Assembly: GCA_029010715.1 (NCBI GenBank)
Contig: JAQXKZ010000010.1
Location: 1 to 64,000 of the forward strand
Source: Clostridiales bacterium
GTDB lineage: Bacteria; Bacillota; Clostridia; Oscillospirales; Oscillospiraceae
DNA: 64,000 bases
Direction: 5' to 3'
Shown piece by piece: positions 1 to 64,000 of the stretch (the stretch's first letter is position 1; every line of letters begins with the position of its first letter). Under the pieces are notes generated by a model, which was not told where the DNA came from, searched no databases, and worked only from the letters and a program-made list of their open reading frames with translations. The position numbers were made by a program, and so were the translations under genes.

Positions 1-154
1 ACAGACTGTCATATTCGGAAACATATATCCATCTCCGGGCAGGCACGGCTTTCATCACAGCCGTGCCTGCTTAAATATTGTATTCATAAAGCTCTGGTTT
101 ACTTTGCCGGCGGTTTATGCTAGAATGTTTCCATTACGAAATCGGGAGTACAGT

Positions 155-1225
155 ATGTTTGATAAGCTGAAGCTTCTTCAAAATCAATATGAGCTCCTCT
201 GCGCGCGTTTAGAGGAACCGGCGACCTATTCCGATCCGGCAGTTTACGCGAAATATGAGCGTGAGGCTCGCGAAATACAGCCCATAGTAAAGGCCTATAC
301 GGATTACTCCCATGCCTGTGCATGTATGGACGAGGCTATGGAACTGATGGGTGACAGTGAGATGCGCGAGCTTGCGCAGGAGGAGTATGCCCAGGCAAAG
401 GCCGATAAGGAACGCCTTGAACAGGAAATAAAGATCCTGCTGCTGCCAAAGGACCCGAACGACGGAAAAAACGTGATCATGGAGATACGCGGCGGCGTCG
501 GCGGGGAAGAGGGCATGCTCTTTGCGGCGGATCTTTTTCGCATGTACTCGATGTACGCTGAGTCAAGAGGCTGGAAAATAGATGTTGCCAATGTCAGCGA
601 AACCGAGCTCGGCGGTATAAAGGAGATCAGTTTTGTAGTTGAAGGTGACGGCGCATACTCGCGTCTGAAGTTTGAAGCCGGCGGCCACCGTGTTCAGCGC
701 GTTCCCGTGACCGAGTCCGGCGGACGCATACACACCTCTGCCGCCACAGTTGCGGTGCTGCCGGAGATAGAGGAGATAGACTTTCATCTCAACCCGGCTG
801 ATTTGAAGATCGACACCTACCGTTCATCCGGTGCAGGCGGTCAGCATGTAAACAAGACCGAGAGCGCCATACGTATCACACATATACCGACAGGTACGGT
901 CGTGGAATGTCAGGACGAGCGGAGCCAGTATAAAAACAAAGACCGCGCTATGCAGATCCTGCGCTCGAAGCTATACGAAGCCGAGCAGGCAAAGCAGCAT
1001 GCCGCCCTTGCGAACGAACGTCGCAGCCAGATCGGCTCAGGCGACCGGAGCGAGCGTATACGCACCTACAATTTTCCGCAAAACCGCGTGACCGACCACC
1101 GTCTGAGCGGAGACAACAAGAATTTCAATATCCAGAATATTATCAACGGCGACCTCGACCCGCTGATAGACTGCCTTGTTACCGCCGATCAGGCGGCCAG
1201 GCTGCAGGCACAGACGGAGGCGTGA
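155..1225 (+). CDS. prfA: Peptide chain release factor 1 (RF1)
   Basis: ORF 104..1225; likely start ATG 155 (MFDKLKLLQNQYELL). GGQ motif in YRSSGAGGQHVNKTESAIRITHIPTG. Confidence 0.97.
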   Translation: MFDKLKLLQNQYELLCARLEEPATYSDPAVYAKYEREAREIQPIVKAYTDYSHACACMDEAMELMGDSEMRELAQEEYAQAKADKERLEQEIKILLLPKDPNDGKNVIMEIRGGVGGEEGMLFAADLFRMYSMYAESRGWKIDVANVSETELGGIKEISFVVEGDGAYSRLKFEAGGHRVQRVPVTESGGRIHTSAATVAVLPEIEEIDFHLNPADLKIDTYRSSGAGGQHVNKTESAIRITHIPTGTVVECQDERSQYKNKDRAMQILRSKLYEAEQAKQHAALANERRSQIGSGDRSERIRTYNFPQNRVTDHRLSGDNKNFNIQNIINGDLDPLIDCLVTADQAARLQAQTEA

Positions 1226-1226
1226 G

Positions 1227-2435
1227 ATGGAAACAAAGATATTCAAAAACACCGCGGGAGGCGCGGCGGAAATAATAAAGCGCGGCGGCCTTGTCGCCGT
1301 GCCGACCGAGACCGTATACGGTCTTGCGGCCAACGCTCTCGATCAGGCTGCCGTATCCGGGATATACGAGGTCAAGGGCCGCCCCGCAATAAAACCGCTG
1401 TCTCTGATGGTACCGGATCCTGCGGCAATGGATGAATACTGTATTGGCGTTCCCGCGCAGGCGCGCACGTTGGCTGCGAAATACTGGCCCGGTCCGCTTA
1501 CAATAGTCATGAAGGCGAAGCCGGGGATACCGTCAATTGTCCTTGCCGGCGGCAGCACAGTGGGGCTGCGCTGTCCGGACCACCCGCTTACCCTGGCGTT
1601 GCTGCGCGGCTGCCATGTGCCGCTCGCGGCCCCATCCGCAAACCCGTCAGGTGCAGAGAGCGCCAGGGATGCATCGAAGGTACTGGAGTATTTTGACGGA
1701 AAGATCGATGCCGTCATCGACGGCGGACACTGTGGCCTGGGACGCGAGTCCACGATCATCGACATGTGCGCTGCGCCGTACCGTATTCTGCGTCAAGGCG
1801 CGCTTCCGGCGGACGATATTGCCGACACGCTTGCGGACACGCTGAAGATTGTCGGTATCACCGGCGGGACCGGCTGCGGCAAGACAACCGCCCTGAACGA
1901 GCTGCAGGAAATGGGCGCGCTGATTCTTGACTGTGACGCAATATATCACGAGCTGCTGGAAAACAGCAGGGAACTCATCGCCGAGATAGATAAATTTTTT
2001 CCGGGCGCGGTGCAGGACGGCGTACTCGACCGCAAAGCGCTGGGTGCGCTTGTGTTTACCGACGAAGAGGCCCTGCGTGACCTCAATATCATCACGCATA
2101 AATATGTGCACATTGAGGTCCGCCGCCGTCTGCGCGAGTTTGCCATGGCCGGCGGCGCCATAGCCGCGATTGATGCAATCGAGCTCTTTTCCAGCGGATT
2201 GAATAAACGCTGCTTCAAGACTCTGGCTGTGCTTTCCGATCGGGAACACAGGGTGCAGCGTATAATGAGCCGTGATAATATTACCCGCGAGTACGCTCTT
2301 ATGCGCATCAATGCCCAGCGCCCTCCCGAATACTATGAGAGCAGGTGCGATTTTACTTTGTACAATAATGCTGACCGCGAGCAGTTCAGGAATGACTGCC
2401 GGCAGCTTTTTAAGGAGATGTTTAACAATGGATGA
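1227..2435 (+). CDS. Fusion protein: threonylcarbamoyl-AMP synthase (TsaC/YrdC) N-domain + dephospho-CoA kinase (CoaE) C-domain
   Basis: N-half GGLVAVPTETVYGLAANA..KGRPAIKPLSLMV..APSANPSG is TsaC/Sua5-like. C-half LKIVGITGGTGCGKTTALNELQEMGALILDCDAIYHELL is CoaE with a Walker A motif. One uninterrupted ORF. Confidence 0.93.
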   Translation: METKIFKNTAGGAAEIIKRGGLVAVPTETVYGLAANALDQAAVSGIYEVKGRPAIKPLSLMVPDPAAMDEYCIGVPAQARTLAAKYWPGPLTIVMKAKPGIPSIVLAGGSTVGLRCPDHPLTLALLRGCHVPLAAPSANPSGAESARDASKVLEYFDGKIDAVIDGGHCGLGRESTIIDMCAAPYRILRQGALPADDIADTLADTLKIVGITGGTGCGKTTALNELQEMGALILDCDAIYHELLENSRELIAEIDKFFPGAVQDGVLDRKALGALVFTDEEALRDLNIITHKYVHIEVRRRLREFAMAGGAIAAIDAIELFSSGLNKRCFKTLAVLSDREHRVQRIMSRDNITREYALMRINAQRPPEYYESRCDFTLYNNADREQFRNDCRQLFKEMFNNG

Positions 2436-3810
2436 AATCAAAAGCAAGCTGTTTTATGAGCAGAAGAACGGCTATGACCTCATCGACACCGCCGAGCGCG
2501 TGGCCGTTGAGGACTACTGCCGGGAGTATATGGAGTATCTGAACATATCGCGTACCGAGAGAGAGGCTGTCATCAATGCCATAGATAAGGCGAGAGAATA
2601 CGGATTTGTCGAATTCCGCGCCGGGATGGAGCTGCGTCCCGGGATGAAAGTCTATTACTGCAACCGCGGCAAGGCGCTTATTCTGGCTGTAATCGGCAAG
2701 CACAGTCTCGCCGACGGCGCGGTCATTGCAGGAGCGCACGTCGACGCCCCGCGCATAGATCTCAAACAGAACCCCATGTATGAGACAGATGAGCTGTGCT
2801 ACTTCCGCACGCACTACTACGGCGGTATCAAAAAGTATCAGTGGGTTACCATCCCGCTTGAGCTGCACGGCGTTGTCGTACTCAAGGACGGCACTGTTGT
2901 CGACGTGTGTATCGGCCGCGAGCCGGGAGAGCCCCGTTTCGTTATCACCGACCTGCTGCCGCATATGGCGCAGGAGCAGGCCAAAAAGACTATGGCCGAA
3001 GGCATTACCGGCGAAGGCCTGCAGATTCTGCTCGGCTCCGTCCCCTATGCCGGCGACGGCAAAGACAGAGTCAAGCTCGCAGTCATGAGCATACTCAACG
3101 ATATGTACGGCATTACCGAGGAAGACTTTCTCTCGGCAGAGCTGACCGCGGTCCCGGCCTTCGATGTCTGCGAAGTCGGGCTTGACCGTTCTCTCATCGG
3201 CGGATACGGCCATGACGACAGGGTCTGCGCCTATGCCGAACTCAAAGCCATCTTCGACGTTAAGGATCCTGAGCGTACCTGCATATGCATTCTCGCCGAC
3301 AAGGAGGAGATAGGCTCCGACGGCGTGACCGGTATGCAGAGCGCCGCATTTGACTGCTTCATGGAGGACCTGTGCGCCTCTCAGGGTGTAGAGCTCCGCC
3401 GCTGCTATGAGAACAGCTTCTGTCTCTCCGCCGACGTGACCGCCGCCTTCGATCCTCTCTATTCCGACGCATATGAGAAGTCCAACGACGCCAAGGTCAA
3501 CTATGGTATGGGCATCTGTAAATTTACCGGCGCAAGAGGCAAATCCGGCACCAGCGATGCATCCGCGGAAGTCGTCGCGTATCTGCGCCGGCTGTTCGAT
3601 AAGGCAGGCGTTGTGTGGCAGCTCACCGAGATGGGCAAGGTCGACCTCGGCGGCGGCGGCACGATTGCCAAATACATGGCCAACCGCAACATAGATACCA
3701 TTGACGCCGGCGTACCCGTGCTCAGCATGCACGCTCCGTTTGAAGTCGTATCCAAATTTGACTGCTATATGACCTACAAGGGCGTTCTCGCAGCGTATAA
3801 TGACGACTGA
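2428..3810 (+). CDS. M18 family aminopeptidase
   Basis: ATG 2428 MDEIKSKLFYEQKNGYDLID; GAHVDAPRIDLKQNP, DKEEIGSDGVTGMQS and GYGHDDRVCAYAELKA are typical of M18 metallo-aminopeptidases. Confidence 0.93.
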   Translation: MDEIKSKLFYEQKNGYDLIDTAERVAVEDYCREYMEYLNISRTEREAVINAIDKAREYGFVEFRAGMELRPGMKVYYCNRGKALILAVIGKHSLADGAVIAGAHVDAPRIDLKQNPMYETDELCYFRTHYYGGIKKYQWVTIPLELHGVVVLKDGTVVDVCIGREPGEPRFVITDLLPHMAQEQAKKTMAEGITGEGLQILLGSVPYAGDGKDRVKLAVMSILNDMYGITEEDFLSAELTAVPAFDVCEVGLDRSLIGGYGHDDRVCAYAELKAIFDVKDPERTCICILADKEEIGSDGVTGMQSAAFDCFMEDLCASQGVELRRCYENSFCLSADVTAAFDPLYSDAYEKSNDAKVNYGMGICKFTGARGKSGTSDASAEVVAYLRRLFDKAGVVWQLTEMGKVDLGGGGTIAKYMANRNIDTIDAGVPVLSMHAPFEVVSKFDCYMTYKGVLAAYNDD

Positions 3811-3816
3811 CGCGAT

Positions 3817-3846
3817 GTAAACGAACGTTCACAAACGATCGTTTAC
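3817..3846. repeat. Hairpin GTAAACGAACGTT-CACA-AACGATCGTTTAC
   Basis: Inverted repeat 12/13 bp directly read, just after the M18 stop; shares the 12-mer GTAAACGAACGT with 39891 and 39961. Confidence 0.7.
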
Positions 3847-3860
3847 CGATATCCGAGATA

Positions 3861-3898
3861 AATAAACCGGGCACTTCAGACTGTCCGGTTTATTTTTT
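3861..3898 (+). terminator. Rho-independent terminator
   Basis: AATAAACCGG...CCGGTTTATTTTTT stem followed by T tract. Confidence 0.85.
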
Positions 3899-4027
3899 CG
3901 CACTGTACACAGAATATATCCGGAATGTGTTTATACCGGAAGCTCGTAAACAGCCCTGAAAGCGTTTTATTTAATTTATTACGAGACATTCGGTTCACAG
4001 AATCAAACGCGTGTACGGGGTGATACA

Positions 4028-4702
4028 ATGCCTGAGGAAGAAAACAATAACGTGCCAAATGCCGTCGAAGAAATCAGGGAATTAGGTCAGACAAGGCAGG
4101 GGAGCATTCATTGTCTGAGTATCATTGGTCAGATAGAGGGCCACCAGATACTTCCGGACGATGTTAAAAGCACAAAGTATGAGCATATACTCCCTATGCT
4201 TGCCGCGATTGAGGAGACGCCGGAGATTACCGGCTTGCTGATATTGCTCAATACCGTCGGAGGAGACGTGGAGGCCGGGCTGGCCATAGCCGAGCTAATA
4301 GCCGGAATGTCCAAGCCCACTGTCTCTCTTGTGCTCGGCGGGGGACATTCGATCGGCGTCCCGCTTGCTGTCGCCGCCAGGCGCAGCTATATTGCGCCTT
4401 CAGCGTCCATGACCGTGCATCCGGTGCGCATTAACGGACTCTTTATCGGCGCTCCGCAGACCTATGACTATCTTGCCCGTATTCAGGATCGAATAGTAAA
4501 CTTTGTCACCGCACATTCAGGCATCAGCCGTAGCGAATACGTCCGCCTTATGTCTGATACCGGGCAGCTTTCCAACGATGTTGGCACGATACTTTCCGGT
4601 CAGGAGGCTGTCGGCTGCGGACTGATAGACAGTCTGGGTACGCTCTCCGACGCGCTGAGCTGTCTGAAGTCGTTAAATACTGTACCGCCGCCGGAGAACT
4701 GA
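4028..4702 (+). CDS. tepA: ClpP-like serine protease, TepA/YmfB family
   Basis: LLILLNTVGGDVEAGLAIAELI, GGGHSIGVPLAVAA, SASMTVHPVRINGLFIG; ClpP fold with candidate Ser and His. Confidence 0.88.
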   Translation: MPEEENNNVPNAVEEIRELGQTRQGSIHCLSIIGQIEGHQILPDDVKSTKYEHILPMLAAIEETPEITGLLILLNTVGGDVEAGLAIAELIAGMSKPTVSLVLGGGHSIGVPLAVAARRSYIAPSASMTVHPVRINGLFIGAPQTYDYLARIQDRIVNFVTAHSGISRSEYVRLMSDTGQLSNDVGTILSGQEAVGCGLIDSLGTLSDALSCLKSLNTVPPPEN

Positions 4703-4722
4703 ATTCTTGTAAAAGCGCAGTA

Positions 4723-4762
4723 TAAACCAGTCAAGAATGCTTAATTGGCTGGTTTTTATTTT
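4723..4762 (+). terminator. Rho-independent terminator
   Basis: AAACCAG..CTGGTTTTTATTTT downstream of tepA. Confidence 0.7.
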
Positions 4763-4867
4763 GTGAACACCGATTTAACATATCGTTCGGCATCTTGATA
4801 TGCAGCGGCGCCTCTGCTATAATATTAGAATTAAAATGAATTACATCTCTCAAAGAGGAAGTAATAA

Positions 4868-7036
4868 ATGGGACTGCCTGCAAAACTTATCAGATCACAG
4901 CTTAATTTTTTCAAGCCGTTTGTGGCCGCATGCTCGCTTGAGGTGACCAGAAAAGGGCAGGACAAGCTCGGCGAACTTATGGAGGCAATACACCGGCATA
5001 ACGTAATTATTAAAGATCATCCCTTCGACAATTTTGAAGGCGCATGGATTGTGCCCAGGGAGGAGCGCCGCTCCGGCGTTGTACTGTATCTGCACGGCGG
5101 CGGCTATGCCTGCGGCGATCTTGAATATGCCAAAGGCTTCGGTTCGACTCTTGCCGCCGAGTGCGGTGTGCGTGTGTTCTGCTCCGCCTACCGTCTTGCA
5201 CCGGAGGAGCCGTATCCCGCTGCGCTTGATGACGCGGAGGAGAGCTACCGCTATCTTCTCTCCAAAGGCTATACTCCGGGTCAGATATGTCTCTGCGGTG
5301 AGAGCGCCGGCGGCGGACTGATATATGCTCTGTGCCTGCGCCTGAAAGAGAAAAATATGAAACTCCCATGCGGGATCATTGCTATCTCGCCGTGGACGGA
5401 TCTCACCTGCTCCGGCGGCAGCTATGAGACGAACATGGAGAAAGATCCTTCACTTACCGCTGAGCTCCTGCATTTTTACTCCGACTGCTATGCCGGTGAG
5501 CATACGCCCAAGGACGCTCCCGAGCTTTCGCCCCTCTTCGGTGATTTGTCCGGTATGCCTCCTTCACTGATATTTGCCGGCGGAGACGAGCTGCTTCTTG
5601 ACGACTCAAAACTTATGCATGAGAAACTGCTCAAAGCCGGCTGCAAAAGCCAGCTGTTCATAGCCCCCGAGCGCTGGCATGCATATGTACTGTATATGCT
5701 CAACGAAAACGTGTCTGACTTTGACGAGATGAATAAATTTCTCACCAGAGTCATGGCCGCTGAACAAAAGCAGAACTGGCTCCGTCTGGATAACGCCGCC
5801 AAGATCTACCCTGCGGCCCTGCGTAAGAACTGGAGCAACGTGTTCCGTATTTCCGCCACGCTCAGCGAACCGGTGGACAGGGAAATCCTCCGCGCCGCTC
5901 TGGACGTGACCATACGCCGCTTCCCGTCTATCGGCGTCAGACTCCGTCGCGGCCTCTTCTGGTTCTATCTGGAGCGCATACCTGAGCCGCCCGGTATACA
6001 GGACGAGAACAGCTATCCGCTGGTCCATATGTCGTATAAATCCATACGCAACTGCGCTTTCCGCGTGCTGGTGTATGAAAACCGTATCGCCGTCGAGATC
6101 TTTCACGCCCTTACCGACGGCACCGGCGGCCTGATTTTCCTGAAAACTCTTGTGGCCGAGTACCTTACACACAAATACGGGATAAGTATTCCGGCGACCG
6201 ACGGTGTGCTCGGACGGCTGGAAGAGCCGTCCGCCGAGGAACTGGAGGACAGTTTTCTAAAGCATTCCGGCCCCTTTGCCGCCAGCCGCAAGGAGGCTAC
6301 CGCCTACAAACTCAGCGGCGCAGCGGAGCCGGATGGTTTTGTGCATCTGACGACCTTCATGCTGGACTCTGCCGCAGTCCTCGCCAAGGCCCACGAGTAT
6401 TCTGCGACAGTAACGGAATTTCTGACGGCCGCCATGATGCAGGCTGTTCTGCATCTGGAAGCCGAGCAGGTACCCTGCCGCCGGCTGCGCAAGCCTGTCA
6501 AAGTGCTTGTCCCGGTCAATTTGCGAAAGCTGTTTCCGAGCAAAACGCTTAGGAATTTTGCCCTTTTTGTCACGCCCGAGATCGACCCGAAGCTCGGTGA
6601 CTACAGCTTTGAAGAGATCTGCAGCGCTGTGCGGCACCGTATGGGCATGGAGGTCACTGCCAAGCAGATGAGCACGAAAATTGCCGCAAACGTCAACAGT
6701 GAGAAATCACCCTTCCTGAAGGTCATGCCTCTGGTCGTGAAGAATGCTGCCATGAAAGCCGTGTTTGACACGGTTGGTGAGCGCAAGTCCTGCCTCTGCA
6801 TGTCGAATCTGGGTCTTGTAAAGCTTCCGGAAGTCATGCGGCAGTACGTAAAGCGTATGGACTTCATTATCGGCCTTCCCTCCAGAACCGCATATAACTG
6901 CGCGCTGCTGTCTTATGACGGGACGGTGTACATCAATCTCGTCCGCAGTATCCGGGAGCCCGAACTTGAGATGCAGTTCTATAAGGTCCTGCGCGAGCTT
7001 GGCATCCATGTCAGGGTGGAGAGCAATCAGCGCTGA
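4868..7036 (+). CDS. Fusion protein: alpha/beta hydrolase (HSL-type esterase) + CoA-dependent acyltransferase/condensation-like domain
   Basis: N-half: LYLHGGGYACGD, CGESAGGGLIYAL, WHAYVLY (HGGG oxyanion hole, GESAGG nucleophile, His). C-half: VEIFHALTDGTGGLIFLKTL (HxxxDG) with long acyltransferase-like tail. Confidence 0.85.
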   Translation: MGLPAKLIRSQLNFFKPFVAACSLEVTRKGQDKLGELMEAIHRHNVIIKDHPFDNFEGAWIVPREERRSGVVLYLHGGGYACGDLEYAKGFGSTLAAECGVRVFCSAYRLAPEEPYPAALDDAEESYRYLLSKGYTPGQICLCGESAGGGLIYALCLRLKEKNMKLPCGIIAISPWTDLTCSGGSYETNMEKDPSLTAELLHFYSDCYAGEHTPKDAPELSPLFGDLSGMPPSLIFAGGDELLLDDSKLMHEKLLKAGCKSQLFIAPERWHAYVLYMLNENVSDFDEMNKFLTRVMAAEQKQNWLRLDNAAKIYPAALRKNWSNVFRISATLSEPVDREILRAALDVTIRRFPSIGVRLRRGLFWFYLERIPEPPGIQDENSYPLVHMSYKSIRNCAFRVLVYENRIAVEIFHALTDGTGGLIFLKTLVAEYLTHKYGISIPATDGVLGRLEEPSAEELEDSFLKHSGPFAASRKEATAYKLSGAAEPDGFVHLTTFMLDSAAVLAKAHEYSATVTEFLTAAMMQAVLHLEAEQVPCRRLRKPVKVLVPVNLRKLFPSKTLRNFALFVTPEIDPKLGDYSFEEICSAVRHRMGMEVTAKQMSTKIAANVNSEKSPFLKVMPLVVKNAAMKAVFDTVGERKSCLCMSNLGLVKLPEVMRQYVKRMDFIIGLPSRTAYNCALLSYDGTVYINLVRSIREPELEMQFYKVLRELGIHVRVESNQR

Positions 7037-7057
7037 GCGCTGCGGCTGCAGAAAGGA

Positions 7058-7765
7058 ATGAGTAATATGTATTGTATAAAATGCGGCGTTGAACTTGCCG
7101 ACAGCGAGAGAAAATGTCCGCTGTGCGGCACGGTCGTGTTTAACCCCGAGCTGAGCCGTCCGGACGGACGTCCGCCGTTTCCCAGAGAAAAGCTGCCTGC
7201 TCCCGAAAAGGTAAACCGTTCCGGCGTGATGTTCGTGGTCACAATGATTTTCCTTCTTCCTGTCGTCACGACACTCCTGTGCGACTGGCAGCTTAACGGG
7301 CATATTGTCTGGTCCGGATATGCGGTCGGCGCTATCGTACTGTTTTACACCCTGGTAGTGCTCCCGATGTGGTTCCGTTCGCCTAACCCCGTCATATTTG
7401 TTCCTGTCGACTTCGCGGTTACTGCGCTGTATTTGCTTTATATCAACTGTGCGACCGGGGGACATTGGTTTTTGAGCTTTGCCCTGCCGCTCACTGCCGC
7501 TGCGTGTCTTATACTTACCGCCGCCATTGCACTGCTGCGCTACCTACGCAAGGGCTATCTGTTTATATTCGGCGGCACGCTGATATTGTCCGGCGCGTAC
7601 ACTGTGCTCCTGGAGTTCCTGTTAAACCTGAATTTCAAATTACACAGCGGGTTCATATGGTCGTTCTATCCTTTCTCCGTGAGCTTTATTCTCGGCATGA
7701 TGCTGATCGTCATCGGTATCTGCAGGCCGCTCAGAGACTCTCTCCATAAAAAGTTTTTCCTTTAA
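7058..7765 (+). CDS. Zinc-ribbon membrane protein (DUF6320-like)
   Basis: MYCIKCGVELADSERKCPLCGTVVFNPE zinc ribbon followed by about six hydrophobic helices. Family name from memory, not searched. Confidence 0.75.
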   Translation: MSNMYCIKCGVELADSERKCPLCGTVVFNPELSRPDGRPPFPREKLPAPEKVNRSGVMFVVTMIFLLPVVTTLLCDWQLNGHIVWSGYAVGAIVLFYTLVVLPMWFRSPNPVIFVPVDFAVTALYLLYINCATGGHWFLSFALPLTAAACLILTAAIALLRYLRKGYLFIFGGTLILSGAYTVLLEFLLNLNFKLHSGFIWSFYPFSVSFILGMMLIVIGICRPLRDSLHKKFFL

Positions 7766-7794
7766 TAATATCAACATAAACTGGAGCGATTGAA

Positions 7795-9600
7795 ATGAAA
7801 GAAATCAAAAATCCCAAGCGTCCACTTGTGTACTATTCGGTTATTGTGCTGCTGGTCATCATCGCCTTTAACCTGATCGCGGTGCCCGCGATGGCAAATG
7901 CACAGGTTAAGGAGGTCGATTACGGAACATTCATGAGCATGACCGATAAGGGGGACATCGGCAAGGTTCAGGTTGAAAGCAATCAGATCATCTTTACCGA
8001 CAAGGCAAATCAGAACTTTTACAAGACCGGCGTTATGTATGACCCGGACCTTGTGGCTCGTCTGCATGACGCCGGCGCGACATTCTCCAGCGAGATCGTA
8101 GAGCAGACGTCGCCGCTTCTGAGCTTCTTCCTGACCTGGATCCTGCCTATCCTTGTTTTTGTCTGGATAGGCGACATTATGAGCAAGAAGATGATGAAAG
8201 GCGGCCCGAACTCCCTGGCTTTCAACATGGGCGGTTCCAGCGCCAAGGTGTATGTCAAGTCTGCCGACGGCATCAAGTTTGACGACGTTGCGGGTGAAGA
8301 GGAGGCCAAGGAGAACCTTTCCGAGATCGTCGAATATCTGCATGATCCCGAAAGATACCGTGAAATAGGAGCCAATATGCCCAAGGGCGTGCTGCTCGTC
8401 GGCCCTCCGGGAACCGGTAAGACGATGCTGGCCAAGGCTGTCGCCGGTGAAGCAAACGTCCCGTTTTTCTCCATGTCCGGCTCCGAGTTTGTCGAGATGT
8501 TCGTCGGCATGGGCGCGAGCAAGGTCCGCGACCTGTTCAAGCAGGCTAAGGAGAAAGCCCCCTGCATTGTGTTTATCGACGAGATAGACGCCATCGGCAA
8601 AAAGCGTCAGGGCAACATGTACGGCAACGATGAGCGTGAGCAGACTCTGAACCAGCTGCTGACCGAAATGGACGGCTTTGAGGGTAATAACGGAGTAATC
8701 ATCCTCGCCGCTACCAACCAGCCCGAATCACTTGACCCGGCTCTGACCCGTCCCGGCCGTTTTGACCGCCGTGTTCCCGTAGAACTGCCCGACCTGAAGG
8801 GCAGGGAAGATATACTTAAGGTCCACGCCAGAAAGATCAGACTTGCCGACAATGTCGACTTTAACAAAATAGCGCGTATGGCCTCCGGCGCTTCCGGCGC
8901 TGAACTGGCCAATATAGTCAATGAGGCAGCTCTGCGCGCCGTGCGAAACAACAGAAAGATCGTCGAGGAAGCCGACCTTGAGGAGAGCATAGAGATAGTT
9001 ATCGCCGGCTATCAGAAGAAGAACGCAATTCTCACTGACCACGAGAAGCACATCGTGGCATACCATGAGATCGGCCACGCTCTGGTCGCTGCAAAGCAGA
9101 CCAACTCCGCCCCGGTCCAGAAAATAACCATCGTTCCCAGAACCTCCGGTGCGCTCGGCTATACGATGCAGGTCGACGAGGGCAACCACTATCTGATGAC
9201 CAGGGAAGAGATTGAGAACAAGATCGCCACTCTCACCGGAGGCCGCGCTGCGGAAGAGCTCGCATTCAATTCCGTCACCACCGGCGCGTCCAACGATATT
9301 GAGCAGGCCACCAAGCTGGCCCGGGCCATGGTAACCCGCTACGGCATGAGCGACGAGTTCGACATGGTCGCGCTCGAAACGGTCACGAACCAGTACCTCG
9401 GCGGCGACACTTCGCTGGCGTGTTCAGCCGATACTCAGCGCGAGATCGACCGCAAGGTCGTTGAGCTTGTAAAGACCCAGCATGACAAAGCCATAAAAAT
9501 ACTCACCGAGAACCGCGCAAAGCTCGATGAGCTTGCAAAGTATCTCTATGAAAAAGAGACCATCACCGGCGAGGAGTTCATGAAGGTCCTCGAGGACTGA
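7795..9600 (+). CDS. ftsH: ATP-dependent zinc metalloprotease FtsH
   Basis: Two N-terminal TM segments, [20 protein letters not shown] (TRPGRFDRR), HEIGH zinc site. Confidence 0.98.
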
Positions 9601-9615
9601 GCAAAGCCGTATATC

Positions 9616-9658
9616 GTAAAAATGCGGATGCGATATTGAATCGCATCCGCATTTTTAC
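9616..9658. terminator. Bidirectional terminator between convergent ftsH and nadE
   Basis: 19-bp perfect stem GTAAAAATGCGGATGCGAT-ATTGA-ATCGCATCCGCATTTTTAC. Confidence 0.9.
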
Positions 9659-9709
9659 ATGCCATATGTTATTCGGAAGCCCCGGGTGCTGATTCAGCGG
9701 AGTACAGGC

Positions 9710-11626
9710 TCACAGTCTGTAGACCTCTTCAAGCCAGAGCCGGGAGGAGGCGTCGGACGGCATACGCCAGTCGCCGCGCGGTGATAGCGTGACGGTACCG
9801 ACCTTAGGACCGTCAGGCAGGCATGAACGCTTGAACTGCTGGGCAAAGAAACGTCTGAGGAAGGTGCGCAGCCAGTGCAGTATCACATCTCGGCTGTATG
9901 CGCCGTCAAAAGCATATTCGGCCAGATGCATGATACGCGCAGGGGATGCGCCGCTCCTGAGCATGTGGTAGAGGAAAAAGTCGTGCAGCTCATATGGGCC
10001 GACTATATCCTCGGTTTTCTGCACTATCTTACCGCTGTCAGCCGGCAGAAGCTCCGGTGAAATAGGCGTATCGAGTATATCCTGCAGCACGGCCGCAGCG
10101 CCTTCGCCGCAGCGGCTCATCTCGTACTCGATTATATAGCGCACCAAGGTCTTTGGTACAGATGCGTTCACTCCGTACATGGACATATGGTCGCCGTTGT
10201 AGGTGGCCCAGCCGAGCGCAAGCTCAGACAGGTCACCTGTACCGACTACTATGCCTCCGTACTGGTTTGCAATGTCCATCAATACCTGCGTGCGCTCTCT
10301 GGCCTGAGAATTCTCATAGGTCACATCGGTTACGCTCTCGTCATGTCCTATATCAGCAAAGTGCTGGCGCACAGACACGCCTATATCCACCGTCATAAAG
10401 CTGACATCCAGCTGCTCGCAGAGCATCTCGGCGTTGCTTCGCGTGCGCTCCGTTGTGCCGAAGCAGGGCATGGTGACGGCTATGATGTCCTTCCTGCTGC
10501 GGCCGAGCTTGTCCATGGCTCTGACCATTACCAGCAGGGCGAGCGTGCTGTCAAGTCCGCCGGATATGCCGACTACGATCTTGCTGCAGCTGGCGTGCTC
10601 AACGCGGCGCATGAGTCCGTCGGACTGTATGCTGAGTATCGCTTCGGCACGCTCGGCAAGTATTTCTCCGTCCGCGGGGACAAAAGGCCGTCTTGCAACA
10701 TGACGTGTGAGCTTCGTGTCCTGAAGCTCCTGATCGAAATATACTCTGCGGCAGTCCGGCGCGGAGCTTTTACCAAAGCTTGTATTTTTGTGTCTCTCAC
10801 TGCGAAGTCTGAAGATATCTATCTCTGTGCTTATAATGTCCTCGCCGGAAAACGGACGCTTCTCGGCGAGCTTCTGTCCGTTTTCATATACTAGACTGTG
10901 CCCGGAGAACACCATATCCTGTGTGGATTCACCGTGACCCGCGTTTGCATATACATAGCCGCAGATAAGTCTGGAAGACGCGGAGGACACAAGCAGACGG
11001 CGGTAATCGTCTTTGCCGATCAGCTCGTTGGAGGCCGACAGATTGGCTATAACAGTCGCCCCGGCAAGGCACAGTCCGGTGGAAGGCGTCACCGGCGCCC
11101 ATAGATCCTCGCAGATCTCGACTCCGATAACAAAGTCCTGCATATCGCGGCAGCAGAAAAGCAGGTCGCGTCCGAAGGGTACGGAGCATCCGCAGACGTC
11201 TACGGAATTTCTTCCGCGGTAATCCGCGGCGGAAGTGAACTGGCGCATCTCGTAAAACTCGCCGTAGTTGGGCAGCACGGTCTTGGGTACAATGCCGAGT
11301 ATAATGCCGTCGTGAATAACGGCCGCGCAGTTGTAAAGCTTCGCGTCGACACGCAGCGGCACGCCGATAACGAGGACACAGCGCCTGTTTTGCGTGTAAT
11401 CCCTCAGTACCCCGAGCGCCTCCTCCGCAGCGGCGAGAAGCGTGTCGGAATAGAAGAGGTCCCCGCAGGTATAGGCCGTCAGATGCAACTCCGGCAGCAC
11501 AAGCAGGTTTGCTCCTGTGCGCTCCGCGCTGTCAAAGCACTGCTTCGCGCTTTCCATATTAAACACCGTGTCGCCGACTCTGAGTCTGGGACTCGCAGCG
11601 GCCACCTTGATAAAGCCGTACCTCAT
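9710..11626 (-). CDS. nadE: Glutamine-dependent NAD+ synthetase (nitrilase-like + synthetase domains)
   Basis: LVLPELHLTAYTCGDLF (nitrilase-like), GISGGLDSTLALLV (PP-loop), GTGDLSELALGWATYNGDHMSMYGVNASVPKTLV. Confidence 0.96.
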   Translation of the reverse strand: MRYGFIKVAAASPRLRVGDTVFNMESAKQCFDSAERTGANLLVLPELHLTAYTCGDLFYSDTLLAAAEEALGVLRDYTQNRRCVLVIGVPLRVDAKLYNCAAVIHDGIILGIVPKTVLPNYGEFYEMRQFTSAADYRGRNSVDVCGCSVPFGRDLLFCCRDMQDFVIGVEICEDLWAPVTPSTGLCLAGATVIANLSASNELIGKDDYRRLLVSSASSRLICGYVYANAGHGESTQDMVFSGHSLVYENGQKLAEKRPFSGEDIISTEIDIFRLRSERHKNTSFGKSSAPDCRRVYFDQELQDTKLTRHVARRPFVPADGEILAERAEAILSIQSDGLMRRVEHASCSKIVVGISGGLDSTLALLVMVRAMDKLGRSRKDIIAVTMPCFGTTERTRSNAEMLCEQLDVSFMTVDIGVSVRQHFADIGHDESVTDVTYENSQARERTQVLMDIANQYGGIVVGTGDLSELALGWATYNGDHMSMYGVNASVPKTLVRYIIEYEMSRCGEGAAAVLQDILDTPISPELLPADSGKIVQKTEDIVGPYELHDFFLYHMLRSGASPARIMHLAEYAFDGAYSRDVILHWLRTFLRRFFAQQFKRSCLPDGPKVGTVTLSPRGDWRMPSDASSRLWLEEVYRL

Positions 11627-11798
11627 CTCTGTATGCCTCCGATAAAAACAATTTATAAAATATTAATACCCAGCCGGCCGCCTGTCAATAACTTCGCGCG
11701 GTTTTGCCGGTATTGCAGAGTCAAAAGTTCTGCACCGCTTGTTTTTAAAGTATAAATGTGATAAAATATATTTTACGATTTTCACGGGGGTTTGTGCC

Positions 11799-12632
11799 AT
11801 GACTGTTTGGAATGCAGTAGTTCTCGGTCTGGTTCAGGGTATTGCGGAGTTCCTGCCCGTATCCAGTTCCGGTCACCTGTCTATCATAAATAATCTGTTC
11901 AACATGTCGGACGTACAGTCAGGCCATATGCTTTTTGACGTTCTTCTGCACCTTGCCACGCTGATCTCCATACTTATCGTGTACTGGCCTGATATCGTAA
12001 ATATAACCTATGAGTCGCTTGCCTTCATAAATCTCGGTCCTCTGGCCGGACAGCCGAGAATGCATTATCCCGCGGCACGCATGCTGTTCATGATAATCAT
12101 CGCTACGCTCCCGCTGCTTCTTATACTTCCGATAAAGGATATGATAGAGACTCTGTATTACCGCAATGTTTTCATCGGTGTTGCGCTGATTCTGACCGGC
12201 TGCATGCTGTACGTCTCCGATAAAATGACTCCGGGTAAAAAGACCGAACGCAGCATGTCGGTTCTTGACGCGCTCATTATCGGGCTCTGCCAGTGCGTAG
12301 CCGTCGTTCCGGGGCTTTCACGTTCCGGGACCACTATTACGGCCGGCATCGCCACCGGACTTCGCCGGGACTTTGCTGTCAAATTCTCCTTCCTGATGAG
12401 TCTGCCTGCTGTTTTGGGCGCGAATATTCTCTCTCTCGTCGACGCATTCCAGAGCGAGATAAACTGGTCTTATGTTCCGGCTTACCTTGTTGGCATGGCT
12501 GTTGCCCTTGTTTCCGGAATCGCTGCGATAAATCTGCTGCGCTACATAAGCTCCAAAGGCAAATTCGGAGGCTTTGCATATTACTGTTGGGTTGTAGGCG
12601 TGCTGTCTATTATCCTCACTATGATCTTCTGA
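11799..12632 (+). CDS. uppP: Undecaprenyl-diphosphatase UppP/BacA
   Basis: LVQGIAEFLPVSSSGHLSIINNLF and VPGLSRSGTTITAGI motifs; ATG 11799. Confidence 0.96.
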   Translation: MTVWNAVVLGLVQGIAEFLPVSSSGHLSIINNLFNMSDVQSGHMLFDVLLHLATLISILIVYWPDIVNITYESLAFINLGPLAGQPRMHYPAARMLFMIIIATLPLLLILPIKDMIETLYYRNVFIGVALILTGCMLYVSDKMTPGKKTERSMSVLDALIIGLCQCVAVVPGLSRSGTTITAGIATGLRRDFAVKFSFLMSLPAVLGANILSLVDAFQSEINWSYVPAYLVGMAVALVSGIAAINLLRYISSKGKFGGFAYYCWVVGVLSIILTMIF

Positions 12633-12651
12633 TCCGGGAAAGGACTTAAAT

Positions 12652-15291
12652 ATGTCTCAGGCAAAAAAATCAACTCCATCAAAGAAGAAAAACGCCTCAT
12701 CCAAAAAAACAGGCTCCAGATCCCAGTCAACGCAGCCGCCGGAGCAGGTAGTGCCGATACGCCGCGAGGTCGGCGCAGTGCTGAGTCTGTTTCTGGCTCT
12801 GTTTGTCGGCATCAGCTATTTCATGAATGAAGGGGCGTTTATCCTCTTTTTCTCAAATCTCATAAAAGGTCTTGTGGGATGGGGCTACTGGCTGACCGCT
12901 CCGGTGTTTCTGCTTATTGCCGTCATCCTTGGCTTCCACCGCGGCAGGCCCGTAAAGCTCCGGGTTTTCTGCGCGCTGATGATCCCTATACTCTTTGCCT
13001 CCGTCATGAGCCTGATTATGTATAAATATCAGCTCGGCGGAGGAGACATAAAGGTGATCTCCGGCCTTCTGTTTGAGCAGGGCCAGCGGCTCGATTCTGC
13101 CGGTACTCTGGGAGGGCTGCTCGCATACGGCCTGGAAATGGCTTTCAGTATCTACGGAGCCCTGCCGGTCCTTCTTGTCTGCCTTGTGTTCGCCGTTATT
13201 TTCTCCATGAGCGGCAGCTTCACCAGGGTCGCGAGCAAGGTAAAGCTTCAGGTCGAGGCAAAATACGACCCTTCAATGTATGAGGATACTCTCAGGCCGG
13301 TCAACTCGGTAGCCGGAAGGATACCTGTCAGTAACGAACCCAAAAAGATTGAGCGCATCAACCGTGCCGCATATTCAATGGACATTCCTCTCGGCGAGGA
13401 CGACGACGTACTTACGCTTCTTGACGGCCGCGGCGCCGGTACAAAGCCGTACACTGCCGACAGCGCAGAGAGCCGGCGCGGGAAGAATTCCGTAAAGAAG
13501 GGTATGCTGCCCGTAACGCCGACGGACGGCGTTGCGCCGCTGTCCATGAAGGAGGCGGCGAGCCTCGCCGGCGTGCAGCTTAATGAGCCTTCGCTTAAGC
13601 AGGAGCCCAAAAAACCCGAGAGCAAAAGCTCCACCGTTTCCGCGGAAATATCCGACCCGCCCAAAATCAGGAAGCTGGACCGTGCCGCAGTCGAGGCCGA
13701 GGCTCAGGCTATGGCCGAGACCATATCCGCGACTGAGGACAAGCCGGACTATCGCTTTCCCTCGCCTTCACTCCTGCGCAGCAGCAGCGGAGTGACCGTG
13801 GACTCCCGGGATGAGATAATAACCAACCGTGAACGCCTAGAGGGGGCCATCCGAAGCTTTGGCATAAGCGCCTCCATCGTCGGCGTGACCCGCGGTCCCA
13901 CGGTTACGCGTTATGATGTTGAGCTCGATCAGGGCGTCAAGCTCGCCAGAGTCACAAACCTTGCCGGTGACCTTGCGCTTGCGCTCGGCGTCGTGAACGT
14001 GCGTATAGCCCCCATACCGGACAAGATATCCACTATAGGCATAGAGGTGCCTAACAGGATCATCAGCACCGTGTACCTGCGCGACATAATAGAATCCCCG
14101 AAATTTACCAACGCGAAATCCAAGCTCAGCTTCGCGCTCGGCAAGGACATAAGCGGCGACTGCGTCGTCGGCAATATTGCGAAGCTCCCGCACATGCTTA
14201 TCGCAGGTACTACCGGCTCAGGTAAATCCGTCTGCATGAACTCGCTTATTCTCTCCCTGCTGTACAAAGCAAGGCCTGATGAGGTGCGTCTGATAATGAT
14301 CGACCCAAAGATGGTCGAGCTCGGCGTGTACAACGGGATCCCGCATCTGTATGTCCCCGTTGTCACCGATCCGAAAAAGGCCGCCGGAGCGCTGCAATGG
14401 TCCGTTGTCGAGATGCTGAAACGCTACAGGCTGTTCTCTGAGGTGGGGGTGCGTGATCTTGAGAACTACAACAGGCACTGCGAGGCGTCAGGCGAGCAGA
14501 CTCTGCCGCAGGTCGTCATAGTTATAGACGAGCTGGCCGACCTTATGCTTGTTGCCTCCAAGGAGGTCGAGGAGAGCATCTGCCGCGTTGCCCAGATGGG
14601 CCGTGCCGCCGGTATGCACCTTATAATTGCGACCCAGCGTCCGTCTGCGGACGTTATCACGGGTCTGATGAAGGCGAATATCCCTTCGCGTATCGCTTTC
14701 GCTGTCTCGTCCGCTATGGAGAGCCGTATAATCCTTGACCAGGGCGGCGCCGAAAAGCTTATCGGTATGGGTGACATGCTGTTCTCTCCGGTCGGCTGCG
14801 GCAAGCCGATACGTATTCAGGGAGCCTTTGTTTCCGATGAGGAGCGCGAGGACGTCATTCAATTCATCAAAGAGGGCTCCGGCAGCGTCCAGAGGAATGA
14901 TGAGATAGAGGAATTCATGAACAAGGCAGCCGAGGATAAGGCCTCCTCCGGTGACGGCGGTAAAGCTTCCAGGGAGGAAAAAGGCGGTCTGGGCGGTTAT
15001 GACGAGATGCTGCCGCAGGCTGTCGAGGTCGTACTTGAGACAAGGTCCTGCTCTGTCTCTATGCTCCAGAGACGTGCAAAGCTCGGCTATTCCAGGGCCG
15101 CACGCATAGTAGACCAAATGGAGGAGCTGGGCATAGTCGGCCCATATGAAGGGGCCAAGCCCCGCCAGGTCATTATAGACCGCGACGGCTGGAATCAGAT
15201 ACAGCACCGGCTTGGTATTATAAGCGACGAGGATCTGGGCTGTGCTGCCGGCATGAACGCAGATACAGAAAACTACGACTCTGAAGGCTGA
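12652..15291 (+). CDS. ftsK: DNA translocase FtsK/SpoIIIE
   Basis: N-terminal TM helices; HMLIAGTTGSGKSVCMNSLI; VVIVIDELADLMLVASKEVE; C-terminal gamma-like winged helix. Confidence 0.96.
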   Translation: MSQAKKSTPSKKKNASSKKTGSRSQSTQPPEQVVPIRREVGAVLSLFLALFVGISYFMNEGAFILFFSNLIKGLVGWGYWLTAPVFLLIAVILGFHRGRPVKLRVFCALMIPILFASVMSLIMYKYQLGGGDIKVISGLLFEQGQRLDSAGTLGGLLAYGLEMAFSIYGALPVLLVCLVFAVIFSMSGSFTRVASKVKLQVEAKYDPSMYEDTLRPVNSVAGRIPVSNEPKKIERINRAAYSMDIPLGEDDDVLTLLDGRGAGTKPYTADSAESRRGKNSVKKGMLPVTPTDGVAPLSMKEAASLAGVQLNEPSLKQEPKKPESKSSTVSAEISDPPKIRKLDRAAVEAEAQAMAETISATEDKPDYRFPSPSLLRSSSGVTVDSRDEIITNRERLEGAIRSFGISASIVGVTRGPTVTRYDVELDQGVKLARVTNLAGDLALALGVVNVRIAPIPDKISTIGIEVPNRIISTVYLRDIIESPKFTNAKSKLSFALGKDISGDCVVGNIAKLPHMLIAGTTGSGKSVCMNSLILSLLYKARPDEVRLIMIDPKMVELGVYNGIPHLYVPVVTDPKKAAGALQWSVVEMLKRYRLFSEVGVRDLENYNRHCEASGEQTLPQVVIVIDELADLMLVASKEVEESICRVAQMGRAAGMHLIIATQRPSADVITGLMKANIPSRIAFAVSSAMESRIILDQGGAEKLIGMGDMLFSPVGCGKPIRIQGAFVSDEEREDVIQFIKEGSGSVQRNDEIEEFMNKAAEDKASSGDGGKASREEKGGLGGYDEMLPQAVEVVLETRSCSVSMLQRRAKLGYSRAARIVDQMEELGIVGPYEGAKPRQVIIDRDGWNQIQHRLGIISDEDLGCAAGMNADTENYDSEG

Positions 15292-15325
15292 GTAAACGGG
15301 CGTTTATAAGCGCCCGTTTACTCAG
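15288..15325. repeat. Perfect 15-bp hairpin overlapping the ftsK stop codon
   Basis: CTGAGTAAACGGGCG-TTTATAAG-CGCCCGTTTACTCAG; TGA stop at 15289-15291 lies in the left arm; no T tract. Confidence 0.8.
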
Positions 15326-15337
15326 ATTGGTAACAAC

Positions 15338-15751
15338 ATGCAAGGTTTCTTTCCCGAAATGTCCGAACAGGACGTCAACAAAATAAGTATGCTCGGCCTC
15401 GCGCATGTCGGTGATGCGGTATACGAGCTGCTGTACAGGAGCAAGCTGTGCTCTGACGGTCATTCATCGGTTGCCGAGCTGCACAGACTCACGGTTGCCT
15501 TTGTCCGTGCGGAGTCCCAGGCGGAGGCAGCGTATAAGATTACGCCGCTGCTCAGCCCCGAAGAGCTGAGCGTTTATAAAAGGGGGCGCAACGCAAAGGT
15601 CAATTCCGTGCCTCACAGTGCAAATATCGGCCAATACCATGCTGCGACGGGGCTGGAATCGCTCTTTGGCTGGCTCTATTTGCTCGGCAGGACCGGCAGG
15701 ATAAACGAGCTGTTTGCCGTGATAACCGGAGGTGACAGCGATGCCTCTTGA
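15338..15751 (+). CDS. mrnC: Mini-ribonuclease 3
   Basis: LGLAHVGDAVYELLYRS...RRGRNAKVNSVPHSANIGQYHAATGLESLFGWLYL-type RNase III domain without dsRBD. Confidence 0.92.
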   Translation: MQGFFPEMSEQDVNKISMLGLAHVGDAVYELLYRSKLCSDGHSSVAELHRLTVAFVRAESQAEAAYKITPLLSPEELSVYKRGRNAKVNSVPHSANIGQYHAATGLESLFGWLYLLGRTGRINELFAVITGGDSDAS

Positions 15752-17468
15752 CGCAATATGCCTCTCTGCGCTCACAGCGGAGCTCAAAGAAAAGCTAGAG
15801 GGCGGGCGCATAGACAAGGTCCAGCAGCCTGAACGCGATATGCTTATTATATCCCTGCGCTCGAAGGGTGAAAACCTGAAACTACTCATCGCAGTCGGCA
15901 CCGGGAATGCCAGAGTACACCTGACAAAAGCTTCATTTGAAAATCCGGCGGAGCCGCCTATGTTCTGCATGCTTATGCGCAAGCATCTCACCGGTGCAAG
16001 AATAGTCTCCGTTTCACAGCTGGTGAACGAACGTGTACTGTTTATTGAACTGGACACGCGTGACGAGATGGGCTTTGAATCCCGCAAAAAGCTCGTCGCG
16101 GAGCTCATCGGCCGCAGCGCCAATCTGATACTTGTCGACCATGAAGGGCGTATTACCGACTGCATGCGGCGTATGGACTTCGGCGGCGACGCGCTGCGCC
16201 GTATGCTGCCCGGAATGCTATACAGGCTTCCTCCTGCGCAAACAAAGCCCGCATTACTGGAAACGACGCCGGAGCGGCGCCGTGAGCATATAGCTGCGGC
16301 AGAACGCGATGAGCCTGTGGATAAATGGCTGCTCGGAAGCTATGCCGGGCTGTCTCCTCTGGTATGCAGAGAGCTTGCGTACCGCAGCGGCGGAGACTAC
16401 AATACGCTCCCGGAGCTGCTGGACGCATTCTGTGAAAGCGTCATCGCCGGCGAGCTGCGCCCGTATACGGTGTTTGACGGTAAAAAGCCGGTCGACTTCA
16501 GTTTTATGAAAATCGGCCAGTACGGTGACGCGATGCACTGTGAAGAGCAGGACAGCTTCTCCGGCATGCTCGACCGTTTTTACGCTGACCGTGACAGGCT
16601 GGAGCAGCAGCGCCGCAGGAGTCACGAGCTGTCAAAGACCGTCCGCACCATGCGCGACAGACAGCAGCGGAAGCTGGCCGCTCAGAGTGAGGAACTCAGG
16701 CTGACCGACAGCCGAGATGAGCTTCGCAAAAGAGCAGAGCTTATAACCGCCAACATGTATAAGCTTAGAAAAGGCGACAGGGTTCTGGAATGTGAGGACT
16801 ATTATGTGGACGGCTGCCCGACCGTACGTATCGCGCTTGATCCGCTTAAGACGCCGCAGCAGAACGCCGCCGCGCTTTTCAGGGAATACAACAGAAAGAA
16901 AGCCGCCCGGGAACACCTGACAGCTCTTATATCCGAGGGAGAAAAGCAGCTTGACTACCTCAACAGCGTGCTGGAGCTGCTTGATTCCGCCGAATCGGAA
17001 AAGGACATTTCCGATATACGCCATGAGCTTCTCATTACCGGATATATCAAAAACAGGCGTGAATCGAAGCCTTACCGCAGCAAAGCCCAGGCTCCGCTGC
17101 GCTTCGTTACGGACGACGGACTGGAAGTCCTCGTCGGCCGCAGCAACATCCAGAACGACGAGCTAACGACAAAGACAGGCTGCAGGACCGACTACTGGCT
17201 GCATACTCAGAAGATACACGGCAGCCATGTCATACTGCGCTGTGAAGGGGAGGAGCCGCCCATGCGCAGTCTGGAACAGGCCGCAGTTATTGCAGCCTGT
17301 TACTCGCAGGGCCGCGGCGGTGTGAAGATTCCGGTCGACTATACAATGCTCCGCTATGTTCACAAGCCCTCCGGAGCGATGCCCGGTAAGGTGATATACA
17401 CAGATTACAGGACTATCAACGTTCAGGGTGACGCCGAGCTGGCCACGCGGCTCAGAAAAGGTAAATAA
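15741..17468 (+). CDS. rqcH: NFACT-family ribosome quality control factor RqcH (fibronectin-binding protein A-like)
   Basis: MPLDAICLSALTAELKEKL..GGRIDKVQQPERD; C-terminal VGRSNIQNDELTTKTGCRTDYWLHTQKIHGSHVIL (NFACT-R). Confidence 0.94.
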   Translation: MPLDAICLSALTAELKEKLEGGRIDKVQQPERDMLIISLRSKGENLKLLIAVGTGNARVHLTKASFENPAEPPMFCMLMRKHLTGARIVSVSQLVNERVLFIELDTRDEMGFESRKKLVAELIGRSANLILVDHEGRITDCMRRMDFGGDALRRMLPGMLYRLPPAQTKPALLETTPERRREHIAAAERDEPVDKWLLGSYAGLSPLVCRELAYRSGGDYNTLPELLDAFCESVIAGELRPYTVFDGKKPVDFSFMKIGQYGDAMHCEEQDSFSGMLDRFYADRDRLEQQRRRSHELSKTVRTMRDRQQRKLAAQSEELRLTDSRDELRKRAELITANMYKLRKGDRVLECEDYYVDGCPTVRIALDPLKTPQQNAAALFREYNRKKAAREHLTALISEGEKQLDYLNSVLELLDSAESEKDISDIRHELLITGYIKNRRESKPYRSKAQAPLRFVTDDGLEVLVGRSNIQNDELTTKTGCRTDYWLHTQKIHGSHVILRCEGEEPPMRSLEQAAVIAACYSQGRGGVKIPVDYTMLRYVHKPSGAMPGKVIYTDYRTINVQGDAELATRLRKGK

Positions 17469-17561
17469 TTCCAAAGACAGCAACGTATAGTCCGCCTTCC
17501 GCATTTGCCGGATCATGCGTTACATCCCGAAACCGGTTAAAAGCTTTTTTGAAGTCCCGGT

Positions 17562-17604
17562 AAAAAAGCATTGCCGGCGCTGACATGCGCCGGCAATGCT
17601 TTTT
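17562..17604 (+). terminator. Rho-independent terminator downstream of rqcH
   Basis: AAAAAAGCATTGCCGGCGC-TGACAT-GCGCCGGCAATGCTTTTT. Confidence 0.88.
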
Positions 17605-17747
17605 CTTATATCTCATGCTTTTTTAAGTTAAAATGTCATGTTTAAGCGCTGCCGGTTTTCCGTGCGCATCGGAGTAACTCGTGTAAACCCAATACGCCGC
17701 TGGCTCCGTAAAATCAGCCCCTGTCAGCTTTATAATCGGTTCCGAAA

Positions 17748-18401
17748 TCAAACATCCGGCGCGTCAGGCGGATCCGAAAGTCTTTTACCGCCCCTGCTGA
17801 AATTCATCTCATACCACTTCTGCGGTATTCTGTTTGCGATCAGAACCGCAGCAATGCCCGCGAAAGTGCCGACGATCACCCCTCCGATAACATCGGAAGT
17901 AAAGTGTACAACGAGGTAGATTCTGGCGATGCCCATCGTAAAGGCAAAAAGCAGGGCCGTCCAGCTCCAGCGCTTGTTGCCCAGAATAAACAGCGGTACC
18001 ATGCTTGCAAATGCGGCGGTCGTGTGTCCGGACGGAAAGCTCTTATCGCTTTCAATGTTCTGACCGACCAACAGCCAAAGCTGATACAGTATTCCGTTCT
18101 GATCGACATACGGCCTTGGTCTTGCGATTATTATTTTCAGGCAGCAGTTGGTGATCAGCGCGCCGATCGCAAGGCCGATGCACATGGCGGTGCCGAAGCG
18201 GCGCGTTTTCTTGAAAAACAGCAGGATCAGCGAAAGAATGATGAGGCATATGCCGCCTTTGCCGAAGAAAGATATAAGCTCAAAAAACGGTGTAAAGAAC
18301 CAGCCGGCCAACTCGTAGAGCTTGTGGACGGCAAGCGCGGCGCTGACGTCGAGATTGAAGAATGTGGCATTTATCCATGCCGCAGCTGCATTGATTTCCA
18401 T
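17748..18401 (-). CDS. PAP2-family phosphatase (membrane)
   Basis: KIIIARPRPYVD, SFPSGHTTAAFA, ARIYLVVHFTSDVIGG (KxxxxxxRP..PSGH..SRxxxxxHxxxD type). Confidence 0.93.
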   Translation of the reverse strand: MEINAAAAWINATFFNLDVSAALAVHKLYELAGWFFTPFFELISFFGKGGICLIILSLILLFFKKTRRFGTAMCIGLAIGALITNCCLKIIIARPRPYVDQNGILYQLWLLVGQNIESDKSFPSGHTTAAFASMVPLFILGNKRWSWTALLFAFTMGIARIYLVVHFTSDVIGGVIVGTFAGIAAVLIANRIPQKWYEMNFSRGGKRLSDPPDAPDV

Positions 18402-18529
18402 TATTGAAACTCCTGTATGATTAATGCGCAGTTATTTTACCACGCTGTGTTTTCCAAGTCTACCTTAATTTGCATAAACGGCATAAAACTGCACATACTT
18501 CCACTAAACCTGAAACGGAGGAATGTGCA

Positions 18530-19438
18530 ATGAAAAGATCTCTTATCTCTCTCACCGCGTTTGTGCTGATGTTTATCATGTGCCTCGCCCTTGCAAGTCC
18601 CGCGCTGGCAGCGGGCGCCGCGCCTGTGGCTGAAAATCTGGAGATAAAGACATATAGAAACGTATCCGTAGGCGGTACCATGTCGGCCTATGACCCCGAC
18701 GGGGATGTGGTCTGCTATGAGATTACAACTCAGCCTGTAAAGGGCAGTATCGTTCAGGGCGAAAACGGCAGCTTCACCTATACGCCTGATGAAAATAAAA
18801 AGGGCAAGGACTATTTCGGCTATAAGGCCGTAGACGCCGAGGGCAACCGCTCTCAGGAGGCAACAGTCATAATCCGTATAGAGAAGCAGAAGAAGGGTAT
18901 CTGCTACGGCGACATGAGCGGCAGGGCCGAGGAATATGCTGCCGTCGAACTGAGCGAACAGGGGATTTTTACCGGCGAGCAGCTCGGCGGTGAATACTGC
19001 TTCAGCCCGGATAAGAGCGTGAGCAGGGGAGAATTTCTGTCCATGTGCATTATCATCTCCGGAGAACCTGTCATAAGCGGCGTGATGTCCACAGGCTATG
19101 CGGACGAAGAGGACATGCCTTACTGGATGAAGCAGTATGTTGCCACTGCTGTGATGCGCGGCATACGTCCGGCGGCCTCCGCCGCCAGCAACGCCTTTGG
19201 CAGCGGCAGCCCCATAAGCCGCAGCGAAGCTCTCGTCATGCTCAATAAAGCTCTCGGCCTCCGCGACATCAGTTATGCTGAACTGGACGAGACCATGGAG
19301 CCCGAAGTGGCACAGGCCTGCGCAAATCTCAGCTCCATCGGTATAGACAGCGGGCACATGTCCGTGTCAGAGCAGCTTACAAGATCCGAGGCCGCGCTGC
19401 TGCTCGTAAAGGCAATGGAAACCGTCAACGGCCGATAA
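18530..19438 (+). CDS. Secreted protein with a cadherin/Ig-like repeat and an SLH-like C-terminal region
   Basis: Signal peptide MKRSLISLTAFVLMFIMCLALASPALA; YDPDGDVVCYEITTQPVKGSI..GSFTYTPDENKKGKDYFGYKAVDAEGN; C-terminal segment resembling SLH repeats. Confidence 0.75.
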   Translation: MKRSLISLTAFVLMFIMCLALASPALAAGAAPVAENLEIKTYRNVSVGGTMSAYDPDGDVVCYEITTQPVKGSIVQGENGSFTYTPDENKKGKDYFGYKAVDAEGNRSQEATVIIRIEKQKKGICYGDMSGRAEEYAAVELSEQGIFTGEQLGGEYCFSPDKSVSRGEFLSMCIIISGEPVISGVMSTGYADEEDMPYWMKQYVATAVMRGIRPAASAASNAFGSGSPISRSEALVMLNKALGLRDISYAELDETMEPEVAQACANLSSIGIDSGHMSVSEQLTRSEAALLLVKAMETVNGR

Positions 19439-19468
19439 ACATCAAAGGCACACTAATATTATTTTATA

Positions 19469-19494
19469 AGCCCGGAGATTTTCTCCGGGCTTTG
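19469..19494 (+). terminator. Rho-independent terminator
   Basis: AAGCCCGGAGA-TTTT-TCTCCGGGCTTTG. Confidence 0.8.
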
Positions 19495-19570
19495 TCTTGT
19501 GGATTAATATGAGACGTGGTATAATACAATATTGAGTTAAAGTGCGAAAAACAGAAGCCTGGGGGAGTTC

Positions 19571-21535
19571 ATGGACAGCTTTAAACTTGTTTCTTCATAT
19601 AAGCCGACCGGCGACCAGCCGGAGGCTATTGACCGTCTTGTCTCCGGTATTGAAAACGGATTGGACGAGCAGGTCCTTCTCGGCGTTACCGGATCCGGCA
19701 AGACCTTCACGATGGCAAACGTCATTGCCCGCCTGAACCGGCCTACGCTGGTGCTGGCACATAATAAGACTCTTGCCGCCCAGCTGTGCAGCGAGTTCAG
19801 GGAGTTTTTCCCGGAAAACGCGGTAGAATATTTTGTGTCCTACTATGACTACTATCAGCCGGAGGCGTACATCCCGCATACAGATACCTTCATAGAGAAG
19901 GACTGCTCGATAAACGACGAGATTGAGCGTCTGCGTCACAGCGCGACCTCCAGTCTCTTTGAGCGCCGCGACGTGCTTGTCGTGGCGTCGGTCTCCTGCA
20001 TCTACGGTCTGGGCGACCCGATCGACTACGCGAATATGGTCATTTCCCTGCGCCCCGGCCAGACGCGTGATTTCGACGAGCTGCTTAGAAAGCTTATCGA
20101 GATTCGCTATGAACGAAACGATATCGCTTTTGAGCGCAATATGTTCAGGGTGCGCGGCGACACGGTCGAGATATTCCCGGCTTACTCCAATGACAAGGCT
20201 ATACGCGTTGAGTTCTTTGGTGACGAAATAGACCGTATAAGCGAGATCAACGTCGTGACCGGTGCGGCGACACGCTTCCTCAACCACGCGGCGATCTACC
20301 CCGCGAGTCACTATGTAACTACCAAAGAAAAAATGGCCGCGGCGATCGACCGCATACGTACAGAGTGTGAAGAACGGGTAAGATACTTTACAGACAACGG
20401 CAAGCTGCTGGAAGCGCAGCGCATCAAGCAGCGCACCGACTACGACATAGAAATGATGCAGGAGCTCGGCTACTGCACCGGCATAGAGAACTATTCGCGC
20501 GTCATATCGAACCGTGCCCCGGGCAGCCCGCCGATGACGCTGCTTGATTACTTCCCGAAAGACTTTCTGCTTTTCGTTGATGAGAGCCACGTCACTCTTC
20601 CGCAGGTGCGCGCCATGTACCGCGGCGACAGGGCCAGAAAGGAATCGCTCGTCGAATACGGCTTTCGTCTGCCATCGGCATTTGACAACAGGCCGCTTAA
20701 ATTTGAGGAATTTGCTCAGCGCATACATCAGCGCGTCTATGTCTCGGCTACCCCCGGCGACTATGAGCGTGAGCGTGCCGGCCAGATCGTCGAGCAGATC
20801 ATTCGTCCCACGGGCCTGCTCGACCCAGAGATCTTCGTTCGTCCCGTCGAGGGTCAGATAGACGATCTTATCTGTGAGATCAACGCAAAAATCGCCATGG
20901 GCCAACGCGCGCTCGTTACTACCCTGACCAAAAAGATGGCCGAGGATCTGTCGGCTTACCTGACCGGTTCCGGCATCCGCTGCCGGTATATGCACCATGA
21001 CATCGGTACGATAGAGCGTATGGAGATTATCCGCGATCTGCGCCTCGGCGAGTTTGACGTACTGGTCGGCATAAACCTTCTTCGTGAAGGCCTTGATATT
21101 CCGGAGGTCGGCCTTGTCGCAATACTTGACGCCGACAAGGAGGGCTTCCTGCGCAGCGAGACCAGCCTTATACAGACCGTCGGCCGTGCCGCGCGAAACG
21201 CGGACAGTATGGTCGTCATGTACGCCGATACGGTCACGCCGTCCATGCGCGCCTGTATTGACGAGACTGCCCGCCGCCGTGAAAAACAGATGGCCTATAA
21301 TGAGGCGCACGGCATAGTTCCCAAAACCATTGTCAAGAGTGTGCGCGACCTGATAGAGATATCCACCGACGCCTCGGTGACGCTTAAGTCAAATGGCGTT
21401 AAGATGACCGAACGCGAGAGACGCGAGCTGATTGCACGGCTTGAGGACAAGATGAAGAAAGCCGCGGCAATGCTCGAATACGAGATAGCCGCTCAGCTGC
21501 GTGATGAAATAATACGGCTGAAAGGGGAAAAGTGA
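19571..21535 (+). CDS. uvrB: Excinuclease ABC subunit B
   Basis: [50 protein letters not shown]-terminal UVR motif. Confidence 0.98.
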
Positions 21536-21543
21536 GGCAAGCA

Positions 21544-24111
21544 ATGAAACTGATGATATTGGATGGCAACAGCATAGTCAACCGCGCTTTCTACGGTGTG
21601 CGGATGCTCAATGCCCCCGACGGTACGCCGACAAACGCGGTGTACGGCTTCCTTGCGATCCTGCAGCGTATGCTTGATGAGCAGGCGCCTGACGCCGTCT
21701 GCGTCGGCTTTGACCTTAAAGCGCCGACATTTCGCCATCAGGCCTGTGATTTCTACAAGGCCCAGCGTAAACCCATGCCTGAGGAACTGTCCGTGCAGAT
21801 GCCGCTTCTGAAGGAAGTACTTGATGCCATGGGCATACGCCGTTACGAGCTGGAAGGCTACGAGGCGGACGACATACTCGGCACGGCTTCGGCAATATGC
21901 GATGAGTCCGGCTGGAGCTGCGTCATTGTTACCGGCGATAAGGACAGCCTGCAGCTTGTGAGCGACACTACCACTGTCTGCAACGTCAAGACCCGTATGG
22001 GCCAGACCGAGACAATACTCTACACCACGGAAACCTTTAATCGGGAATACGGCTTCGCACCGCCTCTTATGGTGGATCTCAAGGCGCTCATGGGCGACAG
22101 CTCCGACAATATTCCGGGCGTCCCCGGCGTCGGCGAAAAGACCGCTCAGGAGCTTATCCGCAAATATGGCAGCATAGACAATATATATTCATCTCTGCCC
22201 GGGCTCGATATAAAAGAGGGCGTGCGCAAAAAGCTCGCCGCCGGGGAAGCGAGCGCGCGTCAGTCGTACTGGCTCGCGACGATAAAGCGTGACATCCCGC
22301 TGAAGTTCAGGCCGGAGGAAAACATCTGGCACAATGACTATTCTCCTGAGCTTTACGGTGTCATGAAGCGCCTCGGCTTTAAACGCTTCATCGAAAAATG
22401 GGGTCTGACAGAAGCTCAGAGCGCAGCTGCGGCAGCCCCGGAGACGGATACCGGAGTATTGCCCGTGACGGATGTGAGCGATGAAGCCGGCATGGATGCG
22501 CTTATCGAAGCTGTGAAATCGGCTGAGCGTATTGCCGTCAGCTTCTGCGGAAATCTGGACTCCGTTGAGCTTTGCGACGGAGAAAGCGTGTATCGCGCAC
22601 AGTGGAGCGTCGCCGGCGAACGCTATAACGAGCTCCTGCAGGCCGTATTTTCCCCCGATGTCAAACGTCTCGGGCACAATGTCAAAGACCTCATGGGCCT
22701 GCTGCTGAGCGAGGATCTCCCTGCAGAGGATTTTGAATTTGACACGGCGCTCGCAGCCTACCTGCTGGACGCCAACGCAGGTGAGTATGCGCTGCCGCGT
22801 ATAAGCGAAAAATACCTCGGCCGTGAGCTCAACGGCACTCAGGCAGTATTTGAGCTGTACCCGGTGCTTGATGAAAAGCTGCGCGAACTCGGTATGGATG
22901 CGCTGTATTATGAGATCGAGCTGCCGCTCTGCCGCGTTCTGGCAGATATGGAGCGCGCCGGTTTCTATGTTGACAGGAAGGCTCTGTACGATTTCGGCGA
23001 GAGTCTTAACGACGGTATCGCCAGGCTGCAGGCCGGCATATGGCAGCACGCCGGGCATGAGTTCAATATCAACTCTCCCAAACAGCTTGGCACGGTCCTG
23101 TTTGAGGAGTTGATGCTCCCGTCCGGAAAAAAGACCAAGTCCGGCTGGAGTACAAATGCCGACACACTGGAAAAGCTCAAGGGCAAGCACCCTGTAATAG
23201 AAGAGGTGCTCGACTACCGCATGCTTACCAAGCTGAAGTCCACATATGCCGACGGCCTGCTTAAAGTCATTGCGCCTGACGGCAGGATACACACGAGCTT
23301 CCAGATGACGGTCACGGCCACGGGACGTCTGTCCTCGACCGAGCCTAATCTGCAGAACATACCTGTGCGCAGGCAGCTCGGCGCACAGATACGCAAGATG
23401 TTTGTCGCGTCTCCGGGCATGGTGCTGGTTGACGCCGACTACAGCCAGATCGAGCTGCGCCTGCTCGCGCATATCTCCGGCGACGAAGCTATGCGTGAAG
23501 CGTTCCTGAGCGGCGAGGACTTCCATACCGTCACAGCCTCGCGTGTGTTCGGCGTCCCCGTTGAAGAAGTCACTCCCACGCTCAGGAGCCGTGCTAAGGC
23601 TGTCAACTTCGGTATAGTATACGGAATTTCCGCTTTCTCCCTCGCTCAGGACATCGGCGTATTTCCGAGCGAGGCCAAGGCCTATATGGAAGCCTACCTT
23701 GAAAAATACCACGGTGTGCGCGATTATATGAAAAGCATTGTCGCAAAGGCCAGGGAGGATGGCTATGTCGACACTATCTTCGGCCGCCGCCGTTACCTCC
23801 CGGAGCTCAAAAGCTCAAACTTCAACGTGCGTTCCTTCGGCGAGCGTGTCGCGCTGAACATGCCCATACAGGGCACGGCTGCCGATATCATCAAAATCGC
23901 CATGGTCAACGTTCACCGCCGGCTAAACCTGGAAGCCCTCGAGGCAAGGCTGATTCTGCAGGTGCATGATGAACTTATCGTCGAATGTCCGGAAAGCGAA
24001 GCGGAGAGCGTGCGTGAGATACTCATCGAGGAGATGGAGCGTGCGGCGCACCTGTCCGTACCTCTTACTGTCGATGCTCATATCGGCCACAGCTGGGCGG
24101 AGGCGCACTGA
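21544..24111 (+). CDS. polA: DNA polymerase I
   Basis: 5'-3' exonuclease domain (GDSSDNIPGVPGVGEKTA), polymerase motifs (VDADYSQIELRLLAHISGD, AKAVNFGIVYGISAFSLAQD, LQVHDELIVE). Confidence 0.98.
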   Translation: MKLMILDGNSIVNRAFYGVRMLNAPDGTPTNAVYGFLAILQRMLDEQAPDAVCVGFDLKAPTFRHQACDFYKAQRKPMPEELSVQMPLLKEVLDAMGIRRYELEGYEADDILGTASAICDESGWSCVIVTGDKDSLQLVSDTTTVCNVKTRMGQTETILYTTETFNREYGFAPPLMVDLKALMGDSSDNIPGVPGVGEKTAQELIRKYGSIDNIYSSLPGLDIKEGVRKKLAAGEASARQSYWLATIKRDIPLKFRPEENIWHNDYSPELYGVMKRLGFKRFIEKWGLTEAQSAAAAAPETDTGVLPVTDVSDEAGMDALIEAVKSAERIAVSFCGNLDSVELCDGESVYRAQWSVAGERYNELLQAVFSPDVKRLGHNVKDLMGLLLSEDLPAEDFEFDTALAAYLLDANAGEYALPRISEKYLGRELNGTQAVFELYPVLDEKLRELGMDALYYEIELPLCRVLADMERAGFYVDRKALYDFGESLNDGIARLQAGIWQHAGHEFNINSPKQLGTVLFEELMLPSGKKTKSGWSTNADTLEKLKGKHPVIEEVLDYRMLTKLKSTYADGLLKVIAPDGRIHTSFQMTVTATGRLSSTEPNLQNIPVRRQLGAQIRKMFVASPGMVLVDADYSQIELRLLAHISGDEAMREAFLSGEDFHTVTASRVFGVPVEEVTPTLRSRAKAVNFGIVYGISAFSLAQDIGVFPSEAKAYMEAYLEKYHGVRDYMKSIVAKAREDGYVDTIFGRRRYLPELKSSNFNVRSFGERVALNMPIQGTAADIIKIAMVNVHRRLNLEALEARLILQVHDELIVECPESEAESVREILIEEMERAAHLSVPLTVDAHIGHSWAEAH

Positions 24112-24557
24112 TGTACTACTCAATATGTGACGTTGCTCCCGGACATATATCACAGATAGAGCAGCTGGAGCGGCAGTGCTTTTCCTGTCCATGGACCGAA
24201 GAACAGCTCAGAAGCCAGCTCAAGGACCCGCAGCACGAGTTCATTGCGGCCGTCGACGCAGGCGGAAACGTGCTCGGCTATGTCGGTCTGATGTACGTGC
24301 TGGACGAGGGCTATATTTCAAACGTCGCCGTAGCTCCCGATGCAAGGCGGCAGGGGATAGGCGGCAGGCTGATAGAAGAGCTTGCGGTCCGTGCGAAGTC
24401 GCTCGGACTCACGTTCATGACGCTGGAGGTACGCGCCGGTAACACACCGGCCGTCTGCCTATACTCCGGGCATGGGTTTACGCCCGTAGGCAGAAGAAAA
24501 AACTACTACGACTGTCCCAGGGAGGACGCCGTACTAATGACTTGCTATTTGAAATGA
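24111..24557 (+). CDS. rimI: Ribosomal-protein-S18-alanine N-acetyltransferase (GNAT)
   Basis: ISNVAVAPDARRQGIGGRLIEEL, LEVRAGNTPAVCLYSGHGF; adjacent to tsaD. Confidence 0.92.
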   Translation: MYYSICDVAPGHISQIEQLERQCFSCPWTEEQLRSQLKDPQHEFIAAVDAGGNVLGYVGLMYVLDEGYISNVAVAPDARRQGIGGRLIEELAVRAKSLGLTFMTLEVRAGNTPAVCLYSGHGFTPVGRRKNYYDCPREDAVLMTCYLK

Positions 24558-24567
24558 GGCGCTTGTT

Positions 24568-25569
24568 TTGAAGATACTCGCATTTGAAACCACCTGCGAC
24601 GAGACCGCCGCTGCCATCGTCGAGGACGGCCGCAAGATACTGAGCGATCAGATACTCTCTCAGGCCTCCCTGCATGCCGTATACGGCGGAGTCGTACCGG
24701 AAATTGCCTCGCGCTGCCATATTGAGGCCATTTCCATCCTCGCCCGGCGTGCCGTCGAAGCCGCCGGTATAGAGAAAAAGGACATCGACGCAGTCGCCGT
24801 GTCCTATGCTCCCGGTCTTATAGGCGCCGTGCTGGTCGGCGTCAACTTTGCCAAGTCCTGCGCCCTTGCGCTGGGCGTGCCGCTGATACCGGTGCACCAT
24901 ATAAGGGGGCATATTGCGGCCAACTATCTGGCATATCCTGAACTCGAACCGCCGTTTCTGTGCCTCGCGATATCCGGCGGCAATACTCTGCTTGTCGATG
25001 TGCGCGGTTATACGGATATGAAGATCCTCGGCTCTACCCGCGACGACGCAGCGGGGGAGTGCTTTGATAAAACAGCGCGCGTACTCGGCCTGCCTTACCC
25101 CGGCGGCAAGCCGATAGACGATCTGTCAAAGGGCGGTGACGACAGCCGCTACAGCTTCCCGACAGCGCATGTGGACGGCAGCCCATATGACATGAGTTTT
25201 TCTGGCCTCAAAACTGCGGTCATCAACCTTGTACATAATGCCGGGCAGAAAGGAGAGGAGATCAACCGCGCGGATCTGGCCGCTTCCTTTACCAAATCCG
25301 TGAGCGACAGTCTCGTGCCAAGAGCAATGAAAGCCGCAGGCGAGCTCGGTTACGGAAAGATCGTCGTCGCAGGCGGAGTAGCCGCAAATTCCAGAATAAG
25401 GGCAGACTTCACCTCGGCCGCCGAAAAAGCAGGTTGCAATCTGTACATTCCTCCTCTCAGCCTCTGCGGTGACAACGGCGCGATGATCGGCGCCCAGGCT
25501 TATTATGAATATCTGGCCGGCACCAGAGCCGGCAGCGACCTGAACGCATACGCTACAATGGACATATAA
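24568..25569 (+). CDS. tsaD: tRNA N6-adenosine threonylcarbamoyltransferase
   Basis: TTG start; LAFETTCDETAAAIVEDGR, VHHIRGHIAANYL, VAGGVAANSRIR. Confidence 0.97.
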   Translation: MKILAFETTCDETAAAIVEDGRKILSDQILSQASLHAVYGGVVPEIASRCHIEAISILARRAVEAAGIEKKDIDAVAVSYAPGLIGAVLVGVNFAKSCALALGVPLIPVHHIRGHIAANYLAYPELEPPFLCLAISGGNTLLVDVRGYTDMKILGSTRDDAAGECFDKTARVLGLPYPGGKPIDDLSKGGDDSRYSFPTAHVDGSPYDMSFSGLKTAVINLVHNAGQKGEEINRADLAASFTKSVSDSLVPRAMKAAGELGYGKIVVAGGVAANSRIRADFTSAAEKAGCNLYIPPLSLCGDNGAMIGAQAYYEYLAGTRAGSDLNAYATMDI

Positions 25570-25617
25570 TTGATTTTACAGCGCAGATACATTTATTCTT
25601 TATTGGGAGTTTGGTAT

Positions 25618-26304
25618 ATGAGTATACATGACGGGCACCGGGACAGATTGAGAGAAAGATTTACCGAACACGGCCTGGACAGCTTCAGCGATCTGAACGC
25701 ATTGGAGCTGCTGCTCTGTTATGCCATACCGCGCCGCGATACAAACGAACTGGCTCACAGGCTGCTGAATACCTTCGGCAGCCTCAGCGGAGTGTTTGAG
25801 GCTTCTCTGCAGGAACTGACAAGTATCCCCGGGATCGGCAGCAGTGCCGCAGTCCTGCTTATGCTGGCGCCGCAGATTACAAAAAAGAGTCTTGTTTCCA
25901 AGGCGAACAGTATAAAGATCATAAACAGTTCTGCCGACGCGGGCAATTATCTCATGCCGCGTTTCGTCGGGGAACATGACGAGGTCGTGCTGATGCTGTG
26001 CCTGGATAACAAGCGCTCCGTCATCTGCTGCCGCGAGATGGGGAGGGGAGTCGTCAACAGCGTTGATACCAGTATAAGGCGGATAGTTGAGACCGCACTC
26101 AAAGTCAAGGCAAGCTCAGTTATAATCGCGCACAATCACCCCAACGGAATTGCCCTCCCGTCCAGAGAGGACAATAATTTCACCCGCTGCGTTTACCGTT
26201 CTCTTAACATGATCGGAATACATCTGGAGGACCATATCATCGTCGCCGGTGACGAATTTATTTCTCTTGCCGATTCCGGCGTGATGCATATGTACAAGTA
26301 CTAG
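25618..26304 (+). CDS. radC: RadC-like JAB-domain protein
   Basis: ATG 25618; HhH-like SIPGIGSSAAVLL; IIAHNHPNGIALPSREDNNFT (HxH..S..D JAMM motif). Confidence 0.92.
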   Translation: MSIHDGHRDRLRERFTEHGLDSFSDLNALELLLCYAIPRRDTNELAHRLLNTFGSLSGVFEASLQELTSIPGIGSSAAVLLMLAPQITKKSLVSKANSIKIINSSADAGNYLMPRFVGEHDEVVLMLCLDNKRSVICCREMGRGVVNSVDTSIRRIVETALKVKASSVIIAHNHPNGIALPSREDNNFTRCVYRSLNMIGIHLEDHIIVAGDEFISLADSGVMHMYKY

Positions 26305-26717
26305 ATTATGTAAATCAGTTTCTGTTTCTTTTTCGTAATAAAGTCCCATTTGCGGTTTCGACAAAATGCGGCAAGAAAATCTGCAAAGCCTTGGTTTGAC
26401 ACAAAAAAACAGCTGTTGAAAACACTGTTGAAAATGTTGATAACTATTTGCAGATTTTTTATTTGACTATGTTATGTAACTTTTTGACATCGCTGTAATC
26501 AGCAAACAAAAACCGTGGATTTCTCTTGAAAATACAGCACTTTACCGATGCCTTCGATTTCCCTGCAGCATCAGCTCCGGATGAACTTTTTTGCGTTAAT
26601 TTACATTTTTATACAAACAGTTATATTGGATTAAAACTGTTGACTAAAGCTGCGGTTTGTGCTAAACTTCTGATGCTGTTGAATCCGTATTGTTTGTAAT
26701 ATGAATAAGCAGAGTTT

Positions 26718-26793
26718 GCTGGTATAGCTCAGTCGGTAGAGCAGCTGATTCGTAATCAGCAGGTCGTGTGTTCGAGTCACATTACCAGCTCCA
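26718..26793 (+). tRNA. tRNA-Thr (anticodon CGT), CCA encoded
   Basis: Acceptor GCTGGTA/TACCAGC, D-loop AGCTCAGTCGGTAGAGC, anticodon stem-loop GCTGA-TTCGTAA-TCAGC, T-arm GTGTGTTCGAGTCACAT, encoded CCA at 26791-26793. Confidence 0.95.
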
Positions 26794-26802
26794 GTCACCA
26801 GG

Positions 26803-26835
26803 CAGCGCCGAGAGGTCACTCGGCGCTGTTTTTTT
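26803..26835 (+). terminator. Rho-independent terminator after tRNA-Thr
   Basis: CAGCGCCGAG-AGGTCA-CTCGGCGCTGTTTTTTT. Confidence 0.9.
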
Positions 26836-27009
26836 GTCGTCCGCAGTTCTGCCGTCGCCGGCGCGTTGACGTGTTCTCAACAGGCGGGCGTTGAAAAGCA
26901 CCGCAGATTTGACAGTTAAGCATAAGTGTAATATTATTAAAGTGTTCCGCCGAGTTCCGGATGCCGCCTGTGTGGGCTCAGCGGATGCGCGGACAGCTCA
27001 GGCGGCTGA

Positions 27010-28350
27010 ATGGAGAAACTTATGAATAAAATATCTCGTATACTGCTTGCGGTATGTGTGGGAATACTCCTGCTTGGGATAATAAGCACCGGACAGATCC
27101 GAAAAAGGAAAGCCGCCGGAGCGACTCCCGCTCCGGTCGTTACCAGCAGCACGGATATAGCCGACGAATCAACCCCGGCCCCGGTACCGACCAAGGAATA
27201 CAATACCGTGGACAGCGTCTCCGACAGTGTTATGAATCCTCTGAAGCGCGATGCGGAAAAGGCTATGGAATGTACCCGCGAGACCTATGCCAGTCTCGAT
27301 AAAGGCACGGCTGTGAATGTCGTGCTCTCAAACTCCTCCGTGGCTCAGCTCGTCTATGCTCTCGGCGAGAACGGCTACTCCGCTATCGACTATTTCGGCA
27401 ATGTCGATATGCAGAACCCTCAGAATCTGATAGACTTCGGCAACGCCGTAAACGCCGGTCAGGATGCCCAGGCTGCATATTACGTAGTGCACCCGGACGG
27501 CAGGATGCATGCCAACATCCTTTCGTATAAGGATGGCGAAGGCTCGGTTATCACCATCTCTGAAGAATGGGATAAGGACATGAAGCCCAGGATATATTCC
27601 ACCGGCCGCTATTATCTCTCCGAGATACGCTATACCGACAAGGGCTGGCTCATATGTAACCGTGACATGAGCGGTCTCGGCAAGGACGATAAGATCAGCC
27701 GCTCCAATTCCTACACCTTCGTCCGCCTGCTTCCCTACGCGGAAGATAAACGTGCGCTTTCCGACCGCTTTCTCGGTCCTGCCGCTTACTCTGAGAATAA
27801 TCTCTTTACCTGCACCTGGAACGCTGCCGATTACGGTCAGCTCGACTTTAACTGCATCTTCCCGATGCTTTACGGCGAATATTACGGCAGCGATCCGCTC
27901 ATAAACAGCAACATGAGATCCATTGCCGGATATAAGAGTGTCAGCGGCACAGATATGCACATTGTCCCGTACGAGCAGTTTGAACGCGTCATAGGCCACT
28001 ACTTCGATATAAGTGCCGAAACGCTCCGCCACAAGGCCGATAACAGCAGCAGCTACGGAGGCTATTTCATCCTCGGCGCACAGACAGGCTACTCCAGCAC
28101 TTCAAAGAACGCCCCGGAACCGGAGATAGTTGACTACTGGTATAACGGTGACGGTTCGCTCACGATGAAGGTCGACGCGGTCTATCCGTGGTACGGCACT
28201 GACTGCGCTTTTACTCATGAGCTGACCATTATGGAGACAAAGGACGGCTTCAAGTATGTTTCAAATTATCTCTATGAATCTCCGGATAATATTTTCCCCG
28301 AGCTCTCGCTCAAAAAAGAGAGGGCTGTTCAGATCTCGCTTCTGGACTGA
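27010..28350 (+). CDS. Membrane-anchored extracytoplasmic protein of unknown function (DUF6070-like), paralogue of next gene
   Basis: N-terminal TM (RILLAVCVGILLLGIISTG); shares ENNLFTCTWNAAD..MLYGEYYGS, VDYWYNGDGSLTMKVDAVY..TDCAFTHELTIM with the downstream ORF. Family name tentative. Confidence 0.75.
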   Translation: MEKLMNKISRILLAVCVGILLLGIISTGQIRKRKAAGATPAPVVTSSTDIADESTPAPVPTKEYNTVDSVSDSVMNPLKRDAEKAMECTRETYASLDKGTAVNVVLSNSSVAQLVYALGENGYSAIDYFGNVDMQNPQNLIDFGNAVNAGQDAQAAYYVVHPDGRMHANILSYKDGEGSVITISEEWDKDMKPRIYSTGRYYLSEIRYTDKGWLICNRDMSGLGKDDKISRSNSYTFVRLLPYAEDKRALSDRFLGPAAYSENNLFTCTWNAADYGQLDFNCIFPMLYGEYYGSDPLINSNMRSIAGYKSVSGTDMHIVPYEQFERVIGHYFDISAETLRHKADNSSSYGGYFILGAQTGYSSTSKNAPEPEIVDYWYNGDGSLTMKVDAVYPWYGTDCAFTHELTIMETKDGFKYVSNYLYESPDNIFPELSLKKERAVQISLLD

Positions 28351-29482
28351 GTTGCTGCCGGCAGCGTTTGCTTCTGTGCTGCTCCTCTGCGGCTGTGCGG
28401 ACAGCAGCGGCGCTCCCTCATCTGTGCGGCATGCCCTGCCCGACTCGCTGGAGCAGGAGGCTCTCAGCGCCGCCGCGCTCTACGGCGACCTGCTGGATCC
28501 CGACGGCCGGGGCGATATTGAGGCAATAGTGAGCCGTTTGTCCGAAAGAGGATACAGTGCCGTTGACTTTGGCGGCGCACTGGACTTTGCCAATGCGGAC
28601 AGGATTCTTGATTTCTGCGCGGCCCGCTCGGCAGGGGAGTCCGACCCGGTCAGCTTCCTGCGCGTCTGCGATGACGGCGGGCTTATTGACACATGTTTTT
28701 ACCTTGACGCCGGCCAGTGGCGCTGCCGCTCAGTAAGGGTCTCGGCCGGCAGCCGGGCGAAGATCGGGTATACGACCGATTACCCGCTGACCATGCTGAA
28801 GCTCACCGACAAGTCCTATCTTATCTATACCTGCGAAATCCCCGATAACACCGCTGCAAGCAAGCATGACGGCTATATAGAGCCTACGACTATGCTCCGC
28901 CTCGCTCCGCACGACGCGGAGTGTGACAGGTATACGCGCCTGTACATCACACCGGTCGGATATAATTTCAATAATCTCTTCACCTGTACATGGTCCGCGG
29001 ACGATCCGTCTGAGCTTCACATCAATGACCTGTACCTTACCCTCTACGCCGCCGGCCACGGCAGCTATATTTCGTACTTCAACAATCCATACCCGCAGTC
29101 CGGTGAAGAGGGTACCTCGCTCGTGCCCGCCAAAGAGTTCGAGGATGCGGTAATGAAGTACACCGCGCTTGACCGTGATACCGTCCGCGCTCTGTCGCAT
29201 TATGACGCAGCCGCGGACGCATACCCTGTGACTATCGAAGGCCCCCACGACGGATTATCCAGGATACCCGTTCCGGAGGTCGTCGCGTATCGTATCAATG
29301 CCGACGGCAGCATCACGCTGACCGTCGATGCGCTCTTCGTCGAATATGCGACCGACCGTGCTTTTACCCACGTTGTCACCGTAATGCCTGCCCCGGACGG
29401 AAGCTTCAAATATCTCTCGAACGAACTGCTTGTGACCGCTGCTGATGTACTGCCCGACTACGTCAGCCGTATTGCAAACTGA
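28256..29482 (+). CDS. Putative lipoprotein, tandem paralogue of 27010..28350 (start uncertain)
   Basis: Lipobox LLLCGC; NNLFTCTWSADDPSELHINDLYLTLYAAGHGSY and VVAYRINADGSITLTVDALF..TDRAFTHVVTVM align to upstream paralogue. Start could be ATG 28256, ATG 28274 or TTG 28352. Confidence 0.7.
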   Translation: MFQIISMNLRIIFSPSSRSKKRGLFRSRFWTELLPAAFASVLLLCGCADSSGAPSSVRHALPDSLEQEALSAAALYGDLLDPDGRGDIEAIVSRLSERGYSAVDFGGALDFANADRILDFCAARSAGESDPVSFLRVCDDGGLIDTCFYLDAGQWRCRSVRVSAGSRAKIGYTTDYPLTMLKLTDKSYLIYTCEIPDNTAASKHDGYIEPTTMLRLAPHDAECDRYTRLYITPVGYNFNNLFTCTWSADDPSELHINDLYLTLYAAGHGSYISYFNNPYPQSGEEGTSLVPAKEFEDAVMKYTALDRDTVRALSHYDAAADAYPVTIEGPHDGLSRIPVPEVVAYRINADGSITLTVDALFVEYATDRAFTHVVTVMPAPDGSFKYLSNELLVTAADVLPDYVSRIAN

Positions 29483-29772
29483 AGACATGTATTTCCAAAA
29501 CACCCGACGGACCGGCACAGGATCCGCGGGTGTCTCTTATTCGGATATGTAAGGGCACGACGGCCGTTATTAACGGGCCCTCCGCTGCACTCCGGTATTC
29601 GTAGGTCCCTTGGCAGCGTGATTGCCCTGCGGCGCCGTATCTGATTTAAAAAAATTTTATTGCCCCTGAAAGAATTACGCTCTTTCGCGGCTATTATAAG
29701 TGAAAAGCTTTTCATGCAGGAACGTTGCCGGACGGACGCGCACGGAGCGTTACTGTCAAAAGGAGAGATTAT

Positions 29773-30246
29773 ATGTTGACAAGGGAGCATTTTGCCCTTC
29801 TCGCGGAAAAGTACATAGACACCGTCTTCCGGATAGCTTTCGGTTATCTGAAAAACAGAGACGACGCCGACGACGTGACTCAGGAGGTATTCATGAGGCT
29901 CTACAGCGCGAACGCCGAGTTTGAGTCAGAGGAGCATATAAGAAACTGGCTCATCCGCGTCACGATCAATCAGTGCAAACATCTGTTCCGGTCCCCATGG
30001 CGTAAAGTTGAGAATATTGACGACTACGCGGCTACCCTCAGTTTCGGCCAGACGGAGGACAGGGAGCTTTTCTGCACGGTGATGTCACTTGAACAGAAAT
30101 ACCGCACGGTTATGCTGCTTTATTATTACGAGGGCTATTCGACCGCGGAGATCGCGTCCCTCCTCGGAGTACCCGCAAATACCGTGAGCACACGGCTTTC
30201 CCGCGCTAGAGCAAAGCTCAAAAACGTTCTGACGGAGGTGGAATGA
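29773..30246 (+). CDS. ECF-type RNA polymerase sigma factor
   Basis: ATG 29773; GYLKNRDDADDVTQEVFMRLY (region 2), EQKYRTVMLLYYYEGYSTAEIASLLGVPANTVSTRLSRARAKLK (region 4). Confidence 0.93.
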   Translation: MLTREHFALLAEKYIDTVFRIAFGYLKNRDDADDVTQEVFMRLYSANAEFESEEHIRNWLIRVTINQCKHLFRSPWRKVENIDDYAATLSFGQTEDRELFCTVMSLEQKYRTVMLLYYYEGYSTAEIASLLGVPANTVSTRLSRARAKLKNVLTEVE

Positions 30247-31073
30247 TGTCTGACAGAGAACGCTTTGACCGCGCCTTTTCGCCTGTTCACGCCTCCCCGG
30301 AAACGCTGAAGGAGGTTTTGAAAATGACGGAAAGAACAAAGCGCGCGCATACCGTGCGCCGTTCGGCGCGCATGACGGTGATAATTGCGGCGATTTTCAT
30401 TCTGCTGCTCAGCGGGAGCGCCTATGCCATAGGCCAGTATGTAAACAGCCCGGAGCAGGCATGGAAGGTGACGCAGCAGGAGATACAGAAGATGAAGGAT
30501 ATGGGCATTCTGTCTCAGGAGTTCACGCTCGGCGACGAACCGGCGAACATAGGCGAAAGCCCTGAGCGGAACGGCAGCGATTACTGGTTCGGCCGCATAT
30601 TCAGGCATCGCTACTTTCTGTCCAGCCTGGGCGGTGAGGACGGCAAGTACTTCCTGAACCTCGACGTGGACACGGTCAGCGGTAAGATAACCAGGCTTTC
30701 GATGGAGGCAAAAGCCGGTGAAAACGACGTTCCTGTCGCGGGAGACGCCGCCGGTACGGATGGTGAAATCACTTATTGCCATGCGAACTATGACGATATT
30801 ATCCCGGCTGATTTGACGGTCGGCCGTCTCTGCTCACTGATGGCGGAGTACTGGGGCTTTTCCGGCTACACGATAAGCGGCACAAAGGACGATTTCTACG
30901 GCTATGATACCGAGCCTCCGGCCGAGGATATGCTGGTATCCGAGCTTGGCGACAAAGCGTACCTGACCGTATTCTTTGAGGGCGACCAGAGCGGAGTGCC
31001 GATGTACGTGGAACTTGCAAGCTTCACGGACGGAGTTTATGTCACCATAGGCACCAACCATCTGGTCGGCTAG
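30243..31073 (+). CDS. Putative cognate anti-sigma factor (single TM, PepSY-like extracytoplasmic part)
   Basis: Overlaps the sigma stop; cytoplasmic N-terminus, TM RMTVIIAAIFILLLSGSAYAIG, extracellular YFLNLDVDTVSGKITRLSMEAKAG. Confidence 0.75.
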   Translation: MMSDRERFDRAFSPVHASPETLKEVLKMTERTKRAHTVRRSARMTVIIAAIFILLLSGSAYAIGQYVNSPEQAWKVTQQEIQKMKDMGILSQEFTLGDEPANIGESPERNGSDYWFGRIFRHRYFLSSLGGEDGKYFLNLDVDTVSGKITRLSMEAKAGENDVPVAGDAAGTDGEITYCHANYDDIIPADLTVGRLCSLMAEYWGFSGYTISGTKDDFYGYDTEPPAEDMLVSELGDKAYLTVFFEGDQSGVPMYVELASFTDGVYVTIGTNHLVG

Positions 31074-31084
31074 GAGACGTTTAT

Positions 31085-33349
31085 ATGAGGAATAAGAAAC
31101 GTCGGCTATGCCTGCTGCTGTGCCTGCTTATGGCCGCCGGCCTCTGCTCCTGCGCCCGGGCGTCAGATAATGCTCCGGACAGCGCCGAGCAGGAGACTGG
31201 CGCTGTCGCCCCGTCCGGCGCGCTCAAGCTGTCAGACCCCGAACCGGTAACGGATACGGTACCCGGCTGGTATCCGACGCTGCTTCCGCAGCCCGACTGG
31301 CTGCTTGACGCCGGGGGCTGGTTGTGCCGTGGGGACACAATATGGCGCAAAGGCAAAAGCCCTGAGGGAAACCTGCTGCTTGCAGCCTATGATACCCTAA
31401 ACGGTACATGGGAGCGTTATGATATATACCCCGGCGAGGGCAGAAATCTGCGTATAGACCGCTTCTCAATCTCCGGCGACTCATATTGGCTGCTCATGCA
31501 GGAGAGCTACAGCGACGAGGATATTGAGAATCTGAACATATATTGGAAACGCGGCTACTATCTTATGTATGGCCGCTTCTCTACCGGAGAGACGCGGTAT
31601 TCCCCGATAGCTTTTGAGGGCGCGAGCAGCTCTGAGAGCAGCGAGATACGCTTCAACGGCCTTATCGCGCTTGACGACGGGCGCGCCCTGCTGTGCAGCG
31701 AAGGCCCGTGCCGGATCATAGACCCGGAGGCGAATATTATTGCCGAAGCGGATTTCCAGATATACGGCGGCGGTTCAGGCTTTGAGGTAAAAGGCCTGCT
31801 GTACATGTACACGCCGGACGGCTACGCGCCGCTCGACACCGTGGATCTGCGCTACGGCGAGCCTGTCGCCGCGGACGGAGATCTCTGCTGCATCGACAGC
31901 AGCGCCGGGCATTTCTTCCGCACTCATAACAGCATCCTCTACCGCTATGACCCGCGGACAGAGGAGAGCGAGGAAGTATTCAGCTGGATAGACGTCGCGC
32001 TCAGCTACGACAGCATGGGCGGCTTTACAGGCTTGGAAAACTCGGCAGGGGACTTTTTCTACCTGTACTCCGGGCGAAGCGGAGGCTGTATAGTCAAGGT
32101 TACTCGTGGGAATATACCCGCAAAGCGTACTCTGACGCTTGCCTGCTTTGGAAACGCCGGGAGTGATTACTATTCCTGGGCAAACACCGTGACTGACTAC
32201 ACCTGCAGCCGTGAGCTCATGGACGCGATAATACGCTTCAACAATACCGACCCTGAGTACAAAGTGGAGATAAGGCCCTTCGTGTTTAACGGTGACGCTG
32301 ACCGTGACCGCCTGCTTATAGAGATCGCGACCGGCAGCGGCGTCGACCTGATCGACACAAGCCTGCTGCCGGAAAGCGCCATGAACTCCGGCGTGCTCGT
32401 TGATATGCTGCCGTACATGGACGCGGATCCGGAAATCAGCCGCTCGGATTTCATACAACCCTTGTTTAACGCCATGCTCAAAGACGGAAGTCTTTACGAG
32501 TACACCGAAAAATTTACCGTCGTGAGCATGATAACGCACCCGGATCTCTTCACCGGGCGCAATGACTGGACGACCGACAATATCATCCGGCTCCGCGCTC
32601 AGCACCCTGAATACGGCATTATAACGCACTCCCAGGCCTTCGAGACCATTGTCCAGGCCTCCACCGCCGAGTTTATAGACTGGGATGAGCATACCTGCTC
32701 CTATGACAGCAGCGCCTTTATCGGCTGGCTTGAATTTCTGAACTCACTGCCGGAGGAGAGTACGGGCGCTGTGCCTCTTGCAAGCATCCTGTATGACGCA
32801 GCCTGCAGCGCCGGGGGCGGCAGCCGTTTTATTCTGGAGGACGAATACGTCTATTCAGGCTTTCCGAACGCTGTCGGCAGCGGCAGTTATTTTCTGCGTC
32901 TTGACACGGATCCCACCGGCGGTGAAGAAAGCATAGGCAGAACCGGCGGTGATAACACCCGCATAGCCATGATGGCGTCAGGCTCGAATAAGTACGGTGC
33001 ATGGCGCTTTGTGCGCACGCTTATGCTCGGCGAGGACGATCCCAATCTATTCAGCGGGATTCCCGTTTTCCGCGACAGTTTTGAAAGGGCACTGGCCAAC
33101 GAGACCGGCGACGAGAAGATCCGCAAGCGCTTTTCCGCACTGGGCGAAACGGACTCCTTCAATGCCGAAGACGCGCAGAAGCTGCGCGACCTGGTCTACA
33201 GCACAACTAAACTTATCCGCCCGGACGAGACCATCCTGACCGTAATTCGTTCCGAGATCAACGCCTATCTCGGCGGCGGTAAAACCGCCGAGGATGCGGC
33301 AAAACAGATACAAAGCCGCGTCGGCCTGTACCTTGCGGAGCAGAGCTGA
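31085..33349 (+). CDS. Lipoprotein: N-terminal propeller-like region + C-terminal extracellular solute-binding-like domain
   Basis: Lipobox LMAAGLCSCA; N-half repetitive W/Y-rich beta motifs; C-half LTLACFGNAG..ELMDAIIRFNNTDPEYKVEIRPF..RLLIEIATGSGVDLIDTS resembles SBP family 1. Confidence 0.7.
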   Translation: MRNKKRRLCLLLCLLMAAGLCSCARASDNAPDSAEQETGAVAPSGALKLSDPEPVTDTVPGWYPTLLPQPDWLLDAGGWLCRGDTIWRKGKSPEGNLLLAAYDTLNGTWERYDIYPGEGRNLRIDRFSISGDSYWLLMQESYSDEDIENLNIYWKRGYYLMYGRFSTGETRYSPIAFEGASSSESSEIRFNGLIALDDGRALLCSEGPCRIIDPEANIIAEADFQIYGGGSGFEVKGLLYMYTPDGYAPLDTVDLRYGEPVAADGDLCCIDSSAGHFFRTHNSILYRYDPRTEESEEVFSWIDVALSYDSMGGFTGLENSAGDFFYLYSGRSGGCIVKVTRGNIPAKRTLTLACFGNAGSDYYSWANTVTDYTCSRELMDAIIRFNNTDPEYKVEIRPFVFNGDADRDRLLIEIATGSGVDLIDTSLLPESAMNSGVLVDMLPYMDADPEISRSDFIQPLFNAMLKDGSLYEYTEKFTVVSMITHPDLFTGRNDWTTDNIIRLRAQHPEYGIITHSQAFETIVQASTAEFIDWDEHTCSYDSSAFIGWLEFLNSLPEESTGAVPLASILYDAACSAGGGSRFILEDEYVYSGFPNAVGSGSYFLRLDTDPTGGEESIGRTGGDNTRIAMMASGSNKYGAWRFVRTLMLGEDDPNLFSGIPVFRDSFERALANETGDEKIRKRFSALGETDSFNAEDAQKLRDLVYSTTKLIRPDETILTVIRSEINAYLGGGKTAEDAAKQIQSRVGLYLAEQS

Positions 33350-33367
33350 ATAAATTTGCAAGCAAAA

Positions 33368-33409
33368 AATCAGACATACAACGGATAATAGTTTGTTGTA
33401 TGTCTGATT
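33368..33409. terminator. Bidirectional terminator between convergent genes
   Basis: AATCAGACATACAAC-N12-GTTGTATGTCTGATT, 15-bp perfect stem. Confidence 0.75.
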
Positions 33410-33424
33410 ATGCTTTTATGTTTA

Positions 33425-34090
33425 TTATTTGTGTGAAATGTACAGAATACTGCAAAGAAATCCGGCACTATGCTCATGAGTATAGCGTTCGAACTCAGCG
33501 CGGTTTATATACAGCATACGCCCCCATGATGAGATACGCACCCAATCATCGTTCATACCGGTTGCCGTGACATAATGCGCCTTTGTCAATGCCGCACTCC
33601 GGAAACTTCCGTCCGCCGCCTGCTCGTACAGTGTGGCCCGAGAGTTTTTCCAGAAGCACGGAAAATTCGGTCCCACCGACATGATGACCGGCATATCCGC
33701 CTCCAGCATCTCCGACATTTTTTTCCACATGTCCCCGTTGTAAAAGCGCCATTGCGCGGAGTAGGGGAGGGAGTTCCTGCGGAAAAACAGCTCCATACCC
33801 GCCATAAGTCCCAGCCCGTTTATTCCGGCGTGAGGAATTATCGGCATGTAAGCCGTGCGCAGTCTGCGGCAGAAGGCTTCGTAATCAGCCTGTCGTATCG
33901 GTGAAAGGGCAGGGGAGTCCTTGCCATTCTCCACGCTGCTGCGGCTCAGGTACAGCAGCACATCCGCTGCCGCAACGATTCCGCACCCGCATTTCTGCAT
34001 GCTGCGGCTGCCGTCTGACTGCTGCCTTCCGCCATAGCTCCGGGCGCCGCCGTAGTCCACCGAAATATAAGGATGTTTCAGTTCGAGCAT
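33425..34090 (-). CDS. Putative papain-like/C39-like cysteine peptidase
   Basis: From MLELKHPYISVDYGG; KCGCGIVAAADVLLYL (Cys), KAHYVTATGMNDDWVRISSWG (His, Asp/Ser) pattern. Confidence 0.6.
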   Translation of the reverse strand: MLELKHPYISVDYGGARSYGGRQQSDGSRSMQKCGCGIVAAADVLLYLSRSSVENGKDSPALSPIRQADYEAFCRRLRTAYMPIIPHAGINGLGLMAGMELFFRRNSLPYSAQWRFYNGDMWKKMSEMLEADMPVIMSVGPNFPCFWKNSRATLYEQAADGSFRSAALTKAHYVTATGMNDDWVRISSWGRMLYINRAEFERYTHEHSAGFLCSILYISHK

Positions 34091-34156
34091 AGTATCACCG
34101 CTATGGATTATAAACCTGAATCCACCTTTGAGCAACACAATTCGACGCTGTACGGC

Positions 34157-34193
34157 ACAAAAAGCAGCCCGTCCGATTCCCGGACAGGCTGCT
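34157..34193 (-). terminator. Rho-independent terminator of the PFP gene
   Basis: Minus strand: AGCAGCCTGTCCG-GGAAT-CGGACGGGCTGCTTTTTGT. Confidence 0.88.
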
Positions 34194-34252
34194 CTGAGCT
34201 TGCTTGAAAAATTAACCTGGCAATTGGGAAACTTTACCGGTTTATTTTCGTC

Positions 34253-35494
34253 TTATTTAGCCAGAACCTTTTTGAGGCGGGCGTATCTGGGCAGCGAATC
34301 AACGAGCGGCAGCTCGGGTTCGCCCTGTATAAGAGGCAGCACGTAGTCTATAAACTCGCGCTTGAGTCCGTTGCCCTCCTCGTTTATCCACTCCTGCGGC
34401 ACCTTCTTCTCGTAGTTTGCAACGGAGGAGAGGGGGAGCAGGACCATCTTGCAGTGGTATGCGCCGTCAATGTACTCGCGCTCGAATGCGACCATCTTTC
34501 CGGTCACGCCGCTGACAGCCTGTACGACGGCCTCACGGCCCGCGCTGAAAGCTTCGCTGACGTCGGTAGCCGAAGCGAGGTGCGCGCCGCAGCGCTGCAG
34601 CAGGCTGAGCTCGATGCCTCTGACCTTGGCGCCGGTGTGCTGCTTGATTATCTCTGCAAGCGTGGATGCCAGACCGCCGAGCTGTACATGGCCAAAGCCG
34701 TCAGTCGAAGACGTCTTTGCCTCGGATACAAAGCTGCCGTCGGCGTAGTGAATGCCTTCTGAGACAGCTATGAACACCTTACCGCTCTCCTTGTAGATAC
34801 GGTCAACGTCGGCGAGGAAGCTGTTCATATCGAAGTTACGCTCCGGCAGGTAAATGAGATCCGGTCCGGAGCCATACACGGTGGCGAGAGCGGCGCTTGC
34901 CGCGAGCCAGCCTGCGTGGCGTCCCATGATCTCGACCACGGTGATCATACCGTTGTCATAAACGCGGGCGTCCTTGTTTATCTCCATGCAGGAAGTCGCT
35001 ATATATTTTGCGGCGCTGGCGAATCCCGGGCAGTGATCAGTGCCGAAGAGGTCATTGTCTATGGTCTTGGGCACGCCCATTACACGGCATTCATAGCCGA
35101 CAGACTCCATGTAACGGCTGATCTTGTTGCAGGTGTCCATGGAATCGTTGCCGCCGTTATAGAAGAAATAACGTACGTTGTACTTCTTGAATATTTCAAG
35201 AATCCGCTTGTAATCGGTGTCGTCGGTCTCGGGATCGGCGATCTTGTAGCGGCAGGAGCCAAGCTCTGAGGACGGGGTATGGAGCAGGAGCTTCAGCTCC
35301 TCCGGATCCTCTTCATCCATGACGTAGAGCTGGTCTTCAAGAACGCCCTTTATTCCGTGTGCCGCGCCGTAGACCTTTGTGATCTCCGCTGCATCCAGTG
35401 CAGCTCTGATAACGCCGTAAGCGCTCGCATTGATGACCGCCGTCGGGCCCCCGGACTGACCGAAGATGCACGACCCGATTAACTTTTCTGACAT
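34253..35494 (-). CDS. pfp: Pyrophosphate-dependent phosphofructokinase (6-phosphofructokinase family)
   Basis: FGQSGGPTAVINASAYGV, FFYNGGNDSMDTCNKIS, GVPKTIDNDLFGTDHCPGFASAAKY (GGND rather than GGDG favours PPi). Confidence 0.9.
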   Translation of the reverse strand: MSEKLIGSCIFGQSGGPTAVINASAYGVIRAALDAAEITKVYGAAHGIKGVLEDQLYVMDEEDPEELKLLLHTPSSELGSCRYKIADPETDDTDYKRILEIFKKYNVRYFFYNGGNDSMDTCNKISRYMESVGYECRVMGVPKTIDNDLFGTDHCPGFASAAKYIATSCMEINKDARVYDNGMITVVEIMGRHAGWLAASAALATVYGSGPDLIYLPERNFDMNSFLADVDRIYKESGKVFIAVSEGIHYADGSFVSEAKTSSTDGFGHVQLGGLASTLAEIIKQHTGAKVRGIELSLLQRCGAHLASATDVSEAFSAGREAVVQAVSGVTGKMVAFEREYIDGAYHCKMVLLPLSSVANYEKKVPQEWINEEGNGLKREFIDYVLPLIQGEPELPLVDSLPRYARLKKVLAK

Positions 35495-35547
35495 ACTGAG
35501 TTCCCCCTGTTTGAATAAAAATTGTTTCACTTTGTAAAAACTGCGTA

Positions 35548-35576
35548 TTGATTATAAACTGGTTTGAGGATATAAT
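35548..35576 (+). promoter_or_regulatory. Candidate sigma-A promoter for fba
   Basis: TTGATT-N17-TATAAT about 65 bp upstream of ATG 35642. Confidence 0.65.
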
Positions 35577-35641
35577 AATAAAGTAGTTTTGTAAATGTGC
35601 TTTTTGTACAAAATTTAGCTTTATCACAAAGGAGAATAATT

Positions 35642-36577
35642 ATGCCACTGGTTACTTCAACTGAAATGTTCAGGAAAGCCTACGAAGGCGGCTATGCAAT
35701 TGGAGCTTTCAATGTAAATAATATGGAGATAGTACAGGGCATCACCGAGGCTGCGGCTGAACTGAACGCTCCTCTGATCCTCCAGGTTTCCAAGGGCGCG
35801 CGTGCATATGCCAATCATACTTACCTTATGAAGCTCGTCGAGGCGGCTATTATAGAGACCGGCCTGCCCATAGTGCTCCACCTTGACCACGGTGACAGCT
35901 ACGAGGTCTGCAAATCCTGCATTGACGGCGGCTTCACCTCCGTTATGATAGATGCATCCTCCAAGCCTTTCGAGGAAAATATAGCCCTGACCAGAAGAGT
36001 TGTCGAGTATGCCCATGACCACGGCGTCGTTGTCGAGGCCGAGCTTGGAACTCTGGCCGGCATTGAGGATGAGGTCAAAGTCTCCCATGAGGACAGCTCC
36101 TATACCAGACCTGAAGACGTTCAGGAGTTTGTAGAGCGCACCGGATGTGACTCTCTGGCCATCGCCATCGGTACCTCTCACGGCGCATACAAATTCAAGC
36201 CCGGTACCAAGCCCCAGCTCAGATTTGACATCCTCGAAGATGTTGAAAAGCGTCTGCCCGGCTTCCCGATCGTTCTCCACGGCTCTTCCTCCGTTCCGCA
36301 GGAATTTGTCCGCATAATCAATGAGAACGGCGGCAATATGCCCGGCGCTGTCGGCGTGCCCGAGGAGCAGCTGCGTCAGGCTGCCGGCATGGCCGTCTGC
36401 AAAATCAATATCGACTCCGACCTTCGCCTTGCAATGACCGCGAGCATCCGCAAGTATTTCAACGAGCATCCCGATCATTTCGATCCCCGCCAGTACCTCG
36501 GACCGGGACGCGCCGCTATCAAGGAAATGGTCAAGCACAAAATTGTCGACGTTCTCGGATGCGACGGCAAGGCCTGA
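35642..36577 (+). CDS. fba: Class II fructose-bisphosphate aldolase
   Basis: GYAIGAFNVNNMEIVQGI, VLHLDHGDSYEVCKSCIDGGFTSVMIDAS, VVEAELGTLAGIED, VLHGSSSVPQEFV. Confidence 0.96.
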   Translation: MPLVTSTEMFRKAYEGGYAIGAFNVNNMEIVQGITEAAAELNAPLILQVSKGARAYANHTYLMKLVEAAIIETGLPIVLHLDHGDSYEVCKSCIDGGFTSVMIDASSKPFEENIALTRRVVEYAHDHGVVVEAELGTLAGIEDEVKVSHEDSSYTRPEDVQEFVERTGCDSLAIAIGTSHGAYKFKPGTKPQLRFDILEDVEKRLPGFPIVLHGSSSVPQEFVRIINENGGNMPGAVGVPEEQLRQAAGMAVCKINIDSDLRLAMTASIRKYFNEHPDHFDPRQYLGPGRAAIKEMVKHKIVDVLGCDGKA

Positions 36578-36616
36578 TTAGTTTATACTGAGACAGACAT
36601 TACGGGAGGTGGCAGG

Positions 36617-38269
36617 ATGAGCCAGAAACATGTCCAAAGTAAGCATACCGCAAAAGCTCCTTCTAGGGCCCCGGGCACGCTCAGCACGACTGTGGTCATA
36701 AGACTTGCCATGGCCTCGGTAGTATATGCCGTTTCTCTTATCTTCAATATGCCGGAGTTTGTCAGCATAATCCTGCTGGTGCTCGCGGCGGCCGCTGCCG
36801 GGTATGATATTGTTCTTCATGCTGTCACGGCTGTTGAAAACGGCGATTATTTTGCCAATCCCGTCATTGTCGTCATCATATCTGTCATTGCGTTCTTTAT
36901 CGGCTTTTCAATAGAAGGCGCGGCGGTCATTCTTCTTTATCAGATCGGCATGCTGCTGCTCAACTACGCCAGCGAGCATACGCGGAAAGCGGCGCTTGAA
37001 TTGCTGCAGTACCAGGATGAAGAAGTCGTTTCAAAGATGAAGGCCTGCGTTGCGGACGAATCCGCCACGGCTCTGTGCATTCAGGAAGTGATGAAGACCA
37101 GCTCCGGCTCCGTTCTGAAGATCGCCGTCTTTCTCGCTCTGGCTTATGCGATTGCGCTCCCTATCTTTACGAACTTCAGCTATATCGTATCCATACACCG
37201 TGCTCTGATGATTATCCTCATCGCTACTCCGATGTCGATAATCGTGTCCATCCCGCTTGCCGGCGTCGTTGGCCTTTGCTACAGCGCGCAGCAGGGTGTT
37301 GTGTTCAACAAAGCCAAAAGCCTTGAATCCATGGCAGATGCAAATGTAGCCATCTTTGACAAAGCAGGCATTTTTGCCGACGAATGTCCCAGGATAGTCG
37401 CCATGTACTCCGATGTTCTGGATTCGTCCACTTTCATGAACTTCGTTGCGCATGCCGTTTACTATTCGGAACAGCCTGTGGCCAGAGCGATATCCGCTGT
37501 TTACGATCAGGAGTATAAGCTTGAAGTTATCAAGGATTTCCGCGAAATTCCCGGCTACGGCGTGGAGCTCTCGATCGACGGCATAGACGTTTTGTTTGCG
37601 GCAAAAGAATATCTCCTCAGCAGGGGAGTTGAGCTTCCCGAAGATAATTCCGCGCTTGGCCAGACATTCTATATGCTTGTCGCCGGCAAACCCATGGGAA
37701 AGGTTGTCATCTCCTCCGAGGTGAACGCTGAGACTGAGAACCTTGTGCCGGAGATGAAGTCGGTCGGAGTATCAAGATGTATCCTGCTCACCGAGGACGG
37801 TAAGGAAGCCGGACAGCAGTTTGCCGAGCTCATGAACTTCACTGAGATGTATGCCCAGTGCAACAACGAAAAAAAGCTTGCGCTGATCAGCGATATCGCA
37901 AAGAAGGCCAAGGGTTCCGTTATCTTCATCTACGCCGGCAATATAGACGAACACAGTGACGCTGCAATCGACATGCGTGTCGGCAAAAGAACAAAGCATG
38001 CCGATGCGGTCGTAGATCCGGAATATATAAGCAATATCCCGTTTGCGAAGCAGGTTTCTGTACGCATACGTGAAATAGCTGTTGAGAACGCGCTCTTTGC
38101 CTTTATCGTCAAGGCCCTGTTGATATTCCTCAGCATCATCGGCTACTGTAACCTCTGGTTTGCGATATTCATAGACTTTGTTGCTGCGGTAGCTACGATA
38201 CTCAATACCATCCGTGTGACCAATGAGTCTTTGATAAGCTCGTTCAGGTACAAGACCGGACGCCGATAA
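36617..38269 (+). CDS. P1B-type ATPase-like protein lacking all catalytic motifs (putative pseudo-ATPase)
   Basis: IGFSIEGAAVILLYQIGMLLLNYASEHTRKA and ILIATPMSIIVSIPLAGVVGLCYSAQQGVVFNKAKSLESMADANVAIFDKAGIF align with P1B ATPase TM core and P-domain; catalytic residues replaced. Confidence 0.85.
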   Translation: MSQKHVQSKHTAKAPSRAPGTLSTTVVIRLAMASVVYAVSLIFNMPEFVSIILLVLAAAAAGYDIVLHAVTAVENGDYFANPVIVVIISVIAFFIGFSIEGAAVILLYQIGMLLLNYASEHTRKAALELLQYQDEEVVSKMKACVADESATALCIQEVMKTSSGSVLKIAVFLALAYAIALPIFTNFSYIVSIHRALMIILIATPMSIIVSIPLAGVVGLCYSAQQGVVFNKAKSLESMADANVAIFDKAGIFADECPRIVAMYSDVLDSSTFMNFVAHAVYYSEQPVARAISAVYDQEYKLEVIKDFREIPGYGVELSIDGIDVLFAAKEYLLSRGVELPEDNSALGQTFYMLVAGKPMGKVVISSEVNAETENLVPEMKSVGVSRCILLTEDGKEAGQQFAELMNFTEMYAQCNNEKKLALISDIAKKAKGSVIFIYAGNIDEHSDAAIDMRVGKRTKHADAVVDPEYISNIPFAKQVSVRIREIAVENALFAFIVKALLIFLSIIGYCNLWFAIFIDFVAAVATILNTIRVTNESLISSFRYKTGRR

Positions 38270-38320
38270 CTTTTCAGTCTTATTGTTATTGCGTAATTAT
38301 ACTATAATAATTATATTAGC

Positions 38321-38356
38321 ACAAAAGCGCAGTGTAAATCAGCACTGCGCTTTTGT
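38321..38356. terminator. Probable terminator downstream of the pseudo-ATPase gene
   Basis: 14-bp perfect stem ACAAAAGCGCAGTG-TAAATCAG-CACTGCGCTTTTGT. Confidence 0.7.
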
Positions 38357-38359
38357 ACG

Positions 38360-38650
38360 ACGCAGCAGGAAAGGTGAGTATCTAAGACCGGGGCCACCTG
38401 GGCAGGCGCCTCAGCCCGGAGCATCATCCGTATTGTAAATGAGCGGCCATGGAGCTGAATGCTCAGACAAATAATATAATGTACTGGGACAGGTACAGCT
38501 ATAGCCGCCGGATCGGTATCAAGCAAAACAAGTTCAGACACGCGCAGAGCGCAGACAGGAACAGCATCAGTATGCCGCAGTAAGGGTGTCCGAACGTAGC
38601 GTCGAATGTAAGCAGCAGTAAACGCAAAACCGCAGCGCAGCCAATACTGT
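38360..38650 (-). pseudogene. Decayed inverted fragment of a tyrosine recombinase gene
   Basis: Minus-strand GACGCTACGTTCGGACACCCTTACTGCGGCATACTGATGCTGTTCCTGTCTGCGCTCTGCGCGTGTCTGAACTTGTTTTGCTTGATACC aligns with 39290-39380 of the intact recombinase gene (17 nt identical CTGATGCTGTTCCTGTC, then TCTGCGCGTnTCTGAACTTGTTT). Frame broken; outer limits uncertain. Confidence 0.7.
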
Positions 38651-38691
38651 ACAGAATGCCGTCATGCAAAATACGCCGATATAAAATTATG

Positions 38692-38720
38692 TTGACATAA
38701 TTAATCCGCCGTTTTATAAT
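38692..38720 (+). promoter_or_regulatory. Consensus sigma-A promoter for the recombinase gene
   Basis: TTGACA-N17-TATAAT exact consensus. Confidence 0.85.
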
Positions 38721-38771
38721 ACATGCATATAGGAGAGGGCAGGCAGATGCCCTTTATCTTCTCCTCCGTCA

Positions 38772-38799
38772 AGTTCGCATAATATAAATTAAGCGAACT
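38772..38799 (+). other. Putative dif-like chromosome dimer resolution site
   Basis: AGTTCGCATAA-TATAAA-TTAAGCGAACT: two 11-bp arms (10/11 inverted match) and 6-bp centre, immediately 5' of a Xer-family recombinase gene. Confidence 0.65.
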
Positions 38800-38826
38800 T
38801 CAAACCTCGTTTTAAAGGAGTCATAT

Positions 38827-39837
38827 ATGAATCTGGATCAAATCTGCGATATCCCGGATATACTCATGGAGTTCCTGGAGTATCACTCGACGGTGAGAGG
38901 GCATTCCGACAGGACCGTAGCCGGATACTATCTCGATTTAAAAATTCTTTTTCGATACCTGAAGCGCCGCAGACATCTTGTGCCGCGCGATCTTCCATTC
39001 AATGAAATTGATATAACCGACGTGGACCTCGACTTTATAAAATCCATTAAAATTGAGGAACTGTACAGATACCAGTCTTTTTCTCCGGCAATGGAAAACT
39101 CGCCGAATGCGCTGTCTGCTGCAAGCCGCTGCCGACGGAGTTCCTCGGTCAAATCTTTCTTCAGCTATCTTACATCTAAACGGCACCTGCTTGACTATAA
39201 TATATGTCAGGAGCTTGATATGCCCAAGCGTCAGGCCTCGCTCCCGAAGTACCTGGAAGAATCCGAATGTGAGCGTTTGCTCGCCGCGTGTGACGGTCCG
39301 TTCGGATACCGCGACTACTGCATCCTGATGCTGTTCCTGTCATGCGGTCTGCGCGTCTCTGAACTTGTTTCGCTTAATACCACGGATGTGTATGAGGACC
39401 ACGTGCGCGTACTCGGCAAAGGCAATAAGGAACGAATCGTGTTTTTTGCCGAAGGCTGCCGAGAAGCCATTGATGACTACCTTGCGGTGCGGAATGCGGA
39501 AAAGCTGGCGCCGGAGGACAGGAACGCCCTGTTTATCAGCCGCGATAACCGCAGGATAAGCGTTCGCGGAGTTCAGAAAATGGTCGATAAAAAACTAAAG
39601 CTCGCCGGACTGGACAGTACGCGCTACTCGCCGCACAAGCTAAGACATACTGCGGCGACTCTAATGCTTAAAAACGGCGTCGATACACGTGCACTTCAGG
39701 AGGTTCTGGGTCACAGCAACTTAAACACAACTCAAATATACACACATTTGGATAACAGCGCGCTGCACGAAGCAGCCATGGCCAATCCTATCGGCCGCAA
39801 AACTAAGAACGAAGTTGATGACAATCAGGTAACATAA
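38827..39837 (+). CDS. Tyrosine recombinase (XerC/XerS/XerH-like)
   Basis: Catalytic residues present: GLRVSELVSL (R), LGKGNKERIV (K), SPHKLRHTAAT (HxxR), LGHSNLNTTQIYTHL (H, Y). Confidence 0.93.
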   Translation: MNLDQICDIPDILMEFLEYHSTVRGHSDRTVAGYYLDLKILFRYLKRRRHLVPRDLPFNEIDITDVDLDFIKSIKIEELYRYQSFSPAMENSPNALSAASRCRRSSSVKSFFSYLTSKRHLLDYNICQELDMPKRQASLPKYLEESECERLLAACDGPFGYRDYCILMLFLSCGLRVSELVSLNTTDVYEDHVRVLGKGNKERIVFFAEGCREAIDDYLAVRNAEKLAPEDRNALFISRDNRRISVRGVQKMVDKKLKLAGLDSTRYSPHKLRHTAATLMLKNGVDTRALQEVLGHSNLNTTQIYTHLDNSALHEAAMANPIGRKTKNEVDDNQVT

Positions 39838-39865
39838 TTTTGCAAAATATCTTTATGCAGCAAAT

Positions 39866-39908
39866 CGGCAGGTAAATGCTACGTACGTATACGTTCGTTT
39901 ACCTGCCG
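39866..39908. repeat. Imperfect hairpin carrying ACGTTCGTTTAC
   Basis: CGGCAGGTAAA...TTTACCTGCCG 11-bp perfect outer stem; inner ACGT/ACGT. Confidence 0.6.
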
Positions 39909-39968
39909 CTTATATTCTGCATATATTTTACTGCAATTTTAAGTATGATATTTGCGATGAACGTTCGT

Positions 39969-40724
39969 TTACTTCTCTTCTGCTGGAATTGCTGAACCTA
40001 TATCAAAAGCATGTTTATCAGTTAAGAACAAAGCCTCAATGTTATGTAAACCTAAGTAATCAATTATCGCAGCCTTATCCGGATGTGCATCAAGATTACC
40101 GGTAAAGGCCATGGTCTTATTCGATATTTTAAACGCTGCTCCTCCGATAAACCCGTAGTCAAAGCCTGGCAATTCAATATACCCGGGCCGAATCTTCAGC
40201 ACATCCATACCCGCAGCGATCGCTGCCCGGTATATTCCCCCGTCCGAAGTGATTATGGCCGTGCTGTTAACCACACAGGAAGAGCATCTGGCATACCCTT
40301 GCCTGCTCTCGACTGCCTTCTTTTTATGAACATTTGTGAAATAATTCACTATTGGGGGATAACTGTTTACTTTGCTGTAAATGACATATTTCCCGGCCGC
40401 ACATATGTTCAGCTGCGCATCATATGGGTAATTCGGTGCCTGTGCGATGTCGGCATACTCAGTCCTGAATCCCCTCTCCCGCAGCTTATGTGCAAAAGCA
40501 CTGTTCTTCAGGTAAGGGGCCAGCAGCATCTTATCCCCTCCCAAATGCAGGACGGAGATGTCCGCATGTCCGGACAGACGCCTGTCGATCTGCGGATTAT
40601 CGGGCATCGGGATTGCCTCAATCCCCAGTTTTTTCAAGGGCTCCCGCAGAATTTCCGCATACTTTTCGCCTATTATCACGCTTGCGGCCATGAGCGGCAG
40701 ATTTGCATCTTCTACAAATTTCAT
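39969..40724 (-). CDS. DUF6873-like protein (GME-fold candidate)
   Basis: QGYARCSSCVVNSTAIITSDGGIYRAAIAAGMDVLKIRPGYIELPGFDYGFIGGAAFKI; family assignment from memory. Confidence 0.6.
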   Translation of the reverse strand: MKFVEDANLPLMAASVIIGEKYAEILREPLKKLGIEAIPMPDNPQIDRRLSGHADISVLHLGGDKMLLAPYLKNSAFAHKLRERGFRTEYADIAQAPNYPYDAQLNICAAGKYVIYSKVNSYPPIVNYFTNVHKKKAVESRQGYARCSSCVVNSTAIITSDGGIYRAAIAAGMDVLKIRPGYIELPGFDYGFIGGAAFKISNKTMAFTGNLDAHPDKAAIIDYLGLHNIEALFLTDKHAFDIGSAIPAEEK

Positions 40725-42097
40725 CGTTCTCTCGGCAGCACCACCGCAATGGCTTCGCTTATGGTTTTAACCGGAATAAGCTGAAGCCCGTCGTATTTTC
40801 TGATATCGTCCCTTACATGGGCCGGTATAACACAGCGCTTGAAGCCAAGGCGGTATATCTCCGAAAGTCTTTGATTCAGCGCGCTGACGCTTCTGATCTC
40901 CCCGGACAGTCCGACCTCTCCTATTGCGGCCAGATCGGCGCCCAAAGGCCTGTCCAGATAGCTTGAAGCCAGGGCAAGAGTTGTCGCCAGATCGGCCGCA
41001 GGCTCGTCAAGGCTGAGTCCTCCTATTACATTTATATATGAGTCGCAGCTGCCGACGGACAGCCCCCCGCGCTTATCCAGCACGGCAAGCAGCATGGCGG
41101 CCCGGTTGTAGTCTATGCCGTTGCTGCGTCGCGCCGCGTTGTACTGCGATGGAGTCACCAGTGCCTGCACCTCGGCGAGAATAGGGCGTGTGCCTTCTAT
41201 TACACAGGCCACGCAGGTGCCCGGAGAATTTTCGGGCCTGCCGCTGAGCAGCATCTCTGACGGGTTTTCTACGCATTTGAGTCCGTGATCCTCCATTTCA
41301 AATACGCCGATCTCGTTTGTGGAGCCGAAACGGTTCTTGGCCGCGCGCAGAATCCTGAAGCTCGTGCTGCGTTCGCCCTCAAAATACAGCACGCAGTCCA
41401 CCATATGCTCCAGAACCTTCGGCCCTGCGATGCTGCCCTCCTTGTTTATGTGTCCGACAACAAAGACGCTCAGTCTCTTCTCCTTAGAAAGGCGCATTAT
41501 ACGCATCGTGCACTCGCGTACCTGGGTGATACTGCCCGGGGCAGACGTCACATCCCCGTCGGATATAGTCTGTATTGAATCTATGATGGCTATGTCGGGC
41601 TGCAGTTCGTCAACGGCGGCAATGATCGTGTCAAGATCAGTCTCTGCAAGCACATAGATATCTCCGCCATCGACGCCAAGCCTGGTCGCCCTGAGCTTCA
41701 GCTGCCTCTGGCTTTCCTCGCCCGTAACATAGAGTATGCGGCGCCCGTTCCCGGTTGAAGCGCACATCTGCAGCAGCAGTGTCGACTTGCCTATTCCCGG
41801 CGCGCCGCCTACGAGAACGAGAGACCCGACAACGGCTCCGCCGCCGAGCACCCGGTCAAACTCCGGTATTCCCGTGGAAAAGCGTATTTCCTCCGACGTA
41901 TTCAGCTCCGATAATGGCTGCGCCTTCCCGACAGCGGCAGCGCGCGCTGCGCCGCTGCCTCTCCTGCCTGAGCCGGGATCCAACGCGACCTCCGTCAACG
42001 TGTTCCATGCGCCGCATGCCGGGCATTTGCCGGCCCAGTTCGGCGTCTCATTGCCGCACTCCGAGCAGCAATACACAGTTTTTCTTTTGTTTGCCAT
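40721..42097 (-). CDS. radA: DNA repair protein RadA
   Basis: Zinc finger YCCSECGNETPNWAGKCPACGAW, Walker A GGAPGIGKSTLLLQ, KNRFGSTNEIGVFEM. Confidence 0.97.
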   Translation of the reverse strand: MANKRKTVYCCSECGNETPNWAGKCPACGAWNTLTEVALDPGSGRRGSGAARAAAVGKAQPLSELNTSEEIRFSTGIPEFDRVLGGGAVVGSLVLVGGAPGIGKSTLLLQMCASTGNGRRILYVTGEESQRQLKLRATRLGVDGGDIYVLAETDLDTIIAAVDELQPDIAIIDSIQTISDGDVTSAPGSITQVRECTMRIMRLSKEKRLSVFVVGHINKEGSIAGPKVLEHMVDCVLYFEGERSTSFRILRAAKNRFGSTNEIGVFEMEDHGLKCVENPSEMLLSGRPENSPGTCVACVIEGTRPILAEVQALVTPSQYNAARRSNGIDYNRAAMLLAVLDKRGGLSVGSCDSYINVIGGLSLDEPAADLATTLALASSYLDRPLGADLAAIGEVGLSGEIRSVSALNQRLSEIYRLGFKRCVIPAHVRDDIRKYDGLQLIPVKTISEAIAVVLPRER

Positions 42098-42112
42098 AGC
42101 TTTTCTCCTGTA

Positions 42113-42853
42113 TTATGTGCTGAATGTACCGGCCCTGTATTGCAGATAACTGCCCATAAGTATGGCAGCCACCGCCGTCTGATACGCCGGTTCCTTCAGA
42201 TGCTCCATGTCAGAAAAGTTCGACATAAAGCCGCATTCCACGAGCACCGCCGGGCAGCTCACATGCGACAGTATGTACAGGCCTTTCGAAGCCGGCTCGG
42301 CTACCCGCCGGTTTCCCGGGTCCAGACTGTTTATCATATTCTGGTGCATGATTTTGCCCAATATCTCGCTGTCCTGATTTGCCGCGTACATGACCTGCGG
42401 TCCGCTCGGCTGCCCGGTCGGGTAGCAGTTCTGATGTATGCTGACAAGGACAGGATTCCGCGCCGAATTAATAATCTCCGTTCTGCATACGAGATCTCTG
42501 TGCTCACTGTAGGTCTCTCCGTCAGATTTTGTACTGTCATCCTGTCTGGTCATGATATTGTCCTGACCGTAGAACTCGGCAATCGCTCTGAGCTTCAGCG
42601 CGATTGCGAGGTTGATGTCGCTCTCCTTGGAGCCGTCGGCCCCCTGCGCGCCGCCGTCGATGCCTCCGTGTCCGGGGTCTATCACCAGTGTCATGGCCGC
42701 GTCAGCCTGTGCCGCCGTATTTGTCATCCTTCCGTGCAGGGACAGCAGCACCACCACCGGTATGACCGTAAGCAGCAGGATTATCAACGGACCTCGCAGC
42801 GGCCTCTTGAGCTTATATGTGATAAACACTTGCCCCTCCCGTGCTGTTTTCAT
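42113..42853 (-). CDS. cwlD: N-acetylmuramoyl-L-alanine amidase (Amidase_3, CwlD-like)
   Basis: VIDPGHGGIDGGAQG, TRQDD, VSIHQN, PAVLVECGFMSN; N-terminal TM. Confidence 0.88.
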   Translation of the reverse strand: MKTAREGQVFITYKLKRPLRGPLIILLLTVIPVVVLLSLHGRMTNTAAQADAAMTLVIDPGHGGIDGGAQGADGSKESDINLAIALKLRAIAEFYGQDNIMTRQDDSTKSDGETYSEHRDLVCRTEIINSARNPVLVSIHQNCYPTGQPSGPQVMYAANQDSEILGKIMHQNMINSLDPGNRRVAEPASKGLYILSHVSCPAVLVECGFMSNFSDMEHLKEPAYQTAVAAILMGSYLQYRAGTFST

Positions 42854-42901
42854 TATATATGCTTATCCGCGTCAAGTCAAACCAAAGGCTGCTGCCGCTT
42901 T

Positions 42902-44380
42902 TCAGAGCAGTATGCATATCAGTCCGCCGCTCCCTTCGTTTATAATACGCTGCAGCGTCTGCTGGAGTTTGTATTTTGCGTTCTCCGGCAGCGCCTCTAT
43001 CTTGGATGTCAGTCCCTCCTCGGCTATGTCATACAGGGATTTCCCGAAAATGTTTGACTGCCATATACGGTTCACGTCGCCGTCAAAGCCCTGCAGGAGG
43101 AAGTTGATTATGTCCTCCGACGCCGTCTCGCCGCCGATTGCAGGCGTAACCTCGGTCTCGATGTTGGTCATCAGCATGTGTATTGCCGGGGCGTTTGCTT
43201 TCAGGCGTACGCTGTACTTGCCGCCCTGTCGGACTATCTGCGGTTCCTCAAGCTGCATCTGCGTGGAATCCGGCATAACGACCCCGTATCCCTTTGAACG
43301 CACATCGCTGAGCGCGTCTTTAAGCTTGTCGTAATCCGCTTTGACCGCACTCATTTCCGCAAGCGTGGTTATAAGGTCTCCGTCGTTGTTTATCTGTATT
43401 CCGGTCTGTTCGCTTATTGTCCTGTAATACAGGCTGCGCGGCAGGCATACCGTCACTGTCACCGTTCCAGTGGCAAGATCGTTCCTGTCTATACTGACTT
43501 CGCTGACGCTCTCGCACTGGCTCAGCCTCTCCACCGTGCCATAGCAGTCCTTGATCCGGCACATATTGCAGCCCGCGTCCATTATATCCTCGAACAGCCT
43601 GCTTCTGAGCTCGTTGTCCTCCGGCAGCGCCTCCAGCCACTCCGGCAGAAAGACTCCCATGGACTTGAGCGGAAACTCCTCCAGTACCGAGCGAATGATC
43701 CCCGCGATGTCCTCCTCGGTCATCGTCAGGCAATTCACTCGTATGCAGCGCACGTCATAGCGCTCCGAAATATCCGCCGCAATGGCTATTGCCGTGTCGG
43801 ACTCAGGGGCTGCGCTGTTGAGCAGCACTACAAAGGGCTTTCCTATAGCCTTCAGTTCGTTTATCGCTCTTTCCTCCGGCGCTTCATAGCGTTCCCTCGG
43901 GATCTCGCACACGCTTCCGTCGGTAGTTATAACTATACCGACCGTTGAATGCTCAGTTATTACTTTATACGTTCCCTTTTCCGCCGCCTCGGATATGGTC
44001 ACCTCATGGTCAAACCACGGCGTCGTGACGAGCCGCTCAGTACCGTCCTCGAACTGGCCCGAGGCTCCGTCCACCATATACCCGACACAGTCGACCAGGC
44101 GTACTGAAAGCTCCGCGTTGTCACCCAGAGTGACCGTTACCGCGTTCTCCGGCACGAATTTCGGCTCCGCGGTCATTATGGTTCTGCCTGAGCCGCTCTG
44201 CGGCAGTTCGTCCCTTGCGCGTTCCTTCATATAGGTGTTGTCGATCCTCGGTATTACAAGCGTCTCCATAAAGCGCTTGATGAACGTGGACTTGCCAGTT
44301 CTGACCGGTCCCACAACGCCCAGCATGAAAGCTCCGTCCGTGCGCACGGCAATATCGCGGTAAATATTTGTATCAGTCAT
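42902..44380 (-). CDS. spoIVA: Stage IV sporulation protein A
   Basis: VVGPVRTGKSTFIKRFMETLVIPRI, NTYMKERARDELPQSGSGRTIMTAEPKFVPENAV. Confidence 0.97.
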   Translation of the reverse strand: MTDTNIYRDIAVRTDGAFMLGVVGPVRTGKSTFIKRFMETLVIPRIDNTYMKERARDELPQSGSGRTIMTAEPKFVPENAVTVTLGDNAELSVRLVDCVGYMVDGASGQFEDGTERLVTTPWFDHEVTISEAAEKGTYKVITEHSTVGIVITTDGSVCEIPRERYEAPEERAINELKAIGKPFVVLLNSAAPESDTAIAIAADISERYDVRCIRVNCLTMTEEDIAGIIRSVLEEFPLKSMGVFLPEWLEALPEDNELRSRLFEDIMDAGCNMCRIKDCYGTVERLSQCESVSEVSIDRNDLATGTVTVTVCLPRSLYYRTISEQTGIQINNDGDLITTLAEMSAVKADYDKLKDALSDVRSKGYGVVMPDSTQMQLEEPQIVRQGGKYSVRLKANAPAIHMLMTNIETEVTPAIGGETASEDIINFLLQGFDGDVNRIWQSNIFGKSLYDIAEEGLTSKIEALPENAKYKLQQTLQRIINEGSGGLICILL

Positions 44381-44469
44381 AATAAAGCCTCCGCTCTCAT
44401 GTTCTCGTTTGTTCGAGTTTATGAGCCGCGGAGGCGGTTTATGACAAGCGTGGCAGGCCGTGCCCGCTG

Positions 44470-45237
44470 TCAGCTGAATTGTATTATCTGTTTGTGTCTT
44501 GATGAAACAGAAAAATGTACGCCCGGGAAATTTTCCTCAAGTCTGGTGCACAGCGAATACATCACGGGGTTCTCCGTACAGAAGTGGTCCGCGTCAATAA
44601 GCGTGAGTCCGAGATCCGCCGCGTGGAGGAACTGATGATATTTTATGTCCGCCGTGACGTAAGTGTCGCAGCCAAGCGCAGCGGCCGCATCAATATTGTC
44701 TCCGCCGGAGCCGCCCATAACCGCGATCCGGTGTACGGGCCTGCCGGAGGCGTGGTAGCGCAGTCCATTCGCTTTCAGAACGTCACTGCATATCTTAAGA
44801 AACTCACCTGTCTCCACAGGCCCGGGAAGGGTGCCCACGCGTCCGCAGCCGTCCTTGTCAAGCGCGGCTTCCGGCTCTGCCCCGAGCATACGTATCAATA
44901 CGTCGTTCACTCCGCCGCGGGCTATGTCCAGATTTGTGTGCATGGATATCACGGCTATGCCGTTTTCTGCCAGACGCAGGACCCTGTCATGCTCAGGGTC
45001 AGAATCCGTCAGCGACCTCAGCGGTGTGAAAAGCAGCGGATGGTGCGTGATTATAAGTTCCGCGCCAAGTTCTTCAGCTTCCGCCGCAACGTCGTCCGTC
45101 AGGTCAAGAGCCAGCAAAACGCGCCTGACCTCCGCCTTACCGCGCCCAAGCTGGAATCCTGAGTTGTCAAAATCCATCTGAAGCTCAATCGGGGCCGCCG
45201 CGCACAGAAAGGCGTAAATATCATTTGCCGTGGCCAT
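44470..45237 (-). CDS. Nif3-like dinuclear metal-centre protein
   Basis: DNSGFQLG, IITHHPLLFTPLRSL, SMHTNLDIARGGVNDVL, YVTADIKYHQFLHAADLGLTLIDADHFCTE. Confidence 0.93.
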   Translation of the reverse strand: MATANDIYAFLCAAAPIELQMDFDNSGFQLGRGKAEVRRVLLALDLTDDVAAEAEELGAELIITHHPLLFTPLRSLTDSDPEHDRVLRLAENGIAVISMHTNLDIARGGVNDVLIRMLGAEPEAALDKDGCGRVGTLPGPVETGEFLKICSDVLKANGLRYHASGRPVHRIAVMGGSGGDNIDAAAALGCDTYVTADIKYHQFLHAADLGLTLIDADHFCTENPVMYSLCTRLEENFPGVHFSVSSRHKQIIQFS

Positions 45238-45910
45238 ATTTCCGCCTCATTTCCTCCAGCTGTGAGAGGATATCCCGGAAAAGGCTCAGCCATACCGGCT
45301 GGGTCTCTCCGCTGTCAATACCGCTCACAGCCTTTTCAAATCGGCCGCACAGCTTGTCGAGCTGGCGCAGATACAGCTGCCTGTCGTTCGTCAGCTCCCA
45401 TTTGCCCGCAAAAAGCTCTGCGTCGCTGAGTCGGGTCTCCCCGCCGAACACCGCTACTATGATCTGATATATAGTCCCCGACTCCTCAGCCAAAAGCTCG
45501 GAGCGTATTTCAAATTCGTTGTTCGTCAGCCAGTACCGCACGACCTCCGGCTTGGTCATCGGCTGCAGAATGAGCTTGTATTTCCCGTCCATGCACCACT
45601 CTGCCTCGTCCAGGATCCTGCATATGGTGTCTCCGCCCATGCCGGCAATGACTATCGTGTCTATCTCGTCCGGTGGGCACAGCGCCAGTCCGTCGCACAG
45701 CAGAAACTTGATTTTATCCGACACACCGGCCTCTTCCGCGGAATCGACGGCAGTCTGCAGCGGTGCAGAATTAATATCCGAGGCGTAAATTTTTCCCGTA
45801 TATCCTGCCGCAAGCATATGCACCGGCAAATATCCATGATCCGTTCCGACGTCTGCAAAGCCCTTGCCGTTTTCGATCTGTGACGCGATAGTCATTAAGC
45901 GTTTGTTCAT
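45221..45910 (-). CDS. trmK: tRNA (adenine(22)-N(1))-methyltransferase TrmK
   Basis: FADVGTDHGYLPVHMLAAG, IDTIVIAGMGGDTICRIL, LILQPMTKPEVVRYWL; adjacent to nif3-like gene. Confidence 0.92.
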   Translation of the reverse strand: MNKRLMTIASQIENGKGFADVGTDHGYLPVHMLAAGYTGKIYASDINSAPLQTAVDSAEEAGVSDKIKFLLCDGLALCPPDEIDTIVIAGMGGDTICRILDEAEWCMDGKYKLILQPMTKPEVVRYWLTNNEFEIRSELLAEESGTIYQIIVAVFGGETRLSDAELFAGKWELTNDRQLYLRQLDKLCGRFEKAVSGIDSGETQPVWLSLFRDILSQLEEMRRKYGHGK

Positions 45911-46305
45911 TATAGACTCCCTTCCGCCGCTTGGGTGGACATGGCGTTCTTCCCGAAAGCGGCAAGCGGGAAGCGTTTATTTCTATGTCAATACGGTACA
46001 ATCCGCCTTCTTCATATGCCGGATTAACTGCACTATGATTCCATCCATGTTTCATATACAAAAGTGGAATATAAAGCAGACAAAGATTTGCGGGACAGAA
46101 TCGTGTCGGGCGGGCGGCATACGCAGAGCATAATGAGGATATACGGTCAAGGACGCCGCCGAAGCATGCCGCGATTATGACAGAAAAGATTGTCTTGCTT
46201 TTATTGCACTTTAGTATAATATACAGGGTTGTACCGAAATAAATTGCTCCCGGCAGAGCATGGACTCTCCCGGCATCCGATATTGGCGGGTAATACTGTA
46301 TTGTT

Positions 46306-46352
46306 CTGTGTATACAAAAAGCCGGACTATGTCCGGCTTTTTGTATACACAG
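46306..46352. terminator. 22-bp perfect hairpin terminator abutting the DUF1858 gene
   Basis: CTGTGTATACAAAAAGCCGGAC-TAT-GTCCGGCTTTTTGTATACACAG. Confidence 0.85.
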
Positions 46353-46354
46353 GT

Positions 46355-46567
46355 TCACTTGTTTTCGTCAGCGACCTCTATATACGACTTGAGATAAGAC
46401 AGAAACTCATCGGGGTCAACACCGTGAGCTGCGCATGCTTCCTCGATGGTCTCGCCCGCAGCCATGGCACAACCCATGCAGTGCATACCGATCTCCTGAA
46501 AAACCGGCATGCATTCCGGGCAGCAATCCATAACCTCAGATATGAGCGTCTCTCTTGTGATTTCCAT
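46355..46567 (-). CDS. DUF1858-like redox disulfide protein
   Basis: MEITRETLISEVMDCCPECMPVFQEIGMHCMGCAMAAGETIEEACAAHGVDPDEFL. Confidence 0.88.
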   Translation of the reverse strand: MEITRETLISEVMDCCPECMPVFQEIGMHCMGCAMAAGETIEEACAAHGVDPDEFLSYLKSYIEVADENK

Positions 46568-46633
46568 AATACAACCTCCATAAAAAGGAAAGGGGCAGCA
46601 ATGTGTGTCCCTTTCCCTCTGATTAGGACTGGA

Positions 46634-46912
46634 TCAGCCCTGCTCCCTCATCTTGGCAAAGCACTCGCTGCAATATACGGGACGATCAGACTTGGGCTCG
46701 AAAGGAACCTTTGCCTCGCCGCCGCAGGCAGCGCACGTAGCGGTGAAATACTCGCGGGGACCACGGGCAGCATTCTTGCGCGCATCACGGCATGCCTTGC
46801 AGCGCTGGGGCTCATTCTGGAAGCCGCGCTCTGCATAGAACTCCTGCTCACCGGCGGTGAATACGAATTCTTTACCACACTCTTTGCAAACTAAAGTTTT
46901 GTCTTCGTACAT
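46634..46912 (-). CDS. Zinc-ribbon protein (zf-trcl-like, CxxC x4)
   Basis: LVCKECGKEF..RCKACRDARK..TCAACGGEAKVPF..VYCSECF. Confidence 0.88.
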   Translation of the reverse strand: MYEDKTLVCKECGKEFVFTAGEQEFYAERGFQNEPQRCKACRDARKNAARGPREYFTATCAACGGEAKVPFEPKSDRPVYCSECFAKMREQG

Positions 46913-46958
46913 CTTGAATCCTCTCTTTGATAAATGTGCCTATCGGCTGTATTTGCGG

Positions 46959-47576
46959 TCAGCTTTTGCTGATATCGCCTAAGTTTGGGTTCCGCGCCAG
47001 CTTGCGCCTGATCCTCTGCACGGCATTGTCTACAGACTTTGTGCTCTTGCCGAGCCTGTCCGCGATCTCTCTGTAGGACAGGCCATCCAGATACAGGTCG
47101 AGCACGCTGACCTCGAATCTGGAAAGGCATTTGGAAAAGGCCGCATAAAGTTCTTCCTTGCTCTCTCTCTCCAGAACAAGTTCCTCCGGACTGCGCCGGA
47201 AGAATTCGGGAAAAGCCGATAAATGTGCACCGGGGTCTTCTGAGAGTTGCTCAAGTGACAGGCCGTCATTAAGCGGGAAATGCTTTAATCGGGATGCGGA
47301 TTTTATTGCAGAAAGAAGACGCATCCTTATACACCGCTCCGCAAAGGTTCTGAAAGCCGTGCCGCTGTCCGGATTGTACTGTCTGATTGCGGAAAGCAGA
47401 CCGAAAGTCCCCTCCTGTATCAGATCTTCACTGTCTCCCCCGGCCAGGAAAAGCGGCCTTGCGCAGACCCTCACCAGGCGCAGGTACCTTCCGGCAAGCG
47501 ATTCCTCAGCTTCGCGGTCGCCCGTAAGAGCCAGACGCTGGAGCTCGGTATCGTTAAGTGACGCGTAATCAATCAT
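46959..47576 (-). CDS. Sigma-70 family sigma factor (SigH-like)
   Basis: Start MIDYASLNDTELQRLALTGD; DLIQEGTFGLLSAIRQYNPDSGTAFRTFAERCIRMRLLSAIK; region 4 YREIADRLGKSTKSVDNAVQRIRRKL. Confidence 0.88.
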   Translation of the reverse strand: MIDYASLNDTELQRLALTGDREAEESLAGRYLRLVRVCARPLFLAGGDSEDLIQEGTFGLLSAIRQYNPDSGTAFRTFAERCIRMRLLSAIKSASRLKHFPLNDGLSLEQLSEDPGAHLSAFPEFFRRSPEELVLERESKEELYAAFSKCLSRFEVSVLDLYLDGLSYREIADRLGKSTKSVDNAVQRIRRKLARNPNLGDISKS

Positions 47577-47677
47577 CTTTTCACACATTTTTACACTTAT
47601 TGTACTATATACACGATGTATTATACAACATTGCATCTTAAAGTCAATACTTTTTTAGTTATTTTTGATATTGAAAT

Positions 47678-48718
47678 TCACATATCCAGCTGCTGCTGTC
47701 CAATATACTCGATCCCGAGGTGCTCATACGCCTTTCTGGTCACACAGCGGCCGCGCGGAGTCCGTGTAAGAAAGCCTCTCTGAAGCAGATACGGCTCATA
47801 CACATCCTCGAGCGTAACTGACTCCTCGTTTATTGTAGCTGCAAGGGTTTCAAGGCCGACCGGACCCCCGTTGTAAAACTCTATGATGCTTCTGAGCATT
47901 CTGCGGTCAAGCGCATCCAGTCCGAGTTTGTCTACCTCCAGCTTTGACAGAGCCTCATCCGCCACCGCCCTGCTTATGACCCCGTCAGCCTTTACTTGAG
48001 CGTAATCACGTACGCGGCGCAGCAGACGGTTTGCTATTCTCGGCGTACCTCTGGACCTGGAAGCTATTTCATAGGCACCGTCCGGCTCTATGGGAACATT
48101 CAGTATGCCCGCCGAGCGCACTACGATGCGCTGCAGCTCCTGCGGCGTATACAGCTCCAGCCGGAGCGATACGCCGAAGCGGTCGCGCAGAGGCGCCGTG
48201 AGCTGACCGGAGCGGGTTGTCGCGCCGATTAGCGTGAAATGCGGCAGATCCAGGTGCAGCGAGTTTGCAGACGGTCCCTTGCCCAGAATGATATCTATAG
48301 CGTAGTCCTCCATAGCCGGATAGAGGATCTCCTCATAGGCGCGGTTGAGCCTGTGTATCTCGTCAACAAAGAGGATGTCTCCCTCGTTAAGGTTGGTCAG
48401 CATCGCGACCAGGTCGCCCGGCTTCTCTATCGCGGGTCCGGATGTAATGCGCATGTTGACGCCCATCTCATTAGCGATGACGGCCGCGAGCGTCGTCTTG
48501 CCGAGTCCCGGGGGGCCGTGCAGCAGCACGTGGTCAAGCGACTCGCCGCGCATTTTGGCTGCGTTAATGAATACCTGCAAATTCTCCTTGGCCTTTTCCT
48601 GTCCTATATATTCCGCTATAGTCCTCGGTCTGAGCGAGCCCTCAGAGCTGTCCTCCGGGAGGCTTGCCGCCGTTGTTATGATCTCGTCGTTTATTTCGTC
48701 AGAGAAATTTATGCTCAT
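47678..48718 (-). CDS. ruvB: Holliday junction branch migration helicase RuvB
   Basis: [53 protein letters not shown]. Confidence 0.98.
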
Positions 48719-48738
48719 TGCGTCTCACCATTTTCAAA

Positions 48739-49338
48739 CTACTTTACCATCTGCTTCAGCACAGCCTTGATTATCTGCTCCGCCGTCATCGACGCCGTGT
48801 CAAGCTTTTTGAGCGCCGGCGCGATCTCCGCGCTCGTATATCCCAGAACTCCGAGCCCGGCGACGGCGTCATTTACCGCCGATGCCTCACTCAGGGCGCT
48901 GACCGGAGCAGCAGTCTGAATGTCGCTGCCGCCCATATCCTTGCTTATTTTGTCCTTCAGTTCCAGAATGACCCTCTGCGCTATTTTCTTTCCGATCCCC
49001 GGCGCAACGGTAAGCGCCTTCTCATCACCGCTCATAACGGCCAGCGCCAGGCCTTCCGGACTGTTGTGCGAGAGTATCGACATCGCCGCCTTCGGACCTA
49101 TGCCTGATACGGAGACGAGCATCTCATAGCACCTGCGTTCGCTCTTTGTCAGAAATCCGTATAGGTCGAAGTTATTCTCCCCTATCGACTCCGACACATA
49201 CAGCTTCACCCGGTCGCCCTTGTGCAGCGCCGCCGCCGCGCTCATCGTGATGCTTAATGCATAGCCTACGCCGCCGCAGTCGATAACCGCAAGGCCCGGT
49301 TCCAGCTCCGCAAGTTTACCTTCTATATGGTAGAACAT
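48739..49338 (-). CDS. ruvA: Holliday junction branch migration protein RuvA
   Basis: MFYHIEGKLAELEPGLAVIDCGGVGY..LVSVSGIGPKAAMSILS..GIGKKIAQRVILELKDK. Confidence 0.96.
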   Translation of the reverse strand: MFYHIEGKLAELEPGLAVIDCGGVGYALSITMSAAAALHKGDRVKLYVSESIGENNFDLYGFLTKSERRCYEMLVSVSGIGPKAAMSILSHNSPEGLALAVMSGDEKALTVAPGIGKKIAQRVILELKDKISKDMGGSDIQTAAPVSALSEASAVNDAVAGLGVLGYTSAEIAPALKKLDTASMTAEQIIKAVLKQMVK

Positions 49339-49835
49339 TCTTCCCGATCTCCTCTGTACAGAAGTGAGGTTTTGCTCCGCGCATGGCAGAGCGCCAGCGC
49401 CACGGCGTCCGCGGCGTCGTCCGGTTTGGGCGGAGCAGGCAGAGCGCAAATACGCTTGACCATGTCCATCACCTGGCTCTTTTCTGCCCGGCCGTAGCCC
49501 ACAACAGCCTGCTTGACCTGCAGCGGGGTGTACTCGTAGACCCTCACTCCGGCCTTCCGGCATGCCAGCAGGATAACGCCCCTTCCGTGCGCGACCGATA
49601 TGCCGGTCGTTGTATTTGTATTGAAAAACAGCTCCTCAATGGATACGGCGTCCGGTCCGAACATTTCCAGAAGGCCGCACATATCATCATATATCTGCTC
49701 CAGCCGGCTTGAGAGGCTTGTGTGAGCCGGCGTTGTAATAACTCCGCATTTTACGAGCCTGTGGCTGCGGCTGTCCGAATCCAGCACGCCGAAGCCTATT
49801 GTCGCTATGCCGGGGTCAATGCCCAATATCCGCAT
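49323..49835 (-). CDS. ruvC: Crossover junction endodeoxyribonuclease RuvC
   Basis: MRILGIDPGIATIGFGV, VSIEELFFNTNTTTG, YTPLQVKQAVVGYGRAEKSQV, DDAADAVALALCH. Confidence 0.97.
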   Translation of the reverse strand: MRILGIDPGIATIGFGVLDSDSRSHRLVKCGVITTPAHTSLSSRLEQIYDDMCGLLEMFGPDAVSIEELFFNTNTTTGISVAHGRGVILLACRKAGVRVYEYTPLQVKQAVVGYGRAEKSQVMDMVKRICALPAPPKPDDAADAVALALCHARSKTSLLYRGDREECSTI

Positions 49836-49888
49836 AATATCACGTCCTGTCTGGATTCTATCACAATTACAGGTATACCGCAACATAA

Positions 49889-49933
49889 AATACCGGTATG
49901 CCGGACGCGACAGGCGTCCGGCATACCGGTATT
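49889..49933 (-). terminator. Terminator downstream of xerD
   Basis: AATACCGGTATGCCGGACGC-GACAG-GCGTCCGGCATACCGGTATT, 20-bp perfect stem. Confidence 0.8.
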
Positions 49934-49949
49934 CTTCACGTAAGCCGCT

Positions 49950-50843
49950 TCATGCTCTCGGATGCGCCTTGTTGTACACATCCTTGAGCTGCTTCTTCAC
50001 GAGTTGCGCGTACATATGCGTTGAGGATATATCGGCGTGGCCGAGCATCTCCTGAATGGCATGGATATCCGCGCCGTTTTCCAGCAGATGCGCCGCAAAT
50101 GAATGGCGCAGGGTGTGCGGTGTTATGTCCTTCTCTATACCGGCCTTCTTCTGATAGTGCTTTACTATCTTCCAGAATCCCTGTCTGGACATACGCTCAC
50201 CGCTGACGTTGACAAACAGCGACTGCTCGTCCGGCATCAGTATCATCTGCGGCCTGACCAGCGTGATATAGTCGCTCAGCGCCTTCACTGCCGCCGGGTA
50301 CATCGGAATGAAGCGCTCCTTGTTGCGGCTGTGGCAGCGGATAACGCCCGCGCCCAGATTAACGTCTCCGATATTGAGGTCGATGAGCTCGGTTACCCTT
50401 ATGCCGGTCGCGTACAGAAGCTCCAGCATGGCTTTGTCTCTGTAGCCCTTCGGGTCTATGCACTCGGGCTGTTCCAGCAAAAGCTCGACTTCCTTGCTTG
50501 TAAGTATCTGCGGCAGCTTCTGGGTGCTCTTATCGGGGATAAGTCCCTGAGCGGGATTTACCGTTATGATCTGCTTTATGAAAAGATGGGCATAGAGGCA
50601 CTTTATTGACGCAATGGACCTGGACACCGTCGCTACCGATCTTCCCTCCGCCCTCAGCATCGCTATGTAGCCCTGAAGGTCGGCGCTCGTAGCGTCGGCA
50701 ATTCCGTTTTCCGAATGGCTGTCAAGATATTCCCCTAACTGTCTTATGTCCCTTAGATAGGAGCTGAGGGTGTTTGGCGATGCCTTTTTTTCATTTGTCA
50801 GATGCTTTTCGAAAAGCTCAATGCATTCCTGATTGGTCATCAA
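49950..50843 (-). CDS. xerD: Tyrosine recombinase XerD-like
   Basis: ATGIRVTELIDLNIGDV, CHSRNKERFIPM, TPHTLRHSFAAHLLENGADIHAIQEMLGHADISSTHMYAQL. Confidence 0.92.
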   Translation of the reverse strand: MMTNQECIELFEKHLTNEKKASPNTLSSYLRDIRQLGEYLDSHSENGIADATSADLQGYIAMLRAEGRSVATVSRSIASIKCLYAHLFIKQIITVNPAQGLIPDKSTQKLPQILTSKEVELLLEQPECIDPKGYRDKAMLELLYATGIRVTELIDLNIGDVNLGAGVIRCHSRNKERFIPMYPAAVKALSDYITLVRPQMILMPDEQSLFVNVSGERMSRQGFWKIVKHYQKKAGIEKDITPHTLRHSFAAHLLENGADIHAIQEMLGHADISSTHMYAQLVKKQLKDVYNKAHPRA

Positions 50844-50873
50844 ACGCCCCCCCTTTCACTGTAAAGATATCTA

Positions 50874-51365
50874 TTATGTGAAAATGTACCAGACCAGCAG
50901 CACAGCCGCCGCAGCGCCGGTAAACATTGTTATATACGAGTGCAGCCTTCGTTTTCCTGTGTATATACCCGCCGCGCTCATTGCATCCCTCGCCTCTGCC
51001 GCGCTTGTCATTCCGGCAGAGCAGAGGAAAAAATGCAGCGGCACGGTGAGCATAAGAAGCAGCGTCCTGCGTATCGTGCCGTCCAGCTGCATAGCGTATT
51101 CCGCCGCCGCGAGATGCGCCTCGTAAGCCGCAGCAGCACCGAACAGCAGCGAACCGAGCGGCAGACCCGGCAAAGCCTGCAGTGAGCCGCACATTGCCGC
51201 CTCCAGTACAAGCAGCATGGCTATCATAAGCCATGGCAGCTCGTCTCTGAGCTCCGCCGTCCTTAAAAGCGGTATCAGATACAGCAGCGTGAGAAGCGAA
51301 CCGCACATAAATGTGAAGAGAAGCGTCATCGTGTATCTTTCGTGATGTCTTTTTTCATCCATCAT
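50874..51365 (-). CDS. Hypothetical multi-spanning membrane protein
   Basis: About four hydrophobic helices; minus-strand TTGACA-N17-TAATTT upstream. Confidence 0.6.
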   Translation of the reverse strand: MMDEKRHHERYTMTLLFTFMCGSLLTLLYLIPLLRTAELRDELPWLMIAMLLVLEAAMCGSLQALPGLPLGSLLFGAAAAYEAHLAAAEYAMQLDGTIRRTLLLMLTVPLHFFLCSAGMTSAAEARDAMSAAGIYTGKRRLHSYITMFTGAAAAVLLVWYIFT

Positions 51366-51629
51366 TTCCCCATTTTGTAACTCAATAGAATAATTTCACG
51401 ATTGACATAACTGACTTCGGTAACAATATATTACAAACTCACAAAATAATCAAGTACCTTTTCAAAAAAAATTAAAATTTTTTCCCGTTTATGTCAACTC
51501 TTGTTACATTTTTATTTCCATTCCGATAGAGAAATGCGCCATATTGCCTTTTATGCCCGGCGATTATGTCACCGTCTGCCGTTAAAAGTCTGTACACCCG
51601 GTTTTATATCAGTTTCGGCAGCCCTCCTG

Positions 51630-52058
51630 TCAAGTCTTAATCCTCCGGGTGGGAATACGCTTTTTTGCTTTCTTTTTCCGCGCGCCGCCAAAGATAACGG
51701 CCCCCGCAAGGCAGCCCGCGAAGCTGAAGCTGACGACACTGAGCACGGATGACGGATCCATATCCGCGCCGTTTATTACAAAGCCCACCGTGAGCAGTGC
51801 GACCACGAGTACGGCGGCGGTGAGTGCCGCGGTATAGAGCGCTCCTTCGCTGCGCCTGGCTGACGCCGCCGCACCCGCCGCGACTGCGGTCAGAAAGCTG
51901 AGCGCGGAGCTGATATAGCCCAGCGTCCCCTCCCCGCACATCAAACCGTTAACTGTAAAAGACGCTGCCGTCAGCAGAACCAGCGCGCATATAAACCACG
52001 CAAGCGCCGCACGCAGTATAAAGCTTCCGTCATAAAAGCCGCGCTTTTGTGACGACAT
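51630..52058 (-). CDS. TIGR04086-like small membrane protein
   Basis: MSSQKRGFYDGSFILRAALAWFICALVLL; four TM helices; next to yajC as often seen in Clostridia. Confidence 0.75.
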   Translation of the reverse strand: MSSQKRGFYDGSFILRAALAWFICALVLLTAASFTVNGLMCGEGTLGYISSALSFLTAVAAGAAASARRSEGALYTAALTAAVLVVALLTVGFVINGADMDPSSVLSVVSFSFAGCLAGAVIFGGARKKKAKKRIPTRRIKT

Positions 52059-52063
52059 ATAAA

Positions 52064-52112
52064 ACACCCCCTGATCAATAAGATTCTCTACATCTTATTA
52101 ATCAGGGGGTGT
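52064..52112 (-). promoter_or_regulatory. Hairpin (terminator/attenuator) that sequesters the Shine-Dalgarno of the downstream gene
   Basis: Minus: ACACCCCCTGATTAATAAGAT-GTAGAGA-ATCTTATTGATCAGGGGGTGTTTTATATG; SD-like AGGGGG lies in the 3' arm, 8 nt before ATG. Confidence 0.65.
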
Positions 52113-52130
52113 AATGATTCAGGATGAAAT

Positions 52131-52475
52131 TTATTTTTTCTTCTTGCCGCGGGCGGCGCGTGCCTCTGCCTCTGCGGCTTCCATCTTACCGGTGGTGGAA
52201 ATGCCCCACTTCTTGATCTGGATACGGACTCTGTCCTCACCGGTCTCAAAAGTCACTGTGTCCTCAGTCACCTGAACGATCTTGCCGGTCATGCCGCCTA
52301 TGGTGGTGATCTCGTCACCGAGGCTCAGGGAGCTGCGCATCTCCTCGGTCTTTTTCTTCTTCTTGTTTTCGGGACGGATAAAGAAGAAGTAAAAGACGGC
52401 GATCATAAGGCAGATCATAAGAAGAGAAGAACTTCCTGCTCCTGCAGAAGAACCGGACGAAAGGAATAGAATCAT
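52131..52475 (-). CDS. yajC: Preprotein translocase subunit YajC
   Basis: LLMICLMIAVFYFFFIRPENKKKKKTEEMRSSLSLGDEITTIGGMTGKIVQV. Confidence 0.95.
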   Translation of the reverse strand: MILFLSSGSSAGAGSSSLLMICLMIAVFYFFFIRPENKKKKKTEEMRSSLSLGDEITTIGGMTGKIVQVTEDTVTFETGEDRVRIQIKKWGISTTGKMEAAEAEARAARGKKKK

Positions 52476-52541
52476 ACTGGGTTTACCTCCGAAAATAATA
52501 TGGCTACATTATATATGTTAGTTCGCTGAATTTCAAGATAC

Positions 52542-53672
52542 TTAGATGCGTTTATCCAGAATTTCTGTGTATTTGTTTCTGAATCCTCCAAAGTTTCCGG
52601 TGTCAAGGCTGTCGCGGATGCGCTGCATCAGGCTGTTGTAGAAGTAAAGATTGTGCATGACCGCGAAGCGCATGGCCAGCATTTCCTCCGCCTTGAACAG
52701 ATGACGTAAATACGCCCGGGAATAGCGGCGGCATACCTGGCAGCCGCACTCCGGATCTACCGGCAGGCTGTCGCGGGCATATTTCTCGTTTTTGATGTTG
52801 ATAATGCCGCCCCATGTAAACAGATGTCCGTGGCGTCCGTTTCGCGCCGGCATGACACAGTCAAAGAAATCCACGCCTCTGTACACGCTCTCAATAATGT
52901 TCACCGGTGTCCCAACGCCCATAAGGTAGCGCGGCTTGTCCTTTGGCATGTGTTCCTCGACCGCCTCTATGGTGTCGTACATTTCCTGATGGGTCTCACC
53001 CACCGCAAGTCCGCCTATTGCGTATCCCGGCAGTTCAAGTTCCGCTATCTTCTTCATGTGCTCTATGCGGATATCCTTGAATACCGTGCCCTGATTGATG
53101 CCGAAGAGCATCTGCCCGGGGTTGACGGCGTCGTCCATGGAATTGTATTCCGCAAGCGCCGCCTTGCAGCGCTCCAGCCACCGGTACGTTCTGTCGCATG
53201 AGCGCTGTACATACTCGCGCGGCGACGGGATCTTTATGCATTCGTCGAAAGCCATCGCTATGTCCGAGCCGAGATTGGCCTGTATGCGCATGCTCTCCTC
53301 AGGTCCCATGAATATATGCCGGCCGTCGACATGAGAATTGAACTTGACGCCCTCTTCCGTTATCTTGCGCAGCTTTGCCAGCGAAAAGATCTGGAAGCCG
53401 CCGCTGTCGGTGAGGATAGGTCCTTCCCAGGTCATGAACTTATGCAGGCCGCCCATGTCCTTCACAAGACCGTCGCCCGGTCTGACATGCAGATGATAGG
53501 TGTTTGAAAGCTCTATCTGGCATCCGATGTTTTTGAGGTCCGCTGCCGACAGCGCGCCTTTTATCGCTCCCTGAGTTCCGACGTTCATGAACACCGGGGT
53601 CTGCACCGTGCCGTGAGGCGTTGTAAACTCACCGCGCCTCGCGCGGCCCTCCTGCTTTATAAGCCTGTACAC
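52542..53672 (-). CDS. tgt: tRNA-guanine transglycosylase
   Basis: MNVGTQGAIKGAL, TDSGGFQIFSLAKLRKITEEGVKF, PRYLMGVGTPVNIIESV, CGCQVCRRYSRAYLRHL. Confidence 0.98.
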   Translation of the reverse strand: MYRLIKQEGRARRGEFTTPHGTVQTPVFMNVGTQGAIKGALSAADLKNIGCQIELSNTYHLHVRPGDGLVKDMGGLHKFMTWEGPILTDSGGFQIFSLAKLRKITEEGVKFNSHVDGRHIFMGPEESMRIQANLGSDIAMAFDECIKIPSPREYVQRSCDRTYRWLERCKAALAEYNSMDDAVNPGQMLFGINQGTVFKDIRIEHMKKIAELELPGYAIGGLAVGETHQEMYDTIEAVEEHMPKDKPRYLMGVGTPVNIIESVYRGVDFFDCVMPARNGRHGHLFTWGGIINIKNEKYARDSLPVDPECGCQVCRRYSRAYLRHLFKAEEMLAMRFAVMHNLYFYNSLMQRIRDSLDTGNFGGFRNKYTEILDKRI

Positions 53673-53687
53673 TGCGGCACCTCCGTG

Positions 53688-54710
53688 TTAAATAATCAGC
53701 ATCGCGTCGCCGAACGAGAAAAATCTGTAGCGCTCCCGTACGGCGACCCTGTATGCATTCATGATTTGTCCGCGTCCCGCGAGAGCCGAAACGAGCATGA
53801 TAAGCGTGCTCTCCGGCAGATGGAAATTTGTCACCAGCCCGTCGACGCATTTAAAGCGGTAACCGGGATATATAAATATGTTCGTCCAACCGGAGCGCGC
53901 TTCGAGAATGCCTTCGTCCGTGGTGAAGCTTTCAAGCGTTCTGCATGAAGTTGTCCCGACGGCAATGACGCGGCCTCCGTTTTTCCGTGTCTCGTTTACC
54001 GTCTTTGCCGTCTCTTCCGGCACGATGCAGAATTCCGAGTGCATCTCGTGCTCCTCGATGTCATCCTCCTTTACCGGGCGGAATGTTCCGAGTCCCACGT
54101 GCAGCGTCAGATAGCATACCCTGACACCCTTTGCCGCAATTTCCCCGAGCAGCTCCTTTGTGAAATGCAGTCCGGCAGTCGGCGCTGCGGCGCTCCCCGG
54201 CTCTCTGGAATAAACCGTCTGATAGCGTTCGGAGTCCTGCAGCTCCTCCTTGATATACGGCGGCAGAGGCATCTTGCCCAGACGGTCCAGGACCTCCAGA
54301 AATATCCCTTCATAATCGAATTTCACTATACGGTTGCCGCCTTCGACGACGTCCTCGACCACTGCGGTCAGTTCGCCGTCGCCGAAGCTGATCGCGGTAC
54401 CGGGCTTCGTCTTGCGCCCCGGACGGCTCAGGCACTCCCAGCGTCCCTCACCCAAATCGCGCAGCAGCACAAGCTCCACGCTCCCGCCTGTGCTGCGTGA
54501 GCCGATAAGCCTTGCCGGCAGGACACGCGAGTCGTTCAGTACGAGACAGTCTCCCTCCTTCAAATACTCCGGAAGGTCATAAAAATGACGGTGCTCTATG
54601 CTTCCGCTCATCTTGTCCAGATGCAGCAGTCTGGAGCCGTCGCGGCGCTCAAGCGGCGTCTGCGCTATCAGCTCCTCCGGCAGGTCAAAATAAAAATCAG
54701 ATTTCTTCAA
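53688..54710 (-). CDS. queA: S-adenosylmethionine:tRNA ribosyltransferase-isomerase
   Basis: [68 protein letters not shown]. Confidence 0.98.
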
Positions 54711-54872
54711 TTCTTTCTCCCGCTATATTAAATAATTATACTTTAAATTTCAATTTATAAGAGTCAGCGCGCTCATTATAGCAGAGCGCCGCATCTTTTT
54801 CAACGAACTGTGTAATATTGATGCTTGTGTGTTAATAAATTGTGTGGTGAAATCTTCTGTTTGGAGGCTATT

Positions 54873-55763
54873 ATGGTTAAAACACCTGTCTTTAAAGGTT
54901 CCTGCACTGCGATAGTAACACCCTTCAACGAGCATGGAGTCGACTACGAGCGTCTCAGGAAGAATATAGAGTTCCAGTACGAAAACGGTACCTCCGCTCT
55001 GGTCGTGTGCGGTACTACCGGAGAAAACGCGACGCATACCCCCAATGAGCACGACGAGCTTGTGCGTGTCGCGGTGCGTGAAAGCAAGGGCCGTATGAAG
55101 ATAATTGCCGGCATCGGCAGCAACAATACCGAAAGTGCGCTGCGGGCCGCCGAAAATGCCAGATATTCCGGTGCCGACGCCGTACTCATGGTAACTCCGT
55201 ATTACAACAAATCGACGCAGAAAGGTCTCATCGAGCACTTCAGCTATGTGGCCGACCGGGTCGATATCCCCATGATCGTCTACAATGTCCCTGGCCGTAC
55301 AGGCATCGGCGTCACCGCCGAGACCTGCAGGGCGCTGTCACAGCATCCTAATATAAACGGCATAAAGGAGGCCTCCGGAGACATAGCTCTGGCGGCCAAA
55401 ATCCGAAGCCTCTGCGGCAATGATCTATACATATGGAGCGGGAACGACGACTGTACCGTGCCGCTCATGTCCCTCGGCGCCCTTGGCGTTATCTCAGTCG
55501 CAAGCAACATCGTCCCCGGAACCGTCGCCAAACTCTGCACCCTCTGCCTCAACGGCAGCTTTGCCGAGGCGACCGAGCTTTACGCCAAATACGCCGGACT
55601 GTTTTCGACCCTGTTCGTTGAGACAAACCCCATCCCTGTGAAGGCGGCAATGAAGCTGATGGGCATGGACAGCGGCATACTTCGTCTGCCGCTGACTGAC
55701 ATAAGCCCAGAGAATCTTATAAGACTCACTGAAGAAATGCGCGGCGTCGGCATAAGCGTCTGA
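54873..55763 (+). CDS. dapA: 4-hydroxy-tetrahydrodipicolinate synthase
   Basis: KGSCTAIVTPFNEHGVDYERL, VVCGTTGENATHTPNEH, YNVPGRTGIGVTAET, GIKEASGDIAL. Confidence 0.95.
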   Translation: MVKTPVFKGSCTAIVTPFNEHGVDYERLRKNIEFQYENGTSALVVCGTTGENATHTPNEHDELVRVAVRESKGRMKIIAGIGSNNTESALRAAENARYSGADAVLMVTPYYNKSTQKGLIEHFSYVADRVDIPMIVYNVPGRTGIGVTAETCRALSQHPNINGIKEASGDIALAAKIRSLCGNDLYIWSGNDDCTVPLMSLGALGVISVASNIVPGTVAKLCTLCLNGSFAEATELYAKYAGLFSTLFVETNPIPVKAAMKLMGMDSGILRLPLTDISPENLIRLTEEMRGVGISV

Positions 55764-55765
55764 GC

Positions 55766-56395
55766 CTAGAGCACTGTGCGCGTAAGCTCGATCTCCGTGT
55801 CATCCGCGTATGAGGAAAGAGCGAGCACATAGCCGTCAAGGTCCGCGCAGAATACACGGCAGCCCGGATCCTCCTTAATGTGTGGCAGTCCGCCCGGCTC
55901 CTGTACCGTGAACGATCCCAGCGGGGTGTTCATCCCCGTACCGAGCAGCTTGATATAGCTCTCCTTGACCGCCCATGTGCGCGTAAAACACAGCGCCTTA
56001 TCCGCCGCATCTTCGATCGCGGCGGATTCTTCTTCGGTAAAAAAGCGCCGGACAAGCTCCGGCCTGTATGCGCCGCATAGCTGTATGTCTATTCCTACAG
56101 GCGCGTCGCTCACGGCGCAAACGGCAAACGTACCGGAGTGAGAGAGGTTAAAATGCGGCCATCCTCCGTCCAGCGCAGGCTTTCCCCACTTTCCGGCTGT
56201 AATTTTCAGCGGAAGCCCGACTTCCGGAAATACGGTGCCTATCGCCCGTGCCAGCAGCAGCTCCGCGCCTATGCACAGCCTGCGCTTTTGTGCCGGCTGC
56301 AGTCTGCTGAGCTTTTTCATCCGGTAGTCCGACAGGCTGTACATGCCGGCGTCGTCGGAAATCCCGCTGACGTCGGCATAGAATATCTTAACCAT
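55766..56395 (-). CDS. 4'-phosphopantetheinyl transferase (Sfp-type)
   Basis: FNLSHSGTFAVCAVSDAPVGIDIQLC, FTRTWAVKESYIKLLGTGM. Confidence 0.9.
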   Translation of the reverse strand: MVKIFYADVSGISDDAGMYSLSDYRMKKLSRLQPAQKRRLCIGAELLLARAIGTVFPEVGLPLKITAGKWGKPALDGGWPHFNLSHSGTFAVCAVSDAPVGIDIQLCGAYRPELVRRFFTEEESAAIEDAADKALCFTRTWAVKESYIKLLGTGMNTPLGSFTVQEPGGLPHIKEDPGCRVFCADLDGYVLALSSYADDTEIELTRTVL

Positions 56396-56937
56396 CAGGC
56401 TCTCATGGCGTCTATGGTCCTGCCGATAAGCTCGCTGAGATCCATACCGAGCATTTCAGCGCCGCGGCGTATAACGTCGCGTGAGCAGCCGGCGGCAAAC
56501 TTCTTATCTTTGAACTTTTTCATTACGGACTTCACTTCCATATCCGTCATGCCGGTTGGCCGCATCAGTGCTGCCGCTCCTATAAGTCCGGTGAGCTCGT
56601 CGGTCGCAAACAGTACCTTTTCCATGTACCTGACCGGCTCCACGTCTATGCATATGCCGTAACCGTGGCTTATGACAGCGTGTATCATCTCCTCGTCTAT
56701 ATCCAGTTCATGCAGGATCTCATTTGCCTTTACGCAGTGCTGCTCCGGATAAAGCTCGAAGTCAATGTCGTGCAGCATACCGACTGCCTTCCAGAACTCG
56801 GTATTCTCCGGGTCGTATTCCTTTGCAAACTCACCCATGACCTTTGACACGGTCTCCGCGTGCTGCAGATGGAACGGCTCCTTATTATAACGCGCAAGCA
56901 GCTCGCGCGCCTGGTCAACGTCGGGAATGTAGCTCAT
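56395..56937 (-). CDS. HD-domain phosphohydrolase
   Basis: LQHAETVSKVMGEFA, VGMLHDIDFELYPEQH, VISHGYGI. Confidence 0.85.
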   Translation of the reverse strand: MSYIPDVDQARELLARYNKEPFHLQHAETVSKVMGEFAKEYDPENTEFWKAVGMLHDIDFELYPEQHCVKANEILHELDIDEEMIHAVISHGYGICIDVEPVRYMEKVLFATDELTGLIGAAALMRPTGMTDMEVKSVMKKFKDKKFAAGCSRDVIRRGAEMLGMDLSELIGRTIDAMRA

Positions 56938-57060
56938 ATGTATATCCTCCTCTTTACCGCCGGTGTTTATACAGCTCACACATGTCCGCGGCTTTTCCTG
57001 CGGGCTCCTGTAAACTGAGTGTTATTTATAATAATACCGCGTTTGGGTATATTCAAGCTA

Positions 57061-57102
57061 AAAATGTAAAAGGACCGCAAAATTGCGGTCCTTTTACATT
57101 TT
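57061..57102. terminator. Terminator
   Basis: AAAATGTAAAAGGACCGCAA-AA-TTGCGGTCCTTTTACATTTT. Confidence 0.88.
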
Positions 57103-57112
57103 ATCCTGCCGT

Positions 57113-57409
57113 TTACGCTCCTGCGCCGGCGCTCTGCGCCGGGGATTCTGCCGGAGCTCCGCTCGCTGCGGTCCCACCGTTGTCCACGCCTGCGCTGGTC
57201 TCAGGTACTGCCGTGTTCACACCGCCGGCCTCGCCTGTAGGCGCGGTCGAGGGCGCTGCCGAAACGCCGGCAGAGGGCATGATGCTGGGCAGCACAGTGT
57301 GTGTCGGAGAGGTGTTTATTCCGCTGTTATCCACGGTTCCGCTGCCGCAGCCGCTGAGCATGGCCGCCATAAGCAGGACGGCGATCAGATATACAAAAGA
57401 CCTTTTCAT
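57113..57409 (-). CDS. Short A/G/P/T-rich lipoprotein of unknown function
   Basis: MKRSFVYLIAVLLMAAMLSGCGSG lipobox; low-complexity tail. Confidence 0.7.
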   Translation of the reverse strand: MKRSFVYLIAVLLMAAMLSGCGSGTVDNSGINTSPTHTVLPSIMPSAGVSAAPSTAPTGEAGGVNTAVPETSAGVDNGGTAASGAPAESPAQSAGAGA

Positions 57410-57500
57410 ATCTATCCTCCTTAATTTATAACGCCCTTATTATCTGCGGCTTCTGAATTTTTATGTATGCCGGATTTCATAAATTTCGATTTTTATATAC

Positions 57501-57643
57501 TTGTTTGCTATGCAAAAGCATAGCAAACAACAAGACGCGCCATTTTCCCGCCCCTTTGGGGCAAGCGAAAATGATGCGCAAAAACTTCATGCGCTCCGGC
57601 TTTTGCCCATGATCGTGGCGCGCAATCCTGCGCATGAAGTTTT
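57501..57643. other. Structured intergenic element (three consecutive inverted repeats)
   Basis: TTGTTTGCTATGC-AAAA-GCATAGCAAACAA; CATTTTC..CCCC-TTT-GGGG..GAAAATG; AAAACTTCATGCGC-N35-GCGCATGAAGTTTT. Confidence 0.65.
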
Positions 57644-57690
57644 ACGCCGCGGTATACTTCGTTTCTCCTCCTGCCATTAGCGATTTCAGT

Positions 57691-57732
57691 AAATCAGCCT
57701 CGGGCCGTCGTGGAACGGCCCGAGGCTGATTT
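57691..57732 (-). terminator. Terminator downstream of gldA-like gene
   Basis: AAATCAGCCTCGGGCCGT...ACGGCCCGAGGCTGATTT. Confidence 0.8.
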
Positions 57733-57785
57733 ATATCAAAATCCGGATTTTTTAAATTTCGCCTCCGCTTATCCTTTTCGGAGGC

Positions 57786-58865
57786 TCAGTCAATAATAAC
57801 CTTCATCGCATCAGCCAGTCTGGGGCGATCTGCCTCGGTAAGCGCCGTGGCGGGAATAAGATAGTCCATTAGTATATTTATATTTTCCTTGCTGGGTTCT
57901 ATACCAATCCCGGCAAGCGTCAGCGGCATATGCATATGCCGCATAAGCGCACGCACCTCTGCCACATAAGCGTCCGGCATTCCATTGAACTTGAGCTGCA
58001 TCAGCACTCCGACAGCAACGATCTCACCGTGCAGCATATCTGCTGCTTCCCTGGTGAAGCTGCGCCGGACGCAGTCGTACAGGCCGTGTGCAAGCGCAAG
58101 CTGATTAACGCCGCAGGAAAAACCGCTGACCACGGAGGTGTGCAGAAGGTTCGTAAGTATCAGATCGGTCATACGTCCCGACTCCGCTCCGTTGTCGTAC
58201 ACATTGCAGCCCTCGCCCATCAGGAAATCGTATATTGCCTTTGAATTGACCGTGCATATGTATTTTTCGATATCGCAGTCTCTGTAGCTGTTGATGCTGT
58301 TGTTGTGGATGACCTCGGGATATTTTGCGACCGAGTCCAGAATACCTGCGGCAAGGGTGCGTTTAGGCGCGGTTGCAATCACTGCGGTGTCCGCCACGAC
58401 GACGTCAACTTCCTTGTTCATTGCGACGGAGCCGTCCGGGCTCCCGTCGTCGTTATACATTATGCAGACCGATGAGGAAGCTACGCAGGTGGCGACTGAA
58501 GTCGGCACACAGATCAGATCCATCTCCGCAAATGTGGCGGTGCACTTTGCGAGATCCAGACACTTTCCGCCGCCGATACCGACTATCACAGTGCAGTTTC
58601 TCTCCTCGGCCTCCTTTTTATACGCCTCGGCCCAGCCTCTGGAGCATGCACCCGTGTGAATTCTGACGACAGGTTCTATGCCCAGACCTGCAAACTCCCC
58701 CTCCACAATGCCGAGCACAAGCGGCGTTGTCGTCGGACCGCCGATTATAAGAGGACGCCCGCCGAGTCTTGCTATTTCCCTGCCGAGTACCTGAATACAT
58801 CCGCTGCCGTAGAAAAACTTACCTGCTCCAACCCGCAGATTCACATAAGGCGCACGATCATTCAT
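57786..58865 (-). CDS. Iron-containing alcohol dehydrogenase, glycerol dehydrogenase-like
   Basis: VGAGKFFYGSGCIQVLGREI, VIVGIGGGKCLDLAKCTA, VPTSVATCVASSSVCIMYNDDG. Confidence 0.85.
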   Translation of the reverse strand: MNDRAPYVNLRVGAGKFFYGSGCIQVLGREIARLGGRPLIIGGPTTTPLVLGIVEGEFAGLGIEPVVRIHTGACSRGWAEAYKKEAEERNCTVIVGIGGGKCLDLAKCTATFAEMDLICVPTSVATCVASSSVCIMYNDDGSPDGSVAMNKEVDVVVADTAVIATAPKRTLAAGILDSVAKYPEVIHNNSINSYRDCDIEKYICTVNSKAIYDFLMGEGCNVYDNGAESGRMTDLILTNLLHTSVVSGFSCGVNQLALAHGLYDCVRRSFTREAADMLHGEIVAVGVLMQLKFNGMPDAYVAEVRALMRHMHMPLTLAGIGIEPSKENINILMDYLIPATALTEADRPRLADAMKVIID

Positions 58866-59021
58866 TTTAAGTTGCTCCTTCCGTTTCTCCCATATCTTCA
58901 TGACGGTAACGTTAACCCAGACGCTTTATATACCGTGTCCGCATCTGTTCGCCGCCATTATAACACGTGAAAAAATTTTTTCAACACTTAATTTAATAAA
59001 ATAAAAAATATTTTTTTCTTA

Positions 59022-59050
59022 TTGACATTAGCTATTCTGCATGATAGTAT
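59022..59050 (+). promoter_or_regulatory. Candidate sigma-A promoter of the aldolase/ABC operon
   Basis: TTGACA-N17-TAGTAT; about 97 bp before ATG 59147. Confidence 0.7.
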
Positions 59051-59092
59051 TTATTCAGCCAGTGGATATCAGTCTGATATACCATGCAAATT

Positions 59093-59106
59093 GCACAAAT
59101 TTGTGC
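59093..59106. promoter_or_regulatory. Candidate operator palindrome GCACAAATTTGTGC
   Basis: Perfect 14-bp palindrome about 40 bp downstream of the predicted start point. Confidence 0.5.
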
Positions 59107-59146
59107 TGTGGGTTTAGTTTATTAAAACGATTTTACACTCTGGAGG

Positions 59147-60103
59147 ATGAAAAAAATGGAAGCTATGAAGCCCGAGCAGCTGCGTGAAGCGCTTCACGGA
59201 ATCTGCATTATCAGTATTACCCCGTTCAAGGCCAACGGTGAGTTTGACTATGACGGCTATGCCAGAAATCTGAACTACCTTCTGGCTCACGGTCTGAATA
59301 AAACCAACTCCACTATAGTTGTCGGCGGAAGTACCGGCGAATGCGGGGCCATGTCTGTGGCCGAGCGTAAAGCCGTTTTTGATTGTGCCTTCGACGTGCT
59401 CGGTGACAGGCTCCCGATCATTGCCGGCTGCAACAGCACAAATGTATGGGAGTCCATTGAGCTTGCGCAGTACGCCGAGTCCAAAGGCGCTGCCGGCGCC
59501 ATGGCGCTTTCCCCCTACTACTATCCCGCCAAGGACGAAGAGTGTATATACCAGTTCTACAAAACTCTTGCCACTCATACCGGTCTCGGCATACTCCTGT
59601 ACAACAACTTTGAGGTAATGCAGATTGACTGCCCGATTTCGGTGCTCAGACGCCTGAAGGACGAGTTCCCCAACATTGTCGGCATGAAGGAATGTACTCC
59701 TGCCTTCTTCAAGATGACCCGCGTGGTTCAGGAGATCGGCGATAAGGTAAGTGTCGTTAACGGCCACGGTGAATTTCTTGAGCCCTACGCAGCTCTGGCC
59801 GGCACCGCGGGCTTTATTTCGAGCATGTCCAACTTTGCCCCCGACAAGGCAGTGGCCATCTGGGAAGCACGCAGCAGCGGCGACTACAAAAAGGCAAAAG
59901 AGATCCGGGACACGCTGGTTCCTTATATGGATCTGGCTGTCAGGTACTCCGGCATGGGCGGCGAATACAAGGTCATTTCCCTGCTAAAATACATAACCGA
60001 TCTGGTCGGAAGCTGCGGCGGCTATCCCCGCACTCCATGCGTCCCTCTCAACGAGTCTGAAAAGGCAGAGGTACGCGAGGTCCTGAAAAAGCTTGACCTG
60101 TGA
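59147..60103 (+). CDS. Dihydrodipicolinate synthase/N-acetylneuraminate lyase superfamily aldolase
   Basis: VGGSTGECGAMSVAERKAV, LLYNNFEVMQ (Tyr), IVGMKECTPAF (Schiff-base Lys). Confidence 0.9.
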   Translation: MKKMEAMKPEQLREALHGICIISITPFKANGEFDYDGYARNLNYLLAHGLNKTNSTIVVGGSTGECGAMSVAERKAVFDCAFDVLGDRLPIIAGCNSTNVWESIELAQYAESKGAAGAMALSPYYYPAKDEECIYQFYKTLATHTGLGILLYNNFEVMQIDCPISVLRRLKDEFPNIVGMKECTPAFFKMTRVVQEIGDKVSVVNGHGEFLEPYAALAGTAGFISSMSNFAPDKAVAIWEARSSGDYKKAKEIRDTLVPYMDLAVRYSGMGGEYKVISLLKYITDLVGSCGGYPRTPCVPLNESEKAEVREVLKKLDL

Positions 60104-60137
60104 TTACCGTCGGACAAACCGGCGTTAAAAACAAAGA

Positions 60138-61463
60138 ATGAAAAGGAGAAAAAAAGTGAAAAAGCTACTGGCTGTCCTGATGGCAGTGTGCATGCTCGCT
60201 ACGGTCCTTGCCGGCTGTGGCAGCAGCAGTACCGCCGCCCCGAGCAGCGAACCCGCTGCAAGCGCTGATGCCGCCGGCGATAAGAGCGATGAAGTCGTCA
60301 CTCTTACCCTGGTGCGCACCGGCACCCCCGAAGTTCTGCACGAGATCTTCGATCCCCTGATTGCCGAGTTTGAAACGCAGCATCCGAACATTAAGATCGA
60401 CATGCAGGATCTCGGTTGGGCAGACGCGGAGAAGACTCTGCAGACCATGTCCGCATCCAGGACTCTTCCCGACGTCATGTATCACCTGCCCGCAACTATT
60501 TTCAGCATGTATGAAAAGGGCCTCATCCTTGACCTGACCGACTATGTCGACGACGATCTCAAGGCTGACATGTACCCCGCGATGATGGAAGCCGGTCAGT
60601 ATAACGGCAAGCAGCTTATGATTACCTGCGCCGCTTCCAGCCTTATTATGTGGTATAACGCTGACCTGTTCGAGCAGGCCGGTCTGGATCCCGACAATCC
60701 TCCCAAAACCTGGGATGAACTCCTTGACGCCTGCGAAGCTTTGAGCGCCATCGACGGCATTTCACCCATAGGTATGTACGCGGCTCCCGGCGGCGGTGAG
60801 ACCAGCTTCTTCTTTGAGTCCCTGTTCACTACCCAGATTGGCGGCAGCGCGTGGGATGCAGATAATAACCGGTATCTCTACGACCAGGAAGATTACAAGG
60901 CTGATGCAGTCAAGACTCTGCAGCTCATTCAGGATCTGACCGCCTACGCGCAGGAGGGCTATGTGGAGAGCGGACGCTTTGCAACCCGTACCCTTATGCG
61001 TGACGGTAAAGTCGGCATAGTTCTCGACCTCCCGAACATGGCAAACCAGATACCCGACGGACTCGCTGACGGTACCTTCCGTGCCGCGGCTCTGCCCTGC
61101 GGCGACAGCGGTGTGAGCTCCACCGCCATAAACGCCGGCGGCTGGTTCATTCCCACCAACTGCGAGCACCCCGAAGAGGCCTGGACCTTCCTGCGCTTCA
61201 TGATGGAGACGGAGAACCAGTTTGCACACGAGAAGTACGGCTCCGTCCCCATTCTCAAGTCCGAGGTTGATCTGTACACCTCCGACTACATGAAGCAGAT
61301 CATAAAGGGTATGGAAATCAGCTATCCCGAAGGCATCTGCGTGGATACCAACGCACTGTGGACCGTTACCGGTGAACAGCTGCAGCTCCTCATGATGGGA
61401 GAGCAGACCGCGGAAGACACCTGGACCAACATTTCCACCGAGCACGGCGAGATCTACGAATAA
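60138..61463 (+). CDS. Sugar ABC transporter substrate-binding lipoprotein
   Basis: LLAVLMAVCMLATVLAGCGSSS lipobox; SBP family 1 features; followed by two permeases. Confidence 0.92.
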   Translation: MKRRKKVKKLLAVLMAVCMLATVLAGCGSSSTAAPSSEPAASADAAGDKSDEVVTLTLVRTGTPEVLHEIFDPLIAEFETQHPNIKIDMQDLGWADAEKTLQTMSASRTLPDVMYHLPATIFSMYEKGLILDLTDYVDDDLKADMYPAMMEAGQYNGKQLMITCAASSLIMWYNADLFEQAGLDPDNPPKTWDELLDACEALSAIDGISPIGMYAAPGGGETSFFFESLFTTQIGGSAWDADNNRYLYDQEDYKADAVKTLQLIQDLTAYAQEGYVESGRFATRTLMRDGKVGIVLDLPNMANQIPDGLADGTFRAAALPCGDSGVSSTAINAGGWFIPTNCEHPEEAWTFLRFMMETENQFAHEKYGSVPILKSEVDLYTSDYMKQIIKGMEISYPEGICVDTNALWTVTGEQLQLLMMGEQTAEDTWTNISTEHGEIYE

Positions 61464-61515
61464 GCTATTCTCTGTTAGGGCTCCCAGCTTTAAGGGCCGG
61501 GAGCCCTTTTGGACT

Positions 61516-62439
61516 ATGCTCACTATCCCAATGTACAGAGGTGAAACCATGAAAGGCAACAAAGCTCCCAGGCGGCTGGGGCAAAAAGCCGAACCGTATC
61601 TTTATCTTTTACCCGCTACCCTGCTGTTCATTTTCATTCTGGCTGTTCCCTTCTATAACCTTGTCAAGTATTCCCTGGGCGACTCCAACATTATTCAGGG
61701 CTTCGTCAGCTGGAACGACTTCAAAAATTTTGCATACCTTGCCAAGCCCAAATTTCTCGGCAGCGTCAAAGTCACCGTACTTTATGTGATTTTCGGCGTG
61801 GCCGGTGTTGTCGTTTTTGGCACCATTATGGCGCTTGTGCTTGACAAGCCGCTCAGGGGCCTCGGGATCTTCCGGGCATTGGTCATTATCCCGTGGGTCG
61901 TTCCCCAGGCCTTTGCCGCGTCCATGTGGCGTTGGGTCGTTGATGCGCAGTTCGGATTCATAAATCAACTCCTTCAGGCCCTCGGTATTATAGATAAAAG
62001 CATTGCCTTTCTTTCCGAACCCACCTCAGCACTGGTCACGGTCATAATTGTTCGCATCTGGCAGGGCACGCCGTTTATGATCATCTCTCTGTTGGCTGCG
62101 CTGCAGACGGTCCCCGAGGATATATACGAAGCTGCCGCTCTGGACGGTGTCAATCCGATGCAGCGCTTCTTCTATATAACCTTACCGCATATCATGCCGG
62201 TCCTGCTTACAACCACGTTGATCATCACCGCATGGACCATGCAGATATTCGATGCGGTTTATATCATGACCGGAGGAGGTCCTGCCCGCGGTACACAGCT
62301 TGTCGCTCTGGAGGTCTACACAAAGGCCTTCCAGCAGGATGACCTTGGTACTGCCTGTGCAATATCGCTCTGCATTCTGGCCGTTATCATCGTCATCAGT
62401 ATTTTTAAGGCCAAACTGGAAGGAGATAACAATAAATGA
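61516..62439 (+). CDS. Sugar ABC transporter permease (MalF/UgpA-like)
   Basis: EAAALDGVNPMQRFFYITLPHIMPVLLTTT EAA motif; six TM. Confidence 0.93.
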   Translation: MLTIPMYRGETMKGNKAPRRLGQKAEPYLYLLPATLLFIFILAVPFYNLVKYSLGDSNIIQGFVSWNDFKNFAYLAKPKFLGSVKVTVLYVIFGVAGVVVFGTIMALVLDKPLRGLGIFRALVIIPWVVPQAFAASMWRWVVDAQFGFINQLLQALGIIDKSIAFLSEPTSALVTVIIVRIWQGTPFMIISLLAALQTVPEDIYEAAALDGVNPMQRFFYITLPHIMPVLLTTTLIITAWTMQIFDAVYIMTGGGPARGTQLVALEVYTKAFQQDDLGTACAISLCILAVIIVISIFKAKLEGDNNK

Positions 62440-63269
62440 AGCTGACCATGACACAGCAGAAACGCCTGACTACTTCCGTCCGTTATTTTATTATCGCGAT
62501 ATGGGTTATTTTTACTCTCCTTCCCCTGTATACCGCCTTTGTCGCCTCGCTTACAGAATACCAGAATCTTGGCAAGAGCTTTCTCTATCCTGTCGACTGG
62601 GCCTTTCACAATTATGTTGATATATTCCGCCGCATAGATATGGCGAGCTATCTGAAGGCCACCTTTATCTATTCTGTATCGAGCGCGGCAATAAGCGTAA
62701 TTATTGCGGTCTTTACCGGCTATGCCCTGTCTCGCTTCAGATTTAAAGGCAAGCCTCTCTATTCCGGTATTCTGCTTATGACGCAGGTGCTGCCCCAGGT
62801 TGTCGTTGTCGTCCCGGTATTTCTCATGATGCAGAAACTTGGCCTCTATGACACCTATGCCGGCGTTATCATTGTAATCGTGGCCACTTCCATGGCTTTC
62901 CCCGTCATGCTCATGCGCAGCTTTTACGACAGTGTATCCGTTGCGCTTGAGGAGGCCGCATATATAGACGGCTGCAGCCGTCTGCAGGCCCTCTTCCGGG
63001 TGATACTTCCCCTGGCCATGCCCGGTATCGGCACCGCCTTTGCCCTTGCTTTCTTCTCCGGCTGGAGCCAGTATCTCTATCCTCTTATTCTGACCAGAAG
63101 CGCTCAGATGACCCCTGTCACTGTCGGTGTGGCCCGCCTTATAGACAATCAGACTCCCTGGGAAATGGTTATGACAGGCACGCTTATTTCAATCATCCCT
63201 GCTGTTCTGATCTACCTGCTGGCACAGAAATCGCTCATCAAGGGCCTCAGCAACGGCGCCGTCAAGTAA
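62436..63269 (+). CDS. Sugar ABC transporter permease (MalG/UgpE-like)
   Basis: EEAAYIDGCSRLQALFRVILPLAMPGIGTAFALAFFSGW; overlaps the previous stop. Confidence 0.93.
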   Translation: MKLTMTQQKRLTTSVRYFIIAIWVIFTLLPLYTAFVASLTEYQNLGKSFLYPVDWAFHNYVDIFRRIDMASYLKATFIYSVSSAAISVIIAVFTGYALSRFRFKGKPLYSGILLMTQVLPQVVVVVPVFLMMQKLGLYDTYAGVIIVIVATSMAFPVMLMRSFYDSVSVALEEAAYIDGCSRLQALFRVILPLAMPGIGTAFALAFFSGWSQYLYPLILTRSAQMTPVTVGVARLIDNQTPWEMVMTGTLISIIPAVLIYLLAQKSLIKGLSNGAVK

Positions 63270-63279
63270 AGCAGCGTAT

Positions 63280-64000
63280 ATGTGGAACGGTGCACAGGAA
63301 ATTCGCGGCAAACTATCCTCCGGCCGGTTTGTGACCGGCTTTGCCGCAACTCTGTCTGACCCTACGGTCAGCGAAATGGCCGCATGTGCGGGATATGACT
63401 TTGTTTTCATAGACGCTGAACATCCTCCCATGGACCGGCAGACTATATATCATCATCTTATAGCCGCTCAGGGCGGCGGAGCAGCCGCGATGGTCAGAGT
63501 CTATGGGGACGACCCTCACTGGCTTAAAGCCATTCTGGACATGGGCCCCGATGGGGTTATTTTCCCCTTCGTCCATAACGCAGACATTGCTCGTCGCTGT
63601 GTCGCCGCCTGCGCTTACCCTGATGTTTACATCGGAGGAATGCGCGGGCAGGGGCCGCAGCGCGCCGTGCGATGGGGCTTCGGCGAGACTGAAAGCTATC
63701 TGCGGCAGCCGGATAAGTATCTCCTGAAAATCATGCAGATAGAATCATATGAAGGCTGGAAAAATATAGACGATATCCTCGCGATCCCCGGCGTGGATGG
63801 GATCTATATCGGCCCCGCCGACATCTCCCGAAGCCTTAATGCGAAGCATTCTCATGACGCTCCTCCTCTCGCTCTGGTCTGCGAGGACGTCTTCCGCAAG
63901 ACCAGGGCTGCCGGAAAATGGATGGGGGCTCCCCTGCCCTCCGACTCCGCGCGTCTTTCGGAGCTGCTTGAAATGGGCGCGCAGTGGGGCGTCTGCGGTA
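63280..64000 (+). CDS. HpcH/HpaI aldolase family protein (3' truncated by window edge)
   Basis: Open from ATG 63280 to window end, not in the ORF track. MWNGAQEIRGKLSSGRFVTGFAATLSDPTVSEMAACAGYDFVFIDAEHPPMDRQ..IPGVDGIYIGPADISRSL. Confidence 0.9.
   Translation, partial: MWNGAQEIRGKLSSGRFVTGFAATLSDPTVSEMAACAGYDFVFIDAEHPPMDRQTIYHHLIAAQGGGAAAMVRVYGDDPHWLKAILDMGPDGVIFPFVHNADIARRCVAACAYPDVYIGGMRGQGPQRAVRWGFGETESYLRQPDKYLLKIMQIESYEGWKNIDDILAIPGVDGIYIGPADISRSLNAKHSHDAPPLALVCEDVFRKTRAAGKWMGAPLPSDSARLSELLEMGAQWGVCG

Follow-up and report, generated by a model that had tools for sequence, protein, structure and literature searches.

A dif-type site beside the gene for a distinct Xer recombinase in Oscillospiraceae: a candidate single-recombinase system of Clostridia

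The locus and its genes

The 64,000-nucleotide stretch of DNA analysed here (the window) belongs to the 1.99-Mb draft genome of a gut bacterium of the Oscillospiraceae and contains, between a strong promoter and an intact tyrosine recombinase gene, a 28-bp inverted repeat with the 11-6-11 organization of dif, the recombinase being designated XerX. The relevant features are listed below.

14998..15177, plus strand: FtsK gamma domain, the C-terminus of the FtsK translocase (97.5 bits; cut-off 30.6)
38692..38720, plus strand: perfect sigma-70-type promoter, TTGACA-N17-TATAAT, upstream of the dif-type site
38772..38799, plus strand: dif-type site, 28 bp, 11-6-11, AGTTCGCATAA-TATAAA-TTAAGCGAACT
38827..39837, plus strand: tyrosine recombinase XerX, 336 aa, with a complete catalytic R-K-H-R-H-Y set and scores below the NCBIfam cut-offs for XerC, XerD, XerA and XerS
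40721..42097, minus strand: radA, a host neighbour that also flanks a microvirus provirus (contig L389; 64% identical)
49950..50843, minus strand: XerD orthologue, 297 aa, with Arg at the position of the beta-hairpin catalytic Lys (CHSRNKER)

The two 11-bp arms match as an inverted repeat at 10 of 11 positions and enclose a 6-bp centre of A and T only, 27 bp (38800-38826) separate the site from the xerX ATG, and the promoter agrees with its consensus at 12 of 12 positions, all as described in an earlier note made from the sequence alone. The likeness to the B. subtilis dif proposed in that note proved loose, the arms having a consensus of their own (ATTATACAAAA/TTTTGTATAAT at class level and AGTTCGC.../...GCGAACT in the genus of the window). 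The 28-mer is unique at up to three mismatches both in the window, with none expected in shuffled sequences, and in the whole draft genome. An 11-6-11 inverted repeat is not rare in itself, and it is conservation and position that raise the 38772 site above chance: the window holds three such repeats with at least 10/11 matching positions and an A/T centre, this site included. The other two (15293-15320 and 57068-57095) are G+C-rich with 6-bp A/T centres and are probably terminators.

Symmetry of the site and the two recombinases

An 11-6-11 site was found upstream of the orthologous xer gene at genus, family, order and class level, so the lack of conservation that the earlier note had named as evidence against a dif was not observed. 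At loci of close orthologues, titled mostly as uncultured Oscillospiraceae or Ruminococcaceae, the same site mostly lies 44-103 bp before the start codon (for example GGTTCGCATAA-TATCAA-TTAAGCGAACT and ATCTCGCATAA-TATAAA-TTTAGCGAGAT). Across the wider family, the order and the class, the two arms differ in sequence from site to site yet remain mirror images of each other, as in ACTCAACAAAA-TAAAAA-TTTTGTTGAGT, ATTTCGTAAAA-TTAATA-TTTTACGAAAT and ATTATACAAAA-TAAAAA-TTTTGTATAAT. Perfect palindromes account for 35 of the 74 distinct 28-mers, and mean arm identity over the 74 is 9.8/11 versus 6.9/11 with shuffled partner arms, symmetry statistics that are partly conditioned by the 8/11 palindrome threshold of the site collection; the scan also required AA/TT framing of the centre. 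In a control comprising 1.2 Mb of sampled DNA from relatives, the sole two repeats of the motif class (at least 9/11, AA/TT inner ends) adjoin xer, and a second sample that included stretches of genomes G128 and G224 gave a few additional repeats, weaker or unrelated. Some xer loci had no site within about 500 bp (for example L010, L183 and L193).

Several loci depart from the common arrangement. In three loci of one class-level family (L286, L288 and L289) the site lies 2.16-2.22 kb after the start of the xerX match, on the far side of the gene. In L052 the palindrome around dif extends to about 44 bp and a gene resembling HNH endonucleases, named from its sequence alone, occupies positions 4187-5000 between dif and xerX. 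Loci L284 and L291 carry a second perfect palindrome similar to canonical dif, AATTTACATAA-TATATA-TTATGTAAATT, about 970-980 bp after the start of the xerX match and thus shortly downstream of the gene, and the corresponding genomes may hold two kinds of site.

XerX stays below the model cut-offs for XerC (232.8 of 335 bits), XerD (208.8 of 330), XerA (200.8 of 220) and XerS (142.3 of 267). In a tree of 78 proteins the 30 XerX sequences form one clade (support 100/98) outside both XerC and XerD. All six catalytic residues (R, K, H, R, H, Y) are kept in 123 of 123 XerX sequences, and an xerX match was obtained in 148 of the 149 genomes of the order; this little-described clade is widespread in Clostridia. 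Two proteins, L358 and L359, are sister to XerX in the tree on long branches, a position that we do not read as kinship. The long-branch Bacillota proteins L358-L362 were considered as XerS and rejected, L358 scoring 116 bits against the cut-off of 267.

The gene at 49950, reported as XerD-like in the earlier note, encodes a XerD orthologue: with its relatives it is nested in the XerD clade of the same tree, and it scores 327.3 bits against the XerD model (cut-off 329.6). The Arg at its catalytic Lys position suggests a presumably non-catalytic or accessory protein. Among 30 XerD orthologues of the family (L254-L283), which are the best matches to the window protein rather than a random draw, this position holds R in 15, H in four, N in one and K in 10, so that the lysine is lost in 20 of 30 with the other five catalytic residues kept; it is retained in 34 of 34 reference XerC and XerD sequences. 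Of the XerD orthologues read from outside the family, most have a lysine, in some cases within a shifted motif. The own genome contains four integrase-type genes, among which no XerC was found; besides xerX and the XerD orthologue there are one for a 406-aa integrase, close to the end of a contig, and one that is a fragment of 92 aa. In one family genome (G012, 95% complete) neither xerX nor the XerD orthologue was matched. FtsK with a gamma domain, the expected activator of Xer recombination, was present in 13 of 13 genomes.

These data bear on the most serious alternative, namely that the site is dif but XerX replaces XerC only and works with the XerD orthologue, one protein per arm, as in E. 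coli and B. subtilis. The XerD orthologue was matched in 119 of 121 family genomes, usually by full-length orthologues; it keeps R, H, R, H and Y, several class-level XerD keep the lysine as well, and within the genus of the window the two inner arms show a consistent difference (CATAA on the left, TT[A/T]A[G/A]CG on the right). Because the lysine is found in 10 of the 30 family members and in most of the class-level XerD read, a two-recombinase reaction could take place outside the family and perhaps within it. Against this, the arms vary together and are so often perfectly palindromic, neither of which would be expected of a site recognized by two different proteins. Of the 28 nucleotides of canonical dif, 16.3 are palindromic on average (PMC2731167), compared with 16-22 arm nucleotides in the sites here and 22 in the perfect ones. 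The XerD lysine position, too, is frequently altered. We regard such a division of labour as possible but rather doubtful. A single-recombinase reaction, an analogy drawn in the earlier note, is the reading towards which we lean, favoured though unproved on the grounds of arm symmetry, the separate recombinase clade and the decay of the XerD lysine.

Position at the replication terminus and linkage to xerX

Since the own genome is a draft, its terminus was deduced from the own contig and from complete relatives. On the contig, GC skew is close to 0 before the site, with 82-95% of genes on the plus strand, and about -0.09 after it, with genes mostly on the minus strand, in line with the skew change for which the earlier note had proposed to look. 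Owing to a nearly flat left side, the cumulative skew has its peak at 27 kb and not exactly at 38.8 kb. The same switch occurs at the site in two congeners (G004 and G110), and a whole-chromosome switch occurs there in the complete chromosomes G098, G078 and G224. G128 has no site directly upstream of xer, and carries a perfect ATTATACAAAA-TTTTTA-TTTTGTATAAT 6.5 kb from the gene and 0.7 kb from the local cumulative-skew peak. Measured over 1.4 kb on each side, GC skew is lower after the site than before it in 88 of 91 loci, and a drop is seen at 48% of 500 control positions (Wilcoxon p ~3e-16). In 10 of 10 complete chromosomes, four of whose lengths are rounded values from a search table, base 1 lies within 1.2 kb of dnaA and xer at 0.455-0.588 of the length. 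The canonical XerCD dif pattern NNTTNNNATAATNNNNATTATGTNAANN had no match in the own genome at up to one mismatch, and the better dif elsewhere that would, by the earlier note, have refuted the reading was not found. The site is thus single-copy, intergenic and placed at a terminus-type skew switch, the marks by which a dif is recognized. Conservation among orthologous loci and the skew switch support the dif reading of the earlier note, and as judged from these genomic patterns 38772-38799 is very probably the dif of this bacterium and the product of the adjacent gene its recombinase.

The core ACAAAATNNNNATTTTGT was found in 83 of 121 family genomes, mostly at one place in each, the reversed control pattern occurring in four. 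Where both coordinates were available (62 family genomes), the site lies at most 320 bp upstream of xer in 43; in the other 19 it is 0.5-1 kb away in five, tens of kb away in two (32 and 76 kb) and on a different contig in 12. Adjacency of recombinase gene and dif, looked for in a single-recombinase module, therefore holds for the window, with its 27 bp, and for those 43 genomes. Most of the sites separated from xer also show the skew switch, here in small windows with 1.5-kb flanks. Of 35 loci at genus level, 27 have the promoter ahead of the site, four have the two overlapping and four have the promoter behind the site.

This distribution also speaks to whether the palindrome serves mainly as an operator through which the recombinase represses its own gene, with the true dif elsewhere. 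The earlier note had suggested autoregulation; the 27 loci of 35 in which a strong promoter puts the site within the leader agree with it, and a recombinase bound there would block transcription. As the primary role of the site it is very unlikely, given that the promoter overlaps or follows the site in eight loci, that separated sites mostly keep the skew switch, that phages appear to integrate at the site and that sites are found kilobases away or on other contigs; repression may be a side effect and not the conserved feature.

Phage insertions, known Xer systems and proposed function

A motif scan of viral contigs retrieved two microviruses (L388 and L389) and, with the ATACAAAAT version of the motif, an inovirus (L517); the genus-specific version of the site was found in none of the viral contigs. 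L389 (7040 bp) has a perfect site at 153, followed by genes for a replication protein, capsid protein F (PF02305, 575.6 bits) and a pilot protein, and carries a second, hybrid site at 5378, TCTAAACAAAA-GCCTTA-TTTTGTTCAAT, the microvirus spanning 153-5405. Past this second site the contig runs into a host radA gene that shares 64% identity with its counterpart in the window, located two genes downstream from xerX. We regard L389 as a provirus. Other elements that use host Xer are likewise reported to have one flanking site intact and the other altered (PMC9765430). The microvirus L388 (5272 bp) extends from a close copy of the site at 110 to a perfect one at 5151 (span 110-5178). In L517 (7688 bp), where one boundary only is visible, an xerD orthologue, xerX (48% identical to that of the window) and a perfect site 503 bp from xerX are followed by Rep_trans and Zot-type inovirus genes (1750-7688). 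XerX gave no tblastn hit in the phage contigs L386-L389. The association supports a real use of the site for attachment, and small phages appear to exploit the XerX system to enter the chromosome. Phage insertions flanked by the site are a genomic sign that it may function as a recombination site.

Tailed-phage contigs with differing centres were left out of this evidence. L539, L551, L511 and L554 share perfect ATTATACAAAA/TTTTGTATAAT arms, the same site and flanks and a different centre, TACCTA, and L539 encodes a tailed-phage terminase and portal; their sites are possibly att sites, or else binding sites or operators.

Two further explanations carry little weight. A terminator or attenuator folded in the mRNA leader is barely conceivable: as RNA, 11-bp inverted arms around a 6-nt loop are able to fold, and the window does contain G+C-rich hairpins of comparable size, but no terminator was called at the site, no T-run follows it, its A/T-rich centre framed by AA/TT (a requirement of the scan) resembles that of recombination sites, and it is retained outside leaders and seems to act as a phage attachment site. 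That the site is a relic or attachment site of a mobile element and not a chromosomal dimer resolution system is just as hard to credit, for although a tyrosine recombinase with an inverted-repeat site is also the layout of integrase and att, and phages carry the same site, xerX is nearly universal in the order and, in every complete genome, lies close to mid-chromosome opposite dnaA, the genes next to it in the window are chromosomal (radA, for example), no element surrounds it, and phage contigs carry the site without xerX (tblastn of L386-L389).

The dif/XerX module shares traits with each of the described Xer systems. The XerS/difSL system of streptococci and lactococci likewise has a single recombinase whose gene is immediately beside dif at the terminus (PMC5357621, PMC2731167). 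Membership was rejected on model score and site size: difSL is atypical in measuring 31 bp, 11 of them in the centre (PMC5357621), whereas the site here has 28 bp and a 6-bp centre, and XerX reaches 142.3 bits of the 267 demanded by the XerS model. XerH/difH of Helicobacter and Campylobacter also links a single recombinase to inverted repeats with a hexanucleotide centre near the GC-skew peak (PMC2731167), but XerD is still present here; the match of XerX to a solved XerH is weak (64 bits by phmmer, versus 122-124 for XerD and XerA), and the tree contained no XerH sequences. XerL/dif of Legionellales has perfect long inverted arms (10 + 12 bp), and its integrating element leaves one intact and one altered dif (PMC9765430), much as in the provirus L389; dif and xerL are more than 400 kb apart in L. 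pneumophila, whereas here the distance is usually below 320 bp (43 of 62 family genomes). Shared with the XerC/XerD-dif system of E. coli and B. subtilis are a 28-bp 11-6-11 site at the terminus, the FtsK gamma domain and a XerD orthologue, but the arms of the module are almost or fully symmetric and XerX lies outside the XerC and XerD clades; membership in this canonical system was rejected because no XerC was found in the own genome, the site does not follow the consensus and the own XerD has Arg at the lysine position. Small integrase-less microviruses inserted at the host dif are described from Bacteroidetes and enterobacteria (PMC3091885, PMC7062461), from which those here differ by XerX-type host arms and by a Clostridia-like flank (the radA of L389). 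By analogy, the best reading is a single-recombinase-like Xer/dif module comparable to XerS/difSL, XerH/difH and XerL/dif, with a recombinase clade of its own that is set apart from XerC, XerD and, by model score, XerS.

In the mechanism that we propose for this dif/XerX module, two XerX subunits would bind the near-identical 11-bp arms of each site. When sister chromosomes are joined by homologous recombination, FtsK would bring two dif copies together at the septum, and XerX would cleave through its tyrosine at the edges of the 6-bp centre, strand exchange restoring monomers. The order of strand exchange could be set by the slight inner-arm asymmetry in the genus (CATAA left, TTAAGC right) or by an asymmetric centre elsewhere. 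The XerD orthologue would probably be accessory in this family and not an essential second catalyst, and integrase-less small phages would integrate through the same XerX/dif reaction. On the strength of the comparative data, we consider it reasonably likely that much of Clostridia uses a single-recombinase system in which a XerX homotetramer acts on a perfectly palindromic 11-6-11 dif usually beside its own gene, that the XerD of the family is losing catalysis and is kept for another role, and that the system is also the route of integration for microviruses and inoviruses of gut Clostridia.

A literature search for dif specific to Clostridia or Oscillospirales, with most subscription papers outside its reach, found nothing relevant. 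In an HMM survey of 2011, which took in only strains with XerCD orthologues, dif was predicted for 97 of 100 Firmicutes (PMC3025954). Some of the sites described here may already figure in that survey under the XerCD label, and the novelty of a Clostridia XerX/dif system is provisional. The site, if our reading is true, would be a precise marker of the terminus for draft genomes of uncultured Clostridia, and the attachment sites would link integrase-less gut phages, microviruses and inoviruses, to their hosts.

To our knowledge, the bacterial single-recombinase Xer systems are few, being those of streptococci and lactococci, of some epsilonproteobacteria and of Legionellales. A single-recombinase XerX/dif system would extend this kind to large parts of Clostridia, abundant gut bacteria included. 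The symmetric site raises the question of how recombination is given a direction when both arms are identical, and the retention in the same genomes of a XerD with a drifting catalytic lysine would constitute a natural experiment on two recombinases becoming one.
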